From NCBI RefSeq assembly GCF_024398015.1, contig NZ_CP073747.1, positions 124,001 through 188,000 of the forward strand: a stretch of DNA of 64,000 nucleotides, in the 5' to 3' direction. This DNA is from Kordiimonas sp. SCSIO 12610 (lineage in GTDB: Bacteria > Pseudomonadota > Alphaproteobacteria > Sphingomonadales > Kordiimonadaceae). The position numbers were made by a program, and so were the translations under genes. The notes beneath the pieces were generated by a model. The model ran no database searches. It was not told the DNA's origin and saw only the letters and a list, made by a program, of their open reading frames with translations. Positions 1 to 64,000 of the stretch are shown here, one piece after another; within the stretch, counting starts at the first letter, position 1, and each line of letters begins with the position of its first letter.

Positions 1-32
1 AAGGTTGTGCTCTACCCCTGAGCTACGCCCGC
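1..32 (-). tRNA. tRNA-Gly (probable), 5' part only
   Basis: Read on the minus strand, these bases give the 5' acceptor arm GCGGGCG, then U8/A9, a D arm (GCTC/GAGC) and the 5' side of the anticodon stem CAACC followed by TT. The window edge cuts it just before the anticodon. The acceptor and anticodon-stem sequence match bacterial tRNA-Gly(GCC), but the anticodon itself is not visible, so the identity is an inference. Confidence 0.8.
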
Positions 33-202
33 TCAACACGTAAGGGGTAACAAACCGTTCGGCTTGCGTGGCGGGATAATAGCTATAGACTTTTCCTTTG
101 CAACATTTATTTTCATTTTTTTACAAAATTGATGTAAGCTATTAATTTTAAAAGTAAAATTACTCACTAACATTTACCTTAATAACCAAATCAAGGACTG
201 AT

Positions 203-703
203 ATGCCTTATCCAGCGAGTGAATCTGATTTAATGGAATTCCTGAAGAAATTGGAAATTCAGACAGAAACCGTTTCACACCCTCCTGTTCATACGGTTGA
301 GGATGCTCAGAGTTTACGGGGCGAAATACAGGGTGGGCATTGTAAATGTCTTTTTATTCGCGATAAGAAAAAAAGACGCGCCCTTATTGTTATGGATGAA
401 AATAAACAAGCCGACCTAAAGGCCGTCGCCCAGATACTCGGTTTAGGGAGAATATCCTTTGGCAGTAGCAATAGCATGATGGATATGCTCGGCGTAAAAC
501 CGGGCTCGGTAACACCATTTGGCCTTATAAATGCTATGGATCGATATCCCGACATTATCATTGCACTGGATCAAGGCATGTTAGAGAACGAGTATCTAAA
601 TTATCATCCTTTACATAATGCCGCGACAACAACTATTAGATCAGATGATTTGCTAAAATTTATTGCCGCAACCGGTTATCGCCCACAAATCATAGAAATT
701 TAG
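203..703 (+). CDS. Aminoacyl-tRNA deacylase, YbaK/ProXp-ala family
   Basis: A 166-residue single-domain protein of the YbaK/aminoacyl-tRNA-editing family. It most resembles ProXp-ala/PrdX enzymes, which act in trans in the cytoplasm to hydrolyse Ala wrongly attached to tRNA-Pro. Visible marks are the Lys48 region (GGHCKCLFIRDKK), matching the catalytic lysine of the family, the GSVTPFGL loop near residue 100 and the C-terminal HPLHNAATTTI segment. An AAGGA ribosome site stands just before the ATG. It is a lone gene, divergent from the tRNA at the window edge. The family is sure; the exact misacylated substrate is inferred from family resemblance. Confidence 0.88.
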   Translation: MPYPASESDLMEFLKKLEIQTETVSHPPVHTVEDAQSLRGEIQGGHCKCLFIRDKKKRRALIVMDENKQADLKAVAQILGLGRISFGSSNSMMDMLGVKPGSVTPFGLINAMDRYPDIIIALDQGMLENEYLNYHPLHNAATTTIRSDDLLKFIAATGYRPQIIEI

Positions 704-813
704 GCGAATATAAACTTCTTACTGGCGTATCCTATCCGGACTCATTATTGTCCCGACATGAATAAACCATCAGGTTTAACGGTTGATTTATCACACAATC
801 AGATGAGCATAAA

Positions 814-1749
814 ATGGAACACCAATCTCCAGCGCCGACAGCGACTAGCGACACGTCAACATTGATCAAAGATACAAACCTACAAGGGTTCGGCGAGGAT
901 GTGATTACAGCGTCTATGCAAAGACCTGTTATCGTTGATTTCTGGGCAGATTGGTGCGGACCATGCAAGCAGTTAATGCCTGCCTTAGAGGCTGCGGTAA
1001 CCGAAGCCGCTGGCGCGGTTACACTGGTTAAGGTAAATGCCGATCAAAACCAGGCACTTTGCGGGCAACTACAGGTGCAAAGTTTGCCAACAGTGCTCGC
1101 CTTCTGGCAAGGTCAACCAGTAGACGGGTTTCAAGGCGCCGTTCCGCCCTCTCAGATTAAAGCCTTCATTGATCGCCTGATTGAAATCAGTGGTGGCGCA
1201 CAACAATCAAACCCAATTGATGCTGCATTGGAACAAATAGACGCGCTATATGATGCAGGTGAATATATGCAGGTTGTGCAAGGGTGTCAGCAGGTACTCG
1301 GGCATGAACCAGGAAACATAGGCACAGTTATCCGATTGGGAGACGCCCTTTTGAAAATGGGTGAAACCGATCAAGCGAAAACAATCCTGACACAGCTCGA
1401 CCCTAACGCCATTAATGATAAAGACCTAAAGGCACGCTTAGAACGCCTGAACACAGCACTTGAACTATCGGCACAAGCAGAAAGCGCCGGTGATATCGAA
1501 GAACTTGAGCGCGCTATCGAGGCTGATAGCACCAATTATCAAGCGCGTTATGACCTTGCGCTTGCTCATCAGGCGAAAGGTAATCTGGAAGCAGGCGCAG
1601 ATGCCCTGCTCGCTATCATTATGCGCGACCGCGAATGGAACGAAGATGCGGCTCGAAAACATCTCCTGAAATTGTTTGAAGTTGAAGGTGCGGATAGTCC
1701 GTTCACTCTAAAGTATCGTAGAAGATTATCATCAATCCTCTTTAGCTAA
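814..1749 (+). CDS. cnoX: Thioredoxin-TPR chaperone (CnoX/YbbN-like)
   Basis: A 311-residue protein with an N-terminal thioredoxin fold (about residues 20–130) and a C-terminal tetratricopeptide part (about 140–300). The active site is WCGPC with Cys48 and Cys51. A complete CxxC is typical of the alphaproteobacterial type, whereas E. coli CnoX lacks a redox-active pair. CnoX proteins hold unfolding proteins under oxidative stress and hand them to DnaK or GroEL in the cytoplasm. It is followed 10 bases later by the LON-domain gene, so the two are probably co-transcribed. Whether this copy is a true thiol oxidoreductase cannot be told from sequence. Confidence 0.9.
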   Translation: MEHQSPAPTATSDTSTLIKDTNLQGFGEDVITASMQRPVIVDFWADWCGPCKQLMPALEAAVTEAAGAVTLVKVNADQNQALCGQLQVQSLPTVLAFWQGQPVDGFQGAVPPSQIKAFIDRLIEISGGAQQSNPIDAALEQIDALYDAGEYMQVVQGCQQVLGHEPGNIGTVIRLGDALLKMGETDQAKTILTQLDPNAINDKDLKARLERLNTALELSAQAESAGDIEELERAIEADSTNYQARYDLALAHQAKGNLEAGADALLAIIMRDREWNEDAARKHLLKLFEVEGADSPFTLKYRRRLSSILFS

Positions 1750-1759
1750 GGCCCAAAGA

Positions 1760-2419
1760 ATGGAAGAAACGGTTAATCCCTTTACATTACCAAAAACAAT
1801 TCCATTGTTTCCCTTGCCGGGCGCAACTCTTCTGCCGAGGTGCAATCTTCCGCTCAATATTTTCGAACCTCGCTACCTCAAGATGATAGAAGATGCCTCA
1901 ATGACCAATAATTTGATTGGCATGGTGCAACCATTGAAAGGCGTTTTAGACAGTAAAACCCCTGAACTATTTTCAATAGGATGTGTTGGCCACATCGAAC
2001 AAATGCAACACACTGACGATGGGCGCATTGAAATCATGCTTCGTGGTTTATCAAGGTTTCGTATAGAATCCGAACTGGAAACAACAACACCTTATCGTCA
2101 GGCCTTGGTTGATTTTGAAGTCTTTGCCGATGATCAAACCGTACCCGCACACGATTGCAATATTGATAGGGAATTACTCCTTAAATCACTATCAAGTTAC
2201 CTTGAAAAACGGGGCTTATCGGCTGACTACACCGGCATTGAAACCGCACCGGATGAAATACTTGTCAACACACTATCAATGATTATTCCGTTTCAGCCAT
2301 CAGAAAAGCAAGCTATGCTTGAGGCTTCAGACATTTATAGTCGAAATGAAATGCTTTTAAGTTTGCTGGAAATGGCGATAGCAAGTTTAAACCCCCTCAA
2401 TGATAGTGAACATCACTAA
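1760..2419 (+). CDS. LON substrate-binding-domain protein without protease
   Basis: A 219-residue protein made of the Lon N-terminal domain alone (PF02190/COG2802 type). The signature is [20 protein letters not shown] near residues 17–36 with the following PRY motif. There is no AAA+ module and no Ser-Lys protease domain, and the length is normal for this stand-alone family. The role is unproven; the domain binds polypeptides in Lon. It lies between cnoX and the Trm112-like gene in a compact plus-strand group, and its stop is 10 bases before the next start. Confidence 0.87.
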
Positions 2420-2429
2420 GGATATACTG

Positions 2430-2621
2430 ATGACCGAAAAAACCAAGGGAAGCGCCGACCCTAAGCTTCTTGAAATATTAATATGCCCGGTGTCACGCTC
2501 CACACTGGAATATGACGCAGAAGCACAGGAACTGATCAGCAATACAGCCGGCCTCGCATATCCTATTCGGGATGGAATTCCCATTTTACTTGCAGATGAA
2601 GCGCGCGAAATAAATTCTTAA
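2430..2621 (+). CDS. Trm112-family small protein (UPF0434)
   Basis: A 63-residue protein of the Trm112/YcaR family: the core [14 protein letters not shown], then [15 protein letters not shown]. Trm112 proteins act as small activators of methyltransferases in eukaryotes and archaea; the bacterial role is poorly known. The second cysteine of the classic CP..C zinc site is missing here, as is common in bacterial members. The ATG at 2430 is chosen over an in-frame ATG at 2400 because the latter lies inside the preceding gene, while an AAGGA stands upstream of 2430. The last four bases overlap the convergent HIT gene. Confidence 0.88.
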
Positions 2622-2989
2622 TTCTCAAAACGACTGTCGAGTAAAGGCCCTAATGGTCGGCCACCCAGAATATGAATATGCAAGTGAGGGACTTCCTGAT
2701 GCGAGTTAGGCCCCGCATTTGATATTGTCCGATAGCCACCGCTCTCAAGGCCAAGCTCTCTCGCGACCTCACCGACCGCACGCATAAACCCTTCAATCAA
2801 TTCTGCCGGTGCATTTGCGGTAAAGTCCGCCATAGACACATAATCCCCTTTTGGGATCACAAGAACATGTACTGAAGCCTGCGGATTGATATCATGGAAC
2901 GCGAGCGCATGATCATTTTCAAAAACCTTATTGCAAGGAATCTCGCCGCGCAGAATTTTTGCAAAGATATTATTTTGATCATAGGCCAT
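2618..2989 (-). CDS. HIT-family nucleotide-binding protein (HinT-like)
   Basis: A 123-residue histidine-triad protein. The catalytic motif HLHIHILGG lies near residues 101–109, and the N-terminal [18 protein letters not shown] is the usual start of the HINT branch. HinT enzymes hydrolyse purine nucleotide phosphoramidates such as AMP-lysine in the cytoplasm. The gene is 30 bases downstream of hslU and may be the last gene of the hslVU transcript. Its 3' end overlaps the convergent Trm112-like gene by four bases. Confidence 0.93.
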
Positions 2990-3019
2990 GATACTACTCC
3001 ACAGGTTTCAGAATTATTT

Positions 3020-4333
3020 TTACAGGATAAACTTGCTAAGGTCTGTGTCACCAGTGTTTAGCTGTTCACCCATGTTGGTTTTCACATAATCAGCATCAAC
3101 CTTAACTACCGTATCTGGTTGATCAGACGCTTTAAAGGAAATTTCCTCTAGGACTTTTTCCAGAACTGTATGCAAACGCCTCGCGCCAATATTTTCAACG
3201 GTTTCATTGAAATGCGCTGAAATACGGGCAATTTCGTCAATACCGTCTTCTGTGAACTCGAGCGTCACATTTTCGGTTTTCATCAAGGCTTCATACTGCC
3301 TAATCAGGCTATAATCCGGCTCTTTCAAAATACGTTTGAAATCTTCTTCAGTGAGTGCTCGAAGCTCCACACGGATCGGAAGGCGACCCTGCAATTCAGG
3401 CAGCAAATCCGATGGTTTTGCCAAATGGAATGCACCAGACGCAATAAAGAGAATATGATCTGTTTTAATGGCTCCGTGCTTTGTTGACACGGTCGTTCCT
3501 TCAATAAGCGGCAACAGATCACGCTGAACACCTTCGCGGCTAACATCACCGCCGCGAACATCCTGACGGGCACAAATTTTATCAACCTCGTCCAGAAACA
3601 CGATACCATTTTGTTCAACAAGCTCTATTGCTTCGCGGGTCATGCTTTCTTCGTCAACCAGCTTGTCAGCTTCTTCACCCATTAAGACTTCATAGGCTTC
3701 GCCAACTTTCATCTTTTTCTTAACCGTACGGCCGCCCATCGATTTACCGAACATATCGCCAATATTCAGCATACCAACACTCGCACCCGGCATACCCGGA
3801 ATATCAAATTGCGGGAACGGATTAGAAGTATCAGCGATATCCAGTTCTATTTCTTTTTCTGCAAGTTCGCCGTCGCGAAGCATTTGGCGAAATTTTTGGC
3901 GTGTAGCGTCTCCAGAGCTTTCACCAACAAGCGCATCAAGAACACGGTCTTCCGCATGCAATTCTGCTTTTGCGGCAACTTCCTTGCGCTTTTTTTCTTT
4001 CATCAGGAGAAGCGCGTTTTCAATCAGATCGCGAATGATTTGCTCAACATCGCGGCCTACATATCCAACCTCGGTAAATTTAGTTGCTTCAACCTTGATA
4101 AATGGTGCTTCCGCTAGTTTGGCAAGACGGCGAGAGATTTCGGTTTTGCCGACACCCGTTGGTCCAATCATAAGGATATTTTTTGGTAAAACCTCATCAC
4201 GCATCTGACCATCGATTTGCTGTCTGCGCCACCGATTTCTGAGCGCCACCGCAACAGCACGTTTTGCGTCTGCCTGCCCAATAATAAAACGATCCAGTTC
4301 GGATACAATCTCGCGCGGGGAAAAACTTGTCAT
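3020..4333 (-). CDS. hslU: HslU, ATPase subunit of the HslVU protease
   Basis: A full-length 437-residue AAA+ unfoldase that feeds substrates to HslV. Visible are Walker A GPTGVGKT (residues 57–64), the GYVG pore loop (90–93), Walker B in FLDEVDK (246–252), the inserted I-domain between them and the C-terminal LSKFIL tail that docks into and activates HslV. The gene starts six bases after the hslV stop, so the two are coupled. An RpoH-type promoter lies upstream of hslV. Confidence 0.98.
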
Positions 4334-4339
4334 ACTAAC

Positions 4340-4936
4340 TTACTCCTGACTTTCTTCTTTGCCGCCTTGGACTTTATTATCTTCAGCATCAAGCGTCTCA
4401 ACGATAAGATTGCCGTTTGTATAAACACAAATATCGGCCGCGATAGCCATTGCTCGGCGTGCAACTTCCTCTGCACTCAGGTCTTGATCGTAGAGCGCGC
4501 GGGCTGCCGCAAGCGCAAAATTACCGCCAGAACCGATCGCAACAACACCGTGCTCAGGTTCCAAGACATCCCCGTTACCTGTCACCACAAGACTCGTTGA
4601 TTTATCAACAACGATCATCATCGCTTGAAGCTGCCGCAGATACTTGTCTGTTCGCCAGTCCTTCGCCAGTTCAACACACGCCCTCGCCAGCTGACCTGGG
4701 TGGCGCTCCAATTTTGCTTCAAGGCGCTCAAATAACGTAAATGCATCCGCGGTTGCACCAGCAAAGCCCGCGATCACACCGCCAGCTAATTGCCTGACCT
4801 TGCGGGCATTTGCCTTCATCACCGTATCGCCGACCGATACCTGACCATCACCCGCAATAACAACTTTACCGTCCTTGCGAACGCTACAAATCGTTGTTGC
4901 ATGCCATGTAGGAAGCTTATCATTGAACTGAGTCAT
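4340..4936 (-). CDS. hslV: HslV, peptidase subunit of the HslVU protease
   Basis: A 198-residue proteasome-beta-like threonine peptidase. The mature enzyme should begin at Thr14 (TTICSVRK) after a 13-residue propeptide, and Lys46 is then the catalytic Lys33 of the mature protein. The [13 protein letters not shown] stretch (residues 29–41) is typical. It is the first gene of hslV-hslU on the minus strand, with a heat-shock promoter about 40 bases upstream of the ATG. The C-terminal tail is acidic and a little longer than in E. coli. Confidence 0.98.
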
Positions 4937-4974
4937 TCAGTCATGTCCTTTATATAATCCATTAATCAGGATTG

Positions 4975-5004
4975 CATATATGACGAACACAACCCTGATA
5001 CAAG
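4975..5004 (-). promoter_or_regulatory. RpoH (sigma-32)-type promoter of hslVU
   Basis: On the minus strand CTTG (5004–5001) is followed after exactly 18 bases by CATATATG (4982–4975). The alphaproteobacterial sigma-32 consensus is CTTG, 17–18 bases, then CYTATNT, so only one core base deviates. The expected transcript start lies roughly 30 bases before the hslV ATG. hslVU is a known RpoH target in many proteobacteria. Confidence 0.72.
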
Positions 5005-5184
5005 ACCAGCTTACGAAAGAAGCACTAAATAGATTGCCGCTCTGTCATCATATAATAGTGAAAGCTTTTTTTATAGATAGTCTGGCAAATCAGGGTGTTG
5101 AGTGCTATGTAGCGGTCAAAATTAAATCATTTTGGCATTTCAAGAAGCAATTTGCTTTTGATATGCGAATGCGGAGGAATGTTC

Positions 5185-5784
5185 ATGCGCACGGCATCAA
5201 TTGAACGCAAAACCAATGAAACAGAAATTTCTGTTGAGCTAAACATTGATGGAACAGGTATCTATAATGTTGAGACAGGTATCGGTTTCCTTGATCATAT
5301 GCTTGAACAACTTTCCCGGCATTCTTTGATTGACCTTACAGTCAAAGCCAAAGGTGATTTGCACATTGATGGCCACCATACCACAGAAGATTGCGGTATT
5401 GCGATTGGTTCAGCCATGAAGAAAGCGCTCGGCGACCTGAAGGGCATTACCCGCTACGCAAATGCGTATATCCCAATGGATGAAACCCTAAGCCGCGCAG
5501 CCATTGATATTTCCGGGCGCCCTTTCATTATCTGGAATGTTGATTTCACCCGCGATAAAATCGGTGAGTTCGATACAGAACTTTTCGAAGAGTTTTTCCG
5601 TGGCTTTGCCTTTGCCGCAGGGTTTACGCTGCATGTGGAAAATCTATATGGCAAAAACAATCACCATATTATCGAATCCTGCTTCAAAGCTGTTGCACGT
5701 AGCCTACGCACTGCCTGTGAAATCGACCCACGCAAAGCCAATGCTGTGCCATCAACAAAAGGTACGCTTGGCGGTAGCCTCTAG
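5185..5784 (+). CDS. hisB: Imidazoleglycerol-phosphate dehydratase
   Basis: A 199-residue monofunctional HisB, step 6 of histidine synthesis (IGP to imidazole-acetol phosphate). The manganese-binding motifs are present: [18 protein letters not shown] (residues 62–72), PMDE and NNHHIIES. It lacks the phosphatase half fused in enterobacteria. ATG 5185 is preferred because GGAGG at 5173–5177 stands seven bases before it; an ATG two codons earlier is too close. It heads hisB-H-A-F-E. The 248 bases upstream hold the divergent hslV promoter and show no clear histidine leader peptide. Confidence 0.97.
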
Positions 5785-5801
5785 TTTTTTGGAGAAAATG
5801 A

Positions 5802-6458
5802 ATGTCTGAAACCGTTGCCATCATTGATTATGGCTCCGGCAACCTGAGGTCTGCTGAAAAGTCACTCGCACGCGCTGCCAGTGATAATAATATTGCGGCA
5901 AATATTATTGTTACGAATGATCCAGAAGTTGTCTTGAAAGCAGACAGGGTTGTTCTACCGGGTGTTGGTGCGTTTGCCGATTGCCGCAGGGGTTTGTATA
6001 ACCTCCCCGGTATGGTGGATGCACTATCAGAGCAAATCATTGAGCGCGGCAAACCATTCTTAGGCGTCTGTGTTGGCATGCAGCTCATGGCAAACGAAGG
6101 CCAGGAATTTGGGACCCATCCGGGCCTTGGATGGATTGATGGTGCTGTTAAACCGATTGAGCCAAAAATAGATACATTAAAAATTCCGCACATGGGGTGG
6201 AATGAAGTTTACGTGAGCGAAACAGCGAAAACCCACCCTGTTGCCAGTGTCCTTGCGCATGGTGATCACGCTTATTTTGTTCATAGCTACCATATGGCAA
6301 TGAACGACGATACGATGCTCTATGCCACAACAGAGTATGGTGAAACACTAACCGCTATAATTGGGCGAGACAACATGATTGGTACACAGTTTCACCCGGA
6401 AAAAAGTCAAGCTGTAGGCCTCAAGTTCTTAAAGGCATTTTTGGAGTGGAAACCATGA
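5802..6458 (+). CDS. hisH: Imidazole glycerol phosphate synthase, glutaminase subunit
   Basis: A 218-residue class I glutamine amidotransferase that supplies ammonia to HisF. The nucleophile is Cys90 in GVCVGMQ, and His198 and Glu200 in HPEKS complete the triad. Both halves of the synthase are encoded in this operon. It starts 17 bases after hisB with a GGAGAA ribosome site, and its stop overlaps the hisA start as ATGA. Confidence 0.98.
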
Positions 6459-7183
6459 TTACTCTTTATCCAGCTATCGACCTTAAGGACGGGAACTGTG
6501 TCCGCCTGTTTAAGGGTGATATGAATGAAGCAACCGTTTTTAATGACAATCCGGCAGCACAGGCACAGGAGTTTGTCAAAGCAGGATGTACATGGCTACA
6601 CCTGGTTGACCTGAACGGCGCCTTTGCTGGGGAACCCGTAAACGGTGATGCTGTCCGCTCAATCCTCGCAAACGTTGATGTTCCGGTTCAGCTTGGCGGC
6701 GGTATTCGAAACATCAAAACAATGGAACACTGGTTAGACGCTGGAATTTCAAGATTAATTCTGGGAACACTTGCAGTTAAAGACCCGAAGCTTGTTATTG
6801 AAGCCTGCAAATTGTTCCCTGGTAAAATCGCTGTGGGCATTGACGCGCTCAAGGGCATGGTGGCCGTAGAGGGCTGGGCTGAGGCAAGTGATATGGAAGT
6901 TGAGGAACTGGCTAAGAAATTCGAAGACGTCGGGGTTGCTGCCATTATTCATACAGATATTGACCGCGACGGCACATTGTCTGGCGTAAACGCAGAAGCA
7001 TCATCAAAGCTGGCTGACGCTGTTACCATACCCGTTATTGCCTCAGGTGGTGTTAAGGACTTATCAGATATTCAAAAGGTATATGATATGAAAAACCTTG
7101 AAGGCGTAATTACCGGCCGTGCAATATATGACGGCGGGATGGACCTGATCGAAGCCCTTAATATTACTAAAGGTAATCAATAA
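6455..7183 (+). CDS. hisA: ProFAR isomerase
   Basis: A 242-residue (beta/alpha)8 barrel that isomerises ProFAR to PRFAR. Acid-base Asp9 lies in AIDLKDG, with a second catalytic Asp in [12 protein letters not shown]. The phosphate loops are LGGGIR and ASGGV. ATG 6455 is chosen over GTG 6446 because GGAG at 6443–6446 sits at proper distance and the ATGA overlap with hisH is typical of translational coupling. Confidence 0.97.
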
Positions 7184-7947
7184 TGCTGAAAGCACGCATT
7201 ATACCCTGCCTTGATGTAAAGGATGGCCGTGTTGTTAAGGGTGTTAACTTTGTTGACCTCAAAGACGCAGGTGACCCCGTAGAGCAAGCTCGCGTTTATG
7301 ACGCAGCCGGCGCAGATGAACTTACATTTCTGGATATTACCGCAAGCCATGAGCGCAGGGGTATTTTGCTCGATGTGGTCAAGCGTACAGCAGAGGCCTG
7401 CTTCATGCCGCTTACGGTTGGAGGTGGTGTCCGCGGTGAAGAGGATGTTCGTAACCTTTTGCTCGCTGGTGCAGACAAAGTATCTTTGATGACTGCCGCA
7501 GTAAACAATCCGCAGGTTATCAAGGAGCTGGCAGAAAAGTTTGGATCACAGTGTATTGTTGTTGCTGTTGACGCCAAAGAAGTAAGTCCGGGCAAATGGG
7601 AAGTTTTCACCCACGGTGGGCGCAAGCCGACAGGCCTTGATGCCGTTGAATATGCGAAGCAGGCAACCGAACTTGGGGCTGGTGAAATTCTGCTGACAAG
7701 TATGGACCGCGACGGAACCCGTGAAGGGTTTAATATCACACTTACAAAGGCCGTAAGCAGGGCAGTGAATGTTCCTGTTATTGCGTCCGGTGGTGTCGGA
7801 ACTCTGGATCACTTGGTTGAAGGCATCCGTGACGGCGAAGCGTCCGCTGTTCTTGCTGCCTCTATTTTCCACTTTGGTGAATATACGATCAAAGAAGCCA
7901 AAGACCATATGGTCAAAAACGGTGTACCCATGCGGGAGGTACTATAA
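7183..7947 (+). CDS. hisF: Imidazole glycerol phosphate synthase, cyclase subunit
   Basis: A 254-residue barrel that, with HisH, turns PRFAR and ammonia into IGP and AICAR. The catalytic aspartates are Asp11 ([12 protein letters not shown]) and Asp130 (VAVDAKE), and VGGGVR and SGGVG phosphate loops are present. The start overlaps the hisA stop by one base (TAATG), and the stop overlaps hisE in the same way. Confidence 0.98.
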
Positions 7948-8270
7948 TGTCCAATATTGATATTTTAACCACCCTTGAAAGCCTGCTAGAAGAACGTAAG
8001 TCAGCGGACCCTGACATAAGTTATGTGGCACGACTTTATAAAAAAGGCTCAGATAAAATCGCACAAAAAGTTGGTGAAGAAGCGGTTGAAACTGCTATGG
8101 CCACAGCAAAAGGTGATGATGAAGAGCTTGCAAAAGAAGCTGCAGATTTATTGTTTCACTTAATGGTACTTCTGAAATCAAAAGACATGAACCTTGAAGA
8201 TGTTGCCAAGGAACTTGCACGCCGGGAGGGAATTTCTGGCCTCACAGAGAAAGCTTCGCGTTCAGAATAG
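7947..8270 (+). CDS. hisE: Phosphoribosyl-ATP pyrophosphatase
   Basis: A 107-residue MazG-fold enzyme catalysing step 2 of histidine synthesis. The KVGEEAVETAMA helix and the KEAADLLFHLMVLL helix carry the acidic metal ligands (EExxE and ExxD). It is separate from HisI, as usual in Alphaproteobacteria, and is the last gene of the run, coupled to hisF by TAATG. hisI, hisG and hisD are not in this window. Confidence 0.96.
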   Translation: MSNIDILTTLESLLEERKSADPDISYVARLYKKGSDKIAQKVGEEAVETAMATAKGDDEELAKEAADLLFHLMVLLKSKDMNLEDVAKELARREGISGLTEKASRSE

Positions 8271-8280
8271 TAAGTAGCCC

Positions 8281-9030
8281 TTAACCAAAGAGGTTGAGTG
8301 TACTTATCCATAACAGCCGCCCCGCCAATAATACCAGCATTACATTCAGTATAATATTAAACTGTCGTTCATTTGCCTTCAGTAATAACCTTTTCCCAAT
8401 CAATGTCCCTACAAAACCAGTGGCGACCATCACTGTAATCAGCCCTATATAATCAGTAAGAACAAATCCGAGTGTAACAAACACCATCACCTTTAATAAA
8501 TGCTGCAGCACCATGCAGGCCGCCATTGTTGCAACTTGTTGTTCGCGGCCATATTTTTGTGTTCTGAGTAGCGTTGCTACAAAAGGGCCGGTTGCCCCAA
8601 CAAACATGGTCAAAACGGTTGATACAAATCCACCCAAAAAGATTACTAATTTGGATGAATAGCCAATGACAATGTTTGGCCTCCAGATACTCCAAAATAT
8701 AAATAGAGCGATTAAAAGCCTCAAATAATCCGGTTCTAATGTGAACGCAATTTGCCCGCCGGCAATAGCACCGATCACGCTTCCAACCAGAAAATAAAGG
8801 CATATTCGGATATCTATAAAGTGCCGCATCAAACCAGCGCGGCCAATGTTTGACCCTAATTGCACAACGCCGTGTACGGGAATAACTGCAACAGCAGGTA
8901 TGAACTGCGTCAGAACAGCAAGCAATAAGACGCCTCCCCCCAGCCCCATAGACGCAGTTATTAGTGACCCCAGAAAGCTCGTTATCAGGAGCATGATCAG
9001 TTCAATAAAACCTAACCATTCAGGAAACAT
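8281..9030 (-). CDS. TSUP-family permease (TauE/SafE-like)
   Basis: A 249-residue integral membrane protein with about eight hydrophobic segments. Typical features are the GSLITASMGLGGGVLLLAVL first repeat and the GxxGxFVATLL-type second repeat (FVGATGPFVATLL). The TauE/SafE family exports or imports sulfur-containing organic anions such as sulfite or sulfoacetate; the substrate here is unknown. The 3' end lies 10 bases from hisE (convergent). Upstream, the Crp/Fnr gene lies on the same strand 24 bases away, so the two are probably co-transcribed. Confidence 0.85.
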   Translation of the reverse strand: MFPEWLGFIELIMLLITSFLGSLITASMGLGGGVLLLAVLTQFIPAVAVIPVHGVVQLGSNIGRAGLMRHFIDIRICLYFLVGSVIGAIAGGQIAFTLEPDYLRLLIALFIFWSIWRPNIVIGYSSKLVIFLGGFVSTVLTMFVGATGPFVATLLRTQKYGREQQVATMAACMVLQHLLKVMVFVTLGFVLTDYIGLITVMVATGFVGTLIGKRLLLKANERQFNIILNVMLVLLAGRLLWISTLNLFG

Positions 9031-9054
9031 GTTCAGCCCTTGCCCACCCCATAT

Positions 9055-9699
9055 TCAAAGACTTGCCAATTCTTCATGATTAGCAATCCATTCAACGAGG
9101 GCGTCATAATCCTTGATGAAAACTGCACCGTATTTACGTTCCAGAATGTTCATCTTCTGAAATTCCTTCAAGGCATTATGAACAGAAAGCCTTGATACAC
9201 CCAGCGTTTCAGACATCATGGTTTGTGTTATCGGAATATTCATATCAATTTTGTGTTTGTGTACATAGCTTAGAAGAACTTTGGCAACCCGCACGATAAT
9301 GGGTTGACGGCGAACATCATCTAGAGTTTCAAGCGCAATATGAAGATTCTGCGCAAGTGCCGACAATAAATAATCTTTAATCTCGGGATATTCTTGCACC
9401 ATCATATTGAAATCAGACAAAGGAATCTGATCAACTACAGTTTCACCAAATGCCTCAGCATTATGGGTTCGGGGCAAATCCGCGAAGAGGGTGAATTCAC
9501 CAAACGTATCGCCCGGCACCAACAGGCGCGTTAAAAAATATTGGCCATCACGACCATAATTTCCAACACGCACCGCCCCAGATCTTACAATCGATAATCC
9601 GGCTTTTCGTTCTCCGCGTGCCTGAATTTGCTCGCGGTCACCATATGTTCGACCAATAGCAAACCGTTCAAAAAGGCTTAGGACATCTGCTGATAGCAT
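9055..9699 (-). CDS. Crp/Fnr-family transcription regulator
   Basis: About 214 residues: a cyclic-nucleotide-binding beta-roll (PGDTFGEFTLFADLPRTHN) and a C-terminal Crp-type helix-turn-helix (TQTMMSETLGVSRLSVHNAL). It has no cysteines, so it is not an iron-sulfur sensor like FNR. The GE and R positions of the cNMP pocket are kept. The reading frame stays open to 9765, but ATG 9699 (MLSADVLSLF) gives the family's normal length and follows AGAGAAG; a TATAAT-like box lies inside the longer version. It is divergent from the fatty-acid hydroxylase gene and upstream of the TSUP permease, its likely targets by position. Confidence 0.87.
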   Translation of the reverse strand: MLSADVLSLFERFAIGRTYGDREQIQARGERKAGLSIVRSGAVRVGNYGRDGQYFLTRLLVPGDTFGEFTLFADLPRTHNAEAFGETVVDQIPLSDFNMMVQEYPEIKDYLLSALAQNLHIALETLDDVRRQPIIVRVAKVLLSYVHKHKIDMNIPITQTMMSETLGVSRLSVHNALKEFQKMNILERKYGAVFIKDYDALVEWIANHEELASL

Positions 9700-9811
9700 C
9701 ACACTTCTCTGCAAAGATTTAAAATGTAAAGCATTATACATTTTAAATAAGCAAAATCTATACACTGGCCTTAATTAACCGATAACAGATAAAGCATGTG
9801 GAGATCATACC

Positions 9812-10612
9812 GTGTCAGCTCAAATGGTTATATTCCTCGTTTTTATATCCTTTGCGCTTTTAGAGGTGGTGACTGATCGGTTTTTGCATAAGGAAGGTGA
9901 GGTAAAATCAGATGGATACGTTGAAATTATCGGCACAGTAATCCTGCTCGGTATAACGCAACCGTTTATTCTCTATCTCGCCTACATAGGTATGGAATAT
10001 TTCCTGCCTGATGCCAAAGATGCTTTGATCGGGTATCCGGTAATTGCGGGCATTATGTTCCTGATCATATTTGACGACATGATGCAATATTGGTGGCATC
10101 GGGCCTCCCACACTTTTCCATTTTTATATAACTTGCACCGCGCCCATCATAACGGCGAATATTTAAGTGTCCGCACGGTATATCGAAATAACGTCTTTTA
10201 TTATTTTCTTATGCCATCCTTATGGTTTTCCGGAATTCTGATCTATCTGGGACTCGGCTGGATATACGCTGGATATGTGGCCGTAAAAATGACAGTCATC
10301 ATTGGTGCACACTCAAGCTGGCGCTGGGATGCCGCACTCTATAAAATACCTCAATTATCTTGGTTGATGTGGATTGTAGAGCGTACAATATCAACACCGT
10401 CTACCCACTCTGCCCATCACGGTAAACACGCTGATGACGGCATCACTAACTATAAGGGTAACTTTGGTAATCTGTTGTTTTTCTGGGATGTGCTCTTTGG
10501 CACCGCAAAAATAACCCGCAAATATCCCAAAAAATTTGGTGTGGAAAACCTGCCAACATCAAATTGGCCTGAACAACTTTTTTGGCCTTTAATTAAAACC
10601 AAAGAAGATTAA
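9812..10612 (+). CDS. Sterol desaturase/fatty-acid hydroxylase superfamily protein
   Basis: A 266-residue membrane di-iron oxygenase with four to five hydrophobic segments. The histidine clusters HRASH, HRAHH and HSAHHGKH that bind the two irons are all present. Members hydroxylate or desaturate lipids such as sterols, carotenoids or fatty acids; the substrate cannot be told. The gene is divergent from the Crp/Fnr regulator and convergent with comM. Confidence 0.87.
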   Translation: MSAQMVIFLVFISFALLEVVTDRFLHKEGEVKSDGYVEIIGTVILLGITQPFILYLAYIGMEYFLPDAKDALIGYPVIAGIMFLIIFDDMMQYWWHRASHTFPFLYNLHRAHHNGEYLSVRTVYRNNVFYYFLMPSLWFSGILIYLGLGWIYAGYVAVKMTVIIGAHSSWRWDAALYKIPQLSWLMWIVERTISTPSTHSAHHGKHADDGITNYKGNFGNLLFFWDVLFGTAKITRKYPKKFGVENLPTSNWPEQLFWPLIKTKED

Positions 10613-10620
10613 AAGAACCA

Positions 10621-12159
10621 TCAAGCAGTTTTCTGATAAGCAGTCATTAAACTTGGACGCCTGTAGGACAAAGCCTCTGCAATATGATGAACCATAATTG
10701 CTTCCTCGCCAGCGAGATCAGCAAGCGTTCGTGCAACACGCAGAACCCGGTGATATCCGCGCGCCGATAAATGCATTTGCCCAACAGCTCGTTCCAACAG
10801 GGCCTTACCTTTTTCATCCGGGCTTGCAATTGTCGTTAACAATTCACCGTCTGCATGGGCATTTACCAATATTCCACTATCTGCTGCCAATCGCTCAAAC
10901 CGATCTTGCTGAATGTCTCTGGCCTTCTGTACACGCGCAGCAATTTCATTTGAGCTTTCTCCGTTTGGTAGTGACGTTAATTCGGTTGGGGATACCGCGG
11001 CCACCTCCACATGCAGGTCCATCCTGTCATACAAAGGTCCTGATATTTTTGATTGATAGTCAACTGCGCATTTTGGTGCCCGATTACAGGCAAGCCCTTC
11101 GTCGCTTAGATACCCACACTTGCACGGGTTCATCGCCGCAACCAATTGAAATCGTGCAGGATAACTTATATGCGCCTGTGCCCGCGCGATAACCGCTTTT
11201 CCGCTTTCAAGGGGCTGACGCAGGGCCTCCAATGTTGTTCTCGCGAACTCAGGGAGTTCATCGAGGAACAATACACCCCCATTTGCGAGCGAGACTTCAC
11301 CCGGTAAGGCCCTTGCACCACCACCGATTAATGCGGGCAGGCTAGCACTGTGATGCGGATCACGGAAAGGGCGCTCTTTACTGACAACACCATTTTCAAG
11401 CAGGCCAGCAACAGAAGCAATCATACTTGTCTCTAACGCTTCCATCGCAGACATTGGTGGTAGGATGGACGGAAACCTTGATGCCAACATCGACTTTCCA
11501 GACCCAGGAGGCCCGGACATAAGAACATTGTGACCACCAGCGGCAGCAATTTCAAGGATTCGCTTGGCCCCCTCCTGCCCCTTAATATCACGAAAGTCAG
11601 CATAAGAGGCTGGGGCACATGCCTTTGAAATACTGGGGGTAGACAAAACCTGGCTACCTTTGAAGTGATTGATTAACGCCAACAGACTTTTGGGGGCCAG
11701 AATATCACTATTACCAGCCCATGCAGCCTCCCCACCGCATTCATAGGGGCATACAAGGCCGCATGCTTCGCTGTTAGCAAACACAGCTGCAGGCAAAACA
11801 CCATTAACGGCACGAACTGAACCATCCAGACCCAGCTCACCCATCACATAATAGTTAGATAATGTATCAGCTGGCAAAACTTGCATTGCTGTTAAAATCG
11901 CCAACGCTATAGATAGATCTAGGTGACTTCCATTTTTAGGCATGCTGGCCGGGGAAAGGTTAACAGTGATCCGTTCGGCGGGCAAACCAAGCCCAAGAGC
12001 AGAAAGCGCAGAACGCACACGTTCACGCGCCTCCGTTACAGCTTTGTCTGGCAAGCCAACAATCGTAAAGGCTGGAAGGCCGCTTGAAATCTGAACCTGA
12101 ACCTCAACGGGCCTTGCGTCAATCCCTTCAAACGCCACTGTTTTAACTGTTGCTATCAA
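10621..12159 (-). CDS. comM: ComM/YifB-family AAA+ helicase
   Basis: A 512-residue Mg-chelatase-like AAA+ protein. An N-terminal Lon-protease-like fold (residues 1–170) precedes Walker A GPPGSGKS (216–223). A cysteine cluster CKCGYLSDEGLACNRAPKC in the ATPase part probably binds zinc. ComM promotes branch migration during natural transformation in Vibrio and Acinetobacter, but the family is widespread in bacteria with no known competence. It is convergent with the hydroxylase gene, eight bases apart, and no other competence gene is in this window. Confidence 0.94.
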   Translation of the reverse strand: MIATVKTVAFEGIDARPVEVQVQISSGLPAFTIVGLPDKAVTEARERVRSALSALGLGLPAERITVNLSPASMPKNGSHLDLSIALAILTAMQVLPADTLSNYYVMGELGLDGSVRAVNGVLPAAVFANSEACGLVCPYECGGEAAWAGNSDILAPKSLLALINHFKGSQVLSTPSISKACAPASYADFRDIKGQEGAKRILEIAAAGGHNVLMSGPPGSGKSMLASRFPSILPPMSAMEALETSMIASVAGLLENGVVSKERPFRDPHHSASLPALIGGGARALPGEVSLANGGVLFLDELPEFARTTLEALRQPLESGKAVIARAQAHISYPARFQLVAAMNPCKCGYLSDEGLACNRAPKCAVDYQSKISGPLYDRMDLHVEVAAVSPTELTSLPNGESSNEIAARVQKARDIQQDRFERLAADSGILVNAHADGELLTTIASPDEKGKALLERAVGQMHLSARGYHRVLRVARTLADLAGEEAIMVHHIAEALSYRRPSLMTAYQKTA

Positions 12160-12347
12160 TTATGGTCCCCCAATATGTGCAGGTCATGCGCAACCAACGT
12201 CAAACATATATTATGCAACCAAGACGTGGATAAGTATGCTCAATTACGGGTAAGAGTCCAGCAAAAAAGAGAACAAAACAAAAACATTTTGTGATTTCAG
12301 TAGGAACTTGAAAGCTTATCTAAAACAACAATAACGTCTTAAGCTGA

Positions 12348-12716
12348 TCATTGACCCCTGGAAGGACGATTTCCCAACAAGGCCAGTAATTGATCCAACG
12401 CACGATCATCAAGCCTTCCAACCCTTGCAGCCAAAAGATTAGCCGCATGGGTGGCTTTTGGATTTAATCCGGATGTATCAATTGTCACCTTTGGCTTGGA
12501 AAACTCAGCAACTTCTTTTAATTCTTCTGCATCATCCCAAACCAGGCCAAAATACTGAATAATTTTTTGTAGCAGAGGCCATGACGGGCTGCCTCGCTTC
12601 CCATGCTCGAGCGCAGATAAATATGCGGGGCTTACGTCTAGGTCTGCTGCCATTTGGGCCTGGCTAACACCTTTTTTTGCCCGTAAAGTCCTTAGTTTTT
12701 CACCGAAGGGTGTCAT
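12348..12716 (-). CDS. XRE-family transcription regulator
   Basis: A 122-residue protein with an N-terminal Cro/C1 helix-turn-helix (residues 1–60; SQAQMAADLDVSPAYLSALE) and a C-terminal helical tail of unknown use. It lies 27 bases downstream of the Smr gene on the same strand, so it is probably the last gene of the mltA-smr-xre transcript. Targets are unknown. The 188 bases between it and comM hold nothing recognisable. Confidence 0.88.
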   Translation of the reverse strand: MTPFGEKLRTLRAKKGVSQAQMAADLDVSPAYLSALEHGKRGSPSWPLLQKIIQYFGLVWDDAEELKEVAEFSKPKVTIDTSGLNPKATHAANLLAARVGRLDDRALDQLLALLGNRPSRGQ

Positions 12717-12743
12717 TCCAGTTCTCTAAATAATTTATCAATA

Positions 12744-13358
12744 TTAGGGTTTCCGTTGGGTCGGCAATTTCTTGCGTAACAGTATATATAATGCCCCTTC
12801 ACCGCCATGTTCCTTTGCCGCACTATCGAAGCTTTCAATAAAAGGCCGGATTTCAGAGGATTGCAGCCAAACAGGCACCAATCGCTTTAAAACCCCGCCA
12901 TGCTGATCAAATTGTTCACGTGTTCGATAGGCAACAGGCGTATCATTATCTAGCTGCGAAAAGCGCCTACCGCCTTTCCCCGTTACCACCAACAATGTTT
13001 TATCCCCGCGCCTGATACCACCCTCTACTGCATTCTTTAAAATTCGATAGGCCTGGTCTTGGGTCATCCCATGAAGATCAATAGATCGATCCACATCCTT
13101 AATACCGCTTGCAATTCGCCTTTTCGTTTTGCGGTCAATTCTGGAGTCTGGTGTCGGGCTTTGACCCAAATACCATTCGGCTGGAATTTCCCTCGCCTCT
13201 TCCTTGCGCGCGATCATCCGGCGCGGCTTGATAGCAGGCTTGCCAGCGGAAGAAGCTACCTTCTTAAGGGGTTTTACAGTTTTCTTTACTTCATCCCAAA
13301 GCTGTTGATCCTGATCGGATAAACTATTTTTTCCTTTTTTTGCAAAGTCGTTCGGCAT
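12744..13358 (-). CDS. Smr-domain protein
   Basis: A 204-residue protein with a basic, low-complexity N-terminal third and a C-terminal Smr domain, the MutS2-related nuclease/RNA-binding fold. The DLHGMTQDQA motif (near residue 94) and the VTGKGGR loop are clear. In Alphaproteobacteria this gene commonly follows mltA, as here, where its ATG overlaps the mltA stop by one base. A nucleic-acid role is likely; the target is unknown. Confidence 0.9.
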   Translation of the reverse strand: MPNDFAKKGKNSLSDQDQQLWDEVKKTVKPLKKVASSAGKPAIKPRRMIARKEEAREIPAEWYLGQSPTPDSRIDRKTKRRIASGIKDVDRSIDLHGMTQDQAYRILKNAVEGGIRRGDKTLLVVTGKGGRRFSQLDNDTPVAYRTREQFDQHGGVLKRLVPVWLQSSEIRPFIESFDSAAKEHGGEGALYILLRKKLPTQRKP

Positions 13359-14566
13359 TATTTTGCTGCAATTAATTTATCTGCGAGCAGATTAGGCAGC
13401 AATATCCAATATCGACCTGTATTTTGCATTTTCCCTGCAATTGCTGCTGCTTCATCACCAAACCCCCAAAAGACATCACCGCGAATTTCACCTCTGATCG
13501 CACCGCCCGTATCTTGCGCGACCATCAGTCGGTCCATTTGTACATTTTGATTGCCGTTTGCTGCTGGATAACTAGCGCTGAGCCAAACCGGCGCATGCAT
13601 CGGCAGGTGACGAAGGTCAATGGCCAGCGAATGGCCTGCTGTTAAACCAACGCCCGCCGACCCAAAAGGCCCATCGGTACCATCAAGCAATCTAAAGAAA
13701 ATATACGAGCGATTTTTTTGCATCAAAGCTTGGGCACTATCAGTATTTTTTTCTAACCACGATCTAATCGACTGCATAGATATGTTTTCGCGCTCTATTT
13801 CCCCCATATCAATCAGATCGCGTCCGATCGCACGGTAAACATGGCCATTTTGCCCTGCATAACCCACGCCTTGTAAGGTACCATCCGGCATTTCTACCCG
13901 GCCAGACCCCTGAATATGAAGAAAAAAAACATCAATCGGACTATCGACCCACAGAAGCACATCCGCTTTCTGTTCCAAGGCACCCGTATCGATAGCAGCC
14001 CTGTCTTCATACGGAATAAGGCGATTATTCTGGATCTTACCTGCTATTCTCTCGCCTTTTAAATCAGGCCTGAAACGTCCAAGGTCCACACTAACCAGGT
14101 CCTTGGGCAAACTATATATGGCGTGCTGAAACCTATCAGACTTCTTAAAACTACCCTTCAGGAGCGGTTCAAAATACCCGGTAAACAACCCTTCGTGGTT
14201 CCCATTCAACGAAACTTCAAACGCTTTGAAATTCGCCTCGTAAAATGTGCGAACCTCAACCATACTTAGACGATTGATTGCGTTAGCGGCGTTGCAAACA
14301 GGTTTCCAATCAGCGGCAGTACCTCCAATTTGCGCCCCCTGTAAGCGAGCACCGTCTGCTTTTTTAAGCAGGCTATCACAGGTTTTCAAAAAAGCCTTAA
14401 ATCCACCGTTAATATCCTGACTGTCTACCCAACCAGGTAGTTCAGCGAAATCAACGCGGTCGAATGTCAGCGCTTTCGTTTGCTTGGGCGAAAGGTAATA
14501 TAAGGCAATTATAACAACCAGAATAAGAGCCAGAGCAGCACCAATATAGCCAAATATCTGTCTCAT
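13358..14566 (-). CDS. mltA: Membrane-bound lytic murein transglycosylase A
   Basis: A 402-residue MltA-type transglycosylase that cleaves peptidoglycan to 1,6-anhydromuropeptides. An N-terminal hydrophobic anchor (about residues 5–27) stands in place of a lipobox. The MltA beta-barrel contains GLFTGYFEP, and the 3D domain near the C terminus has MVAQDTGGAIRG with the catalytic-type aspartate and DVFWGFGDEA. It sits between the Tim44-domain gene and smr in one minus-strand operon. Confidence 0.94.
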   Translation of the reverse strand: MRQIFGYIGAALALILVVIIALYYLSPKQTKALTFDRVDFAELPGWVDSQDINGGFKAFLKTCDSLLKKADGARLQGAQIGGTAADWKPVCNAANAINRLSMVEVRTFYEANFKAFEVSLNGNHEGLFTGYFEPLLKGSFKKSDRFQHAIYSLPKDLVSVDLGRFRPDLKGERIAGKIQNNRLIPYEDRAAIDTGALEQKADVLLWVDSPIDVFFLHIQGSGRVEMPDGTLQGVGYAGQNGHVYRAIGRDLIDMGEIERENISMQSIRSWLEKNTDSAQALMQKNRSYIFFRLLDGTDGPFGSAGVGLTAGHSLAIDLRHLPMHAPVWLSASYPAANGNQNVQMDRLMVAQDTGGAIRGEIRGDVFWGFGDEAAAIAGKMQNTGRYWILLPNLLADKLIAAK

Positions 14567-14595
14567 GGGTTATTCAAAGCCTTAGTAAACTGGAA

Positions 14596-15258
14596 TTATC
14601 CTGCGCGCGTCGCGACAAGTATCCATTTAGGATCGCGTGAACTTACATCACGTGCAAACGTCCATTGATCATTAACGGTAACGGCGTCAGACGCATCCCC
14701 TTCGATAACACGCCCGTCACTATCCCGGGTAACGGCCAAAATTTCAGAGGTAAACTGCACGGTCAGTTCGGCAGATTTATTATCCAAGCGGCCTTCAATG
14801 ACCTTTGCATTCTCAATATCAAGCAACCGGTTATCGAGCGTATGACCAGCATCCGCACGTGCATCAATAGCCCCAATAAACTGACCGCTGATATCTTCAG
14901 ATAAAAATTCCTTTAAGGTTGCACTGTCACCGGACCAGAAAGCCTCTAAAATCATTCTGTACGCGCCTTCTGCACCGCTCAAAAACTGAGGAACATTAAA
15001 CGATCTATCAGCACGCCTGATATCTTGGAATACTCTGCGCAGGGCCGGGTCACCCTCAAGCTCGACAACACTATCATCATCTTGTTGCGTGTCCATTGGT
15101 CGCCCATAAGGATCAACATCACGCCCTTCATTTTGGCGCTGTCTGTTCGCTGCGGGCGGTAAATGCTCTGTGCCTGACTTGTTTCCAAGCTCTGAACGCA
15201 AACGCAAAAAGATAAATGCCCCAAGTGCTGCTATAATGATAATGTCTATAATCGCCAT
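14596..15258 (-). CDS. Tim44-domain membrane protein
   Basis: A 220-residue protein with one N-terminal transmembrane helix (IIDIIIIAALGAFIFLRLR), a charged linker and a C-terminal Tim44-like domain (about residues 85–220, FLSGAEGAYRMILEAFWSGD). Bacterial Tim44-like (TimA) proteins are bound to the inner membrane and are of unclear function; the domain is homologous to mitochondrial import factor Tim44. In Alphaproteobacteria it usually precedes mltA and lies divergent from an FxsA-family gene, near secB, exactly as here. Confidence 0.9.
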   Translation of the reverse strand: MAIIDIIIIAALGAFIFLRLRSELGNKSGTEHLPPAANRQRQNEGRDVDPYGRPMDTQQDDDSVVELEGDPALRRVFQDIRRADRSFNVPQFLSGAEGAYRMILEAFWSGDSATLKEFLSEDISGQFIGAIDARADAGHTLDNRLLDIENAKVIEGRLDNKSAELTVQFTSEILAVTRDSDGRVIEGDASDAVTVNDQWTFARDVSSRDPKWILVATRAG

Positions 15259-15367
15259 GATATCTCTTATTATTTGTGCGGTATTTTATATTTCTTTCAT
15301 ACGGCCTATTGAAGCCGGATGGATTGATCCCTTAATAAATAGGACGATTTAACAGAAAGAACAAGCA

Positions 15368-15847
15368 ATGGTATGGATCATATTATTTATTTTAGCAGCT
15401 TTTCCGCTTCTAGAGTTATCTGTGTTAATCGACGTTGGGAGTTCAATCGGTGGGCTGCAAACAATTATGCTATGTTTGCTAACGGCTGGCGCCGGAATGT
15501 ATCTGGTTCGATTGCAAGGCTTACAGATTTTTTCAAAGATGCAATCCACCGCCCTTCAGGGTGAAGAAATCGGCGAAAACCTGATCCACGGCTTTTTCCT
15601 CATGGTAGCAGGGGTTTTTCTGTTTATTCCGGGCTTCATAACAGATGCTATCGGTGGAATATTATTGGTCCCACATATTCGCCTTGGCATCGCTAAACTG
15701 GGCCTCCTCAATATGGTTATTCACCGAAGCCAACAAGGCCAGAATAGCTATTCAAATACAAAACCATACAATGACAATATCATCATTGAAGGCGAATATT
15801 CCGAGCATGAAAACACGCAAGATAAAGATAACATCGAGCAGAAATAA
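15368..15847 (+). CDS. fxsA: FxsA-family membrane protein
   Basis: A 159-residue protein with four hydrophobic segments followed by a polar tail. The opening MVWIILFILAAFPLLELSV and the FIPGFITDAIGGILLVP segment are diagnostic of FxsA/YtzA, named for suppressing F-plasmid exclusion of phage T7 when overproduced. The normal cellular role is unknown. It is divergent from the Tim44-domain gene with a 109-base shared promoter region, and secB follows on the same strand after 178 bases. Confidence 0.9.
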   Translation: MVWIILFILAAFPLLELSVLIDVGSSIGGLQTIMLCLLTAGAGMYLVRLQGLQIFSKMQSTALQGEEIGENLIHGFFLMVAGVFLFIPGFITDAIGGILLVPHIRLGIAKLGLLNMVIHRSQQGQNSYSNTKPYNDNIIIEGEYSEHENTQDKDNIEQK

Positions 15848-16025
15848 CCCGGCCATGAAGGTTTTATCGCCTAATCCCTTTAAATAAGCTGCATTTGCTG
15901 TTGTCCAGAAGGGCAAACCATGCTAGCGCTTTGCCCAAGTTTGCCGTGACTGGATATATTTTGCGAACAACCAGCAACGACAAAAATTAAACTATTAGAA
16001 TTTTTATTAGATCAAGAGTGAAAAC

Positions 16026-16601
16026 ATGGCTGAGAATGATTTCCAAAACAACCAAACACCTGTAGGCGGTCCCGCTCCGGAAGGCGCTGAAGCACCTCAA
16101 GCTGGTGTTCTTGCACAATATATCAAAGACTTGTCATTTGAGAACCCGAATGCACCAGCAAGCCTACAAAACCAAGCAGGCAATGCACCGGCGATCGATG
16201 TGAATGTGAATGTAGGTGTTCGCCAAATGAACGAAGAAGTTTACGAAGTAGATCTCAAAATCTCAGCTAAGGCAACTACACCAGCAGCTGAAGAGGGCGG
16301 TGAAGGTACAGTAGCATTTGTTGTTGAACTTTCTTACGGCGCGCTCTTTGGTATCCGCAATGTTCCACAAGATGCACTTCGCGGCTTCTTACTGGTACAG
16401 GCACCAATGCTTATGTTCCCATTTGCGCGCCGTATCATTGCTGATGCGTCACGCGATGGTGGTTTCCCACCACTCCTTCTTGAGCCTATTAACTTTGACG
16501 CACTATATCGCGCACAACTTGCTCAAGAAGCGCAGAACGCTGGCGGTGAAGCTGCTCCAGCTGCAGATGGTGACGCACCAGCGCCGATTAACCTGAACTA
16601 G
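16026..16601 (+). CDS. secB: SecB export chaperone
   Basis: A 191-residue protein with a SecB core at about residues 28–170 (VLAQYIKDLSFENPNAP near the start, then the LLVQAPMLMFPFARRIIADA helix). SecB keeps preproteins unfolded and passes them to SecA. The N- and C-terminal tails are rich in Ala, Pro and acidic residues, as in other alphaproteobacterial SecBs, which are longer than the E. coli protein. A strong terminator follows. Confidence 0.97.
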   Translation: MAENDFQNNQTPVGGPAPEGAEAPQAGVLAQYIKDLSFENPNAPASLQNQAGNAPAIDVNVNVGVRQMNEEVYEVDLKISAKATTPAAEEGGEGTVAFVVELSYGALFGIRNVPQDALRGFLLVQAPMLMFPFARRIIADASRDGGFPPLLLEPINFDALYRAQLAQEAQNAGGEAAPAADGDAPAPINLN

Positions 16602-16622
16602 GATTTATCGTCAATATTTCTG

Positions 16623-16654
16623 AAAGCCAGCTTATTTCATAAGCTGGCTTTTTT
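16623..16654 (+). terminator. Rho-independent terminator after secB
   Basis: A perfect 13-bp stem (AAAGCCAGCTTAT and its complement) with a TTC loop is followed by six T residues. On the minus strand the A-rich left flank could also serve holA, whose stop lies at 16688. Confidence 0.93.
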
Positions 16655-16687
16655 ATTATCTACTTAGGTAAATTGATAAACCGAAAT

Positions 16688-17710
16688 TTATTTTGCTGCT
16701 TTTGCCAGCCTTAATAAAGTACGGGCACAAATTACGTCTGCAGGGTTTCCCGTTGTTTTGCAGTCTAATTCCGCTTCCATTAATATGGAGAGTGCCTGTT
16801 CAATTTTTTTTGCCGACCACCTGGATACTTCGATTTGAAACCTGTCCTTTTCGCCAAAGAAAACCGGCGGCCGAAGTTTCCCAATAGCGTCCGCAGGCGA
16901 CATACCTTGATCGACATATCCACGTGCCAAATGAAAGCGCATGAGGCGATTTTGTAGGGTACGTAAAATTGCAATAGAATTTTCACCAGCAGTCCAGGCA
17001 CGCTCAAGCAATCGTTCCAAAGCCGTCATATTTCCCGCTGTAACAGCTTCAGCAATTTGATTGAGGCCAATTGCCGCTGTATCACCAACACAGGCCTTTG
17101 CATCTTCAAGCGTTACCTGGCCACCACCTGGCCCTTTATAAAGAACAAGCTTTTCCAACTCACCCCGTGACACCATTCGGTCGCCGCCAAGATTGTCTGC
17201 AAGATAATGAACCGCATCCTGGCTAGCGGATAGGGAAGCTTCGGAAAGGACACTCTGGATTAATCCCATCAAATCACGTGCATTATCTTCATAACACGCA
17301 ATGGCAAGCGCAACCTTCGAGGCTTCTGCCGCTTTTCTAAGAGCAGACGATGGCTTGAGGTCCCCTGACGTTATGACAACAAGCCCATCAACGGTTTCAG
17401 CGTCCAGTAACAGTTTAACGGGTTCAGCGGCTTCAGCACCAGCACCGTCATATCGAACTAATCGTCGCCCGCCCATCATCGAAATCGCGTTGGCTTCATC
17501 AAGAAGAGTTGAAGGCATCTGCTTCAAATCTTCTGTTGATGGTCTTGCAACCTGAAACGGGTCAGACAAATCTTCGACAATCTGTTTGCCTATTGCTTCC
17601 GATCGCTCGCGTACCAAACCATCATCACGGCCATAGACCAAAACAGCTCTAATCCCGTCAGGTAAGGCTTTAAGATGGCGTGCAATATCGCGAGGGGGAA
17701 CCTTTACCAT
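16688..17710 (-). CDS. holA: DNA polymerase III subunit delta
   Basis: A 340-residue HolA, the clamp-loader subunit that opens the beta clamp. The AAA+-like domain lacks a Walker A, as usual. Typical stretches are VLVYGRDDGLVRERSE near the N terminus and GENSIAILRTLQNRLMRFHLAR in the C-terminal collar domain. ATG 17710 is preferred over a TTG two codons upstream. It is the third gene of leuS-lptE-holA, starting six bases after lptE. Confidence 0.95.
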   Translation of the reverse strand: MVKVPPRDIARHLKALPDGIRAVLVYGRDDGLVRERSEAIGKQIVEDLSDPFQVARPSTEDLKQMPSTLLDEANAISMMGGRRLVRYDGAGAEAAEPVKLLLDAETVDGLVVITSGDLKPSSALRKAAEASKVALAIACYEDNARDLMGLIQSVLSEASLSASQDAVHYLADNLGGDRMVSRGELEKLVLYKGPGGGQVTLEDAKACVGDTAAIGLNQIAEAVTAGNMTALERLLERAWTAGENSIAILRTLQNRLMRFHLARGYVDQGMSPADAIGKLRPPVFFGEKDRFQIEVSRWSAKKIEQALSILMEAELDCKTTGNPADVICARTLLRLAKAAK

Positions 17711-17716
17711 ATTCAA

Positions 17717-18226
17717 CTACTCGGTTATGCTACCGGGTTGTTCAACAGTATTTTTGAAGTATAACGCAAGGCGTTTGTGGATACGTTCACCAATTTCTAT
17801 CGCCAAGCGTTCGGCACTGTCTTCACGCTGCACAACATTTGAAAAGTCTGATAAAACCAGATCAAATGACGTGCGTGCAAACAAGTTATCGCTATATAAA
17901 ACGCTCTCTGTTGACGGATCAATGAGCTTGATCTCAGCGGTAACCGTCAACTGTTCCTGGGTAGCAGCAGCATCAGGCCGGGTTCCATAACCAAGGCTTT
18001 CCTGATTAAGTGTAATCCTAAGCTCATATTTTGAATTTGCCCCGACATTAAACGTAGTAAGCAGATGGTTTCGCATAACCTGACCTAATCTGTCAGGGAT
18101 AGGCGCGACATCAATGAAGGACAATTCATTCGATACGTTAGCGCCGTTATTGGCTGTTTGATACAGCGGTGTAAATCCACAAGCTGACAAAAAACACAAG
18201 CTCAATATTAGCGCTAAGTATCTCAT
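17717..18226 (-). CDS. lptE: LPS-assembly lipoprotein LptE
   Basis: A 169-residue outer-membrane lipoprotein that plugs the LptD barrel. The lipobox LSAC puts the lipidated Cys at residue 16, followed by GFTPLYQT, the usual start of mature LptE. The rest is the weakly conserved LptE beta-alpha fold. Position between leuS and holA, conserved across proteobacteria, supports the call. Confidence 0.92.
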   Translation of the reverse strand: MRYLALILSLCFLSACGFTPLYQTANNGANVSNELSFIDVAPIPDRLGQVMRNHLLTTFNVGANSKYELRITLNQESLGYGTRPDAAATQEQLTVTAEIKLIDPSTESVLYSDNLFARTSFDLVLSDFSNVVQREDSAERLAIEIGERIHKRLALYFKNTVEQPGSITE

Positions 18227-18229
18227 ATT

Positions 18230-20794
18230 TTATCCTACAACAATATTTACAATTCGCCCAGGCACAACGATGACCTTACGGATCGTTTTACCTTCCATAA
18301 ATTTGATTACCTTCTCGTTCGCAAGGGCAATTTTTTCAATTTCATCCTTAGGCATATCTTTCGCGACCTCTATTGTGTCACGAACTTTACCATTAACCTG
18401 AACAGCCAATTTCACAGTGTTATCGACGGTCAGACTTTCATCAAATTGTGGCCAAGGCGTATCTGCAACGAGTGTTTCAAAGCCAAGCTCTGACCATAAT
18501 TCCTCTGCCAAATGAGGCATCATGGGGCCAATCAAAAGAACAAGGGTTTCAAGCGCTTCACGTTTAACTTCCGCTGCACCCGCACCATCCAGCTTTCCGC
18601 CAACAGCATTTGCATATTCATAAAGGCGCGCAACTGCCTTATTGAAATGCAGTGCTTCGATATCAGCCGTAACTGCCTTAATAGTTTTATGAACAGTTTT
18701 CCGAAGTGCCATTGCACTATCACTGACCTCAGTGGGAATCGGAGTACCAATAGGTGCAACCGAACCTATCGCCTCCAGAACCAACCGGTTCACACGCTGC
18801 GTGAAACGCCAGGCGCCTTCAATGCCCGATTCCGTCCACAATAAATCACGTTCTGGCGGGCTATCAGAAAGCACAAACCAGCGCGCAGTATCGGCACCGT
18901 ACTGATCGATAATGTCGTCAGGGTCGACAACATTTTTCTTGGATTTCGACATTTTTTCAATACGGCCTTCTGTGACTTCAAGACCGTTGTCATTGCGGTA
19001 CATGGTACCGTCGTCGCGCGTTCTGATCAATTCCGGGAATACCCATTGATTTTCGCTATCACGGTAGGTCATGTGGTTAACCATACCTTGCGTAAACAGG
19101 CCTTCAAATGGCTCGGTTACTGTTGTTTTGCCGATTTTATTCAAGGCTCGAGTAAAGAAACGTGCATAAAGCAAATGTAGAATTGCGTGCTCTACACCAC
19201 CAATATACTGATTTACCGGCATCCATTCATTCACTGTATTGCCATCGAAAGGCGCGCCTTCATCAGGTGTGATAAACCGTAAGAAATACCATGACGAATC
19301 AACAAATGTATCCATTGTGTCAGTTTCGCGCGTCGCCGCCTTACCGCATTTAGGGCACGTTGTGTTTTTCCATGTTGGGTGATGCTCCAATGGATTACCG
19401 GGCGTATCAAACGATACATCTTCCGGCAATTTAATTGGCAACTCTTCACCAGGAACGGGTACCACACCGCAATCATCGCAGTGCACGAACGGGATCGGTG
19501 TTCCCCAATAACGTTGGCGCGAAACACCCCAATCGCGCAGGCGGAAATTGACAGTGCGTTCCCCCCAACCTTCTGCCTCAGCACGGTCTATAACAGCCGT
19601 TTTAGCATCCTCTACAGTCATGCCATCAAGCATCTGAGAATTGGCGATCAAACCCGGCCCTGTATAGGCCTCATCCGCAACAGCAAAGCTAGCCGCATCT
19701 TCGCCTTCAGGGACAACAACCGCTTGAACGGAAAGGTTATATTTCCGCGCAAAATCAAGGTCTCGCTGATCATGTGCTGGACAACCAAAAACAGCGCCTG
19801 TTCCGTAATCCATCAACACAAAGTTTGCCACATATACCGGAAGCTTCCAACTTGGATCAAACGGATGCTCTACATAAAGGCCTGTTGCAAACCCTTTCTT
19901 CTCTGCTTTTTCAATCGCTTCCTGACTAGTACCGGTCTTACGGCATTCCTCAATAAACTTCGTTAGGTCAGCATTATCTTCTGCCAGTTTCAATGAAAGG
20001 GGATGATCTGCCGCAATCGCACAGAAACTAGCGCCAAAAATGGTATCCGGGCGAGTTGTGTATACAGTTAGTTTTTCGCCCCGATCAGCAATATTGAAAT
20101 CAAACTTGAGGCCTTCTGATCGCCCTATCCAGTTTTCCTGCATCAACCGTACTTTTTCAGGCCAACGATCAAGCGTTCCTAGCCCTTCCAAAAGCTCATC
20201 GGCAAAATCAGTGATTTTCAAAAACCACTGTGAAAGCTTGCGTCGCTCCACAAGCGCGCCCGAGCGCCAGCCTTTACCGTCGATAACCTGTTCATTAGCC
20301 AGAACCGTATGATCCACAGGGTCCCAATTTACCCAGGATTCTTTTCGGTAAATTAGTCCAGCATTATAGAAATCAATAAAGATTTGCTGTTCTTTGCCGT
20401 AATATTCAGCGTCACACGTTGCAAATTCTCGTTCCCAATCAATCGCAAAACCAACTTGCTGTAACTGACCGCGCATATTCGCAATATTGTCATACGTCCA
20501 ATCAGCAGGGTGAACCTTGTGTTCCATCGCCGCATTTTCGGCAGGCATTCCGAAAGCGTCCCACCCCATTGGGTGCAGAACTTCGTATCCATTTGCCCGG
20601 CGAAAACGTGCTACGACATCACCTAATGTGTAATTTCGAACGTGCCCCATATGGATGCGCCCAGACGGGTATGGAAACATTTCCAATACATAATATTTAG
20701 GTTTTTCGGATTGAGTATTCGTTCTGAAAGTGGCGGCTTCTTGCCATCTTTTTTGCCATTTTGTCTCGGTAATTTTGGCATTATAACGTGACAT
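18230..20794 (-). CDS. leuS: Leucyl-tRNA synthetase
   Basis: A complete class Ia synthetase of 854 residues. The HIGH signature appears as HMGH in [16 protein letters not shown] (near residues 46–61), and [13 protein letters not shown] carries the KMSKS loop. A CP1 editing domain, a zinc-type Cys cluster (CDDCG and CPKCG) and the C-terminal domain are visible. It heads leuS-lptE-holA; lptE starts four bases after its stop. The DUF3576 gene lies just upstream, as is common in this class. Confidence 0.98.
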
Positions 20795-20911
20795 TTTTTT
20801 CTCTTAAACTATCTAGAGGGCACACATATATGCGGCCCCCTGTATTTAGCACAAATTATTGGTATTTAATTTCATCTCGATCATGTTTTACAGAAACACG
20901 ATTGAATAAAA

Positions 20912-21337
20912 TTATCTTTCTTCGCCCGACCTAATTGCACGTGCACGCGAAAGAATAGCTTCTTCAATTTGTAGAACCGTAGACGCCTGAACGGGGACAG
21001 TAATCCAATCAGTACCATTTCGCTGCTGGCGGATAACAGTAACCTTGATACCGTCTGATCTAAGGGTTTCAGATAAAAACCTTACGGCCACCTTAACTCG
21101 TTCGTTATCAACATCTGGTGTCAGTTGCCAATCCGTCAGAATAACACCACCAGCGGGCTCTGCCTGATCAATAGGCATAAACGAGAGAGTATCTAGTGTG
21201 GCTTGCCATAAATACCCATTCACACCAATTGCTGTTGTTCTAGGGGCAACGCCGCTGTCGCCACCACCAAAAATACTACATGCACCAAGCGACATACTAA
21301 GCATAACCACAAATAATGGCCGGGTAAAACGCGTCAT
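20912..21337 (-). CDS. DUF3576 lipoprotein
   Basis: A 141-residue putative lipoprotein: start MTRFTRPLFVVM, lipobox LGAC with the acceptor Cys near residue 20, then a short Gly/Ser linker and the DUF3576 domain (GVNGYLWQATLDTLSFMP). The frame is open further upstream, but ATG 21337 gives the proper signal peptide. The family is restricted largely to Alphaproteobacteria and sits upstream of leuS. Function is unknown; an envelope role is likely from the lipobox. Confidence 0.87.
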   Translation of the reverse strand: MTRFTRPLFVVMLSMSLGACSIFGGGDSGVAPRTTAIGVNGYLWQATLDTLSFMPIDQAEPAGGVILTDWQLTPDVDNERVKVAVRFLSETLRSDGIKVTVIRQQRNGTDWITVPVQASTVLQIEEAILSRARAIRSGEER

Positions 21338-21570
21338 AATAAATTCCGTTGAGTCGTTTTCGTTACTCGTTTTTTCACCATATAAATCTGACGAAAAAAC
21401 GACTTTGTTTGGTTTATAGACGCCAGATCGGCTAATGACCAGCCAGAAAACGCTTAAATCGTGACTATTGAGACACAATTAAAGAATTTTAAAGACTCAG
21501 TATTGTATTATTACAAGCAATCGCACTAAAATACATTTGAGGTTACCTAATTTAGTATACAGAGTTTGTC

Positions 21571-22464
21571 ATGAAACGTTCGTGGAAAGTTAGCATTTAC
21601 GCTTTTATCTGCGCATTATCAGTAAATAGTATGGAAATCCATGCCTTTGATGATGATGAGAAACGTAACGAGTCTGAACAAGATCAGGCGGCTCTAAAAA
21701 AACTAGACAAAATGATTGCGGAAATCAAAGCTGCACCAAAACCTGTAACCGCCTCCAAAGACCCTATCATTGATAGCCTAGAACTTAGCCTTCGCAGCAG
21801 CGAAGAGAAAAAAGATGAAGGCTTCCTGTATTTGCAGGACAAATCATCAATTTCTACTATCAACTCACAAAGCGCCTCTCACAGACCGGGGTTTTCTTCA
21901 TTATTGGCACCAAGCAACGCTATACGAGGTAACGCGTCGACCATATTTGATGGTTCGTCCCGTATTGGCCTGTCGTTTGGCAGCAATGAGGAAGAGGGCG
22001 AACGTGGCTTAGAAGTTGCTATAGAAAGCGCATATACCCTTTCAGGCACGAACCCACAATTAAATGGCAACAATTACGACTTAAGTGATCCATTTGCTGA
22101 TAGGTCGTACAATGTAGGCCTGTCTGTCGGGTATTCCGGCTTTAATCTAAACGCCTCAGTCATCAGGGAAGAAAGTCTTTGGAATGGTGGCACAGAAGGT
22201 TTCGGAGTTGGTTTCTCCTACACAGGAAGTCGCTGGACTGCAAAGCTTTCACTTAGTGAATACAAAGAAGGTACTGATTTACAAGGTATCAACAACGAAG
22301 TTCGTAACTTCGTATCCGTTGAACTCGGTGCTTCGTTTGAGCTCAGTCGTCGATTTGGTCTTCTTGGTGGTATTCGCTACTATGACCAGCGTAACAGCTA
22401 TTTAAGTCAATCCGACTTTGGAAGCGCACAAACCTTCTTCCTTGGCGGTCGTTTAAAATTCTAA
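21571..22464 (+). CDS. Putative outer-membrane beta-barrel protein, unrecognised family
   Basis: 297 residues. A signal peptide (about residues 1–25, ending near IHAFDDD) is followed by a charged, probably coiled or extended region (28–85). The rest alternates polar and hydrophobic residues and ends in TFFLGGRLKF, a terminal Phe as required by the BAM insertion machine. Repeated strands such as YNVGLSVGYSGFNLNASVI and WTAKLSLSEYKEG look like barrel hairpins. No family is recognised. It is monocistronic, divergent from the DUF3576 gene across a 233-base gap, and could be a small porin-like or surface protein. Confidence 0.7.
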   Translation: MKRSWKVSIYAFICALSVNSMEIHAFDDDEKRNESEQDQAALKKLDKMIAEIKAAPKPVTASKDPIIDSLELSLRSSEEKKDEGFLYLQDKSSISTINSQSASHRPGFSSLLAPSNAIRGNASTIFDGSSRIGLSFGSNEEEGERGLEVAIESAYTLSGTNPQLNGNNYDLSDPFADRSYNVGLSVGYSGFNLNASVIREESLWNGGTEGFGVGFSYTGSRWTAKLSLSEYKEGTDLQGINNEVRNFVSVELGASFELSRRFGLLGGIRYYDQRNSYLSQSDFGSAQTFFLGGRLKF

Positions 22465-22479
22465 AGCATAACAGCCTTA

Positions 22480-23091
22480 TTATTGTTTAATACCCAGTGC
22501 GGGTCGTACAATACCGTCAATTGCCGCTATTCCTGCAATATTGATCGATTTTAAACGCCCAACAGTCCCAAACGAAATACCGCCAAGTGCAATTATTGGT
22601 ATACGCGTCTTTGCAATCAACCGGGAAAACGCATGGATACCCATTGGCCTGGCACCTTTGTGGGAGTTTGTCGCAAAGACGGGTGAAACAAAAGCTGCAC
22701 TCACTCCAAGACTTGCCGCGCGGGTTAATGCTTTTTGACTATGGCACGCAGCCGTTACCATTGAAACGCCTTTGAACTGGCGGGCAGTTCGATAGTCAAA
22801 AAGCATATATTCTGGTACATGGACGCCGTCAGCTTTCACTTTTTGTGCGAGGGTAAAATCGCCAGCGACCAAAAAATATAATCCACGTTTTCGACAAATC
22901 GAGCACATATTCGCGGCTAACACATCTCGGTCAGGGCATTCATAATCACGTAAAATTACAATAGACCCTTCCGGTAATGAATAGAGGACACGCTCAAGGT
23001 CACTTACGCGGCCCTGATCCGTCATAAATACCAGCGTTTCTACATTTGCTTTTCGTTTCAATCTATTCAAGATTGCCGTGCTAGTCTGCAT
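22480..23091 (-). CDS. Thiamine-phosphate-synthase-like (ThiE/TenI) protein
   Basis: A 203-residue (beta/alpha)8 barrel of the ThiE/TenI superfamily. The SPVFATNSHKGARPMG loop (about residues 135–150) and ALGGIS segment match the phosphate-binding loops of ThiE. The N-terminal part is divergent and the usual pyrimidine/pyrophosphate residues are not all evident, so a true thiamine-phosphate synthase activity is uncertain. No TPP riboswitch or thi neighbour is seen. It is convergent with the barrel protein gene. Confidence 0.75.
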   Translation of the reverse strand: MQTSTAILNRLKRKANVETLVFMTDQGRVSDLERVLYSLPEGSIVILRDYECPDRDVLAANMCSICRKRGLYFLVAGDFTLAQKVKADGVHVPEYMLFDYRTARQFKGVSMVTAACHSQKALTRAASLGVSAAFVSPVFATNSHKGARPMGIHAFSRLIAKTRIPIIALGGISFGTVGRLKSINIAGIAAIDGIVRPALGIKQ

Positions 23092-23162
23092 ACTGACCCT
23101 TGACCTGGTGCTATTCTTGGCACATACGAAGCCCTGATACCGTTTTAAAAACAGGAACCATT

Positions 23163-23828
23163 ATGACTGATATCTCCACCAATATTACCGATATCAAAGC
23201 CTCCATTGCAGCAATGTGCAAGCACACAGGTACCGGCAACACAGCGCCCAACCTTATTGCGGTATCAAAACGTCAACCACAAGAGAAAATTGATTTGGCC
23301 CTAAAGGCAGGCCAGAGGGTTTTTGGTGAAAACAAAGTTCAAGAGGCGTTTGAACATTGGGGTGAAAACCGAAAACATTATGATGATCTGGAACTTCATT
23401 TAATCGGTAGTTTGCAAACAAATAAAGCAAAAGACGCTGTTCAACTATTCGATTGCATTCAAACCCTGGACAGGATCAAGCTCGCTCGGACCCTTGCGAA
23501 AGAAATAGAAAAACAAAACAAACCTATTCAGCTCTTTATTCAGGTAAATACGGGAGACGAACCGCAAAAAGGGGGGTGCTTGTTAAGTGGCCTCGAAACC
23601 CTGATAAACGAGAGCAAGGACCTAGGGTTAAATATTGTTGGGTTAATGTGTATTCCTCCAGTTGAAGATGATCCTTCGCTTCATTTTGCGTTATTGAAAA
23701 AACTAGCCAAACGATACGATCTTCCAAAGCTTTCGATGGGAATGAGTAACGATTACGCTCTTGCCGCCTCGATGGGAGCAACAGATATCCGTGTTGGCAC
23801 CGCGATTTTCGGAGCAAGAGAAAACTAA
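23163..23828 (+). CDS. YggS/PLPBP-family pyridoxal-phosphate protein
   Basis: A 221-residue alanine-racemase-like barrel that binds PLP and helps vitamin B6 and amino-acid homeostasis. The PLP lysine is Lys36 in LIAVSKRQP, with GENKVQEA and the SMGMSNDYALAASMGATDIRVGT C-terminal signature also present. ATG 23163 is chosen because ACAGGAACC precedes it and upstream in-frame codons lie in the gap to the divergent ThiE-like gene. Confidence 0.95.
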   Translation: MTDISTNITDIKASIAAMCKHTGTGNTAPNLIAVSKRQPQEKIDLALKAGQRVFGENKVQEAFEHWGENRKHYDDLELHLIGSLQTNKAKDAVQLFDCIQTLDRIKLARTLAKEIEKQNKPIQLFIQVNTGDEPQKGGCLLSGLETLINESKDLGLNIVGLMCIPPVEDDPSLHFALLKKLAKRYDLPKLSMGMSNDYALAASMGATDIRVGTAIFGAREN

Positions 23829-23842
23829 GGGTTTATCAACGC

Positions 23843-24379
23843 TCAAGCCTGGGCCGGAAGAATTTCGACCTCATCTCCAGGCGACAAAAGCTCAACAAGC
23901 TGGCTTAAATCATTTAAGTTTAGCGCGACACACCCTGCGGTAGGTGAATAATCATCGCGAGCAACATGAATGAAAACCGCACTACCCTTCCAGGGAATAA
24001 CTGGATCATCATTATGTCCAATAACGATAATAAGGTCATATATGTTATCACCGCGCCATAGCACCTCGTGTGATGCGCCAAAAGGCAAGCGAATATAACG
24101 ATTATAGTCTACGTGGTTCGGGTCATCGCACCAACCACAGGCCTTGGAGGTTTCTGAAACGTTTATCTGGGTTTTCGGTACAGCAATTTTATCCGGCCGA
24201 TAAAATATTTGGCGAATGGGATACACCCCTAACGGAGTTTTAAAGTCTCCCTCTACCATATCTTGCTGCGTTGCAATTCCTTCACGACCCAGAGCACATC
24301 TAGCATCAAAGTTTGGTCCTTTAAACCTACCGATAGATTGCTGATTTGCTGATTGCTGGACGATCCACCGTATTGTCAT
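23843..24379 (-). CDS. L,D-transpeptidase (YkuD)-family protein
   Basis: A 178-residue protein with a YkuD catalytic domain: VIGHNDD, then AVFIHVARDD and PTAGCVALN, where the Cys is the nucleophile and the upstream His is part of the site. The usual Ser of SxGC is Thr here. No signal peptide or anchor is seen, so access to the periplasm is unclear. The start overlaps the ribA stop by four bases (ATGA), indicating coupling. The family crosslinks peptidoglycan or attaches proteins to it; this exact subgroup is uncharacterised. Confidence 0.83.
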   Translation of the reverse strand: MTIRWIVQQSANQQSIGRFKGPNFDARCALGREGIATQQDMVEGDFKTPLGVYPIRQIFYRPDKIAVPKTQINVSETSKACGWCDDPNHVDYNRYIRLPFGASHEVLWRGDNIYDLIIVIGHNDDPVIPWKGSAVFIHVARDDYSPTAGCVALNLNDLSQLVELLSPGDEVEILPAQA

Positions 24380-25470
24380 AGCAAGTGACCCGTTCGGGAC
24401 TTCTTAATTTCAAGATACTGATGGTTGTGGGGATTGGTTGGGAATTTGTGCGCAACCCGCTCGGATACCTCTATACCAAATCGCTCTAAGGCTTCTATTT
24501 TGTTTGGGTTATTGGTCATCAGTCGAACAGTTTTAACATGAAGCGCTCTAAGCATTTCAGCAGCGGGTGCGTATACTCGCTCATCAACATCAAAACCTAA
24601 TCGGGTGTTAGCATCGACAGTATCGTAACCTTGATCTTGTAGGCTATAGGCCTTCAATTTGGAAATAAGGCCAATCCCGCGCCCCTCCTGCGCCAGATAC
24701 AGAACAATCCCACCGCCAGCTTGATCAATTGCTTTTATCGCCCCCTTCAACTGGTCACCGCAATCGCACTTCAAAGACCCCAGAAGGTCACCAGTAAAGC
24801 ACTCGCTGTGAATACGCATTAAAACCGAACTGTTTCGATCAAAATCACCAATAATGATAGCGATATGCTCCAAACCACCAGCAACAGGGCGAAAAGCAAC
24901 AAACTTTGTTTTGGCGGCACCTTCCAGCGGAATATTAGCTGCCGCTACCTGCATAAGTTTTGAACTGTCACCAATATCGGTGTTCAATATATCATACGTA
25001 TTTAAAGTGATCGAAAACCCAACCTCGGTATCAAGACACTCAGCAACTAATAAAGCCGGTAATAAACGAGCAAACTTGACCAATTTAATCGCTGCTTTAT
25101 CCATGTCAGGGTCTAAACTGTCTAATCTGGAAAACGGCCCCTTAAGTGGGCTGGATAAATCCGCCGAGGGATCAGCAAGTGCAATCAGATCACCAGACGA
25201 CAACCACTTACTTCGCGTCAAACGAACAGCCTCGGAGCCTTTGTGTGCAACCTTTATTGTCGCAGCACGGTTGTCAGTTATCAGTAAAAAACTGTTGTTA
25301 AAACTAGTATCAAAGGCATTGAGAGAGGTTTCATTCACCAGCTCAAGCGGCATAATAGCATATTTTCTTGCCTGATCATCATGACCTGTAGTTAAAATAA
25401 CAGGATAACCACGTCTAAGGTCGTCTGCAGCGCGCTCGATTGATAAAGAGATTTGTGCTTTATGGTGCAT
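24376..25470 (-). CDS. ribA: GTP cyclohydrolase II with degenerate N-terminal DHBP-synthase-like domain
   Basis: 364 residues. The C-terminal half (about 165–350) is a complete GTP cyclohydrolase II, the first step of riboflavin synthesis: HSECFTGDLLGSLKCDCGDQ carries the three zinc cysteines, and QEGRGIGL and DANTRLGF are present. The N-terminal part (1–160) has the outline of RibB (DDLRRGYPVILTTGHDD) but lacks the acidic DRENEGD active site, so it should not make DHBP. A separate RibB would be needed elsewhere. It is coupled to the L,D-transpeptidase gene by ATGA. Confidence 0.93.
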   Translation of the reverse strand: MHHKAQISLSIERAADDLRRGYPVILTTGHDDQARKYAIMPLELVNETSLNAFDTSFNNSFLLITDNRAATIKVAHKGSEAVRLTRSKWLSSGDLIALADPSADLSSPLKGPFSRLDSLDPDMDKAAIKLVKFARLLPALLVAECLDTEVGFSITLNTYDILNTDIGDSSKLMQVAAANIPLEGAAKTKFVAFRPVAGGLEHIAIIIGDFDRNSSVLMRIHSECFTGDLLGSLKCDCGDQLKGAIKAIDQAGGGIVLYLAQEGRGIGLISKLKAYSLQDQGYDTVDANTRLGFDVDERVYAPAAEMLRALHVKTVRLMTNNPNKIEALERFGIEVSERVAHKFPTNPHNHQYLEIKKSRTGHLL

Positions 25471-25649
25471 AATAAACCGTATAATAGTTACTTATAATAA
25501 ATGCTATCGCTTGTGTTTTGTCATAGGCTCACTAAAGTATCAAACAAATGTGAAACTGATTTATGGTAATTTAGGCAGACTTTTCCTATATAGGCGCTAA
25601 CACTGCCGTAATGACAGAACTAATTTAATATAACCACCGGAGAGCTTTT

Positions 25650-26345
25650 ATGGCTGTACGTAAATTATTACTCGTAGATGACGACAACGATCTTCGTGAA
25701 ACTTTGGCGGAGCAATTGGCACTTTGCGATGAGTTTTCTACAACAGAGCAAGAAAATGCCTCTGGTGCCCTGACATTTCTGTCTGATAATCAAGTTGATA
25801 TGATTATTCTTGATGTTGGTCTTCCAGATATGGATGGCCGGGAATTATGCAAGCGCATCCGCAAAATGGGCGTGTCTGTTCCAATCATTATGCTTACGGG
25901 CATGCAATCAGACGCAGATACGGTTCTTGGTTTGGATTCTGGTGCAAATGACTATGTTACAAAACCATTTAGCTTCACTGTCTTACTTGCGAGAATACGC
26001 GCACATTTCCGCCAATATGAACAAAGCGAAGACGCAGTCTTTGACATTGGCCCATATCAGTTCCGTCCATCTGGAAAAATTCTAGACGAGCGCGAAACCG
26101 GCAAGAAAATTCGCCTGACAGAGAAAGAAACCGCAATTTTGAAATATCTTTACCGTGCTGGCGGAAAGGCTGTTGGCCGCGAGGAACTACTGGCGGAAGT
26201 TTGGGGTTATAATTCCGGTGTTACAACACACACGCTTGAAACCCACGTTTACCGCCTACGTCAGAAAATTGAGCCTGAACCTGGGATGGCGCGCTTACTC
26301 GTGACAGAGCCCGGTGGCTACAGTCTTCAAGGTCTGAACAAATAA
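25650..26345 (+). CDS. OmpR-family response regulator (orphan)
   Basis: 231 residues: a receiver domain with acidic pocket Asp10-Asp12, phospho-acceptor Asp55 (IILDVGLPD) and conserved Lys in VTKPFS, then an OmpR-type winged helix (about residues 130–228, GVTTHTLETHVYRLRQKIEP). No histidine kinase is adjacent. It is monocistronic, with its own terminator just downstream. A 179-base region upstream, after divergent ribA, should hold its promoter. The regulon is unknown. Confidence 0.93.
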   Translation: MAVRKLLLVDDDNDLRETLAEQLALCDEFSTTEQENASGALTFLSDNQVDMIILDVGLPDMDGRELCKRIRKMGVSVPIIMLTGMQSDADTVLGLDSGANDYVTKPFSFTVLLARIRAHFRQYEQSEDAVFDIGPYQFRPSGKILDERETGKKIRLTEKETAILKYLYRAGGKAVGREELLAEVWGYNSGVTTHTLETHVYRLRQKIEPEPGMARLLVTEPGGYSLQGLNK

Positions 26346-26366
26346 ACGTTTCAGATAGTAGTAATA

Positions 26367-26396
26367 AAAACCCGCCTAATAGGCGGGTTTTCTTTT
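26367..26396. terminator. Bidirectional terminator between response regulator and xthA
   Basis: An 11-bp perfect stem (AAAACCCGCCT and its complement) with an AAT loop, flanked by A residues on the left and TCTTTT on the right. It can stop the response-regulator transcript and, in reverse, xthA, whose stop codon touches it. Confidence 0.92.
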
Positions 26397-27177
26397 AAAT
26401 GTCAAAATCCACCAAAACCGGTGCATGATCCGATGGCTTCTCCCAGCCACGAGCTTGCCTGATCACTTCCATTTTTACTGTATTCGCTTTCAGCGACGGG
26501 CTGGTCCAGACATGATCAAGCCGCCGCCCTTTATCCGCTTTTGACCAATCACGAGCTCGGTATGACCACCAACTATATAGTCGTTCCGGTAAAGGGGTAA
26601 ATTCACGCATAACATCAACCCAATCATGGGCTTTCATCAGTTCGAGCATCGCATCCGTTTCAACAGGAGTATGCGAGACAACTTTGAGGAGCTGCTTATG
26701 GTTCCAAACATCTTCTTCATACGGGGCGATGTTTAAATCCCCAACAAGGATACTTGGATCTTTTATTGTCTTCGACCAAGCTGTCATCTCTTCGATAAAT
26801 TTAAGTTTGTGGGCAAATTTATCATTGGTATCAGGGTTTGGTTCGTCCCCACCTGCTGGTACATAAAAATTATGAATAACCTGACCCGTTGCAAGTTTTA
26901 TTGAAATATGCCGTGCATCACCCATTTCACACCAATCAATATAGTCCTGACTTTCAAATGGCACTTTCGATAATGTCGCTACACCATGATGACTTTTCTG
27001 ACCGCGAATAGCCATATGCGGCATCCCCATATCCTCAAAAAACTGGGTTGGAAACATATGGTCCTGCACTTTCGTTTCCTGCAAACACAAAATATCTGGC
27101 TTATAGTCTTGGATAAGTTGCTCAACGATATTCAGGCGGGCACGAACTGAGTTAATATTCCAGGTAATAAGGCGCAT
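26395..27177 (-). CDS. xthA: Exodeoxyribonuclease III
   Basis: A 260-residue EEP-fold AP endonuclease/3'-5' exonuclease of base-excision repair. Active-site motifs are all present: ITWNINSVRARL (Asn), LCLQETKVQD (metal Glu), VGDLNIAP (Asp, Asn) and the terminal PSDHAPV (Asp-His). Upstream on the same strand and 48 bases away lies the acidic hypothetical gene. Confidence 0.97.
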   Translation of the reverse strand: MRLITWNINSVRARLNIVEQLIQDYKPDILCLQETKVQDHMFPTQFFEDMGMPHMAIRGQKSHHGVATLSKVPFESQDYIDWCEMGDARHISIKLATGQVIHNFYVPAGGDEPNPDTNDKFAHKLKFIEEMTAWSKTIKDPSILVGDLNIAPYEEDVWNHKQLLKVVSHTPVETDAMLELMKAHDWVDVMREFTPLPERLYSWWSYRARDWSKADKGRRLDHVWTSPSLKANTVKMEVIRQARGWEKPSDHAPVLVDFDI

Positions 27178-27225
27178 AAAGTCTCTTTCAATATGGGTAA
27201 GTGCAAAACTTGTTTGATATAATAT

Positions 27226-27858
27226 TTAGTAGATCAGGAAACTGTTGCCAATAACCCCAATGGGCAGACGGCCTTGCTCAAAGAGTTGAAACCTGATGGC
27301 AAATGGATGGCTATTTTCTTCCGCGGCCATTCCAACCAGAACAGCATGATAGCAGGCCTGAATAGCGGCACCCGTAACAGCATTCACAAACCCTTCATCA
27401 TGAATACCAAAGTGCGTCGACGCTTCTACAGCAGCTTCTCCAATCGCAGTGCCCACGGTGCCTGATACATGCGCCATAACCATTTCAAGCGTGTTTTCAT
27501 CAATGATTGATAAAACATCACTGGTGAGGGCAGCCCTGAGTTGCTCTTCTGCTTCCCAAGCAGGGCTATTAATATCAAGGCTTTCAGCGGCCTCTGCGGC
27601 CTCTTCCCAGTCACCGAGGAACCCCGGCTCAGCTTCAGGAAAACCAAGCGTTTCGACATAGTCACGAGCGGTTACCACTAATGAACGATGAGGGTCCTCG
27701 CCCAATGTACTGAACCAAGGCACATCACTGGCAAGTGCTAAAAAGGGTGCAACAGACTTAAGCGAGGGATATTCATCCAAAATATCGTCCGCAAGAATTT
27801 CATCAATATCCACATCCTGAGAGGGGGATTGATTATTTTCATCATTATCTAATTCCAT
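27226..27858 (-). CDS. Acidic hypothetical protein
   Basis: A 210-residue soluble protein of no family I recognise. The first 35 residues are very acidic and probably disordered (DVDIDEILADDILDEYP). The rest is mainly helical, with an Ala/Glu-rich centre and a conserved-looking C-terminal part (GAAIQACYHAVLVGMAAEENSHPFAIRFQLFEQGRLPIG is the span at about 160–200). No signal peptide or membrane helix is seen. It lies between lolA and xthA on the same strand. Length, ribosome site and codon use look like a true gene. Confidence 0.75.
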   Translation of the reverse strand: MELDNDENNQSPSQDVDIDEILADDILDEYPSLKSVAPFLALASDVPWFSTLGEDPHRSLVVTARDYVETLGFPEAEPGFLGDWEEAAEAAESLDINSPAWEAEEQLRAALTSDVLSIIDENTLEMVMAHVSGTVGTAIGEAAVEASTHFGIHDEGFVNAVTGAAIQACYHAVLVGMAAEENSHPFAIRFQLFEQGRLPIGVIGNSFLIY

Positions 27859-27946
27859 AAGACAACTCTTCTTGGTTAAGCGAGCAAATATGGATCAGAT
27901 ATAGGCAGAAAAGCGGCCGAAATAAAGTCGAAAGACGCTATCTGTA

Positions 27947-28672
27947 TTAGCGAACACCGCGTCTGCGTTTCGCAAGCCCCCGTGGGTCTTCAAACGTCCA
28001 TAGCGAACCCGCTAACTTCAGGTTAGTTTCAGTGTCAAAAAGCTCAACAACAGTTGTTTCGCCTTGCGCATCGTTGACAACCCAACTGATCAGGTCCAGT
28101 CCTTCACTTTGCTGATCCCGGAAATAGATGGTAATTTCCCCAATTTCAGGGCGGCGCTCATCGGTTGCATGGAGGGCAATAATATTCTTGATACCACCCG
28201 GCTCGACTTCAACCCGAGCGCCGTACGCAGCCAGATCCACCGAATTACCAAGCAAAACCCTCAATGGAGTATCTTCAACCGGCCATTTGGTCACCTGCTC
28301 GATTTCTTCATCGACCAAATTAAGGATTTTCCCATCACTAACCACAAGAATTGGCGTTTCATCGGAATAATCAAAACGAATGCGCCCTGGCCGCTCCATA
28401 AATAATTTGCCTTTTGAGGTCAGACCGCCTGGGGAACGCTGCGTAAAATTAGCCTGTAAGCTATTCACTCTATTCATATAACTTTGAATTTTTTGGAATG
28501 CGGCAAATACTGGCGTTTCTTCGACAAATGCTTCTTCCAATGCAGGCAATGATTTCTCTTCTGCACCTTTTATGGTTTGATTTTGATCACCAGAATTATC
28601 CTGCGCAGCAGACGGTACTGTCATCAACGATGCCATAATCAAAAGTGGGGCAAAAATAACTGTTTTCTTCAT
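27947..28672 (-). CDS. lolA: Outer-membrane lipoprotein carrier LolA
   Basis: 241 residues with a clear signal peptide (MKKTVIFAPLLIMASLM, cleavage near AAQD). The mature part shows the LolA start VNSLQANFTQRSPGGLTSKGKLF and the RPGRIRFDY strand. LolA ferries lipoproteins across the periplasm from LolCDE to the outer membrane. ATG 28672 is chosen because longer versions would run into ftsK and lose the signal peptide. It follows ftsK by 25 bases, a common alphaproteobacterial order. Confidence 0.94.
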   Translation of the reverse strand: MKKTVIFAPLLIMASLMTVPSAAQDNSGDQNQTIKGAEEKSLPALEEAFVEETPVFAAFQKIQSYMNRVNSLQANFTQRSPGGLTSKGKLFMERPGRIRFDYSDETPILVVSDGKILNLVDEEIEQVTKWPVEDTPLRVLLGNSVDLAAYGARVEVEPGGIKNIIALHATDERRPEIGEITIYFRDQQSEGLDLISWVVNDAQGETTVVELFDTETNLKLAGSLWTFEDPRGLAKRRRGVR

Positions 28673-28697
28673 ACTATCCTCAAACGTTTTCTTATTT

Positions 28698-31163
28698 TTA
28701 AAATTCATCTTCGCGTTCTGGCACCAAAATTTCACGTTGCCCCTTATGGTTTGGTGCACTAATTACCCCTTGTTCTTCCATTTCTTCGATCAATGTGGCG
28801 GCCTTGTTATAACCAATCTTCAATCGGCGCTGAATATAACTTGTAGATGCGCGGCGATCCCTGAGAACAATATCTACAGCCTTATCATATAAACTTGCTT
28901 CTTTATCATCCCCTGATGGCCCCGGGATGAACGGGCTATCGAAACCTTCTTCTGGTTCCTCGGTAACGCTGGATAAATAATCTGGCGCGCCTTGTCTCTT
29001 AAGGTGACCAACAACCGTTTCTACTTCCTTGTCGGCAACGAATGCGCCGTGAACCCGTGTAATACGACCACCGCCTGCCATATATAGCATATCCCCCATA
29101 CCAAGAAGCTGCTCTGCCCCCTGTTCACCAAGGATGGTACGGCTATCAATTTTGGAGGTAACCTGAAAACTGATCCGCGTTGGGAAGTTCGCCTTGATTG
29201 TACCAGTGATAACGTCAACACTCGGGCGCTGAGTTGCCATAATTAAATGGATACCTGCCGCCCGCGCCATCTGTGCCAAACGCTGAACCGTTGCTTCAAC
29301 ATCCTTACCAGCAACAAGCATCAAGTCTGCCATTTCATCAATAACGATGACAATGTATGGCAAAACCTCAAAGTCAAATTCTTGCTCTTCAATAAGAGGC
29401 TGACCTGTTTCTTTATCAAATCCAGTTTGGACCTGACGAGTGAGTGTTTCACCTTTATCCAATGCTTCTGCAACACGCTTGTTGAATGCAGCAAGGTTAC
29501 GAACACCGAGCTTTGACATATTGCGGTAGCGTTCTTCCATTTCCCGAACCGCCCATTTCAAGGCCACAACCGCTTTCTTAGGTTCGGTCACAACAGGGGT
29601 TAAGAGATGGGGAATGCCGTCATAAATCGAAAGCTCAAGCATTTTAGGGTCAACCATAATAAACCTGAGGTTATCGGGGCTATGCCTATAGAGAAGCGAC
29701 AGTATCATGGTATTGATACCAACCGATTTACCAGACCCAGTTGTTCCTGCGACCAGCAAATGCGGCATAGTTGACAGGTCAGCAACAACCGGAGCACCAC
29801 CGATATCCTTACCCAGCACCATCGGCAGACGCGCCTTATTACGCTCATAGTCACGGGAAGCGAGCAATTCACGTAAAAATACGGTTTGGCGGCTTGTGTT
29901 CGGCAATTCAATACCGATCGCATTTCGACCAGAGACCACAGCAACACGCGCAGAAATCGCACTCATTGAGCGCGCGATATCATCAGCAAGCCCAATTACC
30001 CTTGCCGATTTGGTACCCCGAGCAGGCTCCAATTCATATAGTGTAACAACTGGGCCAGGTCTAACGTCCTGAATGTCGCCCTGAACACCAAAGTCGCCTA
30101 GGACACCTTCTAGCATACGGGCATTTTGCTCAAGCGCTTCTTCACTGATTTTATCCAGTGCTGAAGCAGGTGGCGGGGCTTCCAATAGTTCAAGTGCCGG
30201 AAGAACAAAATCCCCCGTATCTCCAAAATTAAGAGTTGTCTGTGCTTCTTTCGCTTCGCGTTTGCCAAGAATAGCCTTCTTGGGTGCTTTTACACGTTTA
30301 CGCGCAGTAGCTTGATGACGACTCTGTTCTTCGTCAATGATTGGGTCATCATGAATTTCCTCCGGTAAAACACCGAAGTCTCTTTCTTTCAAGCGGGCGC
30401 CCTTGACCGGGTCTGGCTTTTGAAACCTATCCTTAAGTGCAACAAACATATCCCACAGAAATGTAAGAATATAAGCTCCTAAACGAATAGATGCCCTGCC
30501 AAAGCGTTGGATTTGATCGTTAACAAACGCCCATTCATCTCGGTTAAGCGCAAGGGAATATAAAAACACGGGTACCGCGAGAAGAGCGAAAACAGCGCCA
30601 TAAACCCAGGCAGGTACAATCAATTCAGCAAAAAGACTGACGATATAAAGGTATAATTGTTGACCGAGCGCACCGCCATAGCCTGCCTGCACCGGAAAAT
30701 CAGGACTTGGTGCCATGACACTAAATGCAATAGAGAAAAGAACAAGCGCAAGGGATACACTTGCCAGATTTAACCAAAACCGACGAAGCCATCGAAGGCG
30801 CAGCAACTTCACGCCCCAGAATAAAATAGGTGCTATCAGAAAATAAGAAACAAGACCAAGGGATTGCATCAACACATCAGAAACGTTGGCACCAATTCCC
30901 CCGATCAAGTTTGTTACTGGCGAATTTGTTTCATTGTTTATGCCCGGGTCCGCTGGATTATAGCTAAATAAAGACAGCGCCACAGCCACAGCCAATCCAA
31001 TAATCAACACCCCAAAAATCCGCCAGGCACTGTTCTTCATGAACAATACCAAGCCAGGCGGCAACAATGGCGGCGTATCAGAGGGTTTTACACGCTTTTT
31101 TGCGGTTTTTGCTTTCGGCTTTGCTTTTACCGCTTTTTTAGGTGTTTTGGTTTTAACCGCCAT
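28698..31163 (-). CDS. ftsK: DNA translocase FtsK
   Basis: 821 residues. A Lys-rich N-terminal tail is followed by four or five transmembrane helices (about residues 45–200), a short linker, the RecA-like motor with Walker A GTTGSGKS and Walker B YIVIVIDEMADL, and a C-terminal winged-helix gamma domain (STSYIQRRLKIGYNKAATLIEEM) that reads KOPS and activates XerCD. ATG 31163 follows AGGGG; a TTG seven codons earlier has no such site. It couples chromosome segregation to septation. Confidence 0.97.
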   Translation of the reverse strand: MAVKTKTPKKAVKAKPKAKTAKKRVKPSDTPPLLPPGLVLFMKNSAWRIFGVLIIGLAVAVALSLFSYNPADPGINNETNSPVTNLIGGIGANVSDVLMQSLGLVSYFLIAPILFWGVKLLRLRWLRRFWLNLASVSLALVLFSIAFSVMAPSPDFPVQAGYGGALGQQLYLYIVSLFAELIVPAWVYGAVFALLAVPVFLYSLALNRDEWAFVNDQIQRFGRASIRLGAYILTFLWDMFVALKDRFQKPDPVKGARLKERDFGVLPEEIHDDPIIDEEQSRHQATARKRVKAPKKAILGKREAKEAQTTLNFGDTGDFVLPALELLEAPPPASALDKISEEALEQNARMLEGVLGDFGVQGDIQDVRPGPVVTLYELEPARGTKSARVIGLADDIARSMSAISARVAVVSGRNAIGIELPNTSRQTVFLRELLASRDYERNKARLPMVLGKDIGGAPVVADLSTMPHLLVAGTTGSGKSVGINTMILSLLYRHSPDNLRFIMVDPKMLELSIYDGIPHLLTPVVTEPKKAVVALKWAVREMEERYRNMSKLGVRNLAAFNKRVAEALDKGETLTRQVQTGFDKETGQPLIEEQEFDFEVLPYIVIVIDEMADLMLVAGKDVEATVQRLAQMARAAGIHLIMATQRPSVDVITGTIKANFPTRISFQVTSKIDSRTILGEQGAEQLLGMGDMLYMAGGGRITRVHGAFVADKEVETVVGHLKRQGAPDYLSSVTEEPEEGFDSPFIPGPSGDDKEASLYDKAVDIVLRDRRASTSYIQRRLKIGYNKAATLIEEMEEQGVISAPNHKGQREILVPEREDEF

Positions 31164-31379
31164 TTTTCCCCTATCTTCAATCAAATTAAAGGTAACTATC
31201 TGATCAGATACTCAAATGTTCTTATAGTGTTCGCAACACTTTACTTTGTTAAAACCCTATTCGACAAGAGGGGCTTTTTCATGGCATGCATTTTACGCTA
31301 TTTCTTTGGCAGCCATGCGACACTAGAACACTGGACAAATACCGCCCCGATCCATAAAAAATATGTATGGAGTGTTTGT

Positions 31380-32600
31380 ATGACCAATATTATTGAAACT
31401 GATATATCAATTATCGGCGGAAGCCTAGCTGGCCTGACCGCAGCGATCGGACTTGCAGAAATCGGGTTATCTGTCACCGTGGTTGATATGATCCCAATTA
31501 AAGACCAAGTTCAACCATCCTTTGATGGCCGGTCAAGTGCTATTGCCTTTGCATCCTGTGAGATGCTGAAAGCACTGGGCATCTGGAAGTTTCTTGAAGG
31601 CCATGCTCAGCCAATTTTAGATATTAGAGTTTCAGACGGCCCATCCCTGATGCATCTTCACTTTGACCATGAAAGTCTCGGTGAAGGGCCGCTCGGCAAC
31701 ATGCTGGAAAATCGCCATATCCGCGAAGCGTTGGCAAAACGAGTGGAAGAATTAGAAAATATTAGCGTGCTTGCGCCAGAGAGCGTGGAAAATATAGAGC
31801 GAGATAAATCCAAATCGACCTTAACGTTAAAAAGCGGAACAGTCATAACGTCAAAACTACTGCTCGGCATCGATGGTAGGCAAAGCCTAGCGAGACGTAA
31901 CGCAAACATTCCAACGTCAAACTTTTCTTATGGTCAGGTTGGTATTGTGTGTTCTATCGAGCATGAACATAGTCACTGCGGTATAGCACATGAACGGTTT
32001 TTGCCTTCTGGTCCCTTTGCAATATTACCGTTAACCGGAAACCGATCCTCATTAGTCTGGACGGAAAAAGAGCACTTGCGCGATACCATCATGAATCTCT
32101 CGGACCGGGCCTTCAATGCGGAAGTTAAGCGGCGCGTAGGTGATTTTCTGGGTGACATTGAAGTGATTGGTGGTCGCTGGGCCTACCCTCTTACACTTCA
32201 ATATAGCGATACATACATCAGCACACGTATGGCACTTCTAGGTGATGCGGCGCATGCAATTCATCCAATTGCCGGACAAGGCCTAAATATGGGACTTCGT
32301 GATGTCGCCGCGTTTCTGGAAATTATATCAGACAGCATGCATGTCGGACTTGAAATCGGGTCAGAACATGTACTCGCTAAATATCAGGAATGGCGCAGAT
32401 TTGATAATGCGAGTTTAATCGGCGTTACGGACATCCTAAACCGTTTGTTTTCTAATGATATTGGCCCGATTAAAGCTGCACGTGACGTTGGATTAGCCGT
32501 TGTCGATAAAATCCCGCCATTGAAAAACTTTTTCATGTCACATGCGCGTGGAACCGTCGGGGAACTGCCAAAACTATTGAGGGGTGAACCACTTCTTTAG
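31380..32600 (+). CDS. UbiH/COQ6-family FAD monooxygenase
   Basis: A 406-residue class A flavoprotein hydroxylase. Motifs are the dinucleotide-binding GGSLAGLTAAIGLAE (residues 13–27), the DG segment (LLGIDGRQSLAR) and GDAAHAIHPIAGQGLNMGLRD near residue 285. The likely role is ring hydroxylation in ubiquinone synthesis; which ring carbon (UbiH, UbiF or UbiL type) cannot be told. ATG 31380 follows GGAG by seven bases. The open frame upstream lies in the gap to ftsK and lacks family similarity. Confidence 0.9.
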   Translation: MTNIIETDISIIGGSLAGLTAAIGLAEIGLSVTVVDMIPIKDQVQPSFDGRSSAIAFASCEMLKALGIWKFLEGHAQPILDIRVSDGPSLMHLHFDHESLGEGPLGNMLENRHIREALAKRVEELENISVLAPESVENIERDKSKSTLTLKSGTVITSKLLLGIDGRQSLARRNANIPTSNFSYGQVGIVCSIEHEHSHCGIAHERFLPSGPFAILPLTGNRSSLVWTEKEHLRDTIMNLSDRAFNAEVKRRVGDFLGDIEVIGGRWAYPLTLQYSDTYISTRMALLGDAAHAIHPIAGQGLNMGLRDVAAFLEIISDSMHVGLEIGSEHVLAKYQEWRRFDNASLIGVTDILNRLFSNDIGPIKAARDVGLAVVDKIPPLKNFFMSHARGTVGELPKLLRGEPLL

Positions 32601-32618
32601 GTATAGCGTAAATCATGT

Positions 32619-33170
32619 ATGAGTAATGCACCTGACGATATTCTACAGCCTGACTCTATTCGTTATAGTCGGGACGAAGACCTGCCTGCCTTGGAAGGTT
32701 CAGATACTTTTTTGTCGGTGAAACTTTTTCCGCATCGCTCAATGACCCCAAAGAATGTGCAAACTATGCTCATAATCATTGGTATCATATGTGCGCTTGC
32801 AGGCATTCGATTCATCATTGCTGGTGCGTGGCCGGTTGTTTTATTTGTATTGTTTGATGTTATCGCCCTTGGGTTTGCATTTTATTTTAATTTTCGGGCA
32901 GCACGACTATATGAAACCGTACACCTGACACAGCAATCCCTGATTATATGCCGTATTCACCCAAACCGTCAGGTAGAAACCTGGAGCTTAGAGCCTTATT
33001 GGCTTCAAGTGAGGGTTAAAGAAACATCCGATAATGATAAACTTCAGATTCTCTCTCATGGGAAACAGTTGGAAATTGGTGAGTTTCTAACGGCATATGA
33101 AAAAAGAGATTTCGCCAACTCCTTGGATAAGGCCCTGAATGATTGGAAACGTCAGGACTTTGTAACCTGA
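32619..33170 (+). CDS. DUF2244 membrane protein
   Basis: A 183-residue protein with two adjacent transmembrane helices (about residues 48–90) and a C-terminal cytoplasmic domain typical of DUF2244 (LSVKLFPHRSMTPKN before the helices, EPYWLQVRVKE after). The family is common in Alphaproteobacteria; function is unknown. It starts 18 bases after the UbiH-like gene and its last 19 bases overlap the convergent protease gene. Confidence 0.86.
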   Translation: MSNAPDDILQPDSIRYSRDEDLPALEGSDTFLSVKLFPHRSMTPKNVQTMLIIIGIICALAGIRFIIAGAWPVVLFVLFDVIALGFAFYFNFRAARLYETVHLTQQSLIICRIHPNRQVETWSLEPYWLQVRVKETSDNDKLQILSHGKQLEIGEFLTAYEKRDFANSLDKALNDWKRQDFVT

Positions 33171-33994
33171 CAGTAAACCTGAGTGATCGTCTTAGCGCCC
33201 CTAAGTTCCTTGCCAATATCCGCATAATTTGCGGCATTGATGGTGCGCCATGTCTCCAACCCTTCTCTAAAATGAATTTCAGACCCCAGATCATCATTTA
33301 AGAAAACCCGTGGGTGAGTGGTATAGACCCTGCCACGCCTTGGTGCACCAGCGACAACCGTCCCGACAACAATACCATTACCATCGAAAACCGGCCCACC
33401 TGAAATACCACCAAGGGCGCCATTAAAAAACGGTAACCGCTCACGTTCGACCCAGGCGATAACAGGTTCACGAGTATTATAACGACCGGATGACCGCATA
33501 TTATTCCGACCAATAACAGTGGCACGAACATCTGCGGGATTTCCTTGCGGGTAGCCCATCATATATCCGTCATCCCCGCGGTCAGGAGCGATAGACGCAA
33601 GATATACCGAGCGTGCTTTCACGCGATTTGATTTGAGAACAGCAAAATCCCGGCGTTGATCAATTGTTACCTTTTGAACTGCACTAAATCTTCCCGATTG
33701 GTGGGCAATATAAATTCGTGTACAGCCATCAACGACATGCCTGGCAGTTACATATGTGCCTTTTGCGTCCACCGCAAAAGCCGTCCCAACACTATTGGAT
33801 AATTTCGTGTCCAGATTTACCAAAACATCGCCACCATTATTGATAGGAAGCTTTTGATTGTCTGGTAAAGTTTGTGCAGGAACCTTGGGTGGTGCAGCCC
33901 TACGGGGCGATCGATTATCTTCTTCACCTGCATAACGAACAATCACAATGATAATGATTGCTGCATAGGTGAAAAACTCGATAAAACGGCGCAT
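33152..33994 (-). CDS. Membrane-anchored trypsin-like serine protease
   Basis: 280 residues: one N-terminal transmembrane segment (about 7–21), then an S1/HtrA-type protease domain. The triad is visible as His in VTARHVVDG, Asp in RRDFAVL and Ser in GGISGGPVF. No PDZ domain follows, unlike DegP or DegS, so it is a stand-alone trypsin-like module expected in the periplasm. It runs on into the DUF350 gene (start four bases upstream), suggesting a joint transcript with dapB. Substrate is unknown. Confidence 0.87.
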   Translation of the reverse strand: MRRFIEFFTYAAIIIIVIVRYAGEEDNRSPRRAAPPKVPAQTLPDNQKLPINNGGDVLVNLDTKLSNSVGTAFAVDAKGTYVTARHVVDGCTRIYIAHQSGRFSAVQKVTIDQRRDFAVLKSNRVKARSVYLASIAPDRGDDGYMMGYPQGNPADVRATVIGRNNMRSSGRYNTREPVIAWVERERLPFFNGALGGISGGPVFDGNGIVVGTVVAGAPRRGRVYTTHPRVFLNDDLGSEIHFREGLETWRTINAANYADIGKELRGAKTITQVYCQVTKS

Positions 33995-33997
33995 CTT

Positions 33998-34411
33998 TTA
34001 CCCCGAAATTGCCGCTGAATTGATAAACGCCGTGCTTAGCTTGACCGAAACGACCATAACTGCAGCGCCCATTTCTCCGGCCTCGATACGACTGGACAGT
34101 CCTTTAAGGAAAAGATCGGCCAACCTGAATGCAACAATCTGTAGAATAAGAGCAATGACACCCCATAAAACAATATCCCATACAGAAACAGATGCTGATA
34201 ATGAAAAGGCTAGCGGAAGAGCAAGACCGATGATTGCACTTCCATAAGAAAGGGCTGCCGCAACATTGCCATCCCGGATTAAAGCAATTTCTTCGTGGCG
34301 CGTAATTTTGGTGTAAATGAACGCACCCATAATTAAGATCATCAGGCTAACGCCAGAATGAACCATAAAAACAGGCAGCCCAGCCCACAATGATAATAAT
34401 GCTTCCTGCAT
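33998..34411 (-). CDS. DUF350 (UPF0719) membrane protein
   Basis: A 137-residue integral membrane protein with four hydrophobic helices, made of two repeats of the DUF350 unit. DUF350 proteins are inner-membrane proteins of unknown function, sometimes found near membrane-repair or phage-shock genes. Here it lies between dapB and the serine protease on the same strand, with gaps of 14 and 3 bases. Confidence 0.84.
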   Translation of the reverse strand: MQEALLSLWAGLPVFMVHSGVSLMILIMGAFIYTKITRHEEIALIRDGNVAAALSYGSAIIGLALPLAFSLSASVSVWDIVLWGVIALILQIVAFRLADLFLKGLSSRIEAGEMGAAVMVVSVKLSTAFINSAAISG

Positions 34412-34425
34412 ATTGCCCCCCTTAT

Positions 34426-35256
34426 TTAAACGCCAAAGTCCGATAGTCCCAACACATCCATCATCGAAAAGCGACCTTTTGACTGTTCAGCCGCCCAGCG
34501 TGCAGCACGCACAGCACCAGCAGCAAAAAGACCGCGGTTTTCGGCCCGGTGCGATAAGGTTAGGCGCTCATTATCGCTTGCAAAAATAATTTCGTGTTCA
34601 CCAATAACGGAACCACCACGAAGTGTGGCAAAGCCAATATCGCCGACTTGTCTTTCTCCGGTAATACCATCACGGGATTTAACTGCTGTTTCCTTAAGGT
34701 TAACACCACGGCCAGCTGCTGCTGCTTCGCCAATCATCATTGCCGTACCGGAAGGCGCATCAACCTTGTGTTTATGGTGCATTTCGAGGATTTCGATATC
34801 CCATTCAGGGCCTAAAACAGCTGCCATTTTCTTCGAAAAGGCGGTCATTAGGTTAACCCCAAGGGAGAAGTTGCCTGCTTGTACCACACATACTGCCTGA
34901 CCTATTTGGTCAAGAACCTGATGATCTTCATCACCCAACCCCGTGGTCCCAACAATATATGAAGCACCGTGTTTTTCTGCGTATTTCGCATGAACAACCG
35001 TATTTCCGGGGGGTGTAAAGTCGATGACGACATCACTTTGTTCAAAAACACTTTCGCTTGAGGCGTTTAAGGTAACCCTGGTAGCAGGATAGCATTCTTT
35101 GCCGACGCCAGGATGGTTAGCAACATCGCTCGCGGTAAAAAACTCAAGCCGTGCACCGTTAGCTTTATCATCTTGCGTTAATATAGTTTGAATGATCGAC
35201 TGGCCCATACGGCCCATAGCACCGACAACGCCTACCTTTACTTTTTTTTCTGACAC
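34426..35256 (-). CDS. dapB: 4-Hydroxy-tetrahydrodipicolinate reductase
   Basis: A 276-residue NAD(P)H-dependent enzyme of lysine and meso-diaminopimelate synthesis. The nucleotide-binding start VGVVGAMGRMGQSI and the substrate motif EMHHKHKVDAPSGTA (catalytic His-His-Lys) are present, as is the terminal domain. It heads the dapB–DUF350–protease group. The 126 bases upstream, between it and the cytochrome gene, should hold its promoter. Confidence 0.97.
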   Translation of the reverse strand: MSEKKVKVGVVGAMGRMGQSIIQTILTQDDKANGARLEFFTASDVANHPGVGKECYPATRVTLNASSESVFEQSDVVIDFTPPGNTVVHAKYAEKHGASYIVGTTGLGDEDHQVLDQIGQAVCVVQAGNFSLGVNLMTAFSKKMAAVLGPEWDIEILEMHHKHKVDAPSGTAMMIGEAAAAGRGVNLKETAVKSRDGITGERQVGDIGFATLRGGSVIGEHEIIFASDNERLTLSHRAENRGLFAAGAVRAARWAAEQSKGRFSMMDVLGLSDFGV

Positions 35257-35382
35257 GCCTTTACCCTCATAAACGATAACACCGAATTAAATACGTGTTT
35301 AATACTATGCTTGAGTAACATATTGGACATGTTTGGCACTAGCAGAAAGTCATGCAATTAAAATCAAATGGAATATTATCAC

Positions 35383-36456
35383 TTATTCAAGCTTTTCAAT
35401 CCATTCATGGATCAGGCGTAACCCTTCCTTATGGACGATTGTACGGCCTGTTTCGGGCATCATAATGCCCGGGTCTTCTGAGTGCATACGAAAGTGCAAA
35501 ATTGAATTTTCAGGCCTTCCTGGATCGATATCGAATGACAACCCACCAGACCCGCGGCCTGCTGCAACGGGGCGTTTTTTATATCCCCAGTGGACAGGAT
35601 CCTTTTCACCATATGTCAGAAATAAACCAGATGTAGAGGCTGGCCCTCTAAGTCGGTGACAATGGGCACAATTGATATCTAAATATGCGCGCGCTCGACT
35701 GTTTAGATCAGAATTCTCATTCTCTATCGGCGGGATATGTTGGACATTTTCAATAGGCGGTAAGCTCTCTAAAACACCTTGTTTTGTCCATTCTATCAAT
35801 TGATTTTCAACGCCGCCTCTATAAGCATAATCCTTATTTAAATTCCTTGCTTTGGGCCCAATAGGTGTAAATGCCTTATCTAGGGTATGACACCCCTTAC
35901 ACTGGTTTTTGTTCGGCACTTTATATTCTATTTGTCGAAGGTTGCCGCTCGTATCGATCCAATCAATATCCAGCCTCTTGCCAGCAACTTTTAACACTGC
36001 ATCGCTTTGGTCATCATTCCATACATATGCCCACGCATTCCAGCCCTTTTCCTGATGGATTAAAAGCCGTGTTTCAATCAACCTGATATTCTGATCCGGC
36101 TTACGGAAATCCGCAGGATAGGCAAACGTTTTAATAAGAACAGAGCCAACAGGAAATTTAAGAACTTCCGTTTCGTCATAAGATGCAGTTTTGCCGCTTG
36201 GTACATAAACAAATCGATACTTGTGTGCATAATCAGTAAACAAAGAGACCTGAAGGTCATAGGGCAAAATTCCCTCAGTCGGTATTTGCGCACCAAGGTC
36301 AGAAAACAACCCATATTCAGATAATAGCCGCGCAGGGCGCACTTTTAACAAGGCCTCATCATTCACGGATACTATTTTATCCTGAGCAACACCCTGATGA
36401 ATTGCTGTAAACGTTAAACCCAGAAAACTTAGAATATATAAAAACCTGATACGCAC
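35383..36456 (-). CDS. SO2930/HNE_0200-family diheme c-type cytochrome
   Basis: 357 residues with a signal peptide (about 1–24). Two heme c sites are present, CKGCH at 186–190 and CAHCH at 263–267, and PGIMMPE near residue 330 may give an axial Met. The N-terminal half is a beta-rich domain (YDLQVSLFTDYAHKYRFVYVP) of no known activity. The protein is expected in the periplasm or on the outer membrane. Its partner, the beta-helix gene, ends 13 bases upstream on the same strand. Members of this pair occur together in marine bacteria; the role of the pair is not known. Confidence 0.85.
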   Translation of the reverse strand: MRIRFLYILSFLGLTFTAIHQGVAQDKIVSVNDEALLKVRPARLLSEYGLFSDLGAQIPTEGILPYDLQVSLFTDYAHKYRFVYVPSGKTASYDETEVLKFPVGSVLIKTFAYPADFRKPDQNIRLIETRLLIHQEKGWNAWAYVWNDDQSDAVLKVAGKRLDIDWIDTSGNLRQIEYKVPNKNQCKGCHTLDKAFTPIGPKARNLNKDYAYRGGVENQLIEWTKQGVLESLPPIENVQHIPPIENENSDLNSRARAYLDINCAHCHRLRGPASTSGLFLTYGEKDPVHWGYKKRPVAAGRGSGGLSFDIDPGRPENSILHFRMHSEDPGIMMPETGRTIVHKEGLRLIHEWIEKLE

Positions 36457-36469
36457 CGAAGTCTGCTCT

Positions 36470-37726
36470 CTAATCCTGTGGTTGATCTTGCTGTTGATCT
36501 TGTGGCAGCTTTACAGCGTCACGTGTTGGAAGCGTACCTTTGTATTTTTGCTTCTCTGTATCAATCGAAGCCCCCCACGGCAGGATATAATCCAGCATAA
36601 GCTGAAGATTTGCATAGGATACGTCATCAGCTTCTTCAACATAAATGGCTTTATCACTGTCTGGTCCGAACATAGCGGCCCAAACACCATCAACTACACC
36701 GTCCCAGATAATATCCGGTACAGGCGTACCAGTGATTGGGGCAACAATATCTTTCACATCTTTATCAGGATCAAAACCACCATCACCATATATATTGTTA
36801 TGCACATATACATTCTGTGGAAGCGGGCTGTAATTTGGATCATCAAATTCCTGTTGATACGAAACGATCAGAACATTCACTGAGCCATTGCCACCAATCT
36901 CGTTACCGAAAACCTCGATATCACGATTTGACATCAACATGATGCCTGTACCCTTGGGAACACTTGCGACAATATTTCCAGCAGGCGCAAAGTTAGGAAC
37001 ATCATTATTAAGGGATTTATTATTAAACAACCTTATTGAATGTCCCCCCTGTTGTGGGAGGTTGGGAAGATCAAAAACAAGGATACCACCCGTGTTGTGC
37101 TGGGCTATATTATCATGAACATCGGCAAAATAACTGTTCTCGATTTCAATGCCAGCAACATTATATTCAGCGAGGCTATTGCGAACAATTATATACTGAC
37201 TTTGTCCGACATAAATGCCTGCGTCCGAGGCACCCTTTACAACAGCACGGTCAATAAGGACATTTTTAGATTGTACAGGATATAAGCCATAGGCACCATT
37301 TGTCTCTTTCGGGCCTTCGGTCCACTCAACCCTTACATCTACAAAAGAAACTGTATCAACTCCTTTTGCCTTAATGCCATCGCCGGGGGTATCTTCTACT
37401 GCGAGCTTTTCAATGCGCACATTATTGGATGTGATTAATAACCCTTCCGAACCCGAGGTCTGACCCTTAAACGAGAGAACCGTTTCATTCTTGCCTGCGC
37501 CCTTAAGCGTAATACCCTCTATATCGATAGAAAGAGGGCCAAAGAATTCATATCGCCCAGGGGCCAGTTCAATAGTGCTGCCGGGATCAGAGAGGATCAA
37601 TGCTTCCTGAAGCTGCTCCTCTACATTATCTCTAGGGGAAATTTTAATAACCTGCCCTGATTGAGCCGATGCCCCTATAGAAACGGCGATAATTAATAAG
37701 CTAAGTAAAAACGTTCTAACACTCAT
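36470..37726 (-). CDS. Parallel beta-helix repeat protein, partner of the diheme cytochrome
   Basis: 418 residues with a signal peptide (about 1–21, ending SIGASAQS). The body is a right-handed parallel beta-helix of pectate-lyase/NosD type: repeated turns such as NVRIEKLAVEDTPGDGIKAKG, KNVLIDRAVVKGASDAGIYVG and NSLAEYNVAGIEIENSYFAD span about residues 45–290. The C terminus is a Gln/Asp/Pro tail (QDQQQDQPQD). ATG 37726 follows GGGGAG. It is divergent from a TetR-type gene and upstream of the diheme cytochrome. Polysaccharide or cell-surface binding is possible, but no catalytic residues can be assigned. Confidence 0.85.
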   Translation of the reverse strand: MSVRTFLLSLLIIAVSIGASAQSGQVIKISPRDNVEEQLQEALILSDPGSTIELAPGRYEFFGPLSIDIEGITLKGAGKNETVLSFKGQTSGSEGLLITSNNVRIEKLAVEDTPGDGIKAKGVDTVSFVDVRVEWTEGPKETNGAYGLYPVQSKNVLIDRAVVKGASDAGIYVGQSQYIIVRNSLAEYNVAGIEIENSYFADVHDNIAQHNTGGILVFDLPNLPQQGGHSIRLFNNKSLNNDVPNFAPAGNIVASVPKGTGIMLMSNRDIEVFGNEIGGNGSVNVLIVSYQQEFDDPNYSPLPQNVYVHNNIYGDGGFDPDKDVKDIVAPITGTPVPDIIWDGVVDGVWAAMFGPDSDKAIYVEEADDVSYANLQLMLDYILPWGASIDTEKQKYKGTLPTRDAVKLPQDQQQDQPQD

Positions 37727-37791
37727 ATCATAGTCTCCCCATACGAATGGCGAAAGTGCCCCCCTATCCACTGCCATTTTATATATTTCAG

Positions 37792-37811
37792 ATTACATGC
37801 TTTTATGTAAT
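37792..37811. promoter_or_regulatory. Inverted repeat, candidate TetR operator
   Basis: ATTACAT and ATGTAAT form perfect 7-bp arms six bases apart, in the 131-base gap between the beta-helix gene and the divergent TetR-type gene. Its place and symmetry fit the operator of the adjacent regulator. No experimental support. Confidence 0.5.
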
Positions 37812-37857
37812 AGTCAACAAATGTGAAACTTATTCACTTATTAGAGAAAGTAATGAT

Positions 37858-38472
37858 TTGACTGTTTGGCCCGAGAAAATAAAGAAAATACCAACGCAAG
37901 CGCGTGCCATTAAGCGCGTACAAAATATCCTATCCGTAAGTCAATTGATTATTGAAGAACAAGGTGTTGATGCCTTTACAACAACAACACTAGCCAAACA
38001 GGCGGGGTTACCTATTGGGTCTATTTACCAATATTTCGAATCCCGAGAGGACATCCTCCAGCATATCTACAATAATGCTTATTCAGAAGTATTGGAAAAA
38101 GTTAAACGGCTATTTGATGATATTGAAGGCGGTATTAATTTTGAGGTTTTGAACCAAAAAATCATCAATAGTTTTTGGCATGAAGCAAAAAACCATAAAA
38201 GCTTCAACAAGTTAACAAGGTGGGCCAACAGTTCCAGCACAATATGGGAAACAACCGCACTCGATAAAAGTGAGATCCCAATTTTGGTCGAAAAAAGCCT
38301 ATTGGCCGCAAATATTGAATTACCCGAGACAAGAAAAGACGGTTTTATCAAAACCATATCTACGGTTATTTCGGTGTTAATCGATCAAGCAATCGAGAAT
38401 GAGGAACAAGCGGAATTACTAATCGAAGAACTCAGGGTTATTGTAAATGCCTATGTAAAAACACTTACATAA
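37858..38472 (+). CDS. TetR/AcrR-family regulator
   Basis: About 204 residues: a TetR-type helix-turn-helix near the N terminus (RVQNILSVSQLIIEEQGVDAFTTTTLAKQAGLPIGSIYQYFES is the span) and a variable ligand-binding C-terminal domain. The frame is open from 37747, but that stretch holds the intergenic promoter and the inverted repeat. TTG 37858, eight or nine bases after GAGAAAG, gives the family's normal start, so it is favoured with moderate certainty. It is divergent from the beta-helix/cytochrome pair and probably controls it. It is convergent with dnaJ. Confidence 0.82.
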   Translation: MTVWPEKIKKIPTQARAIKRVQNILSVSQLIIEEQGVDAFTTTTLAKQAGLPIGSIYQYFESREDILQHIYNNAYSEVLEKVKRLFDDIEGGINFEVLNQKIINSFWHEAKNHKSFNKLTRWANSSSTIWETTALDKSEIPILVEKSLLAANIELPETRKDGFIKTISTVISVLIDQAIENEEQAELLIEELRVIVNAYVKTLT

Positions 38473-38517
38473 ATTGATGTGGCAGAAACCTATTATCCCG
38501 CCACAGTTCTTGAATTT

Positions 38518-39654
38518 TTATTCAGTCAAATCATCCCAGAGATCTTTAACCTTTGAAAAGAACCCTTCTGAACGGGGTGAAATATTATCGCCACCTTCTT
38601 TTGCAAACTCTTCCATCAGTTCGCGTTGACGTTTGGTTAGATTTACGGGTGTTTCGACGGCAGTTTCAAGGATCATATCACCTACATAACCACCATTTAG
38701 TTCGGGCATCCCTTTACCGCGTAACCTGAACTGGCGACCACTTTGTGTACCTTCGGGGATCTTCACCCGCGCGCGACCACCACCAATTGTCGGAACCTCA
38801 ATTTGTCCGCCCATAACGGCGGTTGTCATTGGGATAGGCACCTGACAATAAAGCATTTCAGCATCACGCTTGAAAATTGCGTGCGATTTAATCGTAAGGA
38901 AAATATATAAGTCACCGGATGGGCCTCCGCGAACGCCTGCCTCACCCTCACCGGACAAGCGAATTCGTTGGCCTTCGTCAACACCCTGCGGGATTTTTAC
39001 CTCTAATGTTTTCTCTTTTTCAACACGACCGGCGCCGCGACATACCTTACATGGGTTTTTAATGATATGGCCTACGCCCTGACATGTCGGGCACGTGCGC
39101 TCCACCATGAAAAACCCCTGGTTTGCACGGACCTTACCATGCCCACCACATGTTCCACAAACCTCTGGGCTAGAGCCTTTTTCCGCTCCTGAACCATTAC
39201 ACGGATCACAAGAGATAGATGTTGGAACGCGGATTGTATCGGTTTTGCCAGCGAAGGCTTCTTCAAGTGTGATTTCAAGGTTAAAGCGAAGGTCATTACC
39301 ACGCGTCGCGCTATTGCCGCCGCGACGTCGACGACCGCCGCCCATACCACCGAAGAATTCTTCAAAAACATCTGAAAAATCGAAACCGCCAGCGCCGCCA
39401 CCTGGATGACCACCGCCACCCATACCGTTTTCAAACGCCGCATGCCCATACCGGTCATAAGCAGCTCGCTTTTCCGGGTCTTTTAAAACGTCGTACGCTT
39501 CGCCGATTTCTTTGAATTTTTTTTCAGCTTCCGCATCACCCGGGTTACGGTCAGGGTGATATTGCATAGCTTGTTTTCTAAAGGCTTTTTTCAAAGTCCC
39601 TTCATCAACATCTTTCGCTACACCCAAAAGGTCATAATAATCTTGTTTTGCCAC
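38518..39654 (-). CDS. dnaJ: Chaperone DnaJ
   Basis: A 378-residue type I Hsp40. J domain with HPD in [10 protein letters not shown] (near residue 35), a Gly-rich segment with GGGRRRRGG, four CxxCxGxG zinc repeats ([32 protein letters not shown]) and the C-terminal substrate domains. It stimulates DnaK's ATPase. It lies 117 bases downstream of dnaK on the same strand and probably shares its heat-shock promoter. An imperfect inverted repeat (TGTGGC, 16 bases, GCCACA at 38478–38505) lies beyond its stop. Confidence 0.98.
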
Positions 39655-39771
39655 GAACAGGGTATCCTATTTCCAGCGATACGATCTATAGAGCGCCAAG
39701 CGCCTCTGAGACAAAAGGCGCTGCATACAAAAGTGTGCAACGCCCATCATCATTGAATAGACGATATCATT

Positions 39772-41697
39772 TTACTTTTTGTCTTCGTCAACTTCTTCAA
39801 AGTCAACATCAACAACATCGTCATTCTCTCCGCTTTCTGCTTCGCGGGCAGCAGCGTCAGCAGCTTGCTCATCTGTAGGGCCAGCTTCACCTTGGCTATC
39901 CTTATAGATCTGCTCACCGAGCTTCATAGATACCTGACCAAGCGCTTCTGTTTTTTGCTGGATATCATCAAGGTCTTCGCCTTCAAGTGATGTCCGAAGC
40001 GCTGCAATCGCGTCTTCGATCGCTTTCTTATCGTCAGCACCAACCTTATCACCATGCTCGGAAAGGTTTTTCTCAGCGCCGTGGATCAATGCTTCACCCT
40101 GATTGCGAGCTTCAACAAGCTCTTTGCGTTTCTTATCAGAATCAGCATTGGCCTCAGCATCTTTGACCATTTTTTCGATATCGTCATCAGAAAGACCACC
40201 AGAAGCCTGAATACGGATTTGCTGTTCTTTACCTGTGCCTTTGTCTTTTGCAGACACATTCACAATACCGTTGGCATCAATATCAAATGTAACTTCAATT
40301 TGCGGAACACCGCGCGGCGCTGACGGGATACCCACAAGATCAAACTGACCAAGCAGTTTGTTATCCGCAGCCATCTCACGCTCGCCCTGGAATACGCGAA
40401 TAGTCACCGCGCCCTGGTTATCTTCCGCTGTAGAGAAAACCTGGCTCTTCTTCGTTGGAATTGTTGTATTGCGCTCAATCAAACGAGTGAACACGCCGCC
40501 AAGCGTTTCAATACCAAGTGAAAGCGGTGTTACATCAAGAAGAAGAACATCCTTCACATCGCCCTGAAGAACACCTGCCTGAATAGCAGCACCCATTGCA
40601 ACCACTTCGTCAGGGTTAACGCCTTTGTGTGGCTCACGACCAAAGAAATCTTTAACGATTTCCTGAACCTTAGGCATCCGGGTCATACCACCAACAAGAA
40701 CAACATCATCAATTTCACCAGCAGCAAGGCCCGCGTCCTTAAGTGCTTTACGGCATGGCTCAAGCGTACGCTGCACGAGGTCTTCAACAAGGCTTTCAAA
40801 CTTAGCACGAGTTAGCTTCATTTGAAGGTGTTTAGGACCAGACGCATCAGCAGTGATAAACGGAAGGTTCACTTCTGTCTGCTGAGAAGAAGAAAGTTCG
40901 ATTTTTGCTTTTTCCGCAGCTTCTTTAAGGCGTTGAAGCGCCATGCGGTCACCGCGAAGATCAATGCCGTTTTCTTTTTTAAACTCGTCAGCGAAGTAAT
41001 CAACAAGGCGCATGTCAAAATCTTCACCGCCAAGGAACGTATCACCGTTTGTAGATTTCACCTCGAATACACCGTCACCAATTTCAAGAATTGATACGTC
41101 AAATGTACCACCGCCAAGGTCAAATACAGCAATTGTATGGCCGTCTTCTTTCTCTAGGCCATATGAAAGCGCTGCAGCTGTTGGCTCGTTAATGATACGG
41201 AGAACTTCGAGGCCAGCGATTTTACCAGCGTCTTTCGTTGCCTGACGCTGGGCGTCATTAAAATACGCAGGAACGGTAATAACGGCCTGAGTTACATCTT
41301 CACCCAAGTAACCTTCTGCTGTTTCCTTCATTTTCTGAAGGATCATTGCAGATACCTGACTTGGTGAATATTTCTCACCTTTGGCTTCTACCCATGCATC
41401 ACCGTTATCGGCTTTAACGATGCTGTATGGGACCATTTCGAGGTCTTTTTGTGTTGTCGGGTCGTTGAATGTACGACCAATCAAACGCTTGATAGCAAAT
41501 AATGTGTCAGATGGGTTTGTCACTGCCTGACGCTTTGCAGGCTGGCCAACAAGGCGTTCGCCCTCATCTGTAAAACCAACGATAGAAGGGGTTGTACGCG
41601 CACCTTCTGAATTTTCAATAACTTTCGGTTTTGACCCGTCCATGATAGATACGCAGCTATTAGTGGTACCTAAGTCAATGCCAATTACTTTACCCAT
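39772..41697 (-). CDS. dnaK: Chaperone DnaK (Hsp70)
   Basis: A 641-residue Hsp70. Nucleotide-binding domain with [11 protein letters not shown] at the N terminus, [13 protein letters not shown] and [10 protein letters not shown], then the substrate-binding domain and a lid ending in an acidic tail ([14 protein letters not shown]). The ribosome site AAGGA stands before ATG 41697. An RpoH-type promoter lies about 110 bases upstream. It forms the usual dnaK-dnaJ pair; the third partner, grpE, is not in the window but normally follows hrcA. Confidence 0.99.
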
Positions 41698-42037
41698 TGT
41701 ATTTCTTGTCCTTACTATAGCCGACTAGAAAAGCCCATTCGGCACAATTCTAGCCTCTTGAAGTTTGTAATTCTATTCGATCACCTTAAAGGGCAATCGT
41801 GTTTCACGGCCTATATAGTGACCAAAACCGTGGCCTGCAAGGGATGAGATCAAGAAATATTGTAAGAAAATACTGTTTATTACGTCTGATTATAGGAAGC
41901 CTGATTGATATCAGGTAACTTCCCCTGTATATGGACACTCTAATTGATAAATTCATATGCCCGTTGAAGTAATCAATTACATATGAACGTAAAGAAAAAT
42001 ACAGACCACGACAGTTTTTAAAAAGGTCAGGAAAATA
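41698..42037. other. 340-base divergent control region between dnaK and lepB
   Basis: This gap holds the RpoH-type promoter of dnaK (41810–41841) and a leader of about 105 bases before dnaK. The part nearer lepB is AT-rich and should carry the lepB promoter, though no convincing -35/-10 pair was picked out. A short open frame across 41804–42049 on the minus strand overlaps the promoter and is taken as chance. Confidence 0.7.
41810..41841 (-). promoter_or_regulatory. RpoH (sigma-32)-type promoter of dnaK
   Basis: On the minus strand CTTG (41841–41838), 18 bases, then ACTATATAGG (41819–41810). This fits CTTG, 17–18 bases, CYTATNTNNG with one mismatch in the first base of the -10 box. The spacing is the same as in the hslV promoter of this window, which strengthens both. 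Confidence 0.75.
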
Positions 42038-42772
42038 ATGGCTGAACAAACAACAAATTCTATCAAACAGTTCATCAAAGATATTCTTTTTGTCGCTGTT
42101 TTTTATGTCTTATTCACCACATTTGCATGGGGAAGTTTCCATATACCGTCTGGCAGCATGGAACCAACATTAGAAGTTGGCGATAGAATTTTTGTTTCCA
42201 AATTTGCTTATGGCTATAATCAATATTCATTTTATTTTGATCCGCCTATTTTGAAAGACCGGGTTTTATCCAGCAACCCAGAGCGCGGGGATGTGGCCGT
42301 TTTTACACTTTCCCGAAACGGCGAAACAACAGACTTCATCAAGCGCGTTATTGGATTGCCTGGCGACAAGATCATGATGCGCAATGGTAGACTGTTTATC
42401 AATGATAAGCTTATTGAACGAAATTTAGTCCGTCAGGTTACTTACACGTCCTATTTAGGCGGTGAGCGCAAAGTCAACGAATATGAAGAAACCCTGCCAA
42501 ATGGTGTTAAGCACCGTATTTATGAAGAAACTGATCAAGGGCGCTACGACAATACACGCTTGTTCGTTGTCCCGGAAAATCATTATTTCATGATGGGTGA
42601 TAACCGCGATGGCTCTAATGATAGCAGGGGTACGTTAGGCTTTATCAATATCAATAATTTTGTCGGCGAAGCCAACATCACAACCTTCAGTCTTTATGAC
42701 TGTGATCAAGGTAAAGACATAAGTTGTCTAGGGCCAATCCCTTACGGAAGATTTTTCAATTTAATTGACTGA
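42038..42772 (+). CDS. lepB: Signal peptidase I
   Basis: A 244-residue leader peptidase that removes signal peptides at the outer face of the inner membrane. One N-terminal transmembrane helix (about residues 15–33) is followed by PSGSMEPTL with the nucleophile Ser40, then the general-base Lys102 in FIKRVIGLPGD, and MGDNRDGSNDSR near residue 185. It is divergent from dnaK. A few alphaproteobacteria carry more than one copy, so this may not be the only one. Confidence 0.96.
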   Translation: MAEQTTNSIKQFIKDILFVAVFYVLFTTFAWGSFHIPSGSMEPTLEVGDRIFVSKFAYGYNQYSFYFDPPILKDRVLSSNPERGDVAVFTLSRNGETTDFIKRVIGLPGDKIMMRNGRLFINDKLIERNLVRQVTYTSYLGGERKVNEYEETLPNGVKHRIYEETDQGRYDNTRLFVVPENHYFMMGDNRDGSNDSRGTLGFININNFVGEANITTFSLYDCDQGKDISCLGPIPYGRFFNLID

Positions 42773-42777
42773 TCTTC

Positions 42778-43092
42778 TTATTCATTTTCTGGCAATAGCG
42801 GTTTTGTAAAAGTCCGGTTATAGGAGAGGATACATTTAGTATCCTCGCCGTATTTAAAGGCTTTCATACATTCAGGATCTTTGAAGGATTTTTCCCTGTA
42901 ATGTTCGTACGCCGCTAAGCTCTCAAATGAAAACAATGTATAGGCAATATTGTTTGCCCCTTCGCTTGGTAAAAAATACCCATGATGAATACCGCCAAAC
43001 TTTTTAACAAGCGGCATCCACATTTTTGCATAGGTTTCGAATTCATTTAATTTGTATGGATCGATAACATAGGTGACAAAACAGGTAATCAT
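42778..43092 (-). CDS. NIPSNAP-family protein
   Basis: A 104-residue alpha/beta-barrel protein of the NIPSNAP family (TYVIDPYKLNEFETYAKMWMPLVKKFGG, span at residues 7–34). The family is small and dimeric, with no agreed function in bacteria. The gene is convergent with lepB, five bases apart, and follows dnaQ on the same strand. Confidence 0.85.
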   Translation of the reverse strand: MITCFVTYVIDPYKLNEFETYAKMWMPLVKKFGGIHHGYFLPSEGANNIAYTLFSFESLAAYEHYREKSFKDPECMKAFKYGEDTKCILSYNRTFTKPLLPENE

Positions 43093-43125
43093 AACTTAGC
43101 CTTCAAAGCTTTAAGCGTCATTCGT

Positions 43126-43797
43126 TTATGCTCCCCAAATAGGGTCGCTTAATTTCTGAACAAAATCCTTATGCGTTTGCAATTCATCTTCGCTGACGGC
43201 GAAGGAACGTTTTGGTCTTTCCTTCTTTTCACCAACAAAAGCATATGCTTTTTTCTCTACCGCTAGATCAAGGCCGGCTTGCCGCCCCCCCATCAATTCA
43301 ATATAAACATCCGCAAGAATTTCAGAGTCCAAAAGCGCGCCGTGAAGGGTACGGTGACCATTTTCTACACCAAATCGCTTGCAAAGGGCATCAAGTGAAT
43401 TTGCCTGGCCCGGGAATTTGGTGCGGGCAATAGCAAGCGTATCCTTAAACCTTTTTGCTGGAATGATTGGATAACCCGCTTTCTCAAGCTCGAAGTTGAT
43501 AAATTTCATATCAAACTCGGCGTTATGTGCAACCAGAACACTATCATCACCAACAAAATCAAGAAAATCCTGAGCAATTTCTGCAAACAACTGTTTGTCT
43601 TTAAGAAACTCGGTTGTCAGGCCATGGACTTTAACTGCTGACTCTGGCACCTCTCGTTCCGGGTTAATATAAATATGAAATGGTTTGGTCTCTGTGAGGC
43701 GCATATCCACCATTTCCAGGCAACCAATTTCGATCAATCGATCGCCTGACAGTGGATCAAACCCTGTGGTTTCCGTATCAAATACAATCTCGCGCAT
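43126..43797 (-). CDS. dnaQ: DNA polymerase III epsilon subunit
   Basis: A 223-residue DEDDh 3'-5' exonuclease that proofreads in the replisome. Exo I FDTETTGFD, Exo II HNAEFD and Exo III HGALLDSEILADVY with its catalytic His are all present. The tail beyond residue 180 carries the region that binds the alpha subunit and clamp. In the minus-strand run ppsR-maf-aroE-coaE-dnaQ it is the distal gene, a conserved order next to the origin. Confidence 0.97.
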   Translation of the reverse strand: MREIVFDTETTGFDPLSGDRLIEIGCLEMVDMRLTETKPFHIYINPEREVPESAVKVHGLTTEFLKDKQLFAEIAQDFLDFVGDDSVLVAHNAEFDMKFINFELEKAGYPIIPAKRFKDTLAIARTKFPGQANSLDALCKRFGVENGHRTLHGALLDSEILADVYIELMGGRQAGLDLAVEKKAYAFVGEKKERPKRSFAVSEDELQTHKDFVQKLSDPIWGA

Positions 43798-43814
43798 TTT
43801 CGCCTTCTCAAAAT

Positions 43815-44402
43815 TTACTCGGATAGCGTTTCAATAATCTTCTGTACTTGCAGTCTAGCATGATCAAAGCCCTTATCGGTTTCAACAATAAAGTCAGCTT
43901 TTTCGCGCTTGATTGCATCAGGTGTTTGTTTGGAGAGGATATCTTCAAATTTATCTGGTGTCATACCAACGCGTTCCAACACGCGATTTCTCTGCACTTC
44001 ATAAGGTGCGGATACGACAACAACCTTGTCACATGCTTTTTCGCCGCCAGTTTCAAACAATAAGGGAATATCGACAACAACAATATTCTTGTTTTCTTTT
44101 GTCGCTTGTTCGAAAAAAGCAATTCGATCTTCCTGAACCATAGGATGCATTATTGCTTCCAGCTTTTTAAGGGCCGCCTTATCAGCGAATACCATCTGAC
44201 CAAGCATAGCTCGGTCCAAAACCCCATCGTCAACAACACCAGGAAAGGTTTCTTCAATTAGCGGTATCGCTCTACCATTTTTTGACTGAAGTTTATGAAC
44301 CGCAGCATCGGCATCAAAAACAGGAATATCAAAACCCCGAAACATGTCTGCCGTTGCACTTTTTCCCATACCAATGGAACCTGTTAGCCCAACAATGATC
44401 AT
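43815..44402 (-). CDS. coaE: Dephospho-CoA kinase
   Basis: A 195-residue P-loop kinase for the last step of CoA synthesis. P-loop [11 protein letters not shown] at residues 5–15, the FDADAAVH segment and [11 protein letters not shown] are typical. The start overlaps the aroE stop by four bases (ATGA), and dnaQ follows after 17 bases. Confidence 0.97.
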
Positions 44403-45241
44403 GACAGTTTTTCCATCAATTTACTATGGAGTGCGTCATCATAAGAAACTTCTTTTTCAAACCATATTTTAAAGGAAGCAGCGGCTTGGTACACAAGCAT
44501 ACCAAGGCCATCCACAGTTCTTAACCGCCGTTCCCTGGCAGTTTTCAAAAGATTAGTCTCAAGGGGTTTGAACACAATATCATAAACAACTGTATCACTT
44601 GCGGCACTTTCCAAGGATATATCAAGCGTAGGCTGACCAATCATACCGAGGCTTGTAGTGTTAACGACAAGGCCAGCAGCAGACGCGGCAGCAGACCTAT
44701 CATCCCATTCAACAACCGTTATCCGCCCACGCCCGAGTTCATCACGAATTGTTTCCGCTTTTTCTCGTGTTCGGTTCGTGAGCATAACCATTGGGATATT
44801 TTCATTCAAAAGGCCCAGCACCGCCGCACGCGCGGCACCACCTGCACCAATAACCAAAGCTGGCTTATCTTTTGGCCAATCAGGAACGGATTTCTTCAAA
44901 TGTGTAATCAATCCTATACCATCAGTATTAAAACCAACTGTACTACCGTCCTCCATAATTTTTACAGTATTTACAGCACCCATTTGGCGCGCGATTGGTG
45001 CCAATCGATCAAGAAATGGTATAATATTGGTTTTATGGGGGATTGTTACGTTGAAACCTTTAAGACCTGATTGTTTTGCATTTTCTAAAAACATCCCAAG
45101 ATCAGCCGGGTCAACATCAATTGCGCAATAAAACCCGTCAACATCGCTATTTTCGAACCAATGGTTATGAATAACCGGTGATAGGGATTGACTGATCGGG
45201 TGACCAATAACAGCCGAGGTTTTTGTATCTATTACAGGCAT
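44399..45241 (-). CDS. aroE: Shikimate dehydrogenase
   Basis: A 280-residue NADPH-dependent enzyme of aromatic amino-acid synthesis. Substrate motif [14 protein letters not shown] near the N terminus, catalytic Lys in [11 protein letters not shown], and the nucleotide motif [14 protein letters not shown] are visible. It is translationally coupled to coaE and follows maf with a two-base gap. Confidence 0.97.
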
Positions 45242-45243
45242 AA

Positions 45244-45840
45244 TTAAGCCTCTATCATATCATGGAGTTTTAAAAAGTTCAGCAGTGGTATCAAAGGCAT
45301 ACCCAAAATGGTGAAATAGTCACCAGAAATTCTGGAGAACAGTTGTACCCCTCGGTCTTCAATATGATAACATCCGACAGATCCCAAAATATCTTCACCG
45401 GCTTTACCCAGATATGCCTCAATGTCAGGCATAGTCATCGGATGCATTGTCAAACGCACTTCATCAACAAACCGCCAAATGGGTTCCCCCTCAAAATAGA
45501 CAACGGCAGCAGAAAATAGCGAATGGGTCTTTCCTTGAAGTTCCATTAACTTCGCTGCCGCATCCTCTAAATTGTTTGCTTTGGAATAAATCTGATTGTC
45601 ACATTCCAGTACCTGATCAGATCCGATAACATAATTATCAGGATTGCCTAAAGAAACAGATCTTGCTTTATAATCTGCAAGGATATCCGCCAGATCACGC
45701 GCTGAAACACCATTTTCAAGCAAGCTAGCTTTCAATCCTTCTTCATCAATCATTGCTTTTTGCGTTTCAAAAGCAACAGATGCTTTTTTGAGCATAGAAT
45801 TACGTGCAAAGCTTTGTGACGCTAAGATTAATTTTGGCAT
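45244..45840 (-). CDS. maf: Maf-family nucleoside triphosphate pyrophosphatase
   Basis: A 198-residue Maf protein. The LILASQSFARNSML start, DYKARSV, the GSDQVLECDNQIYSK site and the VGCYHIEDRGVQLFSRISGDY C-terminal motif match the family, which removes modified or non-canonical nucleotides. Lies between ppsR (58 bases) and aroE (two bases). Confidence 0.95.
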   Translation of the reverse strand: MPKLILASQSFARNSMLKKASVAFETQKAMIDEEGLKASLLENGVSARDLADILADYKARSVSLGNPDNYVIGSDQVLECDNQIYSKANNLEDAAAKLMELQGKTHSLFSAAVVYFEGEPIWRFVDEVRLTMHPMTMPDIEAYLGKAGEDILGSVGCYHIEDRGVQLFSRISGDYFTILGMPLIPLLNFLKLHDMIEA

Positions 45841-45898
45841 TTTAATCGCCTAAGGAGTTACTGAAAAACAATAAAGTCTCGAAATAAACCAGGGTATA

Positions 45899-46765
45899 TT
45901 ATGGCTTTTGTCTAGCTTCCAGCCAACTTTTATAGCGGTTCATAATTGATGCTGCTGTTTCCTCAATAGAACGGCGGGTTACATCAATTGTTGACCAACC
46001 ACGTTCGTTACAATAACGCCTGCATTGTTTCGTTTCGTCTTTAATCAAGTCGATATCCGTATAGTCGGCTTCTTCATCTTCATTGATTGATCTTAGTCGA
46101 TTAGTCCTAATCTGGACCAAACGTTCAGGACTTGCCGTTAAGCCAATAACAAATTTATCCGGTAAATTATCAAGAACTGCTGGCATAGGGCAATTAGGGA
46201 CAAAAGGAACATTTGCTGTTTTAAACCCCTTGTTTGCAAGATAGATACTTGTCGGGGTTTTCGATGATCTTGAAACCCCAATCAGGACAATATCAGCGAG
46301 AGGAATATCTTCGGCGAGTTGCCCATCGTCATGAGCCATTGTAAAATGTACCGCGTCAATCCGGTCAAAATAATTGGCATCCATAATATGTTGACGGCCG
46401 GGGTTATGACTTGCCTGCATTCCAAAATATGACCCTAGTAAACTAATAACAGGATCAAGAATGGATAGCACAGGCAGGTTTGCTTCCTTACAGTTTTGTT
46501 CCAAAGTTGCCTGTATCTCAGGGTTAACAAGCGTGTACATAACAAGACCAGGCTGCTCCTTGATATCTACCATCAAGCGTTCCATTTGGGTGGCTGTTCT
46601 GATTAACGGCCAAAAATGTTTGGAGACATTAACACCTTCAAACTGAACCAAAGCAGCAGCGATTATTGCTTCAAGCGTTTCACCGGTTGAATCTGATACC
46701 AAATGCAAATGGAACTTTCGGTCTTCATTTAAAGTGCTTATCAAACTGTCTGTCACGATCACCAA
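45899..46765 (-). CDS. PPDK/PEP-synthase regulatory kinase-phosphorylase (PPSR family)
   Basis: About 288 residues of DUF299: the FHLHLVSDSTGETLEAI start (residues 17–33) and the P-loop-like GVSRSSKTPTS near residue 158. The family both phosphorylates and dephosphorylates pyruvate phosphate dikinase or PEP synthetase, setting the direction of pyruvate–PEP flux. The homologue is RP001 of Rickettsia, which likewise borders the origin. The true start is uncertain: TTG 46765, GTG 46762 or GTG 46756 are all possible, since no ATG lies before the conserved part. Confidence 0.92.
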   Translation of the reverse strand: MVIVTDSLISTLNEDRKFHLHLVSDSTGETLEAIIAAALVQFEGVNVSKHFWPLIRTATQMERLMVDIKEQPGLVMYTLVNPEIQATLEQNCKEANLPVLSILDPVISLLGSYFGMQASHNPGRQHIMDANYFDRIDAVHFTMAHDDGQLAEDIPLADIVLIGVSRSSKTPTSIYLANKGFKTANVPFVPNCPMPAVLDNLPDKFVIGLTASPERLVQIRTNRLRSINEDEEADYTDIDLIKDETKQCRRYCNERGWSTIDVTRRSIEETAASIMNRYKSWLEARQKP

Positions 46766-46817
46766 CTTTTCTGTCTTCCGACCATCTTTATCCTATTGAT
46801 AACGTGAGGGAAGACTC

Positions 46818-46826
46818 TGTGGATAA
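46818..46826 (-). promoter_or_regulatory. DnaA box 1
   Basis: TGTGGATAA, i.e. a perfect TTATCCACA on the minus strand. It is the most distant box from hemE, just upstream of the PPSR gene, and abuts a GACTC (GANTC) site at 46813. Confidence 0.85.
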
Positions 46827-46965
46827 CTTATCAATAAATAGGGGATATTTAAAATTAGCGTTTTATCCTCAATCTTTGAAAGAGTCTTCATATCACTAAT
46901 TGATTTTATCCCTTGATGAATAATAATAAAGATATTTAAGTATCATATTCATATCTTTAAAATTT

Positions 46966-46974
46966 TTATCCACA
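46966..46974 (+). promoter_or_regulatory. DnaA box 2
   Basis: Perfect TTATCCACA in the middle of the AT-rich region. Confidence 0.87.
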
Positions 46975-47040
46975 AATAACTGTTATGTAAAATTTTGATT
47001 TTAAAGAATAAAATTAATTCATCCTCGTTCTTCAGTGTTT

Positions 47041-47049
47041 TTATCCACA
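47041..47049 (+). promoter_or_regulatory. DnaA box 3
   Basis: Perfect TTATCCACA; first of a tight group of three boxes within 65 bases. Confidence 0.9.
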
Positions 47050-47072
47050 ACAATTCTTTCTAGTGACTTTCT

Positions 47073-47081
47073 TGTGGATAA
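47073..47081 (-). promoter_or_regulatory. DnaA box 4
   Basis: TGTGGATAA, a perfect box in reverse orientation, 32 bases from the start of box 3. Confidence 0.9.
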
Positions 47082-47096
47082 AATCTGTAAAACTGG

Positions 47097-47105
47097 TTAT
47101 CCACA
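47097..47105 (+). promoter_or_regulatory. DnaA box 5
   Basis: Perfect TTATCCACA, the box nearest to the A/T-only tract, 27 bases away, as expected for the box that starts DnaA filament growth. Confidence 0.9.
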
Positions 47106-47132
47106 GTTTTCACAGGCAATAACTACAATCAC

Positions 47133-47162
47133 AATATTATTATATATAAATATATATAATTA
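47133..47162. other. Candidate DNA-unwinding element of oriC
   Basis: Thirty consecutive bases contain only A and T (TATATAAATATATATAAT in the centre), immediately beside the cluster of DnaA boxes 3–5. Position and composition fit the site where strands open. The same tract also lies about 50 bases upstream of hemE, so part of it may act as that gene's promoter. Confidence 0.75.
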
Positions 47163-47213
47163 GGTAGTTAGCTTTGTATTATGTATTCAAGATAAAAGAT
47201 TGAAAGTTAGAGA

Positions 47214-48245
47214 ATGACAAAAATCCTGCTTGAGACTCTCAAAGGAAACCCTTCGGATCGTGTCCCTTTCTGGTTTATGCGACAAGCAGGGCGTTATTTA
47301 CCTGAATACAGGGAAATCCGTCAGAATGCGCCTTCTTTTATGGATTTTTGTTACAATCCTGATCAGGCGACTGAGGTAACACTTCAACCAATTCGTCGGT
47401 ACGGTATGGATGGTGCTATTCTTTTTGCAGATATTCTCGTTGTTCCTGATGGTCTTGGACAGAAGGTTTGGTTTGAAGCTGGTCATGGTCCTAAATTAAC
47501 ACCTGTAAACACTGAAGAAACCTATGCTGAATTAAGCCTTAATGGATTTCATGATAAAGTCGGTAATGTTTACGAGACTGTTTCAAGGCTTTCAAAAGAA
47601 CTTCCTGAGGAAGTAACGCTTATCGGGTTTGCTGGTGCACCCTGGACTGTTGCAACCTATGTGATTGAGGGTGCTGGTAGTAAAGACCATGCAGCTGTAA
47701 GGCAAATGGGGTATGGAAACCCTGAATTGTTTGGGAAAATTCTCGACCTTCTAGTGGATGCAACATCAGAGTATCTCTGTGCTCAAATTGATGCAGGCGC
47801 TAATGTCGTACAGATTTTTGATAGCTGGTCTGCGGCGATCCCTGAACCTTATTTCCATAAATGGATTATTGAACCAACACGCGAGATTGTTGCGCGAGTT
47901 CGTGCGAAGCATAATGAAACACCAATCATTGGATTTCCAAGGCTTTCAGGCGCAATGTTAGAAACATATGTTTTAGAGACAAAAGTTGATGGGGTTTCTC
48001 TGGATACAGGGGTTCCGCTTGATTGGGCGCGCGACAGTGTTCAACGCCATGTGTGTGTACAAGGAAATATGGATCCGCACCTTGTTGTCTCAGGCGGTGA
48101 TGCAATGGTGAATGAGGCAACCCGTATTCTGGACACTTTAAAAGGCGGCAGTCATATATTTAATTTGGGTCATGGTTTTGTTCCGCAAACACCACCGGAA
48201 AATGTTGCATTACTTTCTGAAACAATTAAAAATTTCAGACGTTAG
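47214..48245 (+). CDS. hemE: Uroporphyrinogen decarboxylase
   Basis: A 343-residue enzyme that removes four carboxyl groups from uroporphyrinogen III. The N-terminal PFWFMRQAGRYLPEYR (catalytic Arg pair) and GAILFADILVVPDGLG (catalytic Asp) are present, as is GFAGAPWTVATY. First plus-strand gene to the right of the origin. In Caulobacter the hemE promoter lies inside the origin and its transcription interacts with initiation; the arrangement here is the same. Confidence 0.98.
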   Translation: MTKILLETLKGNPSDRVPFWFMRQAGRYLPEYREIRQNAPSFMDFCYNPDQATEVTLQPIRRYGMDGAILFADILVVPDGLGQKVWFEAGHGPKLTPVNTEETYAELSLNGFHDKVGNVYETVSRLSKELPEEVTLIGFAGAPWTVATYVIEGAGSKDHAAVRQMGYGNPELFGKILDLLVDATSEYLCAQIDAGANVVQIFDSWSAAIPEPYFHKWIIEPTREIVARVRAKHNETPIIGFPRLSGAMLETYVLETKVDGVSLDTGVPLDWARDSVQRHVCVQGNMDPHLVVSGGDAMVNEATRILDTLKGGSHIFNLGHGFVPQTPPENVALLSETIKNFRR

Positions 48246-48284
48246 ATAGTTCTGGCCATTGGTATATAATTTCAGGAAATAGAG

Positions 48285-48728
48285 ATGGAAGATTTCTTAA
48301 ATAGTGCGTATCTGTGGGTGAAATCTTTTCATATTATTTTTGTTATATTCTGGATGGCTGGTCTTTTTATGATGCCGCGGTTTTTCGCGTATCATATGCA
48401 ATATGATGCGGGCAGCGAAGAAGACCAAAAGTGGCAGGAACGCGAAATTCGATTACTGCGGATTATTATGAATCCAGCCATGATTATCGCCTGGGTATTT
48501 GGAATAACGCTTATCACAATTATTGGTCTTAAAAGCGGTGGGTGGCTTCATGTGAAATTGCTGTTGGTTGTTTTATTATCGGGGTTTCATATGATGCTTG
48601 CGAAAACGCGCAGGCGTTTAGCAGCGGGTGAGCGCCCTCACAGTGAAAAATATTTTCGCCTGATTAATGAAATTCCCGCTGTTTTCATTATAGCAATTGT
48701 TATTTTAGCGGTTGCAAAGCCATTTTAA
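48285..48728 (+). CDS. hemJ: HemJ, protoporphyrinogen IX oxidase
   Basis: A 147-residue protein with four membrane helices (CopD/UPF0093 family). The conserved His in WVKSFHIIFVIFWMAGLFMMPRFF and Lys in GGWLHVKLLLV, which bind heme b and are essential in Rhodobacter and Acinetobacter HemJ, are present. It oxidises protoporphyrinogen IX, late in heme synthesis. It follows hemE by 39 bases, so both are probably on one transcript. Confidence 0.94.
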   Translation: MEDFLNSAYLWVKSFHIIFVIFWMAGLFMMPRFFAYHMQYDAGSEEDQKWQEREIRLLRIIMNPAMIIAWVFGITLITIIGLKSGGWLHVKLLLVVLLSGFHMMLAKTRRRLAAGERPHSEKYFRLINEIPAVFIIAIVILAVAKPF

Positions 48729-48907
48729 TTTTGATAAACGGCCAAAAATATTGACAGACACACGCTTTTCCATACAATGAAAGCACTCAAATAGCTTTGT
48801 ATCTCTTCATAGAATTTCTTCGTTAACGTACAGTTCCTTCCAAAATCTAAGATATCCATGTTCGTTACGAACCATCTGGAATTACCATATAAAAATTGGC
48901 AAAACCC

Positions 48908-50164
48908 ATGCATTTACAAGACTTAAAGAAAAAAAGCCCAGCAGATCTTTTAACACTTGCTGAGGAAGTTGGCGTTGAAAATGCCAACAGCATGCGCAAA
49001 CAGGATATGATGTTTGCAATTCTAAAACACCTCGCTGATGATGATATTGAAATTATGGGCGGCGGTGTTATCGAGATTTTATCTGATGGTTTCGGTTTCC
49101 TTAGAAGCCCTGAGGCAAATTACCTTCCGGGTCCTGATGATATTTATGTTAGCCCAAGCCAGATCAGACGCTTTGGGCTTAGAACTGGGGATACGGTTGA
49201 AGGTCAAATTCGTGCGCCAAAAGATGGCGAGCGCTATTTTGCGCTTCTGAAGGTTTCAAAGCTGAACTTTGAAGAGCCAGAAAAAACCCGTCATAAAGTG
49301 CACTTTGATAACCTAACTCCGCTTTACCCTGATGAACGCCTTAAACTTGATCCAGATGATCCAACTGTAAAAGACAAATCGCCACGTGTGATTGATCTTG
49401 TTGCCCCAATCGGTAAAGGCCAGCGTGCGTTGATTGTGGCACCGCCGCGTACTGGTAAAACGGTTCTTCTCCAAAATATTGCCCAGAGCATTACCCGTAA
49501 CCACCCTGAATGCTATGTTATTGTTCTTCTTATCGACGAACGCCCTGAGGAAGTTACAGACATGCAGCGCAGTGTGAACGGCGAAGTAGTATCCTCAACA
49601 TTCGATGAACCGGCATCACGTCACGTGCAAGTGTCAGAAATGGTCATAGAGAAGGCAAAGCGCCTTGTTGAGCACGGAAAGGACGTCGTAATCCTTCTTG
49701 ATAGTATCACGCGCCTTGCACGGGCTTACAACACGGTTGTACCATCATCTGGTAAGGTTCTTACAGGCGGTGTGGACGCAAATGCGCTTCAGCGTCCTAA
49801 ACGGTTCTTTGGTGCTGCCCGTAATATCGAGGAAGGTGGATCACTTTCAATTATCGCGACTGCGCTTATTGAAACCGGTAGCCGTATGGATGAAGTGATT
49901 TTTGAGGAATTCAAAGGAACGGGTAACAGTGAAATTGTTCTGGACCGTAAGGTTGCAGACAAGCGTGTGTTCCCGGCGATTGATATTCTTAAATCAGGTA
50001 CTCGGAAAGAAGAATTGCTTGTGGATCAAGGAACACTTGCAAAAATGTGGGTTCTTCGCCGTATTCTTACCCCTATGGGGACTGTGGATGCGATGGAATT
50101 CTTATTGTCCAAGCTTAAAGACGCACCAAATAATGATGATTTCTTCGCTCAGATGAATAACTAA
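48908..50164 (+). CDS. rho: Transcription termination factor Rho
   Basis: A 418-residue Rho: N-terminal helix bundle [15 protein letters not shown], an RNA-binding cold-shock-like fold with [23 protein letters not shown], then the RecA-type motor with P-loop PPRTGKT and [15 protein letters not shown] 48908 is chosen over a TTG four codons earlier since [10 protein letters not shown] is the usual start. The 179-base leader may serve autogenous control, as in E. coli, but no structure was resolved. A terminator follows. Confidence 0.98.
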
Positions 50165-50184
50165 ATCAATAAAGAATTATTTAA

Positions 50185-50218
50185 AAAAGGCCTGCAATTT
50201 ATTGTAGGCCTTTTGTTT
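50185..50218 (+). terminator. Rho-independent terminator after rho
   Basis: A 13-bp stem (AAAAGGCCTGCAA with TTGTAGGCCTTTT, one G-T wobble) with a TTTA loop, ending in TTTTGTTT. Placed 20 bases after the rho stop. The A-rich left arm could also work for ogt in reverse. Confidence 0.9.
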
Positions 50219-50274
50219 ATGTGGTTCAGACAAAACACTATGGTTTTACCTTCAAGGATCTATATCGTTTGAAA

Positions 50275-50769
50275 TTAATCAAGAAGGCTTAGTTGTTCTT
50301 GTTGGATATCAGCAGTATATTCCATAGCGCCCTCGAGGATTAATAATGCTCTTTTGGTGTGAACACCGCCCTCGCCCGAGAACCCACCCATTTTATTTCC
50401 GGACGCTAAAACCCTGTGGCATGGAACAATAATAGGGATTGGATTTGTTCCACAGGCTGTTCCAACTGGCTGCGCAGCAGAACCAATTTTTTTAGCAATT
50501 TCACCGTATGTCAGGGTTTCTCCAAAGGGAATATCAAGCATGGCATGCCAAACCTTTTTCTGATGATCACTTCCATCCAGATCAAGTGGGAGGTCAAAGT
50601 TTTGCAATAGGTCGCCATCGAAATATGCATCTAACTGTTTCTTGGCTTCACGTAGAAATGGTGTAGGTTCTTGAAACGGTGACCACCCCCAATCGAGTGA
50701 GACAATTTTCTCATCAAATTCGGTTATGGTAATATCCATAATTGGTGTATGAAGCGACAGTTGCGGCAT
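50275..50769 (-). CDS. ogt: Methylated-DNA–protein-cysteine methyltransferase
   Basis: A 164-residue suicide enzyme that repairs O6-methylguanine. The acceptor motif PCHRV lies near residue 117, preceded by IPFGETLTYGEIAKKIG (recognition helix region) and followed by the GGFSGEGG loop. A short N-terminal ribonuclease-like domain is present; no Ada activator domain. It is the only minus-strand gene between the origin and parB. Confidence 0.95.
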   Translation of the reverse strand: MPQLSLHTPIMDITITEFDEKIVSLDWGWSPFQEPTPFLREAKKQLDAYFDGDLLQNFDLPLDLDGSDHQKKVWHAMLDIPFGETLTYGEIAKKIGSAAQPVGTACGTNPIPIIVPCHRVLASGNKMGGFSGEGGVHTKRALLILEGAMEYTADIQQEQLSLLD

Positions 50770-50874
50770 GACTAAGACCTTTTGCTGCGAAACGTTTTCT
50801 TGCCTATAGTCCTATTGTTAGATTGATGGTTCAGCAAGAAATTTTATGGTTGGTTACAAGATAGTGTTTGATCA

Positions 50875-52236
50875 ATGACAAGTCAGGAAACAATTTTTGC
50901 GCTCGCGAGCGGTGCTGGTACTGCGGGCGTCGCTGTTGTCAGGATTAGTGGCCCTAAGTCCTTATCAGTATTGGAAAATATTACAAAAAAACCTTTACCA
51001 AAGCCAAGGTATGCAAGCCTTCGTGAATTAACGGATCAAAATGGAAATCGCCTTGATCAGGCATTGATCCTGATATTCCCTACCCCAAACAGCTTCACAG
51101 GCGAAGATGTTGTTGAACTTCATTTACATGGTGGCAGATCGGTGATCGAGGGTGTTCTGACAACGCTTGGTTCGTTTGAAGGTTTGCGTATGGCCGAGCC
51201 TGGCGAGTTTTCGAGACGTGCCTTTGAAAATGATAAAATGGATCTAACTGCTGTCGAGGGGCTTAATGATCTTATTCATGCACAAACACTAGCGCAGCGC
51301 ACACAGGCACTTGCTCAAATGGATGGCGGCTTGCGTGAAATTTATGAAGGATGGCGCAGTCAATTGCTTGGCTATCTTGGTCATTTGGAAGCGGATATAG
51401 ATTTTCCTGACGAAGATTTGCCAGAAGGTGTTGCTGGTGCTGTAAAGCCCAATATATTGAAGTTTAAAAACGAAATTATACAGTATTTGGATGATAATAG
51501 GCGGGGGCAAGTAATTCGCGATGGGTTTAAAGTTGTCATACTCGGTGAGCCAAATGTTGGTAAATCAACGCTTTTAAACACACTAGCAAAATCGGATGTA
51601 GCAATTGTTTCTGATGAAGAAGGAACAACGCGTGACACAATCGAAATTCAGTTGGACTTGGGTGGGTATCCTGTAAGACTGATTGATACGGCTGGTATCA
51701 GAAATACAGATAATGCAGTAGAAAAAGAAGGTATTAGACGAGCCTTTGATAAAGCAAATGATGCGGATTTAAAATTGGTACTTGTTAGGGCTGATCAATG
51801 GCCTAAAATTCCTAAAACACTTATGGGAATTATTGACGAGAAAACACTGATTATCATTACAAAGTCCGACACTGTTGATGATAGTGCAATGTTTCACGTG
51901 GAACAATTGGATCAAAAATTTACAATATTTAGTATTCAATCAATTTCTGTTAGGAATAAATTGGGTATCGATGAGTTATTTAAAAATCTTTCGTCATATA
52001 TAGCTGACCAGATGGATGGTCGTGATTTGCCGTCTTTAACCCGACTTCGTCACCGATCAGCGCTAGAAACCTGTATTGAACATTTAGAAAGATTTGAAGA
52101 TAACGCAGGTTTTGACGCAGTGCTTGCTGCGGAAGATATTAGAATGGCTGTCAGGTCCCTTGGAGAGATTACTGGCCGTGTTGATGTTGAAGATATGTTG
52201 GATATTGTATTTTCAGATTTCTGTATTGGAAAATAG
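50875..52236 (+). CDS. mnmE: tRNA modification GTPase MnmE
   Basis: 453 residues: formyl-folate-binding N-terminal domain (with TGEDVVELHLHGG), helical domain, inserted G domain with GEPNVGKST (224–232) and DTAGIR, and the C-terminal CIGK (450–453). With MnmG it makes the (carboxymethyl)aminomethyl group on wobble uridine 34. One imperfect parS site (51890–51905) lies within the gene, encoding MFHVEQ. It starts 105 bases after the divergent ogt. Confidence 0.98.
   Translation: MTSQETIFALASGAGTAGVAVVRISGPKSLSVLENITKKPLPKPRYASLRELTDQNGNRLDQALILIFPTPNSFTGEDVVELHLHGGRSVIEGVLTTLGSFEGLRMAEPGEFSRRAFENDKMDLTAVEGLNDLIHAQTLAQRTQALAQMDGGLREIYEGWRSQLLGYLGHLEADIDFPDEDLPEGVAGAVKPNILKFKNEIIQYLDDNRRGQVIRDGFKVVILGEPNVGKSTLLNTLAKSDVAIVSDEEGTTRDTIEIQLDLGGYPVRLIDTAGIRNTDNAVEKEGIRRAFDKANDADLKLVLVRADQWPKIPKTLMGIIDEKTLIIITKSDTVDDSAMFHVEQLDQKFTIFSIQSISVRNKLGIDELFKNLSSYIADQMDGRDLPSLTRLRHRSALETCIEHLERFEDNAGFDAVLAAEDIRMAVRSLGEITGRVDVEDMLDIVFSDFCIGK
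51890..51905. promoter_or_regulatory. parS site 1 (one mismatch)
   Basis: TGTTTCACGTGGAACA differs from the ParB-binding consensus TGTTTCACGTGAAACA at one base. It lies inside mnmE, in frame over Met-Phe-His-Val-Glu-Gln, so its sequence is also constrained by coding. Confidence 0.75.
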
Positions 52237-52237
52237 A

Positions 52238-52253
52238 TGTTTCACGTGAAACA
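52238..52253. promoter_or_regulatory. parS site 2 (perfect)
   Basis: TGTTTCACGTGAAACA, starting two bases after the mnmE stop codon. The symmetry extends by two bases each side, giving a perfect 20-base palindrome. It is the only one of the four that is intergenic. Confidence 0.93.
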
Positions 52254-52455
52254 TCCATGAAGCTTGGTGTGACTCTTTTGAGATGGTTTGTTGCTGACAA
52301 ACTGAAACCAATCATTACCTTGGTTTCAGGGTTATGTTGCTTTGACTCTGTCTGTGATTGACGGTATATCAGGCAACTCTTTTTCCAACGTAATAGTGAC
52401 ACTGTGATTATATAGTAGATCGAATTGAAGCGTTTTGATTTTGTGGAAAGATATC

Positions 52456-54339
52456 ATGGTAAGTAGTTTTGATGTAATTGTAATTGGTGGTGGGCATGCT
52501 GGTTGCGAAGCAGCAGCAGCTTCTGCACGTGTTGGGGCCAAAACACTTCTTGTTACACATAAAGTTGAAACTATTGGTGAAATGTCCTGCAATCCCGCAA
52601 TTGGAGGGTTAGGTAAAGGGCATTTAGTTCGTGAAATAGACGCTTTAGACGGTGTGATGGCAAAGGTTGCTGATGCATCTGGTATACAGTTTAGGCTTCT
52701 TAATCGCCGGAAAGGCCTTGCTGTTCAGGGGCCGCGCTGTCAATCGGATCGCAAGTTATACCGTGAAGCAATGCAGTCAATTCTGAACAACTATGATAAT
52801 TTATCGATCATGGGTGCAGCCGTTGAAGATTTGATTGTTTCACGTGAAACATCAAAGCCTGAAATAAAAGGGGTGATAACCGCTGATGGCCAAGAAATCT
52901 ATGCAGACTCTATTATTCTGACTACGGGCACATTTCTACGCGGTATGATCCATATCGGTGAAAAACAAATTCCCGCAGGTCGTATTGATGAAGCCCCTGC
53001 CCTTGGTCTCTCAGATACATTGATGGATCTTGGGTTTGATTTAGGGCGACTAAAAACAGGAACACCTGCACGCCTGGATGGTCGAACAATTGACTGGGAT
53101 AAATGTGAGGAACAACCTGGCGATAACCCACCAGTGCCTTTTTCATTTATGACATATGAGGTTACTGTCCCCCAAATTAGTTGTTATATGACGCGAACAA
53201 CAATAGAAACCCATAAGATTATTGAAGATAATATCGGGCGCTCGCCGATGTATTCTGGTCAAATTGAAAGTAGTGGACCGCGCTACTGCCCTTCTATCGA
53301 AGATAAGATCGTACGGTTTGCTGACAAGGAGAGCCATCAAATCTTCCTGGAGCCAGAAGGATTGGATGATCATACCGTGTATCCAAACGGTATCTCTACA
53401 AGTTTACCCGAAGACGTTCAGGAAAGAATGATAGCGTCTATCCCGGGCCTTGAGAATGCAAAAATCATACGTCATGGTTATGCTATTGAATATGATTTTG
53501 TTGACCCACGGGAACTTCATGTCACGCTTGAAACCAGGAAAGCATCTGGTCTTTACCTTGCTGGTCAAATTAATGGAACAACAGGATATGAGGAAGCAGC
53601 TGCACAAGGTTTGATCGCCGGGGCGAATGCTGCACTAAAGGCAACTAAACAGCTTGATCAAAAAGGTGCATTCATTCTTGACCGAGCCGACGCTTATATC
53701 GGGGTTATGATAGATGATTTGGTTACACAAGGGACACGTGAACCATATCGTATGTTTACAAGCCGCGCTGAATACAGGCTTTCCCTTCGTGCGGATAATG
53801 CTGATCAACGTTTGACACCAAAGGGAATTGAATTTGGCCTTGTCAAGGGTGAGCGTAAAAACATATTTACCAAGAAATTCAGTGATTTGGAGGCTGGTCG
53901 AACTTTGCTTCGGTCGCTTGAAATTACCCCTAATGAATTGAAAAAACTTGGTTATAAAATCAAACAGGATGGTATTCGACGAAGTGCCGAGACCCTTTTG
54001 GGATTTAATGAGTTTACCTTTGATGATCTGCTGAAAATATGGCCAGAAGAGATCAATACGATTTCAAAAGACAGTATTGAGCAACTAGAAATTGATGCTT
54101 CTTATAAAAGTTATCTCGATCGCCAACAGGAAGATGTGAATGCTTTTCGTAAAGATGAAGCACTAACCATACCAGATACATTGGATTTTGACGAAGTTAT
54201 TGGGCTATCAAATGAAATGCGTGAAAAATTCAAGACTGCAAGGCCAGCAACGCTTGGTGCAGCTGCAAGGATTGCAGGTGTTACACCAGCCGCATTATCG
54301 CTGTTACTTAGATATGTTAAACGCCGCAAAGCTGCTTGA
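52456..54339 (+). CDS. mnmG: tRNA modification enzyme MnmG
   Basis: A 627-residue FAD enzyme, partner of MnmE in U34 modification. FAD site [14 protein letters not shown] (residues 8–21), [24 protein letters not shown] and the second nucleotide loop are all present. ATG 52456 follows GGAAAG; a TTG seven codons earlier is less likely. A perfect parS lies at 52836–52851 and encodes VSRET within the protein. The 219-base gap from mnmE holds parS site 2. Confidence 0.98.
52836..52851. promoter_or_regulatory. parS site 3 (perfect, inside mnmG)
   Basis: TGTTTCACGTGAAACA in the coding sequence of mnmG; read in frame it gives Val-Ser-Arg-Glu-Thr. No extended palindrome beyond 16 bases. Confidence 0.92.
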
Positions 54340-54366
54340 TAACACCTAATTCATTGGCTTCCACAT

Positions 54367-54993
54367 ATGACTTTTACAATAACTGACTTTCAATCTACGA
54401 CCAATGTTTCACGTGAAACATTGGACAGATTAATTGGCTATGCAGACCTTCTTGCCAAATGGCAAAAGGCTAAAAACCTCGTATCGAATTCAACCATTGA
54501 TGATATGTGGCTTCGACATTTTTTTGATTCTGCACAGCTTTACATTCAAATGAAAAATTCATTCGATACGATGCCTGAAACGCTTTTGGATATTGGTTCC
54601 GGCGCTGGATTTCCTGGCCTTGTCCTTGGTGCTATGGGAATTGAAAACGTTCATATGGTCGAGTCGAATGGGAAGAAATGTAGTTTCATGAGCCAAGTGG
54701 CCCGGCAAATGGGGATCAATGCGGTCATACATAATGAACGGATAGAAAAAATTGATCCCTTTTCGGTGGATATTATTACCTCCCGAGCGTGTGCAAAAAT
54801 TACGCAACTCCTTGAATGGAGTGAACCTTTTCTTGGAAATTCAGGAATAGAAATGTGGTTACTCAAAGGACAAACTTCGCAAGAAGAATTGACCGAAGCA
54901 GAAACATATTGGACAATGGATAAAGAGTGTTTTGAAAGTAAAACCGAAGTGGGCGCTAATATCATCCGACTTTGGAATATAAAAAGAAAATAG
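54367..54993 (+). CDS. rsmG: 16S rRNA (guanine-N7)-methyltransferase RsmG
   Basis: A 208-residue SAM-dependent methyltransferase acting on G527 of 16S rRNA. SAM motif LLDIGSGAGFPGLVLG near residue 77 and the SRACA segment are present. The N-terminal NVSRET (residues 13–18) is encoded by a parS site. It follows mnmG by 27 bases and precedes parA, the conserved gidA-gidB-parA-parB order. Confidence 0.97.
   Translation: MTFTITDFQSTTNVSRETLDRLIGYADLLAKWQKAKNLVSNSTIDDMWLRHFFDSAQLYIQMKNSFDTMPETLLDIGSGAGFPGLVLGAMGIENVHMVESNGKKCSFMSQVARQMGINAVIHNERIEKIDPFSVDIITSRACAKITQLLEWSEPFLGNSGIEMWLLKGQTSQEELTEAETYWTMDKECFESKTEVGANIIRLWNIKRK
54405..54420. promoter_or_regulatory. parS site 4 (perfect, inside rsmG)
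   Basis: TGTTTCACGTGAAACA, extended by CCAA on the left and TTGG on the right, so that 54401–54424 is a perfect 24-base palindrome, the longest of the four. It encodes Asn-Val-Ser-Arg-Glu-Thr near the start of rsmG, 640 bases before parA. Confidence 0.94.
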
Positions 54994-55059
54994 CACTTTA
55001 AAACAGATCAATTGCTACTGGTTCCTTCGAAACCAGTTAAATGTAAGGAGTTCTTAGGG

Positions 55060-55851
55060 ATGGGGACAGACACACATATCATTGCAATCGCAAACCAGAA
55101 AGGCGGTGTTGGAAAAACAACGACAGCCATAAACCTGGCGACTGCAATGGCAGCAGTAGGCAATAAGGTTTTAATTCTTGATCTTGACCCCCAAGGAAAC
55201 GCAAGCACGGGTTTTGGAATTGATAGAATTGCACGTGAAATAACCTCGTATGATGTAGTGCTTGGTGTATCCCCGATCAAAGATGCGGCAATGGAAACTG
55301 AAATCCCAGGACTTTTCATCATTCCGTCAACGGTTGATCTGTCTGGCGCTGATCTGGAACTAGCAGAATTACCTCAACGTAATTTTCGCCTGGCTCAAGC
55401 CTTTGAAAAATATCTAACTGACGCTGATTATGATTATATTTTAATTGACTGTCCGCCCTCGTTATCACTCCTTACAATCAATGCTTTGGTTGCAGCCAAC
55501 TCGGTTCTTGTCCCTCTGCAATGTGAGTTTTTTGCGTTAGAGGGGTTGAGTTTACTGTTAAAAACAATTGAACAGGTTCGTGTTTCCTTAAACCCTGCCC
55601 TTACGATTAACGGGGTTTTACTGACCATGTTTGATAAACGTAATAATCTCTCGGAACAGGTTGCTGATGATGTGCGGGAATATTTGGGGGATAAGGTTTT
55701 TGAAACTGTAATTCCAAGAAATGTTCGAATGTCTGAGGCACCCAGCCATGGAAAGCCGGCACTTCTATATGATCACCGATGTGTTGGAAGCCAAGCGTAT
55801 ATCAAATTAGCGCGGGAAATTCTTGGCCGTCAGGAAATTTTGGCTGCTTAG
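55060..55851 (+). CDS. parA: Chromosome-partitioning ATPase ParA
   Basis: A 263-residue deviant-Walker ATPase. KGGVGKTT at residues 14–21, LDLDPQGNASTG and the later IDCPPSL (Walker B) identify ParA of the chromosomal type. It forms the nucleoid gradient that pulls ParB–parS complexes. ATG 55060 is preferred over 55012, since AAGGAG stands nine bases before it. Confidence 0.97.
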   Translation: MGTDTHIIAIANQKGGVGKTTTAINLATAMAAVGNKVLILDLDPQGNASTGFGIDRIAREITSYDVVLGVSPIKDAAMETEIPGLFIIPSTVDLSGADLELAELPQRNFRLAQAFEKYLTDADYDYILIDCPPSLSLLTINALVAANSVLVPLQCEFFALEGLSLLLKTIEQVRVSLNPALTINGVLLTMFDKRNNLSEQVADDVREYLGDKVFETVIPRNVRMSEAPSHGKPALLYDHRCVGSQAYIKLAREILGRQEILAA

Positions 55852-55899
55852 TGAACGCAGATATATAAATAATAAGAAGAAAAATAAGATAGGAATCCA

Positions 55900-56802
55900 A
55901 TGGTTAGAAAAGGGTTAGGAAAAGGTCTTTCCGCATTACTCGGTGATGATAGACCTGTAGTTGATGCGTTAGAAGACACCAAGGATGGGTCAGCTACATC
56001 CTCAGGACCAGCAAGTGGAAGGCGGCTTCTCCCTATCGAATTTTTAGAGCGCAACAAAGCCCAACCGCGCCATCACTTTGATGAAGACCATTTGGAAGAA
56101 CTTACTAATTCAATCAAGGAAAAGGGCGTATTGCAACCCATTCTGGTGCGTTCAATAGGCGTAGATAAATATCAGATTGTAGCCGGTGAACGCCGTTGGC
56201 GTGCTGCACAAAAAGCGGGAGTTCATGAAGTTCCTGTTATCGTACGAGACCTCGATGATGGTGAAGTTTTACAAGTAGCAATTATTGAAAATATCCAACG
56301 TCAGGATTTATCCTCTGTCGAAGAAGCAATCGCCTTTAAGCGCCTGATGGATGAATTTGGCCATACACAGGAAGGTGTCGCAGAGGTAGTTGGTAAAAGC
56401 CGTAGCCATGTAGCAAACCTTCTCAGGCTTTTAAGTTTACCCGAAGATGTTCAAAAGCTTGTTGATGAAGGTAAGTTATCAATGGGGCATGCAAGGGCTT
56501 TGATTGGTGCTGAAAACCCGAGCGCAATTGCTCGAAGAATTGTTGCCGAAGGTCTTAGTGTCAGACAGGTGGAAGAAATTATTCGGGGTTTGAAAGGGAA
56601 ACAAAAACGCCAAACTGTACGTAAATCCAATGCATCGAATAAGGATGCGGATACAGTTGCCCTTGAAAAAGATCTTAGTGCTGCAATGGGAATGAAAACA
56701 ACGATTGCCCACGAGGGCGAAGGTGGTTCTGTGACAATTCGATATGAAGATTTGGAGCAACTAGACGAATTATGCAGTAAGCTTGGTGTGTGTGGTTTCT
56801 AG
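55900..56802 (+). CDS. parB: Chromosome-partitioning protein ParB
   Basis: A 300-residue ParB. CTP-binding box GERRWRAAQ and ENIQRQDL (near residue 130), the helix-turn-helix EGVAEVVGKSRSHVANLLRLL that reads parS, and a C-terminal dimerisation domain are visible. The N terminus MVRKGLGKGLSALLGDD is the ParA-stimulating peptide. It lies 48 bases after parA. ParB clamps load at the four parS sites just upstream and slide outward. Confidence 0.97.
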   Translation: MVRKGLGKGLSALLGDDRPVVDALEDTKDGSATSSGPASGRRLLPIEFLERNKAQPRHHFDEDHLEELTNSIKEKGVLQPILVRSIGVDKYQIVAGERRWRAAQKAGVHEVPVIVRDLDDGEVLQVAIIENIQRQDLSSVEEAIAFKRLMDEFGHTQEGVAEVVGKSRSHVANLLRLLSLPEDVQKLVDEGKLSMGHARALIGAENPSAIARRIVAEGLSVRQVEEIIRGLKGKQKRQTVRKSNASNKDADTVALEKDLSAAMGMKTTIAHEGEGGSVTIRYEDLEQLDELCSKLGVCGF

Positions 56803-56861
56803 CATATTCAAATAAAAAGATATTTTACCTGAATATGCCATATGCTTAGATTTAATGTTGA

Positions 56862-57812
56862 TTAGGCAATTTTACTTTCGATTGCCTTCCAAATATCAGC
56901 CTCCAGTTTAACACCATCAAATGCATTGATCGATTGAAGGCCTGTGGGTGATGTTACATTAATTTCCGTTAGCCAATCACCGATCACGTCGATACCTACA
57001 AAAATTAGGCCGCGCTTTTTAAGCTCAGGTCCAAGCCTTGCGCAAATTTCTTGTTCCCGCTCTGTTAGAATAGATTTGGCGGCCGCACCACCGGCCACCA
57101 GATTAGAGCGTATTTCGCCCTTTGCTGGAATGCGATTAACAGCGCCCGCGGCTTCACCATCAATAAGAATGATGCGTTTATCACCACCAACAACATCAGG
57201 TAAAAACTTTTGAACCATTACGGGTTCACGGTTAAGGCCAAGGAACATTTCCATCAAACTTCCAAGGTTAGAGTCGTTTTCCCGCAAATGAAATACCCCG
57301 GCACCACCGTTACCATATAAAGGCTTAATAATGATTTCACCGTGTTTTTCGCGGAAAGCTTTTACCTCATCTTCGCGGCGGGTGATCATTGTTGGTGGCA
57401 TAAGGTCGAGGAACTGCGTTACAAATAATTTTTCGGGCGCATTTCTAACTTCTGTTGGGTTGTTCACAACAAGTGTATTCGGGTGTACTAGATCCAGAAG
57501 ATGAGTTGCAGTGATATAAGCCATATCAAAAGGTGGATCTTGCCGCATCAAAACAACGTCCATTTCGCTAATTTTGATCATCTCTTCTTGGCCAAATGTG
57601 AAATGATTGCCCTCTTCTCTTCGGACTGTAACCTGATGGGCCTTTGCACGAACTTCCCCTTCATCATAAGTAAGATCTTCTGCAAGATAGTGCCAAATTT
57701 TATGTCCCCGTTCTTGTGCTTCCAACATCAAAACAAAGGTACTATCACCGTTGATATTAACGGTATCCATCGGGTCCATCTGAACTGCGACTTTTAGTGT
57801 TTTTGTAGCCAT
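56862..57812 (-). CDS. gshB: Glutathione synthetase
   Basis: A 316-residue ATP-grasp enzyme for the last step of glutathione synthesis. VAVQMDPMDTVN start, MRQDPPFDMAYI, IIKPLYGNGGAGVFHL (ATP-grasp loop) and the terminal INVTSPTGLQSIN match the family. It is convergent with parB and preceded by a ribosome site AAGGA. It is the last gene of rsmI-yraN-gshB on the minus strand. Confidence 0.97.
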   Translation of the reverse strand: MATKTLKVAVQMDPMDTVNINGDSTFVLMLEAQERGHKIWHYLAEDLTYDEGEVRAKAHQVTVRREEGNHFTFGQEEMIKISEMDVVLMRQDPPFDMAYITATHLLDLVHPNTLVVNNPTEVRNAPEKLFVTQFLDLMPPTMITRREDEVKAFREKHGEIIIKPLYGNGGAGVFHLRENDSNLGSLMEMFLGLNREPVMVQKFLPDVVGGDKRIILIDGEAAGAVNRIPAKGEIRSNLVAGGAAAKSILTEREQEICARLGPELKKRGLIFVGIDVIGDWLTEINVTSPTGLQSINAFDGVKLEADIWKAIESKIA

Positions 57813-57860
57813 TAAACTATTCCTTTGTTCTCCTACTGAAGGGCATCCAATAGAAGTATT

Positions 57861-58229
57861 TTATTCGCCTAATCTCCAAGCCTGCTTGATATGGATTGGA
57901 AATCGGTTTGGTACAATGGCGATAAGATCAAACCTTGGTGATATATAGTCCGAAGCCTTTGAATTTTTAAGCCATAATTCGGTACAGCGTTCAATTCGTC
58001 GTTTTTGTTTATAGCTTATGGATTGAAGCGCTACTTCGATCGATTGCCGCGCTTTAACCTCAACAATGGCCAGGGTGTTTCCCTTTTTGGCAATGATATC
58101 TATTTCACCGACCTTTGTTTTAAAGCGATTTTTCAGGATCTTATATCCTTTCAACCGTAACCATAACCGAGCATACAGTTCTGCCCGTCGTCCTCTTTTT
58201 TCTGCAATTTTGCGGTTATATTTTGCCAT
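57861..58229 (-). CDS. YraN-family (UPF0102) nuclease-fold protein
   Basis: A 122-residue protein of the restriction-endonuclease-like UPF0102 family: GRRAELYARLWLRLKGYKIL, KVGEIDIIAKKGNTLAIVEVKAR with the D-ExK metal-binding core. The function is unproven but may relate to DNA uptake or repair. It lies between rsmI (8 bases) and gshB; the same neighbourhood (rsmI, yraN, lpoA-like) occurs in E. coli. Confidence 0.93.
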   Translation of the reverse strand: MAKYNRKIAEKRGRRAELYARLWLRLKGYKILKNRFKTKVGEIDIIAKKGNTLAIVEVKARQSIEVALQSISYKQKRRIERCTELWLKNSKASDYISPRFDLIAIVPNRFPIHIKQAWRLGE

Positions 58230-58237
58230 ATTGAGAA

Positions 58238-59158
58238 CTATTCGTCGTTAGACAACTCTATTGCCCTAGCATAAATTTCTTTTTTACGCTTGCCTGTTAG
58301 TTCAGCAATAAACTGAGATGCTGATTTTACACTCATATGTTTTAAGGCAAGCTTAATCGCTTTGTCCTGATCAAAAGACAATAATGCATCATCATCAATA
58401 TTTTCCGGAGGACCAATAATGACGACAGCTTCGCCCTTTGGCGCACCGTTATCTCTGTAATATTCCATTAAAGATAATAAATTGTCCCGCCTAACTTCTT
58501 CAAATTTTTTCGTAAGCTCGCGGCATACTGCGGCCATCCGATTACCAAAAACTGTATAAGCATCGCTAATGCATTCTGGCAGCCGCCTGGTGCTTTCATA
58601 AAAAACCAAACTGGCTTGAATTTTACTTACCCCATCGAACCATTTTTGGCGCGCCTGCTGTTTGTTTGGCGGAAAACCCATGAATAAAAAACGATCTGTC
58701 GGGAGCCCTGCAATTGATAATGCTGTGGTAACAGCGGCAGCACCAGGTATTGCATAGACGGCTATCTTTAAATCCTGGGCCTCTGCCACCAATTTATATC
58801 CAGGGTCTGATATTAACGGCGTTCCGGCGTCTGAAATTAGGGCAATTGTTTCACCCTGTTGAAGCTTGTTTAATAGTCGCTCTCTGTCCTTTGAACTACT
58901 GTGTTCATGGTATGCAATCAGAGGTTTTTTTATGAGAAATGCATTTAAAAGCTTGCTGCTGATACGCGTATCTTCGCAGGCAATATAATCCACATTTTCT
59001 AAAACCCGTTTTGCACGAGGGGTTAAGTCTTCCAGGTTTCCGATGGGAGTTGCAACAATATAGAGGCCATTTGAAATCCGGCTTTGTTTGCTTACTCTGG
59101 TTTTCTCTGATTGCGCTATATCTTTACTGTCGTCATGTTTCGACCCTGTTTCCGTCAT
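58238..59158 (-). CDS. rsmI: 16S rRNA 2'-O-methyltransferase RsmI
   Basis: A 306-residue SAM enzyme of the tetrapyrrole-methylase fold that methylates the ribose of C1402 in 16S rRNA. LYIVATPIGNLEDLTPRA and ISDAGTPLISDPG are diagnostic, with the FMGFPP segment following. An extra charged N-terminal tail of about 25 residues precedes the domain. It is divergent from the LpoA-like gene, 140 bases apart. Confidence 0.96.
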   Translation of the reverse strand: MTETGSKHDDSKDIAQSEKTRVSKQSRISNGLYIVATPIGNLEDLTPRAKRVLENVDYIACEDTRISSKLLNAFLIKKPLIAYHEHSSSKDRERLLNKLQQGETIALISDAGTPLISDPGYKLVAEAQDLKIAVYAIPGAAAVTTALSIAGLPTDRFLFMGFPPNKQQARQKWFDGVSKIQASLVFYESTRRLPECISDAYTVFGNRMAAVCRELTKKFEEVRRDNLLSLMEYYRDNGAPKGEAVVIIGPPENIDDDALLSFDQDKAIKLALKHMSVKSASQFIAELTGKRKKEIYARAIELSNDE

Positions 59159-59298
59159 GTTTTTTATCCATAGTACTGAAATCTAATATCGTGATATGTA
59201 TTCTAGGTGTATATAACGACTTGAATTATTGTGGCTAAAGTATCGCTATCCAGGCGTCAATTAGCATATTTTATGACTGGGTTTATACAGGTATTATA

Positions 59299-60693
59299 AT
59301 GAAAAGCAGAGTGATAGCTAAATCATTTATAAAAATTAGAGTGTTATCTGTATTTATTCTCGCTGCTTGTGGGGCTCAAACACCAGAACGTATATTAGAG
59401 CGCGAAATTGTAGACACCAGACCTGTTATTGAAACAGAACAAGATACTCAGGATACCGAAGATCAGACGCTACAATCAAAAGGTGATGGCTCTGATAATA
59501 AAGTTCAGGTTAAAATAGCAATCCTATTACCCCTTACGGGTGATGTTGGGGAAACCGGAAAAGCACTTTTAAATGCTGCAACGATGGCGCTTTTTGATGC
59601 GTATGACCCAAGGTTACAGCTTTTACCCTATGATACTAAAGCAAGCATCGAAGAAACAGAAATAGCAACACACAAAGCATTAAACGACGGTGCGGATATC
59701 ATCATTGGTCCCCTTCTAAGTGAGAATGTAAAGGCCGCCGGCAGTATTGCGGGTAGTGCGAATATTCCTTTGCTTGGTTTTTCCAATGATTATACGGCGG
59801 CATCACCGAATAGCTTTATCCTCGGGTTTTTACCTGAAAATGAGGTTCGCCGTGTCGTTAATTATGCCGTGGCAAATGGTTATGAGAAATTTGCAGGCTT
59901 GTTTCCAGAAGGACGCTACGGCGATCAGGTGCGCATGGCTTATGGGTTGGCTGTGAACAATAATGATGCCGAGGTTTCAACAATTGAAACGTATCAAAAT
60001 GATGCTGATCAGGTCTTCGAGCCTGTTAAAAATTTAGCGGATTATGACAGACGCAGACGGGCCCATAGAAACGAGGTTCGATATCTCCAATCTTTAAATG
60101 ACGACCTTACTGATGAAATTGTCACTAAACTTAATGATAGCGAGGTTTTGGGGGACTTGCCTTTTGATACTGTTATTGTTCCAGAAGGTGGCGCCTTGCT
60201 TCGCACCTTAGCACCACTACTGCCATTTTATGAGGTCGACACGGAAAAAGTGAAGGTTCTCGGGACAGGTTTATGGAATGATAAAACGCTAACAAATGAA
60301 CCACCATTGTATGGTGCATGGTTTGCTGCTCCAGATCCATCATTAACGGATACTTTTAGTAAACGTTTTATTGATTTATTTTCTGAGCAACCGCCACGTA
60401 TCGCAACGCTTTCGTATGATGCTGTAGGCCTTATTGCTAGCTTGATTAAAGAGGATATTGGTTCAACTAATCCGAAGGCTAAGAAGTCAAATTACTTTAC
60501 CCGTGAAGCGTTAACAGACCCCAGCGGTTTTAAAGGTGTTGATGGCCTGTTTCGGTTATTGCCCGATGGAACCAACGAACGTGCTTTAGCTGTTGTTGAA
60601 ATTCAGCGGGGTAAGTTTGAAGTTGTATCGGCTGCGCCAGACGCTTTTCCTTCGTTTGGCTATAGCCTCACACGAGCAGCTTTGCCAAAATAG
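59299..60693 (+). CDS. LpoA-like penicillin-binding-protein activator lipoprotein
   Basis: A 464-residue lipoprotein. Lipobox LAAC places the lipid Cys at about residue 24; a charged linker (residues 30–70) is followed by a periplasmic-binding-protein fold (VKIAILLPLTGDVGETGKALLNAATMAL at about 72–99, then IIIGPLLSENVKAA). It resembles the C-terminal domain of LpoA/YraM without the TPR-like N domain, as in other alphaproteobacteria. A role in activating PBP1-type synthases is inferred from the rsmI–yraN–lpoA neighbourhood. Its last 26 bases overlap convergent hemW. Confidence 0.87.
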   Translation: MKSRVIAKSFIKIRVLSVFILAACGAQTPERILEREIVDTRPVIETEQDTQDTEDQTLQSKGDGSDNKVQVKIAILLPLTGDVGETGKALLNAATMALFDAYDPRLQLLPYDTKASIEETEIATHKALNDGADIIIGPLLSENVKAAGSIAGSANIPLLGFSNDYTAASPNSFILGFLPENEVRRVVNYAVANGYEKFAGLFPEGRYGDQVRMAYGLAVNNNDAEVSTIETYQNDADQVFEPVKNLADYDRRRRAHRNEVRYLQSLNDDLTDEIVTKLNDSEVLGDLPFDTVIVPEGGALLRTLAPLLPFYEVDTEKVKVLGTGLWNDKTLTNEPPLYGAWFAAPDPSLTDTFSKRFIDLFSEQPPRIATLSYDAVGLIASLIKEDIGSTNPKAKKSNYFTREALTDPSGFKGVDGLFRLLPDGTNERALAVVEIQRGKFEVVSAAPDAFPSFGYSLTRAALPK

Positions 60694-61861
60694 CGTTCAA
60701 CAAAGGCAAGCCTTTTTCTGTTAATTGAAAATGGGTTTGATTAGAGGTTAAAAAACCTTCTGACTTAAGCGCTTCAAAGTTTGAATCATCGATGTAAGCT
60801 TCGATCGGATTACCTGTTTTTTCCTTAAAACTTGCCTTATCCAGTCCGCGGTTAAGGCGTAGTCCCATCATTATAATTTCAATTGCACGGTCATAAGGTG
60901 TGACATGATCTAGTGAGTTTATACCTGATTTTTGATGTGCGATCGCTTTTAACCAGTCTTCCGGCCTTTTCACTTGGCTATGAGCGATAGCACTGAACGG
61001 TTTCTCGCCAGGTAACCTCCCATGCGCACCAGGGCCCAGCCCTATATAATAATCGCCTTGCCAATAACAAAGATTATGTCTGCTTTTTTCACCATATCGC
61101 GCATGATTGGATATTTCATAGGCAGGTAAACCTGCCGACACGGTTAAATCCTGCGTTAAAGCATATAATTCTGCTGAGTCTTCCTCATCGGGAAGGGTAA
61201 ATTTACCGCGGTGGAATTGGTGATAAAAGGCTGTGCCCTCTTCAATCGTTAATTGGTATAAAGATAGATGACTAGGGTCAAAAGACAAGGCTTCTGATAG
61301 CTCGGTTTTCCAGTCCATAAGTGTTTGGTTTGGGCGGGCATAGATAAGGTCGAAACTTACGCGCGCAAATGTTTCACGAGCAACATTCAGTGCCTTTATG
61401 GCCTCACTGGCATTATGTAATCGACCAAGGAATTTCAGCGCGTCATCTCGTAAAGATTGAATGCCGACAGAAATTCGGTTTACCCCCGCACCTTTATAGT
61501 CACGGAATCTATCCGCTTCAATGCTGGAAGGATTGGCTTCCAGCGTGATCTCGATATCATTATTCTGAAATCCCCATTTTTGTCTGATTGCATCAATTAT
61601 AATCGCAGTAGTTTCAGGCTCCATCAGGCTTGGTGTACCGCCGCCGAAGAAAATAGATTTGGCAGACAGGTTTGGAAACCTCTCAGCGAAAAAGTCGATT
61701 TCCTGTAAAAAGGCCTGCCGCCAAGAAACGTGATCAACGCTTTCACGGACGTGGCTGTTAAAATCACAGTAAGGGCATTTTTTCAGGCAAAAAGGCCAAT
61801 GCACATAAATTGCTGCAGGCGCTGATATATTATTCGAATGAAGTATAGTCGTCTCAGACAT
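60668..61861 (-). CDS. hemW: Radical-SAM heme chaperone HemW
   Basis: A 397-residue radical-SAM protein. The iron-sulfur motif CxxxCxxC is Cys25, Cys29, Cys32 in PFCLKKCPYCDFNSH; the next residues FFGGGTPSLM and a HemN C-terminal domain follow. HemW (formerly called oxygen-independent coproporphyrinogen oxidase-like) is thought to deliver heme; it lacks a HemN-specific extra Cys. It is the third gene of rph-rdgB-hemW, two bases after rdgB. Confidence 0.94.
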   Translation of the reverse strand: MSETTILHSNNISAPAAIYVHWPFCLKKCPYCDFNSHVRESVDHVSWRQAFLQEIDFFAERFPNLSAKSIFFGGGTPSLMEPETTAIIIDAIRQKWGFQNNDIEITLEANPSSIEADRFRDYKGAGVNRISVGIQSLRDDALKFLGRLHNASEAIKALNVARETFARVSFDLIYARPNQTLMDWKTELSEALSFDPSHLSLYQLTIEEGTAFYHQFHRGKFTLPDEEDSAELYALTQDLTVSAGLPAYEISNHARYGEKSRHNLCYWQGDYYIGLGPGAHGRLPGEKPFSAIAHSQVKRPEDWLKAIAHQKSGINSLDHVTPYDRAIEIIMMGLRLNRGLDKASFKEKTGNPIEAYIDDSNFEALKSEGFLTSNQTHFQLTEKGLPLLNAILAKLLV

Positions 61862-61863
61862 AA

Positions 61864-62469
61864 TCAGTTTTTAAAGCAAGCGTCTATAAGCTGCTTAAAG
61901 GCATCTGCCCTGTGGCTCATGGCGTGTTTTTTTGCTGGTTCCATTTCAGCAAATGTCATGTCATAGCCGTCTGGGATAAAAAATGGATCATATCCAAAAC
62001 CTTTATTACCGCGCATTGGCCATGTGATTGAGCCAAAAACTTTGCCTTCAAAACTTTCCATATGCCCATCAGGCCATGCAAGTGTGAGGGCACAGGTAAA
62101 GTTTGCAGTACGGTTTTCATTGTTACCCATTGCTTCATTCACTTTGTGCATTGCAAGGGTGAAATCCTTCTCTGGCCCACCCCAGCGCGCGCTAAAAATT
62201 CCAGGTTCTCCGTTTAGGGCAACTACCTCAAGGCCGCTATCATCTGATAGTGCGGGCAGGTTAGCGGCTTTTGCTGCCGCAATCGCTTTGATCTCAGCGT
62301 TAGCAATAAAGCTATCACCGTCTTCAACAGGTTCTGGTAAATCAAGATCACCGGCAGAAATTGTTTTAACGCCAAAAGGCTCTAAAAGTTCACCAATTTC
62401 GCGGACTTTACCTTTGTTGTGGCTTGCAATAACAAGTGTATTTCCATCAAAATGCCGATGATCTATCAT
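61864..62469 (-). CDS. rdgB: dITP/XTP pyrophosphatase RdgB
   Basis: A 201-residue Ham1/RdgB enzyme that removes deaminated purine nucleotides. [11 protein letters not shown], the LSDDSGLEV motif and FSARWGG are present. ATG 62469 is chosen since AAAGG precedes it and upstream in-frame starts fall inside rph. It is coupled to rph and hemW. Confidence 0.96.
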
Positions 62470-62479
62470 AATGAAACCT

Positions 62480-63196
62480 TTAAATGTTAAGTGCAGACGC
62501 TTGTGCAGATTTGATTTGATCGCATCCAATACGGGCGAGCCTTAGAAGGCGAAGAAACTCTTCTTCTGAAAACGGCTCTTCTTCTGCTGTTGATTGAATT
62601 TCAACAATGCCGCCTTTGCCGGTTAGCACAAAATTGGCATCGGTTTCGGCGGCGCTATCTTCATCATAATCAAGATCAAGAACCGGAGTGCCCTCATAAA
62701 TACCACAGGAAATGGCGGCGATGCTGTCTGTAAACGGCATTTCCTTGATATGGCCATTTTCAAGCATCCAGCTAAAACATTGATGCAGGGCAACATATGC
62801 CCCTGAAATTGACGCTGTACGTGTACCACCGTCGGCCTGAATTACATCACAGTCGAGGCGAACCTGACGTTCACCCAAAAGTTCAAGATCAACAACAGCA
62901 CGCATTGCGCGGCCAATTAGGCGCTGGATTTCCTGTGTACGCCCAGACTGCTTACCTTTTGCAGCCTCACGCGGCATACGGCCATGTGTTGAGCGCGGTA
63001 ACATGCCGTATTCTGCTGTAATCCAACCCTTTCCTGTGTCGCGAAGCCAGCTAGGGGCCCGTTCTTCGAAGGTTGCAGTAATCAGCACATGCGTATGCCC
63101 AAACTTTACCATACAGCTGCCCTCTGCATGCTTGGCAAACCCCGGGGTCATTTCAATTGCACGCATTTCATCATTAGCGCGTCCACTTGGTCGCAT
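62480..63196 (-). CDS. rph: Ribonuclease PH
   Basis: A 238-residue phosphorolytic 3'-exoribonuclease that trims tRNA ends. [12 protein letters not shown] start, [14 protein letters not shown], and the [12 protein letters not shown] with [18 protein letters not shown] regions match RNase PH. ATG 63196 is chosen because AAGGG precedes it. It heads rph-rdgB-hemW and is divergent from hrcA, a conserved alphaproteobacterial order. Confidence 0.97.
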
Positions 63197-63343
63197 AATC
63201 TTGCCCTTTTTGTTTTTTATCAAATTTGTGGCTTCTTTTTACTCGGGCTTAAGGATGCAGTCAAAGAAGAAAGCACAAGATTTTAAAGCCTGATTGACGA
63301 TATGAATGGACCACAATAAAGTCAGCTTCTAAAGGAAGTAGTG

Positions 63344-64000
63344 ATGGATATTGCGCAGCTTAACGAGCGATCAAAAGAGATTTTTAAGCATATCGTTGAA
63401 ACCTATCTTGAGACGGGTGATCCTGTTGGTTCCCGGACCATCAGTAAGGTTGGCGGTATTGACCTTTCTGCGGCGACAATTCGTAATGTCATGGCTGACC
63501 TTGAGCAATCTGGTCTTTTGATATCACCGCATACTTCAGCAGGGCGAATACCAACGGATACTGGCCTTCGTCTATTTGTAGACGGGATGATGGAAGTTGG
63601 GAATTTAACCCATTCCGAACGAGAGAGTATCCAAGGTACCTGTGCAGCAACTGGCCGGGTTTTTGAAGACATATTAAGCGATGCAACAAAGGCACTTTCA
63701 GGCCTTTCTAAATGCACATCGCTTGTGATGGTGCCAAAACATGATCAGACCATTCAACATATCGAGTTTGTATCTATCGCCCCCGATAAGGCGCTGGTAA
63801 TTCTGGTGGGGCAAAATGGAACTGTTGAAAACAGAGTTATTAATTTACCCGCTGGATTGCCGCCAAGCACTCTTGTGCAGGCGAGTAATTATTTAAATGC
63901 GCGCCTGGCAGGTAAAAATATAGACGATGTTAAAAATCAGATTGCTTATGAGCTAAGTGCAAGACAGGCAGAGCTTGATGGCTTGACGAGCAAGGTTGTT
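63344..64000 (+). CDS. hrcA: Heat-inducible transcription repressor HrcA (5' part)
   Basis: The first 219 codons of HrcA; the window ends before the stop. N-terminal winged helix RSKEIFKHIVETYLETGDPVGSRTISK (about residues 9–35) is followed by LSAATIRNVMADLEQSGL and TSAGRIPTD, all typical. HrcA represses chaperone genes through the CIRCE element. ATG 63344 is five bases after AAAGGAAG. No CIRCE element was found in this window; groESL, the likely target, and grpE, which usually follows hrcA, lie outside. Confidence 0.95.
   Translation, partial: MDIAQLNERSKEIFKHIVETYLETGDPVGSRTISKVGGIDLSAATIRNVMADLEQSGLLISPHTSAGRIPTDTGLRLFVDGMMEVGNLTHSERESIQGTCAATGRVFEDILSDATKALSGLSKCTSLVMVPKHDQTIQHIEFVSIAPDKALVILVGQNGTVENRVINLPAGLPPSTLVQASNYLNARLAGKNIDDVKNQIAYELSARQAELDGLTSKVV

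Follow-up and report, generated by a model that had tools for sequence, protein, structure and literature searches.

The PPSR-hemE gap as the chromosomal replication origin of a Kordiimonas-related alphaproteobacterium, with a candidate variant DnaA-trio array

Described origins of similar organization

The origins of Caulobacter and Rickettsia occupy the same hemE-COG1806 neighbourhood as the locus analysed here (PMC1914354). In the basal unwinding system of Bacillus subtilis, a DnaA box and a weaker tandem box are followed by a GC-rich gap, by repeated triplets on the strand that runs 3' to 5' away from the boxes, and finally by A/T sequence (PMC6669920, PMC8287927). The strand polarity used here follows the published accounts, in which the trios read 3'-GAT-5' and lie on a 5' tail next to the boxes. 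In the complex formed by B. subtilis DnaA, the middle adenine is bonded by Asn187 and the guanine is held by Arg202 and Glu228; initiation is impaired when the middle A is replaced by T (PMC10721633). Trios lacking a middle adenine were foreseen by Pelliciari et al., who described none (PMC8287927).

The DNA analysed here (the window, 64,000 nucleotides) covers positions 124001-188000 of a single 3,501,651-base contig. The intergenic region between PPSR and hemE in this window resembles Caulobacter crescentus Cori and the Rickettsia hemE-COG1806 origins in its location between divergent COG1806 and hemE genes, its several DnaA boxes and its A/T-rich element (PMC1914354). However, the boxes in this gap are perfect consensus, CtrA sites are absent although CtrA is encoded, and no IHF site is conserved. 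The hemE side of the gap also resembles the basal unwinding system of B. subtilis, with a strong box, a weaker tandem box, a GC-rich spacer, a period-3 array and an A/T tract in the same order and polarity (PMC6669920, PMC8287927, PMC10721633). Unlike in B. subtilis, the array here follows 3'-G(A/T)T-5' without a fixed middle adenine. The features are listed in Table 1.

Table 1. Features of the origin region and its surroundings, in window coordinates
Feature	Coordinates	Strand	Remark
PPSR (PEP synthase / PPDK regulatory protein, COG1806)	45899..46765	-	left flank; family confirmed
oriC (PPSR-hemE intergenic region)	46766..47213	no strand	448 bases, non-coding, 74% A+T
DnaA box 1, perfect TTATCCACA	46818..46826	-	
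Near-consensus DnaA box TTATCCTCA	46863..46871	+	1 mismatch
DnaA box 2, perfect TTATCCACA	46966..46974	+	
DnaA box 3, perfect TTATCCACA	47041..47049	+	
DnaA box 4, perfect TTATCCACA	47073..47081	-	inverted box here conserved in relatives
DnaA box 5, perfect TTATCCACA	47097..47105	+	opens the conserved unwinding core
Weak second box GTTTTCACA	47106..47114	+	TTCACA nearly invariant in the family; GG next
Period-3 array, 3'-GAT GTT AGT GTT-5'	47123..47134	-	variant DnaA-trio candidate
A/T-only tract	47133..47162	no strand	presumed duplex unwinding element; GC-skew minimum here
hemE	47214..48245	+	right flank; family confirmed
parS, perfect	51890..51905	+	further perfect copies at 52238, 52836 and 54405
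parA and parB genes	55012..56802	+	

Identity and position of the origin

PPSR reads leftward from the gap and hemE rightward. The 448 non-coding bases reported between these genes in the preliminary description were confirmed, as were both flanking families. The left edge of the gap may shift by a few bases, because the TTG start codon of PPSR (window 46754-46765) has GTG alternatives at 46762 and 46756. Relatives bear the names Kordiimonas and Kordiimonadaceae in public records, the closest being an uncultured Kordiimonas whose PPSR protein is 93% identical. Searches in and around the gap showed no Rfam families, tRNAs or terminators, and promoter-like sites there occur at the shuffled level only.

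The 3.50-Mb chromosome contains 35 perfect TTATCCACA boxes, and their sole cluster is located in the gap. All five boxes of the preliminary description were recovered, its counts and coordinates proving correct throughout, and the last three span exactly the 65 bases within which they had been placed. The expectation for the whole window is 0.57 perfect boxes, with at least five reached in none of 100 shuffles, and the chance of five boxes in 448 bases is ~7e-15 (Poisson). Elsewhere in the chromosome, the nearest pair of perfect boxes is 4,588 bp apart. The A/T-only run is exactly 30 bases long, as previously described, compared with 16 bases for the second longest run in the window, and it forms the least stable 30 bp of the whole window.

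Chromosomal skew was sampled in 71 stretches of 20 kb, covering ~40% of the chromosome. The GC skew is negative up to the 150-170 kb sample of the contig and has become positive in the 200-220 kb sample; it stays so as far as 1.92 Mb and is negative from 1.95 Mb onward with small interruptions. The reverse switch is thus positioned at ~1.92-1.95 Mb, and the exact antipode of the gap is 1.922 Mb. Calculated base by base within the window, the cumulative GC-skew minimum is a plateau at 47132-47162 that coincides with the A/T tract; for the switch, the 2-unit support interval runs from 46159 to 47461. The keto-skew minimum at 45752 is ~1.4 kb off the GC-skew minimum of the gap, and the skew alone therefore cannot place the site to the base. 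A skew minimum elsewhere on the chromosome had been named as evidence against an origin here; the minimum was found inside the gap and the maximum about half a chromosome away. Within the negative arm, the skew is positive or near zero at contig positions 2.70 and 2.80 Mb, suggesting an inversion or an inserted element. The stretch at contig 2,400,001-2,420,000 has a GC content of 0.334, compared with ~0.46 for the chromosome, and is likely an acquired island. A search for a terminus dif site with an E. coli-like pattern gave no match, which says little because the alphaproteobacterial consensus may differ.

Four perfect parS sites sit 4.7-7.2 kb to the right of the gap, within and around mnmE, mnmG and the next gene, just ahead of the adjoining parAB. 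The genome has no other perfect copies; one-mismatch copies occur at window 61370 and, distantly, at 3.29 Mb. The unique box cluster, the skew minimum with its antipodal maximum, and the nearby parS and parAB thus identify the gap as a hemE-type oriC, almost certainly the single chromosomal origin of this Kordiimonas-related alphaproteobacterium. The origin itself is ordinary for its class, being of the kind seen in Caulobacter and Rickettsia.

Numbering of the contig starts at dnaA, a single-copy gene 170 kb from the gap, and DnaA clusters can regulate genes; an origin at or near dnaA would leave the gap as a DnaA-titration site or a regulatory site of hemE. However, the skew keeps its negative sign past the dnaA end and does not switch until the gap is reached, the perfect boxes form no cluster near dnaA, and the conserved core, parS and synteny all indicate the PPSR-hemE gap. 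An origin at dnaA is rejected on the skew, and we regard it as exceedingly improbable. The replication start of the chromosome, whose record is numbered from dnaA, is fixed at the gap, and position 1 of the record should therefore not be taken as the origin. A related consideration is whether CtrA exerts direct control over the PPSR-hemE origin, as it does in Caulobacter. A CtrA orthologue is encoded at 2,586,816 (75% identical to a Caulobacter CtrA query). However, the gap lacks TTAA-N7-TTAA sites even allowing one mismatch, and the 24 family origins contain no perfect site and fewer sites with at most one mismatch than expected by chance (8 vs. 19). It is therefore unlikely that CtrA represses initiation directly in this genome, and CtrA control of the origin, rejected on the sequence, is given very little weight. 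TTAA-N7-TTAA sites for CtrA are a feature of Caulobacter that is not universal in the class. The CtrA of Brucella likewise does not bind its own origin (PMC2877005).

The conserved core and strand opening

Alignment of the hemE side of the gap within the family showed an inverted box followed by a 48-base core, which consists of a strong box, 3 nt, a weak TTCACA box, GG, a period-3 array of C-W-A triplets and the A/T tract. Conservation of the core extends throughout the family and, in looser form, to much of the class. Of the 29 relatives in which the strong box and the TTCACA box could both be located, 26 have them at a spacing of 12. When this genome and its nearest relative were left out of the training set, the core profile gave its best match in 1.48 Mb of the chromosome at window 47095, with 44.7 bits compared with 8.4 for the runner-up.

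The array is degenerate in this genome because its triplets are GAT, GTT, AGT and GTT. Across the four triplets of the family, the first place is G in 75-88% and the third is T in 75-92%, with A or T and some G in the middle. A spacer of 17 bases separates the strong box from the regular triplets, whereas the published limit for the basal unwinding system is 16, with longer distances allowed when a tandem box is present.

In an alignment of the DnaA of this genome to the B. subtilis structure 8btg, positions 187, 202 and 228 are occupied by Phe, Lys and Glu, respectively. Among the residues holding the trio in B. subtilis (Asn187, Ile190, Ile193, Arg202 and Glu228), the Glu and the Ile/Leu positions are kept, with Arg replaced by Lys and, unlike in the B. 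subtilis system, Asn187 by Phe. Residue 187 is Tyr, Phe or Leu, and never Asn, in all 59 alphaproteobacterial DnaAs examined, being Phe in this family and Tyr in most of the class. The lost adenine reader in DnaA and the lost fixed adenine in the array fit together, although only as a correlation within one class. We put forward, as a hypothesis that is credible but tentative, that hemE-type alphaproteobacterial origins may carry a variant trio, 3'-G(A/T)T-5', with fixed first and third places and A or T in the middle, which would be read by a DnaA with an aromatic residue in place of Asn187, the initiator and the origin code having changed together. If the variant array is real, the basal unwinding system extends to the Alphaproteobacteria with an altered recognition rule. 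Within the literature searched, the only paper mentioning both the DnaA-trio and alphaproteobacteria concerns Epsilonproteobacteria.

Initiation would begin with the binding of DnaA to the strong boxes. On the model of the B. subtilis system, box 5 and the adjacent weak TTCACA box would serve as the starting point of a DnaA-ATP oligomer, which would extend rightward along the minus strand over the array and melt the adjoining 30-bp A/T tract. The helicase would presumably be loaded next, and two forks would depart in opposite directions, a course that the two-armed skew supports.

Alternatively, the gap could serve as the origin but open without the period-3 array, which would then be a consequence of A/C-rich sequence or the site of another protein, with DnaA melting the A/T tract in some other way such as an E. 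coli-like IHF loop-back. The absence of the fixed middle adenine of the DnaA-trio argues for such opening: the published trio rule (at least three middle-A triplets on the minus strand) is passed by 4 of 24 family members compared with 4.9 in shuffles, and the longest middle-A run in the array of this window is 1. One perfect IHF consensus at 46988-47000(-) points in the same direction. However, this match is not conserved, and IHF matches in the relatives are at chance level (2 vs. 1.2 expected). The array, moreover, is kept in place and phase in the family, with a mean longest CWA run of 2.79 vs. 0.67 in shuffles, and, like its B. subtilis counterpart, is positioned directly past the tandem box. 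Opening independent of the array is accordingly judged a real possibility, albeit a somewhat doubtful one.

Gene order and core across the class

Divergent PPSR and hemE enclose a gap of 219-586 bases in all relatives in which the two genes could be identified. The PPSR-ori-hemE order is present in nearly all relatives and in 49 of 60 other alphaproteobacteria in a class-wide sample, and the likeness to the Caulobacter and Rickettsia arrangement pointed out in the preliminary description is thus supported among the relatives and class-wide. Among 83 other alphaproteobacterial gaps, 55 gave a score for the family profile above the 99% level of base-shuffled controls. Since these controls were made by mononucleotide shuffling and the scores at the bottom of the range are weak, the result is to be read as a widespread occurrence rather than as a count. 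Fifty-two of these 55 matches are on the expected strand, for the most part 80-150 bases ahead of hemE. The gap before hemE in Kordiimonas laminariae contains ten GANTC (CcrM) sites, compared with 0-5 in each other gap counted, and methylation control is possible in this species.
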